NCBI GenBank assembly: GCA_018692355.1
Contig: JABHKE010000164.1
Coordinates: forward strand, 1 to 41,877
Source: Fidelibacterota bacterium
Lineage (GTDB): Bacteria > Fidelibacterota > Marinisomatia > Marinisomatales > UBA1611
Reading direction: 5' to 3'
Length of the DNA stretch: 41,877 nucleotides
Shown: positions 1 to 41,877 of the stretch, in pieces
How positions within the stretch are numbered: the stretch's first letter is position 1
Layout: each line of letters opens with the position of its first letter
Notes under the pieces: model-generated
Databases searched by the model: none
What the model saw: only the letters and a program-made list of their open reading frames with translations
What the model was told of the DNA's origin: nothing
Made by a program: the position numbers and the translations under genes

Positions 1-1099
1 AACCGCCCCACCATCTGCAATCGTCATGGCATCATCACCATCCGTATATTCAATTAAAGGTGTCTGCAAGGATGTAGAAGCAACCTGGGTTACAGATGTG
101 ATTGATGTAGCACCAGTTACAACTCCCGCATCAACATTAACTGTCCCATCCAAAACAATAGCTGATCCTGTAGCTGGGTTTAAATTTAATGCAGCTGCTG
201 AAGTCAATGTTATTGCTCCAGAAGATGTACTAATACTTACTGCTCCATCTCCCGCAACGATATCATCAGCAGCCAATGATGAAGCTGTTATATTACCCCC
301 TGAGATTGTACCACCAACAGTCAAATTGCCACTGGTGGTAACGGCTCCGCCATCTGAAATCGTTATAGCCAGATCACCATCAGTGTAATCAATTGTGGCT
401 GTCTGTAAGGATGTCCCTACAGATAAATCACCAGTTACAGATGTTGTTGGTGCTGTTATCGCTAAAGTACCATCCGTAGCATTGGAAATGGATTCTCCAT
501 GACCAAAGGCTAGATCGTTATCTGTTATTGTTAGATCTCCTGTAATTGTAGCATTACCACTAGTTGTAATAGCACCACCATCCGCAATGGTTATGGCTAA
601 ATCACCATCGGTATAGTCAATTGTGGCTGTTTCAACTGAGCCAGCGGTTTGAATGCCTGCACTAAATTGAGCTTCCTGGCCAAATGTAACTGCACCACCA
701 TCTGCAATCGTCATGGCATCATCACCATCCGTATATTCAATTAGAGGTGTCTGCAAAGATGTAGAAGCAACCTGGGTTACAGATGTGATTGATGTAGCAC
801 CTGTTACAACACCCGCATCAACATTAACCGTCCCATCCAAAACAATAGCTGACCCTGTAGCTGGGTTTAAATTTAATGCAGCTGCTGAAGTCAATGTTAT
901 TGCTCCAGAAGATGTACTAATGCTTACTGCTCCATCTCCCGCAACGATATCATTTGCCATTAAAGATGATGCAGTTATATTACCCCCCGAGATTGTACCA
1001 CCAACAGTCAAATCACCACTGGTGGTAACGGCTCCGCCATCTGAAATCGTTATAGCCAGATCACCATCAATGTAATCAATCGTAGCCGTCTGTAAGGAT
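1..1099. repeat. Long direct repeat, 687-bp period, inside the fibre-like gene
   Basis: Bases 1 to about 412 match 688 to about 1099 with few differences. The offset is 687 bp (229 codons), so reading frame is kept. The left copy may start before the window. The repeat encodes TIADGGA and TDGDLAI-type units. The near-identity implies recent duplication or gene conversion. Confidence 0.9.
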
Positions 1100-3627
1100 T
1101 CCCCTACTATAACATTATCCGATACATCGAGAGCACCATTTAGATCCACTGTATTTGCAGTAATCTCAACCTCTATATCTGCGTCAATATCTAATTGACC
1201 ATCAATAGTAGAACTTATCTTTAAAGCATTGTCCCTAAACTGCATCTGTCTGCTGTCACCTAAAAGTATACCTGTATCTTGGACATGTGTTAAAGTTACA
1301 TCTCCATCCTCACCTAGACTTAACACTGCAGCATCCGAAGCAAGATTTAAATCATCACCAATAGTCAAATCATCCGTAGATGTGAGCTGCTCAGCTGATA
1401 CTGTGGCAGAAGCTGTCACATTTCCCGTTACAGTCTGGGCTCCTGATGCTAATGTTCCACTTGTATTCAAATTCTCATTATCAAACGATATAGTTCCTCC
1501 AGAGTCTGTGATACTCCCGGTCGCTAGTATCAATGTTCCATCAATACTGGCCTGATCAGATACTGTCACATTTCCCGTTACAGTCTGGGCTCCTGATGCT
1601 AATGTTCCACTTGTATTCAAATTCTCATTATCAAACGATATAGTTCCTCCAGAGTCTGTAATCAAGCCATCACTGATACTCACAGTCCCAACATCTGCGC
1701 TGGATCCTGTAAGAGTTGTAAATGTACCAGCAACAGGAGCTGTGCCACCAATTATGGTATTATTAATGGTCCCCCCTGATATCGTTAAATCATCTGCAAC
1801 ATAAGTATCTGCTACTGCTGTACCCTGCCATGTACCTGATGCTATAGTCCCTACTTGATCAATTGTACTTTCATTCCCAGTTGTAAGTACTATCCCTGTA
1901 GTATCCGGAAAAGTTATTGTACGATCAGCGGTAGGATCTTCAAGTGCAATAGTAGTTTCAAAATCATCGTTAGTTTCACCTTCTAATACTATAGGTGTAG
2001 CACCAGATAGGGTACCTGTCGATGTTGCTTCAACTCCTGTTAAATTAGAACCATCACCGCTGAATGAATTTGCTGTTATAGTACCTACAGTTGTCAGATT
2101 CTCATCTCCAAAAGAAATAGAACCATCTGCATCTGTGATAGAACCATCTGCTAATGTAAGATTCCCAACCGTAGACCCGGTGGCTAGTGTTGCCCTACCC
2201 GAATTCAGCGTTCCCGTCGTAGAGATATTCACTTCTCCAAACGAGATTAAACCGCCAGAATCTACGATGTAACCATCTGCAAGGGTCAGGTTGCCAATTG
2301 TAGTATTGGATCCTAGTATTGCCCTACCGGAACTTATACTACCACTCGTGGATACATCATTATCTCCAAATGAGATCGAACCGTCTGCATCTGTGATGGA
2401 GCCATCTGCAAGGGTCAGGTTGCCAATTGTAGAACCGGTTGCTAGTGTTGCCGTACCGGAGCTTAGTGTACCCAATGTTGAGATAGCATCGTTGCCAAAT
2501 GAGATTGTATCTGATGATGACGTTATTGAACCATCTGATAATGTAAGGTCGCCTATTTCAGAGCCAGCCCCAAGGATTGTTACACCTGCGCTTAGTGTAC
2601 CTGTTGTTGAAAGATCTTCATCACCGAAAGAAATATTCCCTCCTGCTGTAATCGTTCCATCTCCCAAAGTTATATTACCAAGAGAAGACCCGGCTCCAGC
2701 ACTAAGTGTACCTGTTGTTGAAAGATCTTCATCACCGAAAGAAATATTACCTCCTGCTGTAATCGTTCCATCTCCCAAAGTTATATTACCAAGGGAAGAC
2801 CCGGCTTCTGCGCTGAGTGTACCTGTTGTTGATATATTTTCGTCACCGAAAGAAATAGCCCCACTATCATCTGTAATTGTTCCGCTGTCCAAGGTCAGAC
2901 TACCTACAGAAATAATACCATCAGCTACAAGGGCTGTCGGTATACCCCATTCTCCCGAACCATCACCATCAGATATCCATGACTGACCATTAGTACCTGG
3001 AGATGTAATCCCATATTCGACTTTACTTCCAGAAAGAACCCCATCTTCCGTCAAATCAGTCAAATTTGAATCCAGTTGTTGGTATACCGCAAGTGTATCA
3101 TATAATTCTGCACTAGTAGTATAACTTTCAAGAGAATCTTTCATAACATAAACGTCTAGGTCTGGCAGATTTATTAAATTGTCATAATTGGCGGTTTTTG
3201 CGTATCCTGACGTATCTGATAATATAGAATAGAACACTGATGTAAGTAGTTGCCGAGGTGATAATGTAGAACCTTCAACAGATAATTCAAGAAAAGCTTC
3301 TTGCGGTATAGTTGTAAAAGGGTTTGTATTGCCCAATACAGTGCTGATAATCCCATTGATGACGTTTACTTCCTGAGCCTCTTCCCAAATTGGGTCAACT
3401 CCATCTACACTATTGTATACACGGAATATTACTTCATAGCTACCATCTTCAGTGGGGCTTCCATCAGCTTTGGTAATTAATCCCTGATAAGAAATACGCC
3501 TTGGTACAGATTCAATGGTGTTATTTTCAACATTATTAATCTTTATTTTATTTTGTACTGGTCTAGATCGATTTTGACCAAAAACAGTAATTGTTATTAA
3601 TACGAGTAGCAATGATATTTTCTTCAT
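1..3627 (-). CDS. Secreted repeat-rich fibre/adhesin-like protein, C-terminus beyond the window
   Basis: The frame is open from an ATG at 3627 to the window edge (1209 codons, no stop), so the C-terminus is missing. Residues 1-18 (MKKISLLLVLITITVFGQ) look like a signal peptide. Residues of about 35-150 carry the module with RRISYQGLITKADG, EVIFRVYNS and LSPRQLLTSVFYSI. That module is common at the N-terminus of large extracellular and tail-fibre-like proteins of Bacteroidetes and relatives. The rest is low-complexity, beta-rich repeats (GDGTITAGGNISFGDE, TDGDLAITIADGGA) in Gly, Ser, Thr, Asp and Ala, with almost no Cys. It is the last visible gene of the secretin cluster, 50 bp after the PKD-like gene, so it may be a client of that machine. 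This link is inferred from position only. A phage-type tail fibre or a surface adhesin are the alternatives. The function is unknown. Confidence 0.85.
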   Translation of the reverse strand, partial: MKKISLLLVLITITVFGQNRSRPVQNKIKINNVENNTIESVPRRISYQGLITKADGSPTEDGSYEVIFRVYNSVDGVDPIWEEAQEVNVINGIISTVLGNTNPFTTIPQEAFLELSVEGSTLSPRQLLTSVFYSILSDTSGYAKTANYDNLINLPDLDVYVMKDSLESYTTSAELYDTLAVYQQLDSNLTDLTEDGVLSGSKVEYGITSPGTNGQSWISDGDGSGEWGIPTALVADGIISVGSLTLDSGTITDDSGAISFGDENISTTGTLSAEAGSSLGNITLGDGTITAGGNISFGDEDLSTTGTLSAGAGSSLGNITLGDGTITAGGNISFGDEDLSTTGTLSAGVTILGAGSEIGDLTLSDGSITSSSDTISFGNDAISTLGTLSSGTATLATGSTIGNLTLADGSITDADGSISFGDNDVSTSGSISSGRAILGSNTTIGNLTLADGYIVDSGGLISFGEVNISTTGTLNSGRATLATGSTVGNLTLADGSITDADGSISFGDENLTTVGTITANSFSGDGSNLTGVEATSTGTLSGATPIVLEGETNDDFETTIALEDPTADRTITFPDTTGIVLTTGNESTIDQVGTIASGTWQGTAVADTYVADDLTISGGTINNTIIGGTAPVAGTFTTLTGSSADVGTVSISDGLITDSGGTISFDNENLNTSGTLASGAQTVTGNVTVSDQASIDGTLILATGSITDSGGTISFDNENLNTSGTLASGAQTVTGNVTASATVSAEQLTSTDDLTIGDDLNLASDAAVLSLGEDGDVTLTHVQDTGILLGDSRQMQFRDNALKISSTIDGQLDIDADIEVEITANTVDLNGALDVSDNVIVGESLQTATIDYIDGDLAITISDGGAVTTSGDLTVGGTISGGNITASSLMANDIVAGDGAVSISTSSGAITLTSAAALNLNPATGSAIVLDGTVNVDAGVVTGATSITSVTQVASTSLQTPLIEYTDGDDAMTIADGGAVTFGQEAQFSAGIQTAGSVETATIDYTDGDLAITIADGGAITTSGNATITGDLTITDNDLAFGHGESISNATDGTLAITAPTTSVTGDLSVGTSLQTATIDYTDGDLAITISDGGAVTTSGNLTVGGTISGGNITASSLAADDIVAGDGAVSISTSSGAITLTSAAALNLNPATGSAIVLDGTVNVDAGVVTGATSITSVTQVASTSLQTPLIEYTDGDDAMTIADGGAV
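1413..1659. repeat. Exact 97-bp direct repeat, 150-bp offset
   Basis: Bases 1413-1509 are repeated without a mismatch at 1563-1659. The offset of 150 bp equals 50 codons, so each copy encodes the same segment of the fibre-like protein. Sequence on either side diverges. Confidence 0.9.
2207..2926. repeat. Tandem 43-codon then 37-codon repeats
   Basis: Using the plus-strand word agtgt (or a close variant) as a marker, units begin at 2207, 2336 and 2465 (129-bp period) and then at 2594, 2705 and 2816 (111-bp period). The 37-residue protein unit contains LGNITLGDGTITAGG and ISFGDEDLSTTGTLSAG. The shorter units look like the longer ones with six codons lost. Both periods are multiples of three. 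Confidence 0.85.
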
Positions 3628-3677
3628 GATTACCTTCCGTTGTGTATTATCACATTAGTTTGAATTTGAAAAAATTA

Positions 3678-4859
3678 TTAAGAAACATGTGGAAACCCTG
3701 GTGGTTTTATTGATGGCTCTTCAGATTCTTGTAAGAATACTTTATCTATCAATAGATATACTGCTCCCAACATGAGCGGATATTTACCTAACCTTAATAA
3801 CGGTTTACTTTTCATCTTAAATCGATCTATGCGAGAAATTTTCTTTCTAAATATTTTACCATCTAATATATTAGAAACAGCAGTGCGCAGGGAAGGGTCT
3901 AAACTGTAAATACCAGATTCACTTATTGACGATAAAGGATTTGAAATCGATTTAGTATCAATCCATTCATTATAATTTTTTGGATCAAATATTCTCATTG
4001 AGATGCTCCCATTAGCACCATCAAAGCTCCAGGATATGACATAGGATGCGTTGATAATTTTAGCATTCATGGCAGCACACGAATCTGAAATACAATCAAA
4101 TCTGTATCCCTGAAGTAGGTCATCAGCGTGTAAATCTTTGTTTAGATAAAATTCATAATCGAAACCAAGAGTCTGAATCTGATCCGCAATGATACTGTTA
4201 ACAATTTGAATATCAGCCGGAGTTATTTCATCCTGTACAAGGCCTTGTATTAGAATTCCAGAACTACTTTGGGAAAACATCTCTGAATCTAAAACAGACA
4301 CTTCAAGATCAAACAAATCCATCGATAATTGAACAGAATCGATTAAAGTATCATCAAGAACACTGGAATCAAAATACTCAATAATCAAGGTATCAGTATC
4401 TTCAAAACCAATACGATCTTTAACCTTTAGAATAACTTCTAGTCGCGTACCCAAATCATTATCCGCAATCGTAATATCTAATAGCTGTTTGTAAGTCTGG
4501 ATGCTTTTTAAATACGTACTATCATACGGTTTTACCGACAGTTCTGAAGTAAATTCATTTTCATTATTATATACCAGACCTGGAGCAAAAATCCATTCAA
4601 ATTTTAGTTTAGATCCATCGTTTATAAATGACCGAGATGCATCTAGTAGAATGGAACTCGTTGATTGGACCTTAATATCTGGGCCAGCATCAGCAACGGG
4701 CCTGTTATTTCTTCCGGAGTTGAAAAGGTTACTCTGTCCAAAAAGGATTGTTGTAGATAAAATACAAAGCGAAAATACTCTGTATAGTATATTTGCTATT
4801 CTATTGAGCCCTGTTATTGAATTCATTTTTATGAATATTTGCATTTGTTGTTGATTCAT
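3678..4859 (-). CDS. Exported protein with PKD-like and CsgG/TolB-N-like domains
   Basis: 393 residues. An AGGAG motif 9 nt before the ATG supports this start. A hydrophobic segment at about 25-41 (FSLCILSTTILFGQ) suggests export through a signal sequence or anchor. Residues of about 52-165 resemble a PKD/Ig-like fold (NRPVADAGPDIKVQS, LLDASRSF, LKFEWIF, ITIADNDLG). Residues of about 195-305 resemble the CsgG/TolB-N/LpoB-type fold. The clues are GILIQGLVQDEI, then a helix, then CISDSCAAMNAKIINASYVI, which matches the family pattern of a Cys pair followed by an alpha segment and a beta strand. A basic stretch and a hydrophobic stretch (YPLMLGAVYLLIDKVF) end the protein. It lies 12 bp after the secretin gene. 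Proteins with CsgG-like folds often act at the outer membrane, so a secretin partner or pilotin-like role is possible. Domain calls are by eye and the function is unproven. Confidence 0.72.
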   Translation of the reverse strand: MNQQQMQIFIKMNSITGLNRIANILYRVFSLCILSTTILFGQSNLFNSGRNNRPVADAGPDIKVQSTSSILLDASRSFINDGSKLKFEWIFAPGLVYNNENEFTSELSVKPYDSTYLKSIQTYKQLLDITIADNDLGTRLEVILKVKDRIGFEDTDTLIIEYFDSSVLDDTLIDSVQLSMDLFDLEVSVLDSEMFSQSSSGILIQGLVQDEITPADIQIVNSIIADQIQTLGFDYEFYLNKDLHADDLLQGYRFDCISDSCAAMNAKIINASYVISWSFDGANGSISMRIFDPKNYNEWIDTKSISNPLSSISESGIYSLDPSLRTAVSNILDGKIFRKKISRIDRFKMKSKPLLRLGKYPLMLGAVYLLIDKVFLQESEEPSIKPPGFPHVS

Positions 4860-4871
4860 TAGAACCTGCTC

Positions 4872-6530
4872 CTATGTGTCATTAGAGATCACTGTAGGAG
4901 TAATGAAGATTAGTAGCTCCCGTTGTTCCCTATTTTTATCATTGGATCTGAACAACCATTTAATTAATGGTATATCTCCTAATATCGGCACCTTAGAAGC
5001 AATTTCCTGTTCTGTGTCAAAGATCAGCCCTCCAATTAATAAGGTTTCTCCATTTTTGACCCTTACAGATGTATTCGTGGATCGCGTAGAAATCATAGGG
5101 CGCTGATCTTTACCTACAAACCCTATAATGGATTGAACCACCGCATCAATTTTCATACTTATTATTTTATCTTGATTGACCCGTGGCAATACATCCAATG
5201 AAACATTTACATGCTGGTCTTCATATGTATAAGGATTTGTTCCGAAAACACTTCCTTCACCTTGCGGGACAAGGAGTGGAATCGTTGTCCCGACCACAAT
5301 ATTTGCTGGAGAATTATTCATGGTTGTCACCTGGGGTTCTTGCAATAATTTTGTACTGCCATCATTGGCAAGTATAGATAGTATGGCAGAAACAACAGGC
5401 TTACTTAAAGTAGCAAAATTCATCGTTTGATCTCCCATCAATAAGTAGCCTAAGTCGAAGGAATTTGATGTATCCGTATTTCCACTATTAATGAGACTCA
5501 TGCTCTCTCTCAGGTCCCAATTGATACCAATGATTTCATCGTGTTTTAGGGTGGTTTCAATGAATTTTACCGCAATATTGATTTGTTCAGTTGGAATGTC
5601 CAGAGAACTGATAACCCCTTCGATAAGAGCAAAGTTAGTAGGTATATCAGTTACCATTAAAATATCTTTTTCTCCTGGTTCTACTTTGGTTGATGCCGTT
5701 GATGAAAGTGCTTTTATTTTACCTCTAGGCGTCAGTACTTCCTTTACTGCTTCAGATATCATAGTTCCCGTGGTATAATTGAGTCGAAACATACGGGTCG
5801 TTAATTCCCCACTCATTGTCTGTTTGGTGGTCATAGGCTGTACTACAATGATATTATCTTGCATGAACCATTCATAATTATTCACATGAAGTATTCCATC
5901 CAAAGCTGTTTCTAAAGAAACATCATTAAGATTCATTGTGACTTCACCTTGAACCTCATCTCCCATAATTAGATTAAAATTTTCCTGAGAGACTAACATG
6001 CGAACTACATTTACTAATTTAGCTGCTTGGAAATTCAAGCTAACTCTAGATTCTGGTAGTCGGGTAGTTGGTGATTGGCTGTGACGAGGTGATTTTTTCT
6101 TCCTATTTTTTACCCAAGTTACCTTTAACTTGTGCTTTTTATTTTTCCCCTTAGGACGCTCAATTTTTACTAAATAGTCTGGAACTCGAGTAAAATCCAA
6201 TTTCAGTTGGAGTATTTTCTTTATCTCTTTCTGGTTATTATTTCTAGGAATGCTTATAGCGTATTGATAAAGAGGCCCCTGATTACCCTTTTTAATGAAA
6301 TTACCTCGATCCCAGTTGAGATTCTTGAATAATATAGATACGCTAGGTGGAGCAAAAGTTTCAGTTGTAACGTATTCAAAATTCCCATTATTGAACTCCA
6401 TTACAAGTGTATATGAATTCTCTTTTTCGGTTGTATATATATCTAATAATTGGGGAATATCCTTACCAAACAACACAGATGCGTATATCAGATAGATATA
6501 TGGCTTAAGTATTTGTTTTAAGTATTTCAT
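4872..6530 (-). CDS. pilQ: PilQ/GspD-family secretin (outer-membrane channel)
   Basis: 552 residues with an N-terminal hydrophobic segment (YIYLIYASVLFG) as signal peptide. Domain order, with approximate residues: an AMIN-like beta domain 25-140 with a very basic end (KGKNKKHKLK, NRKKKSPRH); an STN/N0 domain 162-230 (VSLNFQAAKLVNVVRMLV); a secretin N1-type domain 244-315 (TRMFRLNYTT, ILMVTDIPTNFALIEGVI); and the secretin barrel domain 370-549. The barrel shows LLQEPQVTTMNNSPANIVVG, VRVKNGETLLIGGLI and the family signature VPILGDIPLIKWLF, ending in RELLIFITPTVI. The AMIN plus STN order is that of type IV pilus PilQ rather than type II GspD. The gene begins directly after the pilP-like stop, with GGAAGGA 5' of the ATG, so it is probably translationally coupled. 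It should form the outer-membrane ring for this cluster's product. Confidence 0.93.
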   Translation of the reverse strand: MKYLKQILKPYIYLIYASVLFGKDIPQLLDIYTTEKENSYTLVMEFNNGNFEYVTTETFAPPSVSILFKNLNWDRGNFIKKGNQGPLYQYAISIPRNNNQKEIKKILQLKLDFTRVPDYLVKIERPKGKNKKHKLKVTWVKNRKKKSPRHSQSPTTRLPESRVSLNFQAAKLVNVVRMLVSQENFNLIMGDEVQGEVTMNLNDVSLETALDGILHVNNYEWFMQDNIIVVQPMTTKQTMSGELTTRMFRLNYTTGTMISEAVKEVLTPRGKIKALSSTASTKVEPGEKDILMVTDIPTNFALIEGVISSLDIPTEQINIAVKFIETTLKHDEIIGINWDLRESMSLINSGNTDTSNSFDLGYLLMGDQTMNFATLSKPVVSAILSILANDGSTKLLQEPQVTTMNNSPANIVVGTTIPLLVPQGEGSVFGTNPYTYEDQHVNVSLDVLPRVNQDKIISMKIDAVVQSIIGFVGKDQRPMISTRSTNTSVRVKNGETLLIGGLIFDTEQEIASKVPILGDIPLIKWLFRSNDKNREQRELLIFITPTVISNDT

Positions 6531-6944
6531 TTATCCTTCCAGTTTAAGGGTTACACTGTGCTTATACCATTTTAGTAAAACACTATTTTTAGTGATATCT
6601 GTTACTTTGAAATTCTTAATTTGATCTCCTTCACTAATAATTTGTTCATTAATTATTGCTTTGTATCCATTATTAAATTGAGTAATGCCAGTCAAATTGA
6701 ATGAGTTAACGTAAATATTGCTGCGATTATGAAAGAAATCTCTTCCCCAGCTATTTACTGAAAGTTTGATGGGTTCCGAAGAAGAAGTATCAGGGATACT
6801 AAATTTTTCTGTTATGGACGAATTCTGAATCACCACAGGTTGGGATTTGCTGTTAATACCAGTGATTACACCCAAAAATAATTCCAGAAATAATGCCAAA
6901 AGAACTACAATAAAAAAGCCCAGTGTAATCTTTGCTCGTGTCAT
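6531..6944 (-). CDS. pilP: PilP/GspC-like periplasmic linker protein
   Basis: 137 residues. One membrane segment at about 6-28 (ITLGFFIVVLLALFLELFLG) leaves the rest in the periplasm. The C-terminal half fits the homology-region domain of PilP/GspC: SWGRDFFHNR, then GITQFNNGYKAIINEQIISE, then GDQIKNFKV, DITKNSVLLKW and a final VTLKLEG. In type IV pili PilP links the PilN-PilO dimer in the inner membrane to the secretin. Canonical PilP is a lipoprotein, but here a transmembrane anchor replaces the lipobox, as in GspC. The start codon overlaps the pilO-like stop (ATGA, 6941-6944) and the secretin gene follows at once. Similarity is weak and position carries much of the call. Confidence 0.75.
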   Translation of the reverse strand: MTRAKITLGFFIVVLLALFLELFLGVITGINSKSQPVVIQNSSITEKFSIPDTSSSEPIKLSVNSWGRDFFHNRSNIYVNSFNLTGITQFNNGYKAIINEQIISEGDQIKNFKVTDITKNSVLLKWYKHSVTLKLEG

Positions 6945-7495
6945 TCTTCCGCTCCACCATAGGTCAAATATTGCAACTCTGCAACAACACCCTTTGGATC
7001 AATGCTATCCAAATTGAAGAAACATTGTTGGAGATGAAGATGAGTTGAATTCTCCTCCAATATTTCCATGAAATTTCCAACATCGAGAAAATTCCCCGAT
7101 AATTGGAAATTAAGAGAATGACGCTCTAGGTCAATTCGAATATCTTCTACCGTATTATTTAAGGGTGGAAAAGTATTTCGTGGATCAATCTCTAAATTGT
7201 TAATATTCAAATCCATTTCATTTGCCAGATCACTCAAACTCTCAATTTCATTTAATAGATCGGGACCAGATATCCGATGCGATATTAAAATATTTTTCTT
7301 TTTGGTAAAATGTTGGCGGATATTTATAACTTCATCCATGATGCCTGTACCTGATTTAAGTTGAACATCCATGCTACTTAGTTTTGACTTAATTTGTTTA
7401 ATTTCACTTTTTATATTAATACTGTCCCAAACATAGACTGCAATTATCATCACAGTTAGTATTAACAAGATAACATATTTTGTCTTTTGGTTCAT
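6941..7495 (-). CDS. pilO: PilO-like inner-membrane protein
   Basis: 184 residues. There is a short cytoplasmic N-terminus, one membrane helix (about 7-24, YVILLILTVMIIAVYVW), a coiled coil (about 26-70, IKSEIKQIKSKLSSMDVQLK) and a C-terminal alpha/beta domain (about 75-180). Its LNFQLSGNFLDVGNFMEILE strand-helix is typical of the PilO/GspM ferredoxin-like fold. PilO pairs with PilN, and here its partner would be the PilN-like end of the 2110-residue protein encoded 6 bp upstream. Gene order (PilMN fusion, PilO, PilP, PilQ) is the standard one, which strengthens a call that sequence alone would leave uncertain. Confidence 0.8.
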   Translation of the reverse strand: MNQKTKYVILLILTVMIIAVYVWDSINIKSEIKQIKSKLSSMDVQLKSGTGIMDEVINIRQHFTKKKNILISHRISGPDLLNEIESLSDLANEMDLNINNLEIDPRNTFPPLNNTVEDIRIDLERHSLNFQLSGNFLDVGNFMEILEENSTHLHLQQCFFNLDSIDPKGVVAELQYLTYGGAEE

Positions 7496-7501
7496 GTTTA
7501 C

Positions 7502-10500
7502 CTATAAGACCAAATTAATTGAAAAGGATGTTTGCCCATTATTTATTTCTTGTCCATTACTGAAATCCACTATATCGAACCAGCCACTACTTTCCAATGA
7601 AGTACGGAAAGGAGTCACCAAAGTAGATGCCTGTTCTAGGTTTTGGTTATAAAACCCATTTAAGGTAATGATAAGTTTGGGATCTCCTGATTTTGTTAGT
7701 TTGTCCCACACTCTATCATTCGCGAGATGGCTGGATATAATTTTGTTTAGGGCCAATTCTGTAACTCGAAAACTATCAGGAATCTTATTACTCAAGTATT
7801 TGAGCATCGCCACCATGTTAGTAGACAGAGTTTTATCTTCATTAATGAGTTCCTGAAAAGTATTTGCTACCGAGTTTTGATTCTCAACGATTTCCTTTAT
7901 TTCTTGACGCATGGTTAGTAAAGAAAGTTCAGAATATTTGTTCGGAAGGCTCGCTTCCAGAGGCTCAATCTTACTGCGTTGCGCATAAGCTGCCAATGAG
8001 CACACCATTACCAGAACCAAAAGCGCATTCTGTAGGATGCGGTTAGTTGCAAAGTAGCGGTATTCTTCCTTGTGTTTAACAGGAAGCAGATTCAGTTTTG
8101 AATAAGGATCCATCAACAAACCCAAGTTGGCTGTATAATCCAGTTCAATGGTATTCTTTTTGATCATTTCATCTTTTATTGCAACCTGTTGATATTTATT
8201 TTGGATTCTGTCCAAAGAACGATCTAGGTCTTTCAATATCAATTCATACTCTATTTCTCTATCTCTAAATTCCTTTAATTCTTTTTCAAGGATCTCAATG
8301 CGATTACCATAGTTAAATGAATGTCCCTTCAGCCCATTGAGGCTTTTCTCTAAATCTTCAATATCATTTTTCTCTTTGGTGATTTGTAATTCTAATCTGT
8401 TACAAAGGTCTTCCATGTTTTTAATTTTTTTCTGGCTAATTTTTTCCGATTCATTCCTCGCATATTGAATTGATGATTTCTTTTTTTGGAGTTGTGCAAT
8501 ATCCTGTTCGGTTTGAATAATTTCATTAAAAAGTACTTTGGAGCGCGTTTTCATATCAGCCAAATCCATATAACTTCGCATTTTATTTTCTGGAATATTC
8601 CATAACCATTCATCTTCTGCAGTTGTAGGCTCTTGTTCATAAATTGAATACTCCAAAACCTTTTTCATGTCTTTGTTGACCCTGGATAACTCCTTATCAA
8701 GGATGGCTATTTCAACCCTTTTATCTTTCAGGTCTTTTTCCATATCTTGTAATAAGGTATCCAGTTTATTTTTTTCTTTCGTTTTTATTTCAATCAGGTT
8801 ATGTAATTCTTCAACACGTTCATTGAGCATGGTTTTGATAGGTGGATAAATATCCTTAATATGGTTTAATCGAGCCAAAACATCTTGGTGATGACCCTTG
8901 ACTCCTTCTATATTATTATTATTAAACTTTTTCAACTTTTCAATCTTTTCAAGATCGGCCTGGAATGTTTCAAGATCATTATCTATAAGTTTCAGAGAAT
9001 TTTCAATCTCTGATTCTTGACCTCGCATCGTATCCAAAGCCTCATTAAGATCATTGATGGTTTTTTCCAAGTGGGCTACATGAGTTAGAAGATCTTGGCC
9101 CATGTTAACCAAAGTTTGTAGCTGATCTTTATCATTCTTGATTTTTTTGTTCTTTTGGTTCCTTTTAGGTATTTTAGATATACTGACCATTTCTTGATTG
9201 GGAATCTTGATTTTGTTGTTGAGCGTTTGAATCTCAGATAAAGTATCATTATAAATTTCATCTAGTTTCCTAAGACTACGCTCTAGTTCAAGCATATTTT
9301 CTTTGATGGTGTGGTGATCTTCCTGATGTTGAACTAAATCTTTTTTATTTTTTTCCAAAAAGAATATTAACTCTTTTTCTTGCTCCTGAAATTCATCTTG
9401 TTGGTTTTTGATATCAGATTTTGTCTTAGTGATTTTAATTAAAACCTTTTTCAGGTTTTCTTTGTGACCAGAAAGGACCTGAGGGCTTTTTTCCTTTTTT
9501 TCTTTTAAAAATTCAAGTTGATTCTGGATTTTTTTCAACTCATCATCATCAGATTTTAATTGCTGCTTTAATTCTTTCATATCAATGATCACATCTTGTT
9601 GTTCAAGGGCTTCTTCAATGGGCCGAACTGCCTGATCGTGTTCATTTTTAATTATATTAATTTTGTTAGAAATCTCCGCTAATATTTCTTCAAGTTTGGT
9701 TGTGATATTTTTTTGTGAGCGAGCCTCTTTTATAGGGATCTGATCAATCTCTAGTTGAATACTGTTTATCTTATATTTTACATTTTTGTTCAATTGAAGA
9801 AACTCTATTTCTTTTTTAGATAACAAACTATTTTTTTGATCAAGCTTATCTTTCAAATTTTGAATAATTTTCTCAGCCGTGGCAATTTTCTTTTCTGCAC
9901 TAACAATTTTAGCCGTAATTGTCTTCTTTCGCCCTCCATGAGGCTTAAGTTTTGTAAGGATTTTTTTACTATTAGAGCGATAGCGAATCATAAAGGTCTG
10001 ATAACGCTTTTCAATACGCTCGAATACAAGGTTTACTTCAACTATTTCTTCCCGGTCTAGGACTATACTTTCATCTGCCAATGCTTGCGCCGCTGCTACG
10101 GGATCAACATCTTTCTTCAAACGAACAAAACCATCCTGTAAAAATAAAAGGTATGAATTTGATTGCTTCCGTAAAATATTCTTTTCCAAAACTTTATTCT
10201 GTTCTTCTGATTTATTCCTCTCCTTTTCTAATAGGCTTTCCCATTCACTCTTTTTATCTTCAAGAATATCAAGCCTTTGTTGTAAGGCGTGGCCACGCTT
10301 CAGATCACGGTACCAACTTTTTATATCCTTTTCCCATCCAGAAATCTGTGACAATTTTTTCTTTTTCTTTTCCGCAAGTGACGAATTTTTTCTATCCCTA
10401 TCAACTATAAGTTTTTCTATTTCTTTTGTACTTTTAGCCAAATTAGTTTCAATCGACTTCTGTTTTTTTGCTAGGGTAGTTCGTTCCTTCTTGAAAAAAG

Positions 10501-13500
10501 CTTTAATTGTTACTTCTTTAATTTCTTGAGCTTCTGTGATTTTTTTATTTTGTTCTTTTTGAAGTTTTTTTAGTTTTCTGCTTAAAACCTTCTGAAATTT
10601 TTTCTTTTTTTCTTCTGCTTCTGTAACCAATGGAATATATTGCTCATTCAATTCTTCTATTGCTTTTAATCCTTCTGCCTTCTGCTTCTCTAGCTGGGCA
10701 TAAGTGTCCTTGGTATCATTGATTTCTTCAATAACACTAATATCTTTTTGAGAATGCCCTCTTATCATCTCTTCTAGGTCTTTTTGTTGGATAATGAGTT
10801 GCTTACTTAAATCTTTCAGTATCTTGGATTTCTCTTCATGGGTGTTGGTAAGCTTGGAATTAGAATCTATATGTCCATTAATATTTATTTCACAAATCTC
10901 AATAGCACTGTTTAATCTCAGCAACTCATTATCGAGGATATTTAATTCTTTTTTAATGGTTTTTTGCTGAGGCTGAAGATCTATTATTTCATCCTCTTTT
11001 ATATTTAAATCCTTAATCATGTCTATGGTTTCGTGGTTAAAATCCACAACATCTAATATTTCCTGCAGTTTGATCTTATTTTCTTTCAGATCATTTAAAT
11101 AAATATCTATTTCTTTCTTTAGAAAGGAGAGTTTCCCCTCTTTCTTTTTTCTTTTTTGGCGACTTGCATTAACCTGGTCCTGCAATTTGTCCCCTTTTTG
11201 AATCAGATCCTGCTGTTCAATATTGACCTTAACTATATCTGATGTAAGTTTTTTGATCTCTTCTAAATTATTTGGAGTCTGTAAAACTACATCCAATACA
11301 GTTAGAAGCTTCCTACGAGTATCAAATCCATTGTCAGCATCCAAATATTGCGATGAATGATATTCGGCTTCACCAGAAACTATTTCTTCAAAACTTTTTT
11401 TTATCCCTTTCAATCGCTCAGTGTTTTGAGATAATAGATATTCTGCTTGTTGGAGTATGGTTACATCTTCTTCACCTAATTCAACTAAAAACTTTAAATT
11501 TTCCAAGAATGATTTTTTAAATAGCTTAGCCGTATTATGTACGGCGTCTTTTAAATACTCCAGAATTGCAATTTCATCATGACCCGTTCCTAACTTCATT
11601 GCCATTTCTTGACGGGTGTCCTCAACTTTTAATATTTTTGTTTGTAGTTCATCAATCTCATGTTCGTATAATTCTTTTCGTTCTGTCAAAGATATGCGTG
11701 ACTTGGCAGCCTTCTTAATTTGTAATTCATATTCACCTTTGGATTTCCTTCCGGCCTCTTCCCTTTTCTTCTGAAAATGATCTGTTTCATATTCCATCTC
11801 GGATATTTTTTTAATTAAATAATCGTGCTCCTTATAGTTATCCAATAAAGACTCACTTTTATTTTCCACTTGGGTTGTAACCGCATCAAGGTCGGCAGTC
11901 AAGGTGTCTTGACCATCCATATATTCAACCTTCAATTCTTTGAATTCTTTAGCCGTTAAAATTAATTTTTGATTGGCTTCGTCAATGGATTTGAGTTTGG
12001 AATTTTTATCGATTTCTAAACGCGTTAAACGATACTTGGCACTTTCTGGGCTTTTAGACATTTCAATGGCTTTCTTCTGCTCCTGGATCTTATCCTGGAC
12101 ATCTTTCAATTTATTCTCTGATCTTTTTTTGTTATTTAAAATGTAGTTTTCCTTAACCCTTGTCAAAATGTCCCTTTTAGAATCATTTATTTTCTTAAAT
12201 GAAGTTGTTGTAATAGAATTCAATTTTTCTACTGGATTGCCAATAGTATCACTTATTAGTCTATCCATATTTTTTATATGACTTCCAGGACCGCCAATAT
12301 ATACACCACCGAAAACAAAATTATTATCTCCTATGGCTCGTGGTATTATTGAAAAATTATTTATTGAATCTTTCAATTGATTCATCATAATGCTTGATAA
12401 TTCATTTAGAATTAACCTTGCATCATCATATGGGAATCCATCCTGCAATTCAAACTTATTTTTGGTTTTTGAGATACCATAATTCTCTAAGAAGTGCAAA
12501 GCATTGCTGCGCGCTTCTTCGGTTGGTAAATTTCCTGATGCTAATTTTGATAGACGGCTTATAAAATAATTAAGACCAATGTGAATATAACGTGACTCAA
12601 TAAGTTGATTTTCTTGTATTAAAACTATATGTGTTTTAAATCGATCTATATATATAAGGAGTGCATATCCATCGTTTTTCTCTAAACTATAGTAGTTATA
12701 TATGTTTTGAAGCAATTTTGGTATTGATGTGTTATACCGTGGTTGCAACCCGGAATCAACAAGAGTTTGATAGTCTTGATCAATATCACTCTTTTTAGAT
12801 GAATAACAAACAATAGCGTTTTTAACATTTGTATTATTGATTTCAAATTCCATCATGCTGTTTTCTGGTTCTATGGAATATAACTTTGACAAATTATTTA
12901 CGAGTAAATTTTCAAAATCATCCTTTTGTTTTTCTTCCGTTTTTAAATAGGTCATTTCATATTGATAAGAATCAGAATGTATTGCTAGATAAATATTTTT
13001 TCTTTTCGATTTTTCAATATATTGTTGGTATACATTAATAATTAATTCAGGTAACGTTTTGATTTCATGGTTATCAATTTTGATGGGGAATTGGTAATTC
13101 CTGATCCGATCGATATTAAAACCTTTATTATTTAGGGTTGCCTGCATGAATGTCACAGTGTTTCCCGTATACACAAAAGTCATGGCTTGGGTAATACCAT
13201 TAAGATTTAATAAATAATTATTTATCCTTTGAGATTTTATTTTACTTTTAAAAGGCTTTTTTATTTCTTCCTTTTCATATATTAAACTATCAAACACATT
13301 TGTAGAAATTCGCCTTTCTATTTGACCCCGTCTTGTTATAACACTTCTTTTATTTTTACTACCATGATCATTTACTGTTAAGGGATTATCATCATTTCTA
13401 CGATCATTACTCCTTCTCCTATCAATGATATTTCTTTTTATATAATTTAATTTTACCGATTTGTTATTTTCTAAATCCGTTATATGATTATTAGGATCTG

Positions 13501-13834
13501 TTATCTCTTTTGCTGATTCTTCACTGATACTTTTTAATGGTGATTTATTTTCTGTGTATTTTATTTCAAAGTGTTTTGCAACTGGCAAAAACCTTTTCTG
13601 TTCTATTCCTTTTACAATTTCTGTTTCGGATATAAATATTATATTAACAGCTAATAATTTTTTAAGGTGATAGTATATTTTATCTTTCGGGAAAGCAACA
13701 GCGTGGGCTATTTCAGAAGCTGTCTTTGGAGCATCTTCAAAGCAATTAATTATTTGCTTTGTAAATGGTTTATCTAAAATTTTAATGACACTTAAGTCAT
13801 CAATTTTTAAAACCTGTTTTTGTATCTGGCTCAT
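7502..13834 (-). CDS. Giant winged-helix / PilM-like / coiled-coil / PilN-like fusion protein
   Basis: 2110 residues, far longer than PilM (about 350) plus PilN (about 200). Approximate architecture: 15-90 is a winged-helix domain (FTKQIINCFEDAPKTASEIA, then KDKIYYHLKKLLAVNIIF), like ArsR-type helix-turn-helix domains. 135-176 is an Arg-rich linker (IIDRRRSNDRRND, RRGQIERRIS). 205-545 is a divergent PilM/actin-like domain (GYALLIYIDRFKTHIVLI; FVFGGVYIGGPGSHI; TIGNPVEKL). 550-1890 is almost unbroken Lys/Glu-rich coiled coil. 1902-1918 reads ANLGLLMDPYSKLNLLP, with LNLLP matching the INLLP motif by which PilN binds PilM. 1934-1951 is a membrane helix (ALLVLVMVCSLAAYAQ). 1952-2110 is a PilN-like periplasmic domain (LSNKIPDSFRVTEL, LIITLNGFYNQ, SSGWFDIV). 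The helix-turn-helix, PilM-like part and coil should face the cytoplasm. It is the first gene of the cluster, so it probably nucleates the inner-membrane platform. The DNA-binding role is inferred from fold resemblance only. Confidence 0.85.
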   Translation of the reverse strand: MSQIQKQVLKIDDLSVIKILDKPFTKQIINCFEDAPKTASEIAHAVAFPKDKIYYHLKKLLAVNIIFISETEIVKGIEQKRFLPVAKHFEIKYTENKSPLKSISEESAKEITDPNNHITDLENNKSVKLNYIKRNIIDRRRSNDRRNDDNPLTVNDHGSKNKRSVITRRGQIERRISTNVFDSLIYEKEEIKKPFKSKIKSQRINNYLLNLNGITQAMTFVYTGNTVTFMQATLNNKGFNIDRIRNYQFPIKIDNHEIKTLPELIINVYQQYIEKSKRKNIYLAIHSDSYQYEMTYLKTEEKQKDDFENLLVNNLSKLYSIEPENSMMEFEINNTNVKNAIVCYSSKKSDIDQDYQTLVDSGLQPRYNTSIPKLLQNIYNYYSLEKNDGYALLIYIDRFKTHIVLIQENQLIESRYIHIGLNYFISRLSKLASGNLPTEEARSNALHFLENYGISKTKNKFELQDGFPYDDARLILNELSSIMMNQLKDSINNFSIIPRAIGDNNFVFGGVYIGGPGSHIKNMDRLISDTIGNPVEKLNSITTTSFKKINDSKRDILTRVKENYILNNKKRSENKLKDVQDKIQEQKKAIEMSKSPESAKYRLTRLEIDKNSKLKSIDEANQKLILTAKEFKELKVEYMDGQDTLTADLDAVTTQVENKSESLLDNYKEHDYLIKKISEMEYETDHFQKKREEAGRKSKGEYELQIKKAAKSRISLTERKELYEHEIDELQTKILKVEDTRQEMAMKLGTGHDEIAILEYLKDAVHNTAKLFKKSFLENLKFLVELGEEDVTILQQAEYLLSQNTERLKGIKKSFEEIVSGEAEYHSSQYLDADNGFDTRRKLLTVLDVVLQTPNNLEEIKKLTSDIVKVNIEQQDLIQKGDKLQDQVNASRQKRKKKEGKLSFLKKEIDIYLNDLKENKIKLQEILDVVDFNHETIDMIKDLNIKEDEIIDLQPQQKTIKKELNILDNELLRLNSAIEICEININGHIDSNSKLTNTHEEKSKILKDLSKQLIIQQKDLEEMIRGHSQKDISVIEEINDTKDTYAQLEKQKAEGLKAIEELNEQYIPLVTEAEEKKKKFQKVLSRKLKKLQKEQNKKITEAQEIKEVTIKAFFKKERTTLAKKQKSIETNLAKSTKEIEKLIVDRDRKNSSLAEKKKKKLSQISGWEKDIKSWYRDLKRGHALQQRLDILEDKKSEWESLLEKERNKSEEQNKVLEKNILRKQSNSYLLFLQDGFVRLKKDVDPVAAAQALADESIVLDREEIVEVNLVFERIEKRYQTFMIRYRSNSKKILTKLKPHGGRKKTITAKIVSAEKKIATAEKIIQNLKDKLDQKNSLLSKKEIEFLQLNKNVKYKINSIQLEIDQIPIKEARSQKNITTKLEEILAEISNKINIIKNEHDQAVRPIEEALEQQDVIIDMKELKQQLKSDDDELKKIQNQLEFLKEKKEKSPQVLSGHKENLKKVLIKITKTKSDIKNQQDEFQEQEKELIFFLEKNKKDLVQHQEDHHTIKENMLELERSLRKLDEIYNDTLSEIQTLNNKIKIPNQEMVSISKIPKRNQKNKKIKNDKDQLQTLVNMGQDLLTHVAHLEKTINDLNEALDTMRGQESEIENSLKLIDNDLETFQADLEKIEKLKKFNNNNIEGVKGHHQDVLARLNHIKDIYPPIKTMLNERVEELHNLIEIKTKEKNKLDTLLQDMEKDLKDKRVEIAILDKELSRVNKDMKKVLEYSIYEQEPTTAEDEWLWNIPENKMRSYMDLADMKTRSKVLFNEIIQTEQDIAQLQKKKSSIQYARNESEKISQKKIKNMEDLCNRLELQITKEKNDIEDLEKSLNGLKGHSFNYGNRIEILEKELKEFRDREIEYELILKDLDRSLDRIQNKYQQVAIKDEMIKKNTIELDYTANLGLLMDPYSKLNLLPVKHKEEYRYFATNRILQNALLVLVMVCSLAAYAQRSKIEPLEASLPNKYSELSLLTMRQEIKEIVENQNSVANTFQELINEDKTLSTNMVAMLKYLSNKIPDSFRVTELALNKIISSHLANDRVWDKLTKSGDPKLIITLNGFYNQNLEQASTLVTPFRTSLESSGWFDIVDFSNGQEINNGQTSFSINLVL

Positions 13835-14503
13835 CTTATTGATTTTCTCAGTATTTAATTGAAGTAGAGCCAGTACCTAAACTGATACTGCACGCGATGG
13901 TATAGCTACCATTTTATGATTTGACTCCACATCTTAATTACCTCGGGTAAAGTAATAAATTAAATTTATCCTTGTAAAGACAAGAATTACAAGCATTTAT
14001 TCTAGTTACAATATTGTATATAATTGGATATATAATTAATTATAATTACGATTATATATAATATTAATTGAAACTGGATTTATTATTTAAACGTTATAAT
14101 ATTTTATTACATACTTAATACTAATATGTAATTAATTATTAAATGGAGGATTTTAAAACTCTTAAAGAATTATAATTCAGTAATATCTTTTCTAAGATCT
14201 TTCATTTAAAATAGCTCATGTAATATATTTATCGTCGGGGAAAGTGATTATAGTATTATTGGTTATTCATATATTCTAAAATAGTAATTAGAAAATATAT
14301 TCCTTTATGTTGCTATGAATACTAAAATATATATTGCTCTGTAATTTATTTTAGAGATAGAATTATAAATTACAATCTATAATGTGCATTTTATAAATCA
14401 TTAAATAAAAATATATTTTAACATTTGTAATATCTGCTTGGTATATAAAATAATATATATTTTACAATCAATAAATACTGATCGAAAGAGTTCGTGAAAT
14501 GTA
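13835..14503. promoter_or_regulatory. 669-bp AT-rich gap upstream of the secretin cluster; probable promoter region
   Basis: No convincing gene lies here on either strand. Bases of about 14030-14500 are extremely AT-rich. The 5' leader of the 2110-residue gene must start within this gap, because the ABC-F gene on the far side reads in the same direction and no strong terminator hairpin was seen after its stop. Specific promoter boxes could not be assigned. Confidence 0.5.
13897..13912. promoter_or_regulatory. Inverted repeat (6-bp arms) in the cluster's 5' leader
   Basis: ATGGTA (13897-13902) and TACCAT (13907-13912) flank a TAGC loop, 63 bp before the start of the 2110-residue gene. Next to it CAGTA and TACTG, in minus-strand reading, could form a second short stem over about 13870-13890. 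It may be an operator or an mRNA hairpin. No known riboswitch matches by eye. Confidence 0.35.
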
Positions 14504-16369
14504 TTATTTCAATAATCTTTCTTGTTCTTCCATTAATTCTAAATATTCTTTTTCTAAAGTATTCATGTTATTAAGAGCACACTCAAGTATTTCATATTTA
14601 TCATTATAGTCTGGATTGTTTGTTAATGCTCGTTCATTTTCAATTTCATTTTCAATGGTTTTGAATCGTTTGTCGATCCACGCTAATCGATTCCGAATTT
14701 TTTTTTGTTCTTTGTAATCTGACTTTTGTTTTGATTCAATCTTAACTTTAGATTTTTTAGAATTTCTTTTAGTTTCTTCCTGTTTTTTCCAATCATAGTA
14801 TTCGTAATTCCCTTCAAATAATCTGATACCGCCACCACCTACTTCACAGGTTAGATTGGTTACATTATTTAAAAAATGTCTGTCATGAGAAATACAAACA
14901 ATAGATCCAGAAAATTGGATAAGCGCTCGTTCAACCACATTCCGTGTAACCATATCCAGGTGATTTGTGGGTTCATCCAATAAAAGTATATGGGATGGTT
15001 CTACCAGCATTCTGGCCAAGGCCACCCGCGCTTTTTCGCCACCGGAGAGCACTTTCACATACTTTTCTATCTCATCACCAGAAAACATGAAACTTCCTAG
15101 GTAGGTTCTCATTTGGTTCTCACTCCACCCTTGGCTTACTTTTTGAATAGATTCAAAGACTGTTTCATTTGGATTTAATATTTCCAATTGGTGTTGAGCA
15201 TAATAAGCACTATCTACACTTGAACCGAGTCGTACGGCCCCAGATGTAACCGGTTCTACACCGGCCAACATTTTCAACAATGTTGACTTCCCAGCACCAT
15301 TATGCCCGACCAAACCAATTTTTTGTCCCCGCTCCACTACCATATCCATATTATTAAATACTTCGATATTTTCATAGTGTTTGGTTACATTCCGGCAGGA
15401 TGCCACATTCAAGGGTGATCGATTTGGCTGCGGTAATCTCAAATTCATTGCATGGTTTTGTTCAGTGGGCGCTTCGATCTTTTCTAATTTATCCAACATT
15501 TTTACCCGACTTTGGACCTGTGTCGCTTTTGTATTTTTTGACCGAAACCTTTCAATGAATCGTTCTGTATCTTTGATTTGCTTCTGTTGATTCCGATAGG
15601 CATTTTTGTGTTGCTCCATGCGTAATGATTTTTCTTCTGTATATTTTGTATAATTTCCGTGAAACAACGTAATTTTTTTAAGATCAATTTCTAGGATATT
15701 ATTAATGGATCGATCTAAAAATGCCCGATCATGACTTATCATTACCATCCCACCCGTCCACTTAGATAAAAAAGATTCTAACCATATCGTTGCTTCCAGA
15801 TCTAAATGGTTTGTGGGCTCATCGAGAAAAAGAATATCCGGTTCCTGTAAAAGAATAGAAGCCAAAGCCACTCGCATTCGCCATCCACCGCTGAATACAT
15901 CCATAGGCTCAATGAATTTTTCATCGGCAAACCCAAGTCCGCTTAATATTTTTTTTGCCTTGTCTTCAAGGTTCCAGCCACCTAAAGCTTCAAAACGATG
16001 TTGAACATCGCCCAATTCGTTAACCAAATTCATATTTCCATGGTCTTTAGAAATGGCTTCCGATAATGCAAGAATTTTCCCTTCTAATTCACGTACTTCC
16101 GGATAGGCTACCAAAACTTCTTCTAAAATAGATCGTCCTGTTCCGGCAACAATATCCTGTGCAAGGTAGCCGATGGTGGTTGATTTATCAACTTGTACAT
16201 TTCCAGAATCAGGTGACTCCTTACCCAGCATTATTCGGAGCAATGTGGTTTTTCCAGATCCGTTAGGGCCCACAAGCCCAATACGCATCCCACGTTTAAT
16301 GGAAATATTTACATTATTAAATAGGTCACCATCTGGAAAGGATTTGGACAGGTTTTCAAGGCGGATCAT
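14504..16369 (-). CDS. ABC-F family ATPase (ribosome-associated)
   Basis: 621 residues with two ATP-binding cassettes and no membrane segments, the mark of ABC-F proteins. Cassette 1 has Walker A GPNGSGKT (34-41), signature FSGGWRMRVALA and Walker B ILFLDEPTNHLDL. Cassette 2 has GHNGAGKST, LSGGEKARVALA and ILLLDEPTNHLDM. Between them lies the charged, helical interdomain linker (YTEEKSLRMEQHKNAYRNQQ) that reaches the peptidyl-transferase region in ABC-F factors. A Lys/Glu-rich coiled-coil tail follows at about 530-621. Family members act on translating ribosomes, either relieving stalling or giving antibiotic protection. The subfamily (YheS, Uup or other) cannot be fixed by eye. It lies 32 bp downstream of mtaB and is probably co-transcribed with it. 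A role in ribosome stalling would fit the attenuators of this window, but that is speculation. Confidence 0.93.
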   Translation of the reverse strand: MIRLENLSKSFPDGDLFNNVNISIKRGMRIGLVGPNGSGKTTLLRIMLGKESPDSGNVQVDKSTTIGYLAQDIVAGTGRSILEEVLVAYPEVRELEGKILALSEAISKDHGNMNLVNELGDVQHRFEALGGWNLEDKAKKILSGLGFADEKFIEPMDVFSGGWRMRVALASILLQEPDILFLDEPTNHLDLEATIWLESFLSKWTGGMVMISHDRAFLDRSINNILEIDLKKITLFHGNYTKYTEEKSLRMEQHKNAYRNQQKQIKDTERFIERFRSKNTKATQVQSRVKMLDKLEKIEAPTEQNHAMNLRLPQPNRSPLNVASCRNVTKHYENIEVFNNMDMVVERGQKIGLVGHNGAGKSTLLKMLAGVEPVTSGAVRLGSSVDSAYYAQHQLEILNPNETVFESIQKVSQGWSENQMRTYLGSFMFSGDEIEKYVKVLSGGEKARVALARMLVEPSHILLLDEPTNHLDMVTRNVVERALIQFSGSIVCISHDRHFLNNVTNLTCEVGGGGIRLFEGNYEYYDWKKQEETKRNSKKSKVKIESKQKSDYKEQKKIRNRLAWIDKRFKTIENEIENERALTNNPDYNDKYEILECALNNMNTLEKEYLELMEEQERLLK

Positions 16370-16401
16370 GGTTTAGTTAAACGAAAAGATACAAAGAATA
16401 T

Positions 16402-17697
16402 TTAGGACAATTTTCCATCAACAACTGTACCATGATTATCGGCCAGTTTTACAGAATGGATTGAATTAATAAGTTCGGAACCACCTTCCATTTGGATCTG
16501 GATATAATTATCTGTGTGTCCTAATAGTTTTCCATTTTTAATATTTTCAAAAAGAACCGGACGATATTTGCTGATGAATTGATCATGGAAAAAACGTCGT
16601 TTTTTATCGGATAATATATGAAGCATCTTGCTTCGTTCTCTTCGAATTTCTTTTGAAACAATTTCACTCATTTCAATAGCATCAGTATTGGGCCGTTCCG
16701 AATATGTAAATACATGAAGATAGGAAATATCCAATTCATTCAGAAAATTATATGTGTCGATAAAATCTTTTTCTGTTTCCCCGGGAAATCCCACAATGAC
16801 ATCTACACCAATACAGGCATCTGCAATAGTTTGTTTTATTCGGGTAACTCGATTTACATATAAGTCTCGTTTATATCTCCGGCGCATTGCGCCTAAAATC
16901 TTATCTGAACCGGATTGAAGGGGCACATGAAAATGTGGCATGAATTTTTTGGATGAAGCGCAAAATTCAATTATTTCATTGGTAAGTAGATTAGGTTCAA
17001 TAGATGAAATTCGAATTCTATCAATTCCATCAAGTAAATCTAATTGCTTAATGAGATCAAAAAATGTTTCGTTAGACCCTTTTCCATAATCACCAATATT
17101 TACGCCGGTGAGAACGATTTCTCTAGTATCCGTTTCAGCCACTTCTTTAGCTACTTTCAACGTGTTGGAAATTGTATCGCTTCTACTCTGACCACGAGCT
17201 AGTGGAATGGTACAAAAAGAACAGGTGTAATCGCAGCCATCCTGAATTTTTAAAAATGATCGTGTTCGTTCAGCAGAAGAATATGAAGGAGTGAATTTGT
17301 GTACCTGATCAATCTCAGATTGAATCACTTTTGTGCTACCATTCAGATTAATGGAATCCAAATGATTCAATAAATTAAATTTCTCTTCAGCACCCAATAC
17401 TATATCTACTCCGTCAATGGCAGCAATATCATTAGGTTTTAATTGGGCATAACAGCCGATCACGGCTACGGATGAGTTTGGATTACGCTGCTTTGCTTGG
17501 CGAATAAATTTCCGTGCTTCTTTGTCAGCATTTTCTGTTACGGAACATGTATTCAAAACATAAATATCCGCTTTATCTCTATAGTTTACTTTTTTGAATC
17601 CATGATTCAGAAAATCACGAGAGATTGTAGATGTCTCTGAGAAATTTAATTTGCATCCTAATGTATGGAATGCGACACGCTTGGCTTGTGTACTCAT
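16402..17697 (-). CDS. mtaB: tRNA N6-threonylcarbamoyladenosine (t6A37) methylthiotransferase MtaB
   Basis: 431 residues. The N-terminal methylthiotransferase domain has cluster-binding Cys at 15 (TLGCKLN), 51 (NTCSVTENAD) and 82 (GCYAQ). The radical SAM domain has the CxxxCxxC motif at 155, 159 and 162 (DGCDYTCSFCTIPLARGQ). A TRAM-like RNA-binding tail lies at about 365-431 (NGKLLGHTDNYIQIQM). TLGCKLN and the overall length fit MtaB better than MiaB (which has TxGCQMN) or RimO. The enzyme converts t6A37 to ms2t6A37 in tRNAs that read ANN codons, using SAM and iron-sulfur clusters. Asn codons (AAU/AAC) are ANN codons, an interesting coincidence with the Asn leader upstream of asnB. No Shine-Dalgarno site is clear before the ATG. 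Confidence 0.92.
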   Translation of the reverse strand: MSTQAKRVAFHTLGCKLNFSETSTISRDFLNHGFKKVNYRDKADIYVLNTCSVTENADKEARKFIRQAKQRNPNSSVAVIGCYAQLKPNDIAAIDGVDIVLGAEEKFNLLNHLDSINLNGSTKVIQSEIDQVHKFTPSYSSAERTRSFLKIQDGCDYTCSFCTIPLARGQSRSDTISNTLKVAKEVAETDTREIVLTGVNIGDYGKGSNETFFDLIKQLDLLDGIDRIRISSIEPNLLTNEIIEFCASSKKFMPHFHVPLQSGSDKILGAMRRRYKRDLYVNRVTRIKQTIADACIGVDVIVGFPGETEKDFIDTYNFLNELDISYLHVFTYSERPNTDAIEMSEIVSKEIRRERSKMLHILSDKKRRFFHDQFISKYRPVLFENIKNGKLLGHTDNYIQIQMEGGSELINSIHSVKLADNHGTVVDGKLS

Positions 17698-17726
17698 TTT
17701 AAAATTGTGAAAGTATTAAAGTGCGG

Positions 17727-17767
17727 AAGTGTTCGTGATAGTTGAACACATGAAAACCTGAACACTT
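17727..17767. repeat. Inverted repeat with three GTGTTC/GAACAC half-sites
   Basis: AAGTGTTC (17727-17734) is an exact inverted match to GAACACTT (17760-17767). A third half-site GAACAC (17744-17749) pairs equally well with the first. This lies in the 135-bp gap between cimA and mtaB, ahead of mtaB in the direction of transcription. It is not followed by a U-run on the minus strand, so it is unlikely to be an intrinsic terminator. An operator for mtaB is possible. Confidence 0.4.
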
Positions 17768-17832
17768 AAAAAATAATCGGTGCGAAAATTAAGACTTATA
17801 TAAGAAATAGCACTTTATTGAATAGAAAAAAC

Positions 17833-19443
17833 TTAAGTTTCAATCATTGATGGCTTTTTTTCTGAATTTTGTATTTTAAATAAACGATAATTAAAACTAT
17901 CTCTCAATGCTTCCCAACTGGCTTCAATGATATTTTCAGACACACCAATGGTTGACCAACTTTCATTCCCATCTGAACTTTCTATTAATACACGAACTTT
18001 TGCGCTGGTGCCATCTTGCTCGTTCAAAACACGAACTTTATAATCCGTGAGTTTTATTTGTTCTAGCTCAGGAAAAAATCGAACTAATGCTTTCTTGATT
18101 GCGTTATTCAGTGCATTGACTGGACCATTGCCATCAGCCGCAGTATGTTCAATTTCACCATCAACTTTTACTTTCAGCATGGCATCTGCATTGCTGTGCC
18201 CATGCTTATCATAATTCACATTGACCCGGGATTCCAATACTTCAAAAAAGGGAACAAACGACCCTTTCCGTTTTTGCAATATGAGTTCAAAAGATGCTTC
18301 AGCGCCTTCAAATTGATAGCCCTCATGTTCCAATGATTTAATCTGTTGCACCAGGTCCCTGGTTAATTGTTTATCACCATTCAGTTCAACATTTAACTCA
18401 TCAGCTTTAAATCTAATATTACTTTGACCCGAAAGATCTGATACAAGAACACGTTGATGACTCCCTACTATTTTGGGATCAATATGCTCATACATTCTGC
18501 TGTCTTTCATAACAGCACTTACGTGGATTCCACCTTTATGAGCAAATGCCGATTTTCCTACATAAGGTGCCTGATCATCGGGGTGTAGATTCATTAATTC
18601 ATAAACGAAGTGCGTTAAAGGAGTCAGCTTTTCTAAATCGATTTCTGATTGCATTTGGCGATTCATTTTTAAAATTAAATTGGGGATAATTGTCCCTAAA
18701 TTTGCATTGCCGCAACGTTCACCCACACCATTTATCGTCCCTTGAACATGAGTTGCACCTGCTACAACCGCTGCCAAAGTATTGGCTGTTGCGAGTCCAC
18801 CATCATTATGAACGTGCACACCAATTTGTGATTTAAACTTTTTAACTACGGCTTTCGTAGCTTCCTGAATAAACTCCGGCAAAGAACCACCATTTGTATC
18901 ACATAATACTAACGTGTCTGCACCGCCTTTTTGTGCTGCATCTAACATCTTCAGTGCAAAAGATGGAGATGATCTATAGCCATCATAAAAATGTTCCGCG
19001 TCAAAGATGATGCGCTTCCCTTCCTTAACCAAAAAAGCGACCGATCTTTCTATCAGTTCTGCATTTTCATCTTCTTCTAAACCCAGCCCTTTTTCTGAAT
19101 GAAGTTGCCAAGTTTTACCAAAAATTGTTATAATAGGTGTTTCAGCTTTTAAAAGAGCATTCAGATTAGGATCAGATTCAATTTTATCTGGCCAACGTGC
19201 TGTTGACCCAAAAGAACAAACTTGTGCCTGTTTCAGATTTAATTCATGGCATCGCCGGAAAAACTCCTGGTCACGCGGATTGCTACCGGGCCAACCTCCT
19301 TCCAATATATTAATTCCAAAATCATCTAATTTATCCGCAATACGAAGTTTATCATCAACGGATAAATTGACACCTTCACCTTGAGTTCCATCTCGAAGAG
19401 TTGTATCAAATAATTCAATCGTTTTTAATTGTTCATTTATCAT
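17833..19443 (-). CDS. cimA: (R)-citramalate synthase CimA
   Basis: 536 residues from the ATG at 19443. This start overlaps the leuD stop as ATGA, and [19 protein letters not shown] follows directly. An upstream in-frame TTG (19458) is open but less likely. The enzyme condenses pyruvate with acetyl-CoA to citramalate, the first step of the threonine-independent isoleucine route. Evidence is the HMGL-like TIM barrel with [14 protein letters not shown] and the CimA-type [13 protein letters not shown] (2-isopropylmalate synthase has EAGFP here), [33 protein letters not shown], and a C-terminal LeuA-dimer regulatory domain (about 400-520). That domain usually binds the end product isoleucine. It is the last gene of the branched-chain operon. 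LeuCD and LeuB, encoded just upstream, catalyse the next two steps, so the operon is self-sufficient for 2-ketobutyrate. Confidence 0.93.
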
Positions 19444-20081
19444 GTTGTAAATAGCCAAGGATATTTTTTCTGGTAATTTGTCTCAAATACTCTTATCACT
19501 GCTGCATGGGATAAGGTCAGGCCAATTTCGTCCAACCCATTCAATAAGGCATCTTTCCTGAATTTTTCCAGTTCAAAAACTAATGTACTGCCAGAAGGGT
19601 CAATTAATGACTGCTCATCTAAATTCACCATTAATGCAAATCCCGGTTTAGACTCCGTTTTTTTAAAAAGAGATAGAATATTTTCTTCGTCTAACGTGAT
19701 TGGTAGGATTCCATTTTTGAAACAATTATTATAAAAAATGTCTGCAAAACTTTCTGCTATAATCGTCTTGAAACCGTAATCTGACAAAGCCCAAGGAGCA
19801 TGTTCACGGCTGGAACCACATCCAAAATTTTCACGAGTTAATAAAATCGATGCACTTTTATATCGATTCTGGTTTAAAACAAAATCTTGATTTAGAGGGC
19901 GGTTACTGCAATCCTGGCCTGGCTCACCATGATCCAAATACCGCCATTCATCAAACAAGTTTGGACCAAAACCAGTCCGGTGAATAGATTTTAAAAACTG
20001 TTTTGGGATAATCGCATCAGTATCAATATTGGCACGATTTAATGGCGCTACAACACCAGTAAATGTTTGAAATTTTTCCAT
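19440..20081 (-). CDS. leuD: 3-isopropylmalate dehydratase small subunit LeuD
   Basis: 213 residues, close to the E. coli LeuD length. It forms the swivelling aconitase domain that completes the active site of LeuC. Motifs: [19 protein letters not shown] near the N-terminus and [15 protein letters not shown] at about 86-100, then the substrate-specificity strand with ILPITLDEE. The LeuCD complex isomerises 2-isopropylmalate to 3-isopropylmalate and, in the citramalate route, citramalate to methylmalate. The gene starts 1 bp after the leuC stop and its own stop overlaps the cimA start, so translation of leuC, leuD and cimA is probably coupled. Confidence 0.96.
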
Positions 20082-20082
20082 C

Positions 20083-21474
20083 TTAATTATTCCAATTAGT
20101 TGTCACATTAACAAAATAACCTTTAATTGCAGCAGCAGCGGCCATGGCAGGGCTCACCAAATGTGTCCGCCCGCCTTGTCCCTGGCGTCCTTCAAAATTC
20201 CGGTTCGATGTGGATGCGCAGCGCTCACCCGATTCTAAACGATCCGCATTCATAGCCAAACACATAGAACAGCCGGGCTCCCGCCATTCAAAACCTGCAT
20301 TCAAGAATATCTTATCCAACCCTTCCTTTTCCGCTTGGTCTTTTACAGGGCCAGACCCAGGAACAACCATAGCCAATTTGATAGAATCAGCAATTTTTTT
20401 ACCTTCAACTACTTTTGCTGCTTCCCTTAAATCTTCAATTCTCGAATTTGTACAAGACCCAATAAATATTTTATCCAACAAAATATCTTTTATGGGCACT
20501 CCCATTTCTAATCCCATGTAATCCAATGCTGGTTGAAATTTTCTATTAGCTGAAAAAGGAATTTCACCTTCAACATCCACAACTAATTCAGGTGATGTTC
20601 CCCAAGTAACCATAGGATTTATATCGTTTGCATTTATTTCAATTGTTTTATCAAATGCAGCATCTTCATCACTTTGTAGAGTTTTCCAATATTCACGAGC
20701 TTTTTCCCATAATTCACCTTTAGGAGAAAATGGTTTCCCATTTACATAGTCCAAAGTTGTTTGATCTACAGCGATTAAACCTGCGCGTGCGCCAGCTTCA
20801 ATGGTCATATTACAAACTGTCATTCGCCCTTCCATGGATAATGCTTTTATCGCATTGCCGCCAAATTCGATTGCATATCCTGTCCCCCCAGCTGTACCAA
20901 TTTTGCCGATAATAAATAATATTAGATCTTTTGCAGTGATGCCTTGTTTCAATTTACCATCAACTTTGATGAGCATGTTTTTTGATTTTTGCTGAATCAA
21001 ACATTGAGTTGCCAGTACATGCTCAACTTCTGATGTACCAATTCCAAATGCCAAAGCACCCAAAGCACCGTGAGTTGATGTGTGAGAATCTCCACAAACG
21101 ATAGCCATACCAGGAAGTGTCAATCCCTGCTCGGGGCCAATCACATGAACAATGCCCTGATTCGGATCCGACATTTTAAATTCTTTAATTTGAAAAGAAT
21201 CACAATTCTTGTCCAGTGTATCCACTTGTAATTTTGAAATTGGATCTTCAATTCCTTTATCTCGATCTTTGGTTGGAATATTATGATCAGGAACCGCCAC
21301 ATTTGCTTCGGTTCGCCACAAGGAACGATTTGTCAAACGCATTCCATCAAATGCTTGGGGTGATGTCACTTCATGAATAAGTTGCCGATCAATATACAAC
21401 AGGCTGGTCCCATCTCCATTTTCACGGACAAGGTGACTCTTCCATAATTTGTCAAATAATGTTTTTCCGCTCAT
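20083..21474 (-). CDS. leuC: 3-isopropylmalate dehydratase large subunit LeuC
   Basis: 463 residues, matching the bacterial LeuC length. The aconitase-type [4Fe-4S] ligands are visible at Cys341 ([14 protein letters not shown]), Cys402 and Cys405 ([11 protein letters not shown]). Other signatures are the N-terminal [50 protein letters not shown] and [20 protein letters not shown]. It works with LeuD in both leucine and citramalate-dependent isoleucine synthesis. Only 3 bp separate it from leuA. Confidence 0.97.
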
Positions 21475-21477
21475 TCT

Positions 21478-23055
21478 TTAAACAGTTTCAGTGATTTCTT
21501 CAAAGACGTTTTCCATATTTTTCAAGGATTCATAATGATTGAGCGCTTGTAAATATGCTTTTGCACTGGCACGAATTGTATCAGTTGAAACGCCTTTTCC
21601 AGAGTAAGCGCTATCTTGAATTTTTATTCGTACAGTTACTTCACCTTGGGCGCCCTTCCCAGCTGTAACAGATCGAACTTGGTAATGCTCTAACTTTGCC
21701 ATTTCTTGAAAATTTATGGCACGATTAATAGCGCGGAAACAGGCATCAACCGGTCCATCACCCGTTGCTGATTCTTCATGCATTTTTTCTTCTGTCTTAA
21801 TTCGAACCGTTGCTGTTGCAATGGTAGTGGTTCCTAAATTAACATGAAGATAATCCAAAGTATAAAATCCAATTTCACTTTTGGCTTCATCTCCCATTAA
21901 AACTCTTAAATCTTCATCAAATATTTCTTTTTTCTTATCAGCCAGAAAGACAAAGCGTTCGTAGATATTTCCCATTTTTTCATCGCTAATTTCATAACCT
22001 AATGCTTTCAATCTAGATGATAATCCATGGCGGCCGGAATGACGACCCAAAACGATTTTATTATTCACTATTCCAACAGATTCCGGCGTCATAATTTCAT
22101 AAGTATCTCTGTTTTTCAGCATTCCATCCTGATGAATGCCAGACTCATGTGCAAATGCATTTTCGCCAACAATAGCCTTATTTGGTTGTACAAGCATCCC
22201 CGTAAAACCAGAAACCATTCTGCTGGCATTGTAAATTTCTTTTGTATTTATATCTGTATGAAAATTCCAAAAATTGGAACGGACATTCAACGACATGACA
22301 AATTCTTCCATACTGGCATTACCGGCACGTTCACCAATTCCATTGATGGTACATTCAACCTGCCGGGCACCATTAGCCACAGCAAAAAGTGAGTTCGCCA
22401 CAGCTAACCCAAGATCATTATGACAGTGAACACTAATCACCGCTTGGTCTATATTCCTTACGCGAGATTTTAATTCTGCGATCTTTGCGCCGAATTCTTC
22501 AGGCATTGTATATCCGGTCGTGTCAGGAATATTGACAGTGGTTGCACCAGCATCAATAACCGCTTCAATAATTTCGCATAAATAGCCAATATCTGTACGA
22601 CCGGCATCTTCCGCAGAAAATTCCACATCATCTGTAAATGTTTTTGCATACTGAACTGCATCGGTAGCCATTTTCAAAATAGTAGCTTGTTTTTCCGGCA
22701 GGGATTTTCCGTAGCGGGCTGATTCAAATTTTCCATTAATATGAATATCGGATGTCCCAATAAAAGTGTGAATTCTAGAACGTTCAGCCCCTTTTAATGA
22801 TTTGTGACAGGCATCAATATCTCCATCAATCGTCCGGGCCAATCCAGTGATAATTGCATTCACAGAATCTGCAATTCGCTGAACCGCTTCAAATTGACCT
22901 TGAGATGAAACGGGGAACCCTGCTTCAATCACATCCACATTTAATCGTTCAAGCTGTTTTGCAATTTCTACTTTTTCAAACACATTCAAAGATGCGCCTG
23001 GTGCTTGTTCACCATCACGTAACGTGGTATCAAAAATGATTATTTTTTCACTCAT
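21478..23055 (-). CDS. leuA: 2-isopropylmalate synthase LeuA
   Basis: 525 residues. It condenses acetyl-CoA with 2-ketoisovalerate, the committed step of leucine synthesis. The TIM barrel has [17 protein letters not shown] at 8-24, DVIEAGFPVSSQGQFEAV, SVHCHNDLGLAVANSLFAV, ECTINGIGERAGNASMEE and NAFAHESGIHQDGMLK. The C-terminal LeuA-dimer domain (about 390-515, GDGPVDACFRAINRAI, RASAKAYLQALN) normally gives leucine feedback inhibition. EAGFP in place of the CimA-type EGGWPGSNP separates it from the paralogue at the end of this operon. It starts 2 bp after the leuB stop. Confidence 0.97.
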   Translation of the reverse strand: MSEKIIIFDTTLRDGEQAPGASLNVFEKVEIAKQLERLNVDVIEAGFPVSSQGQFEAVQRIADSVNAIITGLARTIDGDIDACHKSLKGAERSRIHTFIGTSDIHINGKFESARYGKSLPEKQATILKMATDAVQYAKTFTDDVEFSAEDAGRTDIGYLCEIIEAVIDAGATTVNIPDTTGYTMPEEFGAKIAELKSRVRNIDQAVISVHCHNDLGLAVANSLFAVANGARQVECTINGIGERAGNASMEEFVMSLNVRSNFWNFHTDINTKEIYNASRMVSGFTGMLVQPNKAIVGENAFAHESGIHQDGMLKNRDTYEIMTPESVGIVNNKIVLGRHSGRHGLSSRLKALGYEISDEKMGNIYERFVFLADKKKEIFDEDLRVLMGDEAKSEIGFYTLDYLHVNLGTTTIATATVRIKTEEKMHEESATGDGPVDACFRAINRAINFQEMAKLEHYQVRSVTAGKGAQGEVTVRIKIQDSAYSGKGVSTDTIRASAKAYLQALNHYESLKNMENVFEEITETV

Positions 23056-23057
23056 GC

Positions 23058-24164
23058 TTATTCCCTTACAAGTTCACGAGAATCTATAATAGACTTATTC
23101 GTTTGTTGAAACGCATGAATTATTTCATCTCTCATTCCGTCAGTTGTAACAATTGTTGAATCTGTCGAAGCAATATCGATCGTTCTAATTCCATTTTCCA
23201 AAACAGATTCAATGGCATTATTTAATCGATGCGCTGCTTCCGGTTGGTTTAATGTGATTTCCATCATCATGGTTACAGAACATATCATCGCAATTGGATT
23301 TGCTTTATTTTGTCCGGCAATTTCCGGGGCGGTGCCATGAACAGGTTCATACATGGCGTGTTTTTCTCCGATACTGGCCGATGGCAACATCCCAAGACTG
23401 CCCGTAATCATGGCGGTTATATCACTTAAAATATCCCCAAATAAATTTTGAGTTACAATCACATCAAATTGTTTGGGATCACGAACCAGTTGCATAGCTG
23501 CATTATCCACATACATATTTGATAATGGGACATCCTGATAATCTTTATGAACTTCATGGACCACATCCCGCCAGAATTGTGAACTATCTAGAACATTAGC
23601 TTTATCAACCGATGTAACATGCCCATTCCTTTTTCGAGCTAATTCAAATGCAACTTTGGCAATGCGTTCAACTTCATATTTTTTATATCGTAATGTATTA
23701 AATCCTTCATGTTTATCATGTCCGCGGGGCTCACCGAAATAAATTCCACCGGTCAGTTCCCTAACAACCATGACATCAGATCCAACAATAACATCTTTTT
23801 TCAAAGATGATGCATCTGCAAGAGGAGCGAAAATTTTTGCTGGACGAAGATTGGAAAAAAGGCCAAGCACTTCACGGAGTTTCAGTAATCCTTTTTCAGG
23901 TTTTTTCTCTTGGGGAAGGTTGTCCCATTTGGGGCCACCCACAGCACCTAAAAGTACTGCATCAGATTCTAGACATGATTGGAGTGCAGATTCGGTAATG
24001 GGCTCGTTAAACTGATCAAGAGATGCGCCTCCGGCTAATTCTGATTTGATTTCAAAATTCAAGCCATATTCACTACCAACCAAATCCAATACAGCCAAGG
24101 CAACATCCATCACTTCCGGGCCGATCCCGTCTCCTGGAAGTGTGGTTATTTTGAAGGTTTTCAT
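23058..24164 (-). CDS. leuB: 3-isopropylmalate dehydrogenase LeuB
   Basis: 368 residues. An NAD-dependent beta-decarboxylating dehydrogenase that converts 3-isopropylmalate to 2-ketoisocaproate, and methylmalate to 2-ketobutyrate in the citramalate route. Motifs: TLPGDGIGPEVMDVAL, GAVGGPKWDNLP, LGLFSNLRPAKIF, RELTGGIYFGEPRG (the YFG segment marks IPMDH rather than isocitrate dehydrogenase), the catalytic Lys and Asp region (SVDKANVLDSSQFWRDVV; NLFGDILSDITAMI) and the adenine-binding HGTAPEIAGQNKANP. The gene lies between ilvC and leuA, ahead of leuA rather than after it. Confidence 0.97.
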   Translation of the reverse strand: MKTFKITTLPGDGIGPEVMDVALAVLDLVGSEYGLNFEIKSELAGGASLDQFNEPITESALQSCLESDAVLLGAVGGPKWDNLPQEKKPEKGLLKLREVLGLFSNLRPAKIFAPLADASSLKKDVIVGSDVMVVRELTGGIYFGEPRGHDKHEGFNTLRYKKYEVERIAKVAFELARKRNGHVTSVDKANVLDSSQFWRDVVHEVHKDYQDVPLSNMYVDNAAMQLVRDPKQFDVIVTQNLFGDILSDITAMITGSLGMLPSASIGEKHAMYEPVHGTAPEIAGQNKANPIAMICSVTMMMEITLNQPEAAHRLNNAIESVLENGIRTIDIASTDSTIVTTDGMRDEIIHAFQQTNKSIIDSRELVRE

Positions 24165-24182
24165 TTCAATAATTCCAAAATT

Positions 24183-25226
24183 CTATAGATTTTCAGGACG
24201 GAGCTGACGGAGCTGTTTCCCCGCAATCCACATTTCCTGATTATTAATTTCTGCTAATTCTTCTTCCAATCTTGCACGATAATCAGATTTTGAATTTGAT
24301 TCAATGGAACGCCGTGCTTCTTCGCCACTTAATACTTTTTGATAACATTCTTCAATAACCGGCTTTAAGGTATCACGGAATTTGGGCGCCCAGTCCAAAG
24401 CCCCTCGTTGTGCGGTTGTAGAACAATTGGCATACATCCAGTCCATACCATTTTCGGCAACAAGTGGATAAAGACTTTGTAATGCTTCTTCAATGGTTTC
24501 ATTATAGGCTTCGGATGGGGAATGTCCATGCTCGCGTAAAACTTCATATTGTGCCAAAAACGCACCTTGAAGAAGCCCCATTAAAACACATCGTTCACCA
24601 GTCAAATCACTATGGACTTCCTTTGAAAAAGTGGTTTCAAATAAATGCCCGGAGCCAATAGCAAATGCTGTAGCGACACATCGCTCTTTTGCTCTTCCTG
24701 TAAAATCCTGGTGAATTGCAAATGAAGAATTAATCCCTCGGCCTGCCTTGAAATGAGTACGCACTGTTAACCCACTTCCTTTTGGTGCAACGAGAATAAC
24801 ATCTACATTATCCGGTGGAATAATACCCGTATCTTCATGGAAAACAACACCGAATCCATGTGAAAAATAAAGAGCATTTCCTTCACTCAAATTCTCTTTG
24901 ACCGTGGGCCAAGCCTGTATTTGTCCAGCATCTGATAATAGGAACTGAATGATGGTGCCGCGTTGAACCGCTTCAGAAATTTCAAACAGATTTTCGCCTT
25001 CTACCCAACCATCTTTCACTGCTTTTTCCCAACTTGATCCGCGTCGCAATCCAAGGATTACATTAAATCCTTGATCCCGCATATTCATTCCTTGACCATA
25101 ACCTTGAGGACCATAGCCTAAAATGGCTGTCACTTCATTTTCTAAAATGGATTTGCATTTCTCCTGGGGATAATCCGATCGTTCAATAATTGTTTCAGTA
25201 TACCCATTAATGTTCAATTCTTTCAT
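24183..25226 (-). CDS. ilvC: Ketol-acid reductoisomerase IlvC, Bacteroidetes/yeast-like form
   Basis: 347 residues. It isomerises and reduces acetolactate and acetohydroxybutyrate to the dihydroxy acids with NADPH and Mg2+. The nucleotide fold has ILGYGPQGYGQGMNMRDQG, and the phosphate-binding loop GLRRGSSW suggests NADPH. Next come SHGFGVVF and VILVAPKGSGLTVR, then the metal-binding knotted domain with FETTFSKEVHSDLTGERCVL and HSPSEAYNETIEE. NCSTTAQRGALDW, the Ser-rich SNSKSDYRARLEEEL and the end LRPENL recall the Bacteroidetes and fungal Ilv5-like enzymes rather than E. coli or Bacillus IlvC. This is one of the better taxonomic hints in the window. GGAG lies shortly before the ATG. Confidence 0.95.
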   Translation of the reverse strand: MKELNINGYTETIIERSDYPQEKCKSILENEVTAILGYGPQGYGQGMNMRDQGFNVILGLRRGSSWEKAVKDGWVEGENLFEISEAVQRGTIIQFLLSDAGQIQAWPTVKENLSEGNALYFSHGFGVVFHEDTGIIPPDNVDVILVAPKGSGLTVRTHFKAGRGINSSFAIHQDFTGRAKERCVATAFAIGSGHLFETTFSKEVHSDLTGERCVLMGLLQGAFLAQYEVLREHGHSPSEAYNETIEEALQSLYPLVAENGMDWMYANCSTTAQRGALDWAPKFRDTLKPVIEECYQKVLSGEEARRSIESNSKSDYRARLEEELAEINNQEMWIAGKQLRQLRPENL

Positions 25227-25257
25227 TTTTTCTCCATTTGATTAATACCAACTCTTG

Positions 25258-25809
25258 TTAATAGGATTCCAGAATCCGAGAAGTAGTCCAGTTCGGCTCT
25301 GATTTAGTCAATTCTGGCTGATTTTTCGAAGAATTTCCTGCAACCATAGCCACCTTGCCCGAACGAACAATCTCAAGGATGTCATATTTTTCCAACGATT
25401 TGATAACAGATTCTACTTCTTTTTCATAGCCGGTTAATTCAAAGATTGTCGCATCATCAGTACCATCAATGATTTTTCCATGAGCCGATTCAACAATTTT
25501 ATTGACTTCATCAAGGTAATCTTTTTTTAGCGCAACCTTGACCAGGGCATATTCGCGAATATGGCTGTCGATTTCTGTAGCATCAATTACGTCATAAACA
25601 TCAATAAGTTCTTTAAGACTATTGACTACAGTCCGTTGCTTAGTCTTGTCTGGTTCATTCAAAACGACAGTCATGCGGGTGATGTCTTTTCTTTCCGTCT
25701 GCCCGGCAATCAGGCTTTCTATATTAAAATTTCGTCTCCGGATATGACTTGATATTCTATTCAATACGCCAGGTTCATCCTGAACAAAAACGATTAATGT
25801 TTGTTTCAT
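25258..25809 (-). CDS. ilvH: Acetolactate synthase small (regulatory) subunit IlvH
   Basis: 183 residues. The N-terminal ACT domain (QTLIVFVQDEPGVLNRISSH, NIESLIAGQTE) binds the feedback inhibitor valine in this family. A second ACT-like domain follows at about 78-160 (EYALVKVALKKDYLDEVNKI, FELTGYEKEVESVIKSLEKY). It activates the catalytic subunit and confers valine sensitivity. A perfect AGGAGG lies about 11 nt before the ATG, in the 21-bp gap after ilvB. It shows that the lineage uses Shine-Dalgarno initiation at least here. Confidence 0.95.
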   Translation of the reverse strand: MKQTLIVFVQDEPGVLNRISSHIRRRNFNIESLIAGQTERKDITRMTVVLNEPDKTKQRTVVNSLKELIDVYDVIDATEIDSHIREYALVKVALKKDYLDEVNKIVESAHGKIIDGTDDATIFELTGYEKEVESVIKSLEKYDILEIVRSGKVAMVAGNSSKNQPELTKSEPNWTTSRILESY

Positions 25810-25830
25810 AGCAAGGGGTCCTCCTATTTG

Positions 25831-27558
25831 TTATGCTTCTTGAAATTGTTTATTCTTTGGTCGGGATATCATGGCATTCAAAGCAGCGCCTGCGGGAACC
25901 ATTGGATAAACCATATCATGTTGCTCTACCACGAATTCCACCAATACAGGTCCCTTACTTTTCTTAACCTTCTGAATAACTCCGGGGATCTCTTTTCTCT
26001 TATTTACCCGGTACCCTGGAAGGCCATAAGCTTCAGCAATCTTTAGATAATCAGGACTACTGATGGGTGTTTCCGCATAGCGAGCATCATAGAATAGTTG
26101 CTGCCATTGACGGACCATTCCCAGGTAACCGTTGTTTATGATGGCAATCTTTATATTGGCATTTTCCTGAACGGCTGTGGCTAATTCTGTAATAGTCATC
26201 TGGATACTGCCATCACCGACAATCACCCAAATATCTTTATTTTGTCTGGAAAAACTGGCACCAATAGCTGCTGGCAAACTGTAACCCATTGTCCCCAAAC
26301 CGCCAGAAGTCAAAAGTGTATTGGGCTCCTCGTGGTCATAATATTGTGCCTCTAGCATCTGGTGTTGGCCCACATCGGTAACAATGAGTGCATCTCCATT
26401 TGTCTCCTTCCAGATATCGCGAATAACCTGAGCACCATAAAGTGTATCCGTTTGGACGTTGATAATATCTCTTCCCAAAGATTCACTTTGCCATCCAGAA
26501 ATTGTTTTGAGCCATTCTTTATTTTGCTTTCTACTGATGTGGGGTAATAATTGCGTCATTGCAGTACGCAAGTCACAGGAAATGCCTACATCAACAGGAA
26601 CATTTTTATTGATTTCAGATGGATCAATATCTATGTGAATCTTCTTCGAATCAGGAGAATAGGTTTTAATATTCCCTGTCACTCGGTCATCAAAACGCAT
26701 TCCACAAGCTATCAAAAGGTCCGCATCTTGAATAGCATTATTTACTGCAAATTCGCCGTGCATACCCATCATTCCCATATTCAGGGGGTGGCTTGCAGGG
26801 ACACTCCCCGCCCCCAATAATGTCCATCCAATTGGTATGGAAGCTGTTTCGGCTAATTTAATTATTTCCTGAGAAGCGCCGGACAGAAGAATGCCATGTC
26901 CTGCAAGTATCACTGGTTTCTTTGCATTGTTAATTAGGTCTGCAGCATTCTGTATGTGTTTTTCAGATGCTTCTATAGGATGATTATTCCCAGGGAGTCT
27001 AACAGGTTCATCTGGGTAGACAAATTCAATTGTATCATTTTGGACATCTTTAGGTATATCAATCAACACAGGTCCTGGCCGGCCAGAACGTGCCACGGCA
27101 AAGGCTTCTTTTATCGTAGAAGCCAAATTGTTGATATCCATCACAAGGTAGCTATATTTAGTTACCGGTAAAACAGTACCAGAAATATCAACTTCCTGAA
27201 AGGCATCGGAACCAATGGCTGCTCTCGGGACCTGCCCAGTGATACAAACTATCGGGATAGAATCCAGTTTTGCAGTTGCGAGACCCGTAACCATATTAGT
27301 CGCACCTGGGCCAGATGTTGCCATGGCTACACCCACTTTGCCACTGGCTCTTGCATAGCCATCCGCCATGTGAGTAGCACCCTGTTCATGCCTAACTAAT
27401 ACATGATGGATTTTATCACGATACTTATTAAGTGCATCATAAGCTGGTAAAATCGTCCCACCAGGATATCCGAAAACAACATCAATATTTTCTCGAATAA
27501 TACATTCCCAAATGATTTCTGCACCTGTTAATATTCTTTTCTTCATAGTATTTCTCAT
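25831..27558 (-). CDS. ilvB: Acetolactate synthase large (catalytic) subunit IlvB
   Basis: 575 residues. A ThDP enzyme that makes acetolactate from pyruvate (valine, leucine) and acetohydroxybutyrate from pyruvate plus 2-ketobutyrate (isoleucine). The catalytic Glu58 is in VRHEQGATHMADGYARASG. The FAD-domain region is LNMGMMGMHGEFAVNNAI. The ThDP/Mg site is IVGDGSIQMTITELATAV followed by IINNGYLGMVRQWQQLFY. The first ATG (27558) directly abuts the ilvD stop (TAAATG). A second ATG four codons later (27546) begins MKKRILTGAEII and may be the true start, as it leaves room for ribosome binding. LeuA and CimA draw on its products and on pyruvate. Confidence 0.96.
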   Translation of the reverse strand: MRNTMKKRILTGAEIIWECIIRENIDVVFGYPGGTILPAYDALNKYRDKIHHVLVRHEQGATHMADGYARASGKVGVAMATSGPGATNMVTGLATAKLDSIPIVCITGQVPRAAIGSDAFQEVDISGTVLPVTKYSYLVMDINNLASTIKEAFAVARSGRPGPVLIDIPKDVQNDTIEFVYPDEPVRLPGNNHPIEASEKHIQNAADLINNAKKPVILAGHGILLSGASQEIIKLAETASIPIGWTLLGAGSVPASHPLNMGMMGMHGEFAVNNAIQDADLLIACGMRFDDRVTGNIKTYSPDSKKIHIDIDPSEINKNVPVDVGISCDLRTAMTQLLPHISRKQNKEWLKTISGWQSESLGRDIINVQTDTLYGAQVIRDIWKETNGDALIVTDVGQHQMLEAQYYDHEEPNTLLTSGGLGTMGYSLPAAIGASFSRQNKDIWVIVGDGSIQMTITELATAVQENANIKIAIINNGYLGMVRQWQQLFYDARYAETPISSPDYLKIAEAYGLPGYRVNKRKEIPGVIQKVKKSKGPVLVEFVVEQHDMVYPMVPAGAALNAMISRPKNKQFQEA

Positions 27559-29229
27559 TTATTCTAATACAGCACCGGTATTTGCAGATGTAACCATCCT
27601 AGCATATCGGCCTAAATATCCATTTGTTATTTTTGGTTTAAATTCCGAAAGAGCATCCAGTCTGGACTGGATTTCTTCATCAGTTAGTTCAGCGTTCAAA
27701 CTTTTGTCCGGAATGTTCACATGAATAGTATCCCCGTTTTCTAATGCTGCGATAGGTCCTCTTTCTGCGGCTTCCGGTGATATATGACCGATGCAAGCAC
27801 CACGTGTTCCTCCAGAAAAACGTCCATCTGTAATGAGTGCAACCTTATCTCCTAATCCCATTCCCATAATGGCACTGGTTGGGGATAACATTTCGGGCAT
27901 ACCCGGTCCTCCTTTAGGGCCTTCATAACGAATAACAACCACATCTCCTGATTGCACTTCATGATTCATAATGCCAGAGAGCGCTGTTTCCTGAGATTCA
28001 TAAATACGTGCCGGTCCTGAATGAACTAGCATTTTAGAATCTACCGCTCCCGTTTTTACAATGGATCCATTAGGAGCTAGATTTCCAAACAATACTGCTA
28101 ATCCACCTTGCTGAGAATAGGGAGAGTCTATAGTTCGAATGATGGACTCATCTTTGGAATGAGCCGCTGCAATATTTTCACCAAGACTTTGGCCTGTTAT
28201 GGTTGGAAGATCCAATCTTAAAACATCATCCTTTTTTGACAATTCATTTAATATTGCAGAAATACCACCAGCTCGATCCACATCTTCCATATGGACATCC
28301 GGGGTAGCAGGACTCACCTTACAAAGATAAGGTGTATTCTTTGAAATCTCATTTAATTCTAGTAGATCAAAATCAATATTAGCTTCGTGTGCAATTGCTA
28401 AAGTATGTAGGACAGTATTTGTACTCCCACCCATAGCCATATCTAGAGCGAACGCGTTTCGGATAGATTCTTTGGTAATGATGTCTCGCGGTTTTACATC
28501 ATGGTTTACCATATTTAATATTTTTTCTCCAGCTTGTTTTACAAGCTCTAGACGACCTTCATCAACCGCCAGAATAGAACCATTCCCGGGTAACGCAATG
28601 CCCAATGCTTCCATAAGACAATTCATTGAATTTGCAGTGAACATTCCCGAACAGGAGCCACAAGTGGGGCATCCTTCCTTTTCAATTTCTGTTAATTCTT
28701 GTTCAGAAATTATACCGGCCTCAACCTTACCCACGCCTTCAAATACTGAAATCAGGTCAACCTTTTTCCCATCTACTTCTCCCGCTTTCATGGGACCACC
28801 AGAAACAAAGACAGTTGGAATATTTATACGAACAGCCCCCATAAGCATGCCTGGAACAATTTTATCACAATTGGTAATGCATAAGAGCCCATCCAAACGA
28901 TGGGCCTCTGCCACTGTTTCCACCGAATCCGCAATCAATTCTCGACTGGGTAAAGAATATCGCATGCCAATATGCCCCATGGCGATTCCATCATCTACAC
29001 CGATGGTGTTGAATTCAAATGGTACACCACCAGCGTCGCGAATAGCCTGTTTGGCAACTTTACCAAATTCTTGTAGATGGACATGGCCAGGAATCAGATC
29101 AATATAAGAATTGGCGATCCCAATGAAGGGGCGCTCAAAGTCGGACTCTTCCTTTATGACACCTGTTGCACGTAAGAGGCTGCGGTGCGGTGCATGTTCA
29201 AATCCCTTTTTTATTGTATCTGATCTCAT
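27559..29229 (-). CDS. ilvD: Dihydroxy-acid dehydratase IlvD
   Basis: 556 residues. It dehydrates the dihydroxy acids to 2-ketoisovalerate and 2-keto-3-methylvalerate. Signatures: [10 protein letters not shown] (Cys121), [19 protein letters not shown] (about 190-208), [13 protein letters not shown] and [20 protein letters not shown]. At the place where plant-type [2Fe-2S] enzymes have a third cluster Cys, this protein reads [16 protein letters not shown] with no Cys. That resembles the E. coli enzyme with its oxygen-sensitive [4Fe-4S] cluster, though cluster type is inferred. It is the first structural gene of the operon, 138 bp after a branched-chain leader peptide. Confidence 0.96.
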
Positions 29230-29286
29230 TTATGTTCTCATTTTTCAATTCTAATGGAAACACGTGTACCAAATCGTTCAGAATAT

Positions 29287-29352
29287 ATATAGGCAGGGTA
29301 TAGGAATTGTGGGGGAGGAATTTGTCTCCGCCGTCATCTTCACCTACCATAT
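29287..29352 (-). promoter_or_regulatory. Imperfect hairpin between the ilv leader peptide and ilvD
   Basis: In minus-strand reading AUAUGGUAGG (29352-29343) can pair with CCUGCC-U-AUAU (29297-29287), giving ten pairs with one G-U and one bulge. An inner stem GGAG/CUCC (29329-29326 with 29317-29314) is also possible. No U-run follows, so it is not a normal intrinsic terminator. It could control ilvD through RNA folding. I derived it by hand, without energy calculation. Confidence 0.35.
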
Positions 29353-29367
29353 TTTTTAAATAATCTG

Positions 29368-29514
29368 TTAGGCGATTTGGACGGCGAGTCCAATAATCAC
29401 TAGAATCAATAAATCAATAAATAGGCTATTAATCTGCAGGAGATTAATGTCCATACCAAGAGCAAATGGTTCATTTGCTATTTTTGTATTTTGTAATTTG
29501 TATTGATTATTCAT
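29368..29514 (-). CDS. Putative branched-chain leader peptide (ilvL-type), 48 residues
   Basis: An ATG at 29514, with AAGG 9 nt upstream, opens a 48-codon frame ending in TAA at 29368. It encodes MNNQYKLQNTKIANEPFALG, then a segment in which 16 of the last 26 residues are Ile, Leu or Val (from INLLQINSLF through LLILVIIGLAVQIA). Position ahead of an ilv-leu operon and this composition suggest a leader whose translation senses branched-chain aminoacyl-tRNA. An internal ATG at residue 21 would give a 28-residue version. Two perfect inverted repeats lie within it: ATTAATCT/AGATTAAT (29428-29435 with 29441-29448) and, in minus-strand reading, TTGGAC-TCGCC-GTCCAA near the 3' end. Unlike the asn and trp leaders, no clear terminator follows. 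The alternative is a real small membrane protein, since the C-terminal half is a plausible membrane helix. Confidence 0.6.
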   Translation of the reverse strand: MNNQYKLQNTKIANEPFALGMDINLLQINSLFIDLLILVIIGLAVQIA

Positions 29515-29525
29515 TTTAGTTTACC

Positions 29526-29573
29526 TTATTCTCCATTGCTGGAAAACTTGGGCGGGATTTTACAGGAGAATAA
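29526..29573. promoter_or_regulatory. 9-bp inverted repeat just upstream of the ilv leader
   Basis: TTATTCTCC (29526-29534) and GGAGAATAA (29565-29573) are a perfect inverted repeat with 30 bp between. A nested AAAA/TTTT pair (29543-29546 with 29558-29561) encloses a GC-rich loop. One arm lies next to the AAGG ribosome-binding site of the leader peptide. It could be an operator or an mRNA hairpin that hides the leader's ribosome-binding region. Confidence 0.5.
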
Positions 29574-29618
29574 AAGTTTGTACAATATATTTTTCATTGC
29601 ATTACACTTTAAAATCAT

Positions 29619-31208
29619 TTACTCCCGATAATCTTGTAATTCCCGGGCAGATGGATCTATTACGTCCGTCCATTTAGGCATCCAAAAGTGTGGGATTAAT
29701 TTTTCATTCTCTCCAAAATAAGAATCAAAAACTTTTCGGTAGTAATAGCTCTCTTTTAAAACAGGTGTACAGTGGCTAATCGTTTTGCTTTTTTGTTGAA
29801 ATTCATTATCCGATATTTTTTTGTCAACATACGCTTGAATAATATGATGCCAAGATTTCTTCTTGGCACTGACACCATCAGAAAATGCACATTTCCGTCG
29901 CCATAATACTTCGTCCGGTAAGATTCCTTGACCATCAAATGCTTGTCGTAGTAAATATTTTTCCAACCGTTTTATACCATCAAATGATTTTAATTCTGGA
30001 GGAATAGAGAGGTAATATTTCACAAAAGCTTTATCTAAAAATGGCGTCCGCGCTTCCAACCCGTTTGAACTAATACTTCGATCAGATCGCAGCACATCAA
30101 AATAGTGGATCTCTTCTACCAGTTTTTCACTTTCCTTTTGTAGGTCTTTTGATGTTGGTGCATTCTTTAAATACACATAGCCGCAACAGGCTTCATCAGC
30201 ACCATCACCATTAAAGATCACCTTACAATCAGAATTTTCTGTTATGTATTTAGAGACAAGATAATTGCCCACACTAGCCCTAACTGTTGTAGTATCATAA
30301 GATTCAATATTATAAATAACTGTTTCAATAGCATCTAAAAACTCATCTTCAGATACTTCGATCTGATGGTGTTTTGTGTCCAAATGATCCGCCACAGTTT
30401 GTGCATATTCAAGATCGATGCTCCCCGGAAGTCCAATAGAAAATGTATTTAGTTTTGGTCCTTCATAATATTTATTCACCAAGGCGCAAATTAAACTTGA
30501 ATCCAATCCGCCGGATAAGAGACATCCAATCTCACGTTCTGTCATGAGTCGCTTTTTGACTGCATCTATTAATAAAGACCGAATTTTATCGCAAATATCT
30601 TCTTCACTATGTTCCTGAATTTTGATACCATTGTAATGGAAATAAGGGTTGAAAGTATCTGGGGCGTCGGAGCACCACCAATTCCCTGGAGAGAATGGTA
30701 TAATGTCTGAACAATGATTCACCATGGGTTTTACTTCCGATGCAATCATAATCTCATCTCCATTTCTGCCCATAAACCCTGGTCGGACACCCATGGGATC
30801 TCGGCCAGCGAAAAGTAGGCCAGTATTTGCTTCGTGTATTACAAACATGAATACACCATCTAATTCTTTCACTGTTTTTTCAATACCAAATTTTTTAAAC
30901 AGGAGTAAAATAATTTCACAATCCGAACCGGTCACCAAATTGAAACCATATTTGTCAGCCAGGTCTTTATAATTATAAATTTCGCCATTACAGATTAGAG
31001 TGAGTGAAGCATCATTTGGATGTTTCATGGGTTGATCACCCATTTCTGTTGTACCCATAATTGCTAATCGATGGAACGCAAATAACACATCATTCCCAAT
31101 CATTTCATGGTGTGTATTATCGGGGCCACGATAACCGATCCGGTTAATATCAGGTTCCAATGAATCCCAATCTTGTTTTTGCCCTTTGTATAAAAATATG
31201 CCACACAT
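29619..31208 (-). CDS. asnB: Asparagine synthase (glutamine-hydrolysing) AsnB
   Basis: 529 residues, near the 554 of E. coli AsnB. The N-terminal class II glutaminase domain starts at the nucleophile Cys2 (MCGIFLYKG) and has NGEIYN and GRDPMGVRP. The C-terminal synthetase domain has the ATP pyrophosphatase loop SGGLDSS (232-238), TFSIGLPGSIDLEYAQ, YDTTTVRASVGNYLVSKYI and ARTPFLDKAFV. It transfers glutamine nitrogen to aspartate with ATP. AAGGAAG lies about 10 nt before the ATG. Expression is probably set by attenuation: an Asn-rich leader peptide and a terminator with nine U residues lie just upstream, ending 27 nt before the start codon. No terminator was seen after its stop, so transcripts may run into the ilv leader 105 bp further on. 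Confidence 0.95.
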   Translation of the reverse strand: MCGIFLYKGQKQDWDSLEPDINRIGYRGPDNTHHEMIGNDVLFAFHRLAIMGTTEMGDQPMKHPNDASLTLICNGEIYNYKDLADKYGFNLVTGSDCEIILLLFKKFGIEKTVKELDGVFMFVIHEANTGLLFAGRDPMGVRPGFMGRNGDEIMIASEVKPMVNHCSDIIPFSPGNWWCSDAPDTFNPYFHYNGIKIQEHSEEDICDKIRSLLIDAVKKRLMTEREIGCLLSGGLDSSLICALVNKYYEGPKLNTFSIGLPGSIDLEYAQTVADHLDTKHHQIEVSEDEFLDAIETVIYNIESYDTTTVRASVGNYLVSKYITENSDCKVIFNGDGADEACCGYVYLKNAPTSKDLQKESEKLVEEIHYFDVLRSDRSISSNGLEARTPFLDKAFVKYYLSIPPELKSFDGIKRLEKYLLRQAFDGQGILPDEVLWRRKCAFSDGVSAKKKSWHHIIQAYVDKKISDNEFQQKSKTISHCTPVLKESYYYRKVFDSYFGENEKLIPHFWMPKWTDVIDPSARELQDYRE

Positions 31209-31234
31209 AATTTTTACTTCCTTTTATTTGATAT

Positions 31235-31274
31235 AAAAAAAAACCCCCAAGAATTGAAATCCTTGGGGGTTTTT
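31235..31274 (-). terminator. Attenuator terminator upstream of asnB
   Basis: In minus-strand reading the stem is AAAAACCCCCAAG, a 10-nt loop, then CTTGGGGGTTTTT, continuing into a run of nine T (31243-31235). The 13-bp stem (GC core 31244-31251 with 31262-31269) and the U-run are those of an intrinsic terminator. It lies after the Asn leader peptide and 26 nt before asnB, so it must be read through for asnB expression. Confidence 0.9.
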
Positions 31275-31313
31275 ATTAAAGCTTAACCTTATGGTTACAA
31301 AGCTTCGCCCCCA
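31264..31313 (-). promoter_or_regulatory. Asn antiterminator with enclosed spacer hairpin
   Basis: TGGGGG at 31313-31308 (minus reading, inside the leader peptide just after the Asn codons) is complementary to CCCCCA at 31269-31264, the 5' arm of the terminator. The loop between them holds its own hairpin (AAGCT-TAACC with GGTTA-caa-AGCTT, 31279-31305 in plus reading), which would make the long-range pairing compact. Pairing here excludes the terminator. A ribosome halted at the first Asn codons leaves the G-run free, while one that reaches the stop codon covers it. Confidence 0.75.
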
Positions 31314-31399
31314 CTCATATTATTATTGTTATTAAACAAAGTGTTAAACTGAATCATTTTATTAGGGCGCTTCCGCCATAAGATATTTTTTAATTCCAT
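31295..31399 (-). CDS. Asparagine leader peptide, 34 residues, five Asn codons in a row
   Basis: ATG at 31399 to TAA at 31297-31295 encodes MELKNILWRKRPNKM followed by IQFNTLFNNNNNMSGGEAL. The five consecutive Asn codons (AAT AAC AAT AAT AAT in minus reading, 31333-31319) sit immediately before the G-run of the antiterminator. Eight of 34 residues are Asn. The downstream gene is asparagine synthase, so the peptide matches the pathway exactly. No strong Shine-Dalgarno site precedes this ATG. An internal in-frame ATG (residue 15) would give a 20-residue version that still contains all five Asn codons. Confidence 0.85.
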   Translation of the reverse strand: MELKNILWRKRPNKMIQFNTLFNNNNNMSGGEAL

Positions 31400-31526
31400 G
31401 ATCAATTTTATGAATAAATTTTAGTAATACCAATAATAAGATTTACTTTTTTACTATTCTCTAATAATATCATTAATTTTATTAGTCAATTTCAGGCATC
31501 AATAAACGTATTTAATTAGTATTAAT
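31400..31526. promoter_or_regulatory. Divergent promoter region between the asn leader and thrA
   Basis: This AT-rich interval must hold the start of the minus-strand asn leader transcript and probably the thrA promoter. An imperfectly isolated dyad CTAATAA/TTATTAG (31461-31467 with 31479-31485) is visible, but such matches are common in sequence this AT-rich. I found no Thr- or Ile-rich leader ORF ahead of thrA. Confidence 0.4.
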
Positions 31527-33911
31527 ATGAAAATTCTCAAATTTGGCGGATCATCTGTAAAAACGACCGAACGAATTGAACAGGTGGTGCAGCTTATTTC
31601 GTCTGAACATCCATGCGGTGTAGTTGTATCTGCGTTTGGTGGCATTACGGATCAACTCATTCAATTAATCGCATATGCGGAACGGGGCGCTGATTATAAT
31701 AATGATTTACAATTGTTTTTCGATAGACATCGGAAAACTATTCATGATCTTCATATTGAAAAAGAACTATTGTTTAATACTGTCCAAGAAATAGAAAATG
31801 AATTAAGTGTTACATTAAGCACAATTGCCAACCAGAAAAAATGTACACCGCAATTAAAAGATGCGGCACTAAGTGTTGGTGAGCAATTATCTGCAAATAT
31901 TATTACGGAAGCATGTATCGAAAAAGGAATAAACGCAACATATTTGGATGCTCGAAAAGTTATTTTAACAGATGATCATTTCGGAAGTGCATTTGTTCAT
32001 TATCAAAAATCTTATAATAATATTCGTAATGAATGGAAAGATGAATCAAAAACAAGGATAATTACTGGATTCATTGGTGCCACTGAATCAGGAGAAACAA
32101 CCACTTTTGGAAGGAGTGGTTCAGACTATACCGCATCCATTTTTGGTGCAGCTTTAGATGTAAAAGAAATAGAAATCTGGACTGATGTAAACGGTATTTT
32201 ATCTGCAGACCCCAATGTGGTTTTTGATGCAAAAACCATTTCTCATATTACGTATGAAGAAGCCATGGAATTGGCTCATGCCGGGGCAAAAGTCATTTTT
32301 CCCCCCACCATGATTCCTGCTTTATATAAATCTATTCCCATCCGCATTAAAAATACATTTGAACCAGACAATCCAGGGACGGCTATTACACAGGATCGTT
32401 TAAGGGATGATCATTTTGCCGTGGGTATTTCATCTTTATATAATGTTTCCCTAATCCGATTCCAAGGAGCCGGTATGGTGGGACGTTTTGGAGTGATTGG
32501 TCGGGTATTTGATGCATTGGCCAAAAAGAAAATAAATATTATTCTTGTGTCTCAAGTGTTTAGTGAACATTCCATTTGTTTTGCCATCCAACCTGCAGAA
32601 GTTGATTTGGCTGAATCGCTTTTGAAGGAAGAATTTTCGTTTGAACTGAAAAATCATTTTATCGATTCTATTAAAATTGAGAATGATCTTTCTCTCATTG
32701 CTGTTGTGGGTGAAGGCATGCGCCATACACCTGGAATTTCCGGAAAACTATTTAGCGTCCTTGGCGAAAAAAATGTAAATGTGATTGCTATTGCTCAAGG
32801 ATCTTCGGAAAGAAACATATCCTTTATTATAAAAAATGATGAAGTCAAATCAGCCATTCGATCTTTGCATCAATATATTTTTTCAGACAATGCTATTATT
32901 AATGTATTTATCGCTGGGGTTGGTTTGGTTGGTTCAGATCTAATAAGGTTAATTCAGGACAATAATTCCATAAATATATGCGGTATAATGAATAGCCGCA
33001 AAATGATTTTGAATCCCAGTGGATTAGATCCCCAACATTATTTGGAAGAATTAGAAAATGGGGATACAGCTGATTTGGAATCATTTATTTCTTCCGTATC
33101 TCAATCTCTGAACTCTGTATTTGTGGATGTAACATCATCACCAGCAATTGCAGAAAAAACGGCAAATATTCTTAAAAAAGGAATTTCTGTTGTATCTGCT
33201 AGCAAACTAGCCAATGCCATGAATCAGGATTATTATGATTCGATTCGTGAGAATTCGGAAGCCGCTGGTGCTCTATTTAAATATGAAACAAATGTTGGCG
33301 CAGGGCTCCCCATTATTGAAACATTACAAACTTTATTAATCACAGGCGATGCAGTTGAAAAAATTGAAGGAATTATGTCTGGAACGTTAAGCTATTTATT
33401 CAGCCAATTTGATGGTTCTATTCCTTTTAGTGAATTAGTAAAAAGTGCTCAGGAAAACGGGTACACAGAACCGGATCCAAGAGATGACTTAAATGGTGTG
33501 GACGTGGGAAGAAAGATTCTTATTTTAGCACGAGAGACTGGTGCACAATTAGAGCTTGAAGATGTATCTATTCAAAGTTTGATTCCAGAAAATATGGATC
33601 CGACAATTTCCATTGATGAATTTTTAGAGCAATTATCCAAATATGATGACCAATTTTTAAACATGTATACTTCAGCTTCCCAGGAAGATAAGGTGCTGCG
33701 GTATATAGCCACCTGGGATGGTCAAAATGCAACAGTGGAATTGAAAGCAGTGGGAATTAAAAATCCTTTTTATCATCAAAATGGACGAGAAAATTTTATT
33801 GTGTTTACAACCAAAAGATATAAAGATACACCCATGATTATTAAAGGACATGGCGCCGGAGCTGAAGTCACAGCTGCTGGTGTTTTAGGAGATATTTTAA
33901 AATGTCAATAG
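31527..33911 (+). CDS. thrA: Bifunctional aspartokinase / homoserine dehydrogenase
   Basis: 794 residues. The aspartokinase part (1 to about 290) has MKILKFGGSSVKTTERIEQV, TTTFGRSGSDYTASIFGAAL and EIWTDVNGILSADPNVV. Paired ACT domains follow at about 305-455 (INIILVSQVFSEHSICFAI; VNVIAIAQGSSERNISFII). The homoserine dehydrogenase part starts near 458 with the NAD(P)-binding VFIAGVGLVGSDLI and has VDVTSSPAIAEKTANIL, FKYETNVGAGLPIIETLQ, GIMSGTLSYLFSQF and DPRDDLNGVDVGRKILILAR. It performs the first and third steps from aspartate to homoserine, and the ACT domains usually mediate threonine inhibition. The asd gene for the step between overlaps its 3' end by 10 bp. It heads the thr-met-chorismate mutase group. 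Confidence 0.96.
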   Translation: MKILKFGGSSVKTTERIEQVVQLISSEHPCGVVVSAFGGITDQLIQLIAYAERGADYNNDLQLFFDRHRKTIHDLHIEKELLFNTVQEIENELSVTLSTIANQKKCTPQLKDAALSVGEQLSANIITEACIEKGINATYLDARKVILTDDHFGSAFVHYQKSYNNIRNEWKDESKTRIITGFIGATESGETTTFGRSGSDYTASIFGAALDVKEIEIWTDVNGILSADPNVVFDAKTISHITYEEAMELAHAGAKVIFPPTMIPALYKSIPIRIKNTFEPDNPGTAITQDRLRDDHFAVGISSLYNVSLIRFQGAGMVGRFGVIGRVFDALAKKKINIILVSQVFSEHSICFAIQPAEVDLAESLLKEEFSFELKNHFIDSIKIENDLSLIAVVGEGMRHTPGISGKLFSVLGEKNVNVIAIAQGSSERNISFIIKNDEVKSAIRSLHQYIFSDNAIINVFIAGVGLVGSDLIRLIQDNNSINICGIMNSRKMILNPSGLDPQHYLEELENGDTADLESFISSVSQSLNSVFVDVTSSPAIAEKTANILKKGISVVSASKLANAMNQDYYDSIRENSEAAGALFKYETNVGAGLPIIETLQTLLITGDAVEKIEGIMSGTLSYLFSQFDGSIPFSELVKSAQENGYTEPDPRDDLNGVDVGRKILILARETGAQLELEDVSIQSLIPENMDPTISIDEFLEQLSKYDDQFLNMYTSASQEDKVLRYIATWDGQNATVELKAVGIKNPFYHQNGRENFIVFTTKRYKDTPMIIKGHGAGAEVTAAGVLGDILKCQ

Positions 33912-35008
33912 AAAAAAATATTAAAGTAAGTGTTTTGGGTGCCACCGGAATGGTTGGGCAAAATTGCTTACGATTATTGGAAAACCATCCATGGTTTCAC
34001 GTTATAGATGTGGCCGCTTCAGAGCGTTCCTCCGGAAAAACATATAGGGAAGCGACGGATAGCAAATGGGTTATGGAAACGCCAATACCTGATGCCATTT
34101 CTGGCTTAATTGTTCGGAATGTGCATGATTTTGAATCGATGCCCGAGGATGTAACATGTGTATTTTCTGCGCTAGACTTGCAAGAAAAACAAGATACACG
34201 TGATTTTGAATTTGGATATGCCCAAAAAGGGTATGCTGTTATTTCCACTAGTTCTGCAAATCGTCAAACCCATGATGTGCCTATGATCATTCCTGAAATA
34301 AACGCCCATCATGCAGACGTGATTCCCATTCAACAAAGAAACCGAAATTTACCAGGTTCTGGATTTGTAGCAGTAAAACCTAATTGTTCAATTCAATCCT
34401 ATATTGTTGTATTAGAAGCATTAAAACAAGCAGGGTTTCCGGTGGATCGCGTACAAGTGACTACCCTTCAGGCATTGTCAGGTGCCGGATACAAAGCATT
34501 AACCAATCCAGATTTAAAAGAGAATGTGGTGCCATATATTGATGGAGAAGAAGAAAAAACAGAAAAAGAACCATTAAAAATATTTGGTGAAGTGACGGAA
34601 AACGGCATTGAACAATCCACGGGAATAAATATAAATGCAGTATGTACACGTGTGCCAGTAGTGGATGGACATACAGCTGTAGTGCATATTGGATTTGCTG
34701 ATGTTGTCCCTACTATAGATGAATTCAAATCAATTATATCTTCATTTACAGCAGAGCCACAGTCATTGCATCTGCCATCAGCGCCAAAGATTCCTATTAT
34801 CGTCTTGAATGAAATAGATCGTCCCCAACCCAAATTAGATCGAGATTTAGGGAATGGCATGACTGTAACTGTAGGGCGAATAACGGATGAGACATTTTTT
34901 AATATTCGATTTATTGGATTGTCGCATAATACAGTTCGTGGCGCTGCTGGTGGTGCCATTCTTATGGCAGAATTATTGGCTCAAAAAGGATTTATCCATG
35001 TTGAATAA
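33902..35008 (+). CDS. asd: Aspartate-semialdehyde dehydrogenase, archaeal/fungal-like type
   Basis: 368 residues. It reduces aspartyl phosphate to aspartate semialdehyde, linking the two activities of the fused enzyme upstream. The nucleotide fold starts with VSVLGATGMVGQNCLRLLE, and the catalytic Cys162 is in KPNCSIQSYIVVLEAL. TTLQALSGAGY, INAVCTRVPVVDGHTAVVHI and HNTVRGAAGGAILMAELL follow. PNCSI and the length resemble the archaeal and yeast-type branch rather than E. coli Asd (PGNCTV type). It overlaps thrA by 10 bp and thrB by 11 bp, indicating translational coupling. Confidence 0.93.
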   Translation: MSIEKNIKVSVLGATGMVGQNCLRLLENHPWFHVIDVAASERSSGKTYREATDSKWVMETPIPDAISGLIVRNVHDFESMPEDVTCVFSALDLQEKQDTRDFEFGYAQKGYAVISTSSANRQTHDVPMIIPEINAHHADVIPIQQRNRNLPGSGFVAVKPNCSIQSYIVVLEALKQAGFPVDRVQVTTLQALSGAGYKALTNPDLKENVVPYIDGEEEKTEKEPLKIFGEVTENGIEQSTGININAVCTRVPVVDGHTAVVHIGFADVVPTIDEFKSIISSFTAEPQSLHLPSAPKIPIIVLNEIDRPQPKLDRDLGNGMTVTVGRITDETFFNIRFIGLSHNTVRGAAGGAILMAELLAQKGFIHVE

Positions 35009-35933
35009 TTCGATTCGAGTCCGGGCAACAGCTTCGGTAGCTAACGTTTCTTGCGGTTTCGATTGTATTGGTTACGCCATTGCAAAACCCGGCGATATTG
35101 TAACGATTGAAAAACAGGATCAACCGGGAATAGAAATTTCAATGTCCGGAATAAAATATGAATCAATCCCCGTTGATCCTGAAAATAATACTGCAGGAAA
35201 AGCTATTTTGTCTCTTCTTGATACTGTAGAGAGTAAGCAGGGGTTTAAGGTTCATATTGAAAAAGGGATTCCCCCAGGAAGCGGGATTGGTTCCAGTTCT
35301 GCCAGTGCGGCGGCGGCTGTTGTGGGTGTAAATGAATTATTGAATAAACCACTCGAAAATAGTGAATTACTGGTTCATGGCATGGCAGGAGAAGCGGTGG
35401 CATCGGGTGGATTTCATGCAGATAATATTGCACCGGCACTTTTCGGTGGCATCATCCTGATCCGCAGTTATGAACCTTTGGATATTCTGAATTTGCCGGT
35501 ACCAAAAAAATTATTTAGTACAGCTGTATTACCTGATTTTATCGTGAATACGTTGGATGCACGGCGTATGTTACCTAAACGGGTTCCTTTAAAATCTGCA
35601 GTAGAACAGGCTGGAAACCTGGCAGGTTTTACTTTGGGCCTTCATGAATCTGATTTTGATCTCTTAGGCCGTTCCATGGTGGATCTTTTCGCTGAACCGT
35701 TTCGAGCAGAACTCATTCCCGGTTACCCATCTGTTCGACAATCCGCAATGGATGCCGGGGCAATCGGCTGCGGAATCTCTGGCTCTGGACCTGCTCTTTT
35801 CGCTTTATCCGATTCCTTGAAAATAGCTGAACATATCGGGATAACCATGGTGGGTGCATTTAAAAAAGCGGGACTTAAGAGCACAGCATACAGTACACCT
35901 ATTCACAAAAAACCACCAGAAATATTGGACTGA
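34998..35933 (+). CDS. thrB: Homoserine kinase ThrB
   Basis: 311 residues from the ATG at 34998, which lies within the last codons of asd. The frame is open further upstream (to 34887), but that part only overlaps asd and has no kinase-like sequence. The family start MLNNSIRVRATASVANVSCG fits the GHMP kinase N-terminus. The ATP loop is GIPPGSGIGSSSASAAAAVV, and VASGGFHADNIAPALFGGI and GCGISGSGPALFAL complete the family pattern. It phosphorylates homoserine for ThrC, encoded 3 bp downstream. O-phosphohomoserine may also feed the cystathionine synthase-like enzyme in this operon. Confidence 0.94.
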   Translation: MLNNSIRVRATASVANVSCGFDCIGYAIAKPGDIVTIEKQDQPGIEISMSGIKYESIPVDPENNTAGKAILSLLDTVESKQGFKVHIEKGIPPGSGIGSSSASAAAAVVGVNELLNKPLENSELLVHGMAGEAVASGGFHADNIAPALFGGIILIRSYEPLDILNLPVPKKLFSTAVLPDFIVNTLDARRMLPKRVPLKSAVEQAGNLAGFTLGLHESDFDLLGRSMVDLFAEPFRAELIPGYPSVRQSAMDAGAIGCGISGSGPALFALSDSLKIAEHIGITMVGAFKKAGLKSTAYSTPIHKKPPEILD

Positions 35934-35936
35934 TAC

Positions 35937-37229
35937 TTGCGCTTTTATAGTACAAAAGGCAACGCTATTTCAGTCGGATTCAAGGATGCATTGTTCCATG
36001 GGTTAGCACCGGACGGTGGCCTTTATATGCCCGAGACTATTCCTCACTTAGGGATTGACTTTTTTAAATCTGATTTAAGCTACCCCGAATTAGCTGTTGG
36101 TATGATTCATCCATTCACGAAAGATGATTTAACACACGCTCAATTAACTGACATTTGTGAATTGGCATTTGATTTCCCTCTGGGAATTAAAGAATTAAAT
36201 AAAACCGATTCTGTACTGGAGTTATTCCATGGACCTACATTGGCCTTCAAGGATTTTGCAGCCCGGTTCATGGCTCGGACCATGTCTTATTTTCTTGAAA
36301 ATAAAGATAATGAGCTAACCATTTTAGTGGCTACGTCCGGTGATACGGGTAGTGCCGTTGCAAACGGGTTTTTTAACGTAGAAGGCATTAACGTTATTAT
36401 TCTTTATCCTTCCAATCGAGTAAGCACTATCCAGGAAAAACAACTAACAACTTTGGGCGGAAATATTACTGCTTTGGAAATAGACGGCTCTTTTGATGAT
36501 TGCCAGCGAATGGTTAAAGCTGCTTTTCAAGATCACGATTTGCGCCACCGATTATTTTTAAGTTCTGCTAATTCGATAAATATGGCTCGCCTTCTCCCAC
36601 AGTCTGTTTATTATGCATGGGCATGGAAACAATATGCAAATAATGAGACCGTTATATTTAGTGTGCCTAGTGGGAATTTTGGGAATTTAACCGGTGGACT
36701 ATTGGCAAACCGAATGGGCGTTCCAGTTGAGAAATTTATTGCTGCGACGAATGCAAATGATACTTTTCCACACTTTATAAGTAGTGGTACAATTCAACAT
36801 CAAGATGCTGTACAAACAATATCCAATGCAATGGATGTGGGTGTTCCCAGTAATTTAGATCGAATTCAAAACTTGTTTCATGATGATGTAAACCAAGTAA
36901 AAGTGGATATTGCCAGTTGGAGCTTTTCTGATAAAGATACAAAAGAATCTATTCAAAATATCAAAAATGAGTTTGGCTATTTGATTGAACCCCACACCGC
37001 AGTTGGTGTTTTGGGATTAAATAAATATAGAAATGAAACAAATTCTAAAACGAAGGGCGTGGTTTTATCTACGGCGCATCCGGGGAAATTTGCAGATGTG
37101 ATTGAACCCATCATTGGGAACAAGACAGCCCTACCTGATTCATTACAAATTGCCATGAAAAAAGAAAAAAATTCCATTAAAATGCCCAACCAATTTTCTG
37201 ACCTAAAAGAATATTTACTGGCAGTCTGA
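35937..37229 (+). CDS. thrC: Threonine synthase ThrC, TTG start
   Basis: 430 residues. The PLP-binding Lys105 is in FHGPTLAFKDFAARFMA. Other motifs are GNAISVGFKDALFHGLAPDG and GGLYMPE at the N-terminus, LVATSGDTGSAVANGF, SANSINMARLLPQSVYY and SVPSGNFGNLTGG. It converts O-phosphohomoserine to threonine. The start must be the TTG at 35937, 3 bp after the thrB stop. No ATG or GTG occurs before the conserved RFYSTKG start, and no Shine-Dalgarno site is evident, so translation probably depends on re-initiation after thrB. Confidence 0.94.
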   Translation: MRFYSTKGNAISVGFKDALFHGLAPDGGLYMPETIPHLGIDFFKSDLSYPELAVGMIHPFTKDDLTHAQLTDICELAFDFPLGIKELNKTDSVLELFHGPTLAFKDFAARFMARTMSYFLENKDNELTILVATSGDTGSAVANGFFNVEGINVIILYPSNRVSTIQEKQLTTLGGNITALEIDGSFDDCQRMVKAAFQDHDLRHRLFLSSANSINMARLLPQSVYYAWAWKQYANNETVIFSVPSGNFGNLTGGLLANRMGVPVEKFIAATNANDTFPHFISSGTIQHQDAVQTISNAMDVGVPSNLDRIQNLFHDDVNQVKVDIASWSFSDKDTKESIQNIKNEFGYLIEPHTAVGVLGLNKYRNETNSKTKGVVLSTAHPGKFADVIEPIIGNKTALPDSLQIAMKKEKNSIKMPNQFSDLKEYLLAV

Positions 37230-37252
37230 TTAGCTACACCAAAGGAACTCTT

Positions 37253-38395
37253 ATGAAATTTGATACAAAAGTTGTCCAGGCAGGCATAACACCTGACCCC
37301 ACCACCGGCGCTATTTTACCGCCTCTATACCAAACAGCCACCTACGTTCTTGAAGAAGTAGGCAAGGATAAAGGATTTGATTATACCCGATCATCCAACC
37401 CCACACGACAAGTGATGGAAGAAATATTAGCCGTTCTCGATGGTGGAAAATTTGGTATAGCATTCGCCAGCGGCATGTCGGCTGTAGATAGTTGTATGAG
37501 ACTCTTGAAAGCCGGTGATCACGTAATTTGCTCTGATGATGTTTATGGTGGCGTATCCCGGCATTTCAACCAAATCCTGGTGAATTATGATCTTCATTTC
37601 ACCTATGTGGATTCTTCCAATTCCGCCAATATTGAAAATGCAATTCAATCGAATACAAAATTAATTTGGATAGAAACGCCTACGAATCCACTCTTGAAAA
37701 TCACTGATTTAGAAGCGGTGGGGAATATTGCAAAAAAACATAACATCCTTTTTGGGGTGGATTCTACTTTTGCCACACCGGTTTTTTTACGACCATTGGA
37801 ATTTGGCGCAGACCTGGTTATGCACAGCACAACAAAATATTTAAGTGGACATAACCAGCTTATTGGCGGTGTGGTTATCACCAATCGGGAAGATTTATTT
37901 GACCAATTGAAATTCGTCCAAAAATCCATTGGTGCTGTGCCGGGCCCCTTCGATTGCTGGCTCACAATCCTGGGAATCAAAACGCTTGATCTACGGATGA
38001 AAAAGCATGATTCCAATGCGCAGACTGTTGCGGAGTATTTAGAAGCTCACCCGAAAGTTTTATCAGTCACTTATCCGGGACTCCCATCCCATCCAGCCCA
38101 TGAAACGGCGAAAAAACAAATGTCCGGATTCAGTGGTATGATTTCTTTTGAATTGACCGGCGGCATCCCTGCAGGGAAAATTGTGATGAATTCTGTAAAA
38201 CTTGCAAAACTGGCGGAAAGCCTTGGAGCAGTGGAAACCATGATCACCCATCCTGCTACCATGACTCATGCAGAAGTTCCAAAAGAAGAACGAGAAGCCC
38301 GAGGACTCACAGATGGCTTAGTCAGATTATCTGTAGGAATTGAAAATCCAGATGATATTATAGCAGATTTGGAGCAGGCTTTAAATCGAGTTTAA
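37253..38395 (+). CDS. Cystathionine gamma-synthase/lyase-family PLP enzyme
   Basis: 380 residues, fold type I trans-sulfuration enzyme. Evidence is FDTKVVQAGITPDPTTGAI, PPLYQTATYV, DYTRSSNPTRQVMEEILA, FASGMSAVDSCMRLL, SDDVYGGVSRHF, WIETPTNPLLKITDLEAV and the PLP Lys195 in MHSTTKYLSGHNQLIGG. Its place in a thr operon with AAAGGAA 8 nt before the ATG favours cystathionine gamma-synthase (MetB) for methionine synthesis. Gamma-synthase, gamma-lyase and beta-lyase cannot be separated safely by eye, so no symbol is given. Confidence 0.88.
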   Translation: MKFDTKVVQAGITPDPTTGAILPPLYQTATYVLEEVGKDKGFDYTRSSNPTRQVMEEILAVLDGGKFGIAFASGMSAVDSCMRLLKAGDHVICSDDVYGGVSRHFNQILVNYDLHFTYVDSSNSANIENAIQSNTKLIWIETPTNPLLKITDLEAVGNIAKKHNILFGVDSTFATPVFLRPLEFGADLVMHSTTKYLSGHNQLIGGVVITNREDLFDQLKFVQKSIGAVPGPFDCWLTILGIKTLDLRMKKHDSNAQTVAEYLEAHPKVLSVTYPGLPSHPAHETAKKQMSGFSGMISFELTGGIPAGKIVMNSVKLAKLAESLGAVETMITHPATMTHAEVPKEEREARGLTDGLVRLSVGIENPDDIIADLEQALNRV

Positions 38396-38420
38396 TTAAT
38401 TCTAATTTGTAAATTTTATT

Positions 38421-38690
38421 ATGCATTCAAAAGAAAAAATAAATGTGCTCCGGGATAAAATTGATTTACTTGATGAACAAATGCTTGATTTGCTGGTACA
38501 GCGATTTTCTGTTTCTAGGGAAATAGGCAAAATTAAAGCATCCGGTGGCATCAATGTTGGGGACCCAAACCGCGAACAGGAAATCATTGATCGTCTTGCT
38601 GAAAAACTGGAAGGCAAACTGAAGAGAAATGACATTGCCGCCATTTTTGGACCTATTTATCACATTTCAAAAAAATTGCAAAAGAAATAA
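38421..38690 (+). CDS. AroQ-class chorismate mutase
   Basis: 89 residues, all helical, the size of a free-standing AroQ chorismate mutase. It has INVLRDKIDLLDEQMLDLLV (the LRxxIDxxDxxLxxLLxxR pattern), QRFSVSREIGKIKA with active-site Arg and Lys, and DPNREQEIIDRL. It converts chorismate to prephenate for Phe and Tyr. The gene is 25 bp after the metB-type gene and 45 bp before the trp leader, so it sits at the branch between the aspartate-family and tryptophan groups. Confidence 0.9.
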   Translation: MHSKEKINVLRDKIDLLDEQMLDLLVQRFSVSREIGKIKASGGINVGDPNREQEIIDRLAEKLEGKLKRNDIAAIFGPIYHISKKLQKK

Positions 38691-38735
38691 AATTAAGTTG
38701 GTTCCCATTCATTCCTGTCCTTAATTTTTCCGGTC

Positions 38736-38804
38736 ATGAATAACATGAATACAAAATATTTTTATAGCTGGTATTGGTTTTTTAACCGAGAAGGGGTTTC
38801 ATAG
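38736..38804 (+). CDS. trpL: trp leader peptide, 22 residues
   Basis: ATG at 38736 to TAG at 38802-38804 encodes MNNMNTKYFYSWYWFFNREG plus VS. Trp codons at 38769 and 38775 are separated by one Tyr codon. Three Tyr and three Phe codons surround them. Sixteen bases after the second Trp codon begins GGGGTTT, the 5' arm of the antiterminator. No Shine-Dalgarno site is clear, and a second ATG at 38745 is an alternative start. The position ahead of a terminator and trpE makes the call strong. Confidence 0.85.
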   Translation: MNNMNTKYFYSWYWFFNREGVS

Positions 38805-38844
38805 TCCCAGCGATACCTGTACATGCTGACTATACTTAAACCCC
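38793..38844 (+). promoter_or_regulatory. trp antiterminator with enclosed spacer hairpin
   Basis: GGGGTTT (38793-38799) is perfectly complementary to AAACCCC (38838-38844), the 5' arm of the terminator. Inside the loop is a hairpin: ATAGTC and AGC (38801-38806, 38809-38811) pair with GCT and GACTAT (38825-38827, 38828-38833). AACC (38784-38787) may also pair with GGTT (38795-38798) and hide the G-run when no ribosome is stalled. The layout matches the asn leader. Confidence 0.75.
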
Positions 38845-38866
38845 GATAATTTCGGGGTTTTTTTTT
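38838..38866 (+). terminator. Attenuator terminator upstream of trpE
   Basis: AAACCCCGA (38838-38846), a TAATT loop, then TCGGGGTTT running into nine T (38858-38866). It is a textbook intrinsic terminator between the leader peptide and trpE. Its U-run ends only 7 nt before the trpE ATG, so the GGGG of the 3' arm may also overlap the trpE ribosome-binding area. Confidence 0.9.
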
Positions 38867-38873
38867 GCTCAAA

Positions 38874-40355
38874 ATGGATAAAACACAACTCATATTCAAC
38901 GAATTTCAGGACCTTGCTCGAGGGTGTACAACCGTCCCCGTATATAAACAAATCCTGGCAGATCTACTTACACCGGTAGCTGCATGGGTGCATTTATCTC
39001 AAAAAGCGGACTATGCTTTTTTATTAGAGTCGGTAGAAAAAGGAAATCAATATTCACGGTATTCTTATGTGGGAATCAATCCGCAGAAAATTCTTATGCA
39101 TAACAATGGCAAAACCACTATCACTGAAAAGGGAAGAACCATTGATGTTGATACACCCTTTCTTGATTTACTCCGGGAAACTCAATCCCAATATAATATG
39201 ACAAAACTCCCAGGGATTCCTTCTTTTACTGGGGGCTTGGTTGGCTACCTTGGTTACGAAACCATCGCCTGGGTGGAAGATATTCCAACCCATGAAAAAT
39301 CTGAATTAAATGTCCCGGATTCAGTATTTATGCTTTTTGAAGATATGATCGCATTTGACCATTTGAAGGGATCAGCGCTGGTCATTTCCAATGTAAAGGT
39401 GAATCCCAATCAAGATTTAAAAATACAATTTGATGCAGCGCACAACCGCGTGGATGTGATTGGTGAATTGCTCCATTCTGATTTGGACTACCAAACACCG
39501 GTTCGGGTGGAGCAAAGTAAATTGTCTTCAAATTTTAATCAGGCTACATTTGAATCGGCTGTACTGAAAGCAAAAGAACACATTGTGGATGGAGATATTT
39601 TTCAGATTGTTTTGAGTCAGCGCTTCGAACGAAAAACATCGGTAGAGCCAACCACACTTTACCGTGCACTTCGGACAATCAATCCATCACCCTACATGTT
39701 TCATTTAAAGATTAATGATTTTGATATTATTGGCGCTTCTCCGGAATTATTAGTAAAAGTTGAAGACGGTATTGTAGAAATCCGTCCAATTGCGGGTACA
39801 CGTCACCGGGGACAAACGAATGCTGAAGATCAAGCATTGGCAAAAGATTTAATCAATGATGAAAAGGAATGCGCCGAACATTTAATGTTGTTGGATTTGG
39901 GGCGAAATGATGTGGGGCGCGTATCTGAATTCGGTTCCGTTACGATTTCGGAGAACATGGTGATCGAGAATTATTCCCACGTGATGCATATTGTTTCTGA
40001 TGTAAAAGGGAAGTTGGCCAAAGATAAGGACCCTTTCGATGCCCTCATGAGTGGCTTTCCCGCAGGCACTGTTACCGGTGCCCCTAAAATCCGGGCCATG
40101 GAAATCATTCATGAATTAGAGCAGGAGCGCAGGGATATTTATTCCGGCGCCGTTGGTTTTTTTGACTTTACGGGGAATGTGAATACTTGCATTGCCATCC
40201 GTACCATGCTCTTGAAGGATGGCTCTGCGCATTTTCAGTCTGGCGCTGGTATTGTACACGATTCAAACCCGACTAAAGAATTTGAAGAAACTGTAAATAA
40301 GGCAAAAGCCATCATGGCAGCGATTGATTTTGCAGAAAATGGACTGGTCTCATGA
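38874..40355 (+). CDS. trpE: Anthranilate synthase component I TrpE
   Basis: 493 residues from the ATG at 38874. An in-frame TTG at 38865 lies in the terminator U-run and is an unlikely start. TrpE makes anthranilate from chorismate, with ammonia from TrpG. The N-terminal region has TTVPVYKQILADLLTPV and the feedback-site LLESVEKGNQYSRYSYVG, where LLES is the usual tryptophan-sensing motif. The chorismate-binding domain has DGDIFQIVLSQRFER, NPSPYMFHL, IIGASPELLVK, IRPIAGTRHRG, DLGRNDVGRVS, GFPAGTVTGAPKIRAMEII and SGAVGFFDFTGNVNTCIAIR. The stop overlaps trpG by 4 bp. Regulation by transcription attenuation is directly suggested upstream. Confidence 0.96.
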   Translation: MDKTQLIFNEFQDLARGCTTVPVYKQILADLLTPVAAWVHLSQKADYAFLLESVEKGNQYSRYSYVGINPQKILMHNNGKTTITEKGRTIDVDTPFLDLLRETQSQYNMTKLPGIPSFTGGLVGYLGYETIAWVEDIPTHEKSELNVPDSVFMLFEDMIAFDHLKGSALVISNVKVNPNQDLKIQFDAAHNRVDVIGELLHSDLDYQTPVRVEQSKLSSNFNQATFESAVLKAKEHIVDGDIFQIVLSQRFERKTSVEPTTLYRALRTINPSPYMFHLKINDFDIIGASPELLVKVEDGIVEIRPIAGTRHRGQTNAEDQALAKDLINDEKECAEHLMLLDLGRNDVGRVSEFGSVTISENMVIENYSHVMHIVSDVKGKLAKDKDPFDALMSGFPAGTVTGAPKIRAMEIIHELEQERRDIYSGAVGFFDFTGNVNTCIAIRTMLLKDGSAHFQSGAGIVHDSNPTKEFEETVNKAKAIMAAIDFAENGLVS

Positions 40356-40918
40356 TTTTAGTTATAGATAACTACGATTCATTCACCTATAACCTGGTAC
40401 AATACATTGGCCCTATCAACTCAAATGTAAAAGTAGTGCGGAATGATCAGTTTAAATTAGATGATATCAAACAGTGGGATCCATCCCATATAGTTATTTC
40501 TCCTGGTCCTGGTCGCCCGGAAGATGCAGGACATTCAATTGATGTGATAAAAAAATATGGAGCGTCTATTCCCACTCTTGGTGTTTGCCTTGGCCACCAG
40601 GCAATCACTGTAGCATATGGTGGGACAGTAATTCATTCATCAGAAATTGTCCACGGAAAAACAGCAACCATTCAAAATATTGGGTCAACTTTATTTAATG
40701 CAGTAGGTAATTCTTTCACGGCAACCCGGTACCATTCTTTGGTTGCAGAACGAGACAGTTTACCTAAAGATTTAAAAATTACTGCCGAATTAGAAAATGG
40801 ACTTATCATGGGGATCGAACATGAAATTCATCCGGTTTTCGGGGTTCAGTTCCACCCTGAATCGATTGCCACAGAGTATGGGATACAAATAATAAAGAAT
40901 TTTTTAGAGATAAAATAA
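40352..40918 (+). CDS. trpG: Anthranilate synthase component II (glutamine amidotransferase) TrpG
   Basis: 188 residues, class I glutamine amidotransferase. The catalytic Cys79 is in LGVCLGHQAI and the His168/Glu170 pair is in VQFHPESIATEYG. N-terminal MILVIDNYDSFTYNLVQYIG, SPGPGRPEDAG and the oxyanion-loop region are typical. It supplies ammonia to TrpE. In organisms without a separate PabA it may also serve folate synthesis. The start overlaps trpE as ATGA and its TAA stop overlaps the trpD start by one base (TAATG). Confidence 0.96.
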   Translation: MILVIDNYDSFTYNLVQYIGPINSNVKVVRNDQFKLDDIKQWDPSHIVISPGPGRPEDAGHSIDVIKKYGASIPTLGVCLGHQAITVAYGGTVIHSSEIVHGKTATIQNIGSTLFNAVGNSFTATRYHSLVAERDSLPKDLKITAELENGLIMGIEHEIHPVFGVQFHPESIATEYGIQIIKNFLEIK

Positions 40919-41877
40919 TGAAACAAATATTAGAACAAATACTTGATAAACAAAATCTCACTCGAGATGAAGCATTTAATGTAATGTTCTCTATAATGTT
41001 GGGTGAATTTGATGACCCGCAAATTGCCGGTTTTCTTATGGCGCTCCGTTCAAAAGGTGAAACAGTAGATGAGATTACTGGCTTCGCTCAAGCCATGCGA
41101 GAAAAAATGATAACTATTCAATTACAAACACCTGCAATTGATATGTGTGGAACCGGTGGTGATGCATTGGGTACTTTTAATATTTCTACTACTGCTACTT
41201 TTGTTGTTGCCGGTGCCGGCGTTCATGTAGCCAAACACGGGAACCGTTCAATGACATCAAAATCTGGTTCGGCTGATGTGCTCCAGGCATTGGGAATTGC
41301 CATTGATAAATCAGTGGAAGAGTCCACAAAAGATATCGAAGAGATTGGATTGGGATTTATGTTTGCACCGGCCTACCACCCTGCAATGAAACATGCCATC
41401 GGTGCTCGGAAAGCATTGGCCACTCGAACAGTTTTTAATATTTTAGGCCCACTCTGTAATCCCGCCGAAGTAAAGGCCCAGGCCATGGGAATTTTTCATC
41501 CGGATTTAACTGAAGCTCAAGCCCATGTATTAAAAGCACTTGGTTCGACAGATGTAATGGTTTTTCATGGACGTGACGGATTGGATGAAATTTCCACAAC
41601 TGACACAACCAAAATCAGTCAAATGCAAAATGGTGAGAATATAAATACTTATGAATTTGATTCAATCGAGTTAGGTTTAAATCGCGTTTCATTGGATGAA
41701 CTTCAAGGCGGCGAACCCATTGAGAATGCTGAAATAATAAAATCGATTCTTAATGGCGAAAAAGGACCAAAACGAGATATTGTATTGCTCAATGCCGCTG
41801 CTGGGATCGTTGTGGGCGGGCAAGCTGAAACCTTAAACGATGGATTGGAATCGGCAAAAGAGTCTGTGGATTCAGGC
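40918..41877 (+). CDS. trpD: Anthranilate phosphoribosyltransferase TrpD, 3' end missing
   Basis: An ATG at 40918 opens a frame that runs 320 codons to the window edge without a stop. The family is usually about 335-345 residues, so only the last 15-25 are missing. The glycine-rich phosphoribosyl-pyrophosphate loop is DMCGTGGDALGTFNIST, followed by VAKHGNRSMTSKSGSADVL, where the KHGNR segment is diagnostic, and FNILGPLCNPA. It adds phosphoribose to anthranilate. TAATG overlap with trpG indicates coupled translation. Further trp genes (trpC, F, B, A) would be expected beyond 41877. Confidence 0.95.
   Translation, partial: MKQILEQILDKQNLTRDEAFNVMFSIMLGEFDDPQIAGFLMALRSKGETVDEITGFAQAMREKMITIQLQTPAIDMCGTGGDALGTFNISTTATFVVAGAGVHVAKHGNRSMTSKSGSADVLQALGIAIDKSVEESTKDIEEIGLGFMFAPAYHPAMKHAIGARKALATRTVFNILGPLCNPAEVKAQAMGIFHPDLTEAQAHVLKALGSTDVMVFHGRDGLDEISTTDTTKISQMQNGENINTYEFDSIELGLNRVSLDELQGGEPIENAEIIKSILNGEKGPKRDIVLLNAAAGIVVGGQAETLNDGLESAKESVDSG

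Follow-up and report, generated by a model that had tools for sequence, protein, structure and literature searches.

In type II secretion systems and type IV pili, the platform subunits are small, and their layout is known. The LNLLP-type motif docks PilM, and the partners of GspL are GspM (PilO) and GspC (PilP). In type II secretion, GspL/PulL carries a PilM-like cytoplasmic part, a membrane helix and a PilN-like periplasmic part on one chain (PMC10191384, PMC3815138). The window analyzed here, a 41,877-nucleotide contig of a Fidelibacterota (Marinimicrobia) bacterium, encodes a giant protein with the same single-chain layout of PilM, membrane helix and PilN-like part, whereas GspL/PulL has neither its winged helix nor its long insert. 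By profile and fold, its domain is nearer to PilM than to GspL, and no T2SSL (GspL) match was present among the Pfam hits of the window protein and its family. The type IVa pilus shares the PilM fold, the LNLLP docking motif and the PilO/PilP/PilQ gene order with this locus. However, type IVa PilM and PilN are separate proteins, those of this phylum included (L098 has them at 352 and 197 residues), and the canonical DxG motifs of type IVa PilM are lost in the giant protein. An earlier sequence-only reading of this DNA had implied that a PilM-PilN fusion lacks a described counterpart, which is contradicted by GspL/PulL (PMC10191384, PMC3815138) and by the PilM-PilN fusions of 650-1,150 residues that are common across the phylum. 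Its statement that the layout is undescribed stands for the winged helix and the giant insert, and a search of the open-access literature for a winged-helix or giant-coil PilM/GspL found no relevant description. What is new here is a winged helix combined with a giant insertion at the PilM/PilN joint.

The giant protein is encoded on the minus strand (positions 7502-13834) by a single uninterrupted reading frame of 2,110 residues starting from ATG. It comprises, in order, a winged helix, an Arg-rich linker, a PilM domain, ~1,350 helical residues, an LNLLP motif, one membrane helix and a PilN-like domain. Such a frame could be an assembly or annotation artefact, in which separate genes appear joined because the contig is chimeric or stop codons were lost. 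We consider this extremely improbable: nothing was found in its favor, the identical single-ORF layout occurs in more than 10 other assemblies, and the span is near-constant and the flanks are syntenic among relatives. These assemblies, found by the search for the architecture across Marinimicrobia, include the single-cell genome AG-404-J18, and the copies of the giant gene from independent assemblies are ~30-50% identical. A chimera is ruled out by these homologs, in agreement with the one long ORF claimed earlier. The homologs in relatives have 2104-2181 residues, with 2785 residues in one lineage, and the protein is found in 12 of the 33 family genomes.

Judged by profile and predicted fold, residues 206-545 (12200-13219, minus strand) are a true but degenerate PilM domain. 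In a search against the PDB, the family PilM profile matches the PilM proteins of M. xanthus (E 2e-26) and T. thermophilus (E 6e-18). A Foldseek search with the AF2 model, covering the region 205-545 for which an actin-like fold had been proposed, ranks PilM 3jc8 first (E 1.2e-17, target TM 0.65), and the divergent PilM-like domain of the sequence-only reading is thus borne out. PF11104, the actin-like PilM family, is matched by 14 of the 21 family members (best 7.7e-21), with the window member alone falling below a match. An identity as FtsA or MreB was rejected, as PilM is far better by sequence and holds the top rank by fold. The DxG nucleotide-binding motifs are both missing, and the canonical GLDIGRQ and LDIG/LDVG are replaced by LNGITQ and IYIDRF. 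Both motifs are kept in the separate PilM of the phylum and are absent from the fused forms.

At the C-terminal side of the coil, a motif search located LNLLP at residues 1914-1918 (8081-8095, minus strand), preceding a single predicted transmembrane helix at residues 1933-1951 (7982-8038, minus strand). This arrangement is a feature of PilN, and both elements had been recognized from the sequence-only reading. LNLLP is kept C-terminal to the coil in most relatives with a readable C-terminus, and the pattern was not found when L128 and L116 were searched. Residues 1952-2110 (7505-7981, minus strand) seem to form a PilN-like periplasmic domain, as had been proposed, with modest profile evidence. 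The PilN identity is the weakest of the domain assignments: PF05137 (PilN) is weakly matched by 5 of the 21 family members (best 6e-4) and not by the window protein, a profile search of the PDB with this end gave no match, and an hhalign comparison with the canonical PilN of Marinimicrobia reaches E 1.7e-4, yet a probability of 49%. The position of the gene supports the assignment.

The adjoining genes on the minus strand encode a PilO-like protein of 184 residues (6941-7495), homologous to PilO genes of the phylum, one of which passes PF04350; a PilP/GspC-like protein of 137 residues (6531-6944), assigned from its position and weak CdsD_C and T2SSB matches; and a PilQ-type secretin of 552 residues (4872-6530; Secretin E 2.6e-46, IV_pilus_PilQ E 3e-63). 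The order of the fused PilM-PilN gene, PilO, PilP and PilQ is observed in relatives whose contig extends that far. These PilO/PilP/PilQ-like neighbors support the inner-membrane platform that the sequence-only reading envisaged. Beyond the secretin on the same strand are a PKD-domain-like protein of 393 residues (3678-4859), which by profile and synteny is a conserved neighbor of the operon across the family, and a large repetitive predicted surface protein of >1209 residues (1-3627; ORF and synteny), truncated by the contig end. The window contig contains the secretin and stops short of any ATPase gene. In winged-helix relatives, receiver, GspE, GspF and pilin genes lie downstream of the secretin (receiver-GspE in L083, receiver-GspE-GspF-pilin in L045). 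No PilT-size T2SSE, expected of a retraction-type type IVa pilus, was seen beside the winged-helix clusters, and PilT adjoins the separate type IVa pilus system of the phylum.

Homology places the giant protein among the inner-membrane platform subunits of type II secretion or type IV pilus-like machines, and we infer that it assembles into such a machine. The pseudo-PilM domain would be cytoplasmic, followed by LNLLP and the one membrane helix, and the periplasmic PilN domain may cooperate with the PilO- and PilP-like partners beneath the PilQ secretin. We prefer, at about even chances of being right or wrong, to read the protein as a platform subunit of the GspL kind, whose coil loops out and whose head binds DNA or a partner; in this reading we infer the head function, the coil geometry and the substrate.

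The insert (residues 546-1895; 8150-12199, minus strand) is assigned as helical or coiled-coil from AF2, periodicity and alignment. In the AF2 model, residues 700-1899 are nearly all helix, and a significant periodicity of 3.4-3.6 residues is observed in most 84-residue blocks of the insert, which confirms the very long coil described earlier. Its span is 1,345-1,359 residues among relatives with just 32-49% identity, and 1,951 residues in one sister lineage. A conserved non-coil region at residues 771-833 (11336-11524, minus strand; helix breaks and a conservation peak at 751-860) and a conserved region at residues 1239-1302 (9929-10120, minus strand; conservation and AF2) may be the first and second hairpin tips. 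AF2 and the alignment further reveal a non-helical loop with small indels at residues 1732-1742 (8609-8641, minus strand), a possible third tip, and a further non-helical loop at residues 1543-1567 (9134-9208, minus strand) that holds most of the insert indels. Most indels coincide with AF2-predicted loops.

If PilM remains docked at LNLLP, the coil must fold back. Since LNLLP is retained next to the membrane, PilM may still dock there, and the ~1,350-residue insert would loop out on the cytoplasmic side, forming coiled-coil arms that fold back and not a straight rod. The extended coil of ~200 nm suggested by the sequence-only reading is therefore upheld as a long helical insert and doubtful as a single rod; the AF2 coil model has a pTM of 0.31, and neither AF2 nor Foldseek (low TM) settles the geometry. 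The insert has a generic likeness to SMC/MukB-type coiled coils (TM-scores about 0.1), but SMC/MukB have ATPase heads, unlike the window protein, and present evidence gives no homology. In another family, a second giant form carries about 1,660 residues ahead of its winged helix. Comparison of the window coil with this form and with L092-L094, which consist of a winged helix and coil only, detected no common origin above reversed-sequence controls, and the similarity to the coil of L087 is weak.

The head at residues 10-89 (13568-13807, minus strand) is a winged-helix domain by family profile and AF2. The profile matches the solved regulator PH1932 (1uly) over nearly its whole length (E 2e-9), and AF2 places helices at 14-20, 23-30, 39-45 and 50-62 and strands at 66-74 and 77-84 (pLDDT about 80-86), which substantiates the N-terminal helix-turn-helix-like domain claimed for residues 15-90. 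The Pfam HTH_20/HTH_5 matches are sub-threshold when the window protein is searched alone, and a stand-alone relative, L055, passes PF01022 and PF12840. Fold and family profile are those of an ArsR-type winged helix, akin to solved transcription regulators as well as to the stand-alone ArsR-like proteins of the phylum. PH1932 and the 193-residue stand-alone proteins match nearly the whole domain and share the conserved helix IYYH, whereas the winged helix of the giant protein is fused to a membrane platform and has no regulator effector domain. Its fold and kinship suggest that the winged helix may bind DNA.

The winged helix is followed by a disordered Arg-rich linker (residues 90-205; 13220-13567, minus strand), defined by composition and AF2 pLDDT (<50 at residues 95-199). 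It contains 12 Arg in 116 residues here and 19-23 Arg in relatives, in which its length varies from 116 to 186, and an Arg-rich linker is present in all giant proteins of this form. The linkers are acidic in L046 and L047, which have a winged helix, and in the second giant form. Since L046 and L047 lack the long coil and have acidic linkers, the coil and the basic linker are dispensable for a winged-helix platform. Rather than bind DNA, the winged helix could be a docking domain, for an assembly ATPase or dimerization for example, with the coil as a scaffold for clustering or spacing the machines. The acidic linkers are consistent with this possibility, as are the different heads of other PilM-PilN fusions of the phylum, in which an AAA_22 ATPase or a short motif of the LATNRLLDLLRAQ type occupies the equivalent place. 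However, the most conserved stretch of the winged helix is the supposed recognition helix (FPKDKIYYHLKKL), common to stand-alone ArsR-like proteins, and the linker here is Arg-rich; we regard a docking role as rather unlikely.

In the preferred platform model, the winged helix, carried by a tether that is basic and disordered, would bind DNA, and the DNA-bound head may hold the chromosome for positioning or link the state of the machine to transcription. A platform subunit has gained a DNA-binding-type head here, and if the head binds DNA, an envelope machine would be linked to the nucleoid or to transcription. A stricter form, in which the machine is tethered to the chromosome by the grip of the winged helix and Arg-rich linker on DNA and the fixed-length coil sets the nucleoid-envelope distance, seems distinctly unlikely. 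A ParA-type ATPase gene lies directly upstream of the second giant form, about 66 nt off, which fits positioning, and ParA neighbors were seen only at that form.

Upstream of the giant gene, family comparison revealed a conserved 53-nt leader element with a 7-bp hairpin (13918-13969, minus strand), and the alignment revealed a promoter-like TTGTAA-N17-ATAAAT (13964-13992, minus strand) conserved among relatives. The leader occurs once per genome and solely before the giant gene; of the 33 family genomes, the 12 with the protein all have it and the others lack it. Such a dedicated element suggests tight operon control; an Rfam search gave no credible match. Its core is an inverted repeat, ATTACTTT-N4/5-GAGGTAAT. 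This dedicated element and the kinship of the winged helix to ArsR-type regulators are as expected if the giant protein were a membrane-tethered regulator, whose winged helix mainly represses or activates its own operon via the leader or promoter so that expression tracks the envelope machine, with the coil as a reach-and-tether device. On the other hand, the half-spacing of the repeat differs by one base and its pairing includes conserved G-U positions, so that an RNA hairpin fits better than a DNA operator, and a search upstream of the other winged-helix genes and forms revealed no such repeat. We consider self-regulation unlikely. The near-fixed coil span together with the dedicated leader makes selection on length and expression testable.

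The platform subunit with an added head has close relatives in the same family, namely the AAA_22 (ExeA-like)-PilM-PilN proteins of about 960 residues (L097, L099, L104), which share the fusion, an N-terminal module and their own secretin. In these proteins, however, an ATPase head replaces the winged helix and the giant coil is absent. One uncultured marine phylum thus repeatedly remodels its PilM-PilN heads with a short motif, an AAA_22 ATPase or a winged helix. By tree and domain order, the giant helical part was gained on at least two occasions, at the PilM/PilN joint in one clade and N-terminal to the winged helix in a different clade.

The giant gene of the window is an uninterrupted ORF on the minus strand (7502-13834), and the single 2,110-residue protein read from the sequence alone holds up in its main parts. 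The proposed N-terminal helix-turn-helix-like domain is a winged helix (residues 10-89): a 13-sequence profile aligned along almost its entire length with PH1932, a regulator of solved structure (E 2e-9), and the AF2 model places helices and wing strands in the expected order with good local confidence. The linker that follows is Arg-rich in composition, as proposed, and residues 95-199 are predicted to be disordered. The divergent PilM-like domain (residues 206-545) was recognized as PilM both by a 21-sequence profile, which retrieved PilM from both M. xanthus (E 2e-26) and T. thermophilus (E 6e-18) and ranked FtsA and MreB much lower, and by Foldseek (E 1.2e-17, target TM 0.65). Since this domain lacks both DxG motifs found in the phylum's stand-alone PilM, nucleotide binding has probably been lost. 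The predicted LNLLP motif (residues 1914-1918) and, after it, the sole membrane helix (residues 1933-1951) were confirmed. The PilN-like assignment of the C-terminus is based on its position and on weak profile matches. The sequence-only reading had implied that the PilM-PilN fusion lacks a described counterpart, which is not supported; the same fusion is a known feature of GspL/PulL, the platform subunit of type II secretion. What appears new relative to that fusion is the winged-helix head and the giant insert, for which no description was found in the open-access literature searched.

The insert between the PilM and PilN-like parts (residues 546-1895) agrees with the very long coiled coil expected. 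Residues 700-1899 are almost wholly helical in the AF2 model, with breaks near 771-833, 905-919, 1053-1062, 1239-1245, 1300-1302, 1543-1567, and 1732-1742, and most blocks show heptad-like periodicity. In the alignable relatives with the same layout (hereafter giant-1), the PilM-to-PilN span is near-fixed at 1,345-1,359 residues, despite only 32-49% identity to the coil of the window protein; the disordered linker of the same proteins ranges from 116 to 186 residues. One genome (G159, L116) carries two giant-gene copies, the second partial at the contig end; this copy, left out of alignment building, also has a span of 1,359. Most indels of the insert fall in the loops 1543-1567 and 1732-1742; outside them, there is a 2-residue indel at 695, a single-residue indel at 1117, and, in one sequence, a 29-residue indel at 986. 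Conservation is highest at 751-860, ~1225-1300, and 1730-1830. The near-fixed span and the indel pattern fit a register-locked structure, which may be a measured rod or paired back-folded arms. Since LNLLP is retained, we favor a coil that folds back on itself. In L087 of a sister lineage, the span is 1,951 residues and the coil is only weakly similar to that of the window; thus, as judged from these sequences, the constancy of coil length holds for a single lineage and is not universal.

Downstream of the giant gene, also on the minus strand, lie genes for a PilO-like protein (184 aa), a PilP/GspC-like protein (137 aa), a PilQ-type secretin (552 aa; TIGR02515, E 3e-63), and a PKD-like protein (393 aa). 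A very long, repetitive, predicted surface protein adjoins the operon in the window's family (window 1-3627, minus strand, cut by the contig end; L127 1-4309); assemblies break within this gene, and the family contigs examined all end there, before reaching an ATPase gene. Genes for an ABC-F protein and an MtaB-like protein lie upstream of the giant gene.

The giant gene has a dedicated 53-nt leader (13918-13969, minus strand), conserved ~85 bases upstream of the start codon in the window, present before this gene only and in one copy per genome. Its blocks run TTGTAA-N17-ATAAAT, then ATTACTTT-N4/5-GAGGTAAT, then TGNGGAGTC. The hairpin is strongly conserved, with all 84 stem cells pairing across 12 sequences, in which changes are one-sided only and no covariation is shown. 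A covariance model gave one match in each of exactly the 12 protein-bearing genomes of the family, including G154, which had been excluded from model building, and none in the other 21. The leader also precedes the L043, L087, and L088 genes; it was not found before the other winged-helix forms searched, and an Rfam search returned no matching family. It may act as an operator or as a control element at the RNA level.

Genomes of the family also encode a type IVa pilus set of its own (PilB, PilT, separate PilM, PilN, PilO, PilP, and PilQ; L098) and a third system, in which a fusion of ~960 residues forms the platform. This AAA_22 (ExeA-like) ATPase-PilM-PilN protein (L097 8958-11861, L099 5256-8141, L104 3647-6529) belongs to a second secretin system of the family. 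Winged-helix clusters of other relatives continue with receiver protein, GspE, GspF, and pilin-like genes. We propose that the giant protein would assemble into a platform as GspL does, with PilM docking on LNLLP, the coil looping out, and the winged helix binding DNA. In giant form 2 (L044 3147-10898, L045 10627-18384), ~1,660 helical residues lie ahead of the winged helix, and PilM and PilN are adjacent. A ParA-type ATPase gene directly precedes this form, which hints at a positioning role; unlike giant form 2, giant-1 lacks this gene upstream. Winged-helix proteins of 1,917-1,928 aa with a giant coil (L092 1530-7316, L093 3158-8911, L094 9968-15721) have no PilM, PilN, or membrane helix, and their coil has no detectable relationship to that of the window. 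Divergent winged-helix proteins of ~750 aa beside a secretin (L057 6938-9172, L060 7311-9578), with a marginal PilM match and no PilN match, may represent a further branch of this design.

When 84,980 species genomes were searched with the winged-helix motif, a single short peptide of limited reach beyond the phylum, 18 related loci were found; all with a phylum on record are Marinimicrobia/Neomarinimicrobiota, and a few are labeled just bacterium or uncultured bacterium. The N-terminal part was matched in 45 of 149 genomes of the phylum, and most matches examined are shorter PilM-PilN fusions without the winged helix, with a PilM-PilN gap of ~20 residues. In the PilM maximum-likelihood tree, the winged-helix proteins form one clade (99/98), as do the giant-1 proteins (100/98), and giant form 2 groups with short winged-helix forms (99/95). 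The simplest reading is that PilM-PilN fusion came first, followed by the winged helix and then by two separate giant helical gains.

The giant protein is present in 12 of the 33 genomes of the window's family and, among the five genomes of its genus, in that of the window only. The contig is judged to belong in this genus, since its flanking genes share 80-93% identity with their counterparts in congeners. G119, G120, and G145 have the same MtaB-ABC-F pair followed by other genes in place of the operon; the empty site in congeners is at L109-L112. Since several other genera of the family carry the operon at the same MtaB-ABC-F place, an old locus lost in congeners is suggested, rather than a recent arrival. 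Elsewhere in the window, TrpG (40352-40918) matches that of G135, a genome of a different genus (L112 18542-19001), with 100% identity across 153 aa, and the neighboring genes are about 70-85% identical; transfer or mis-binning is possible.
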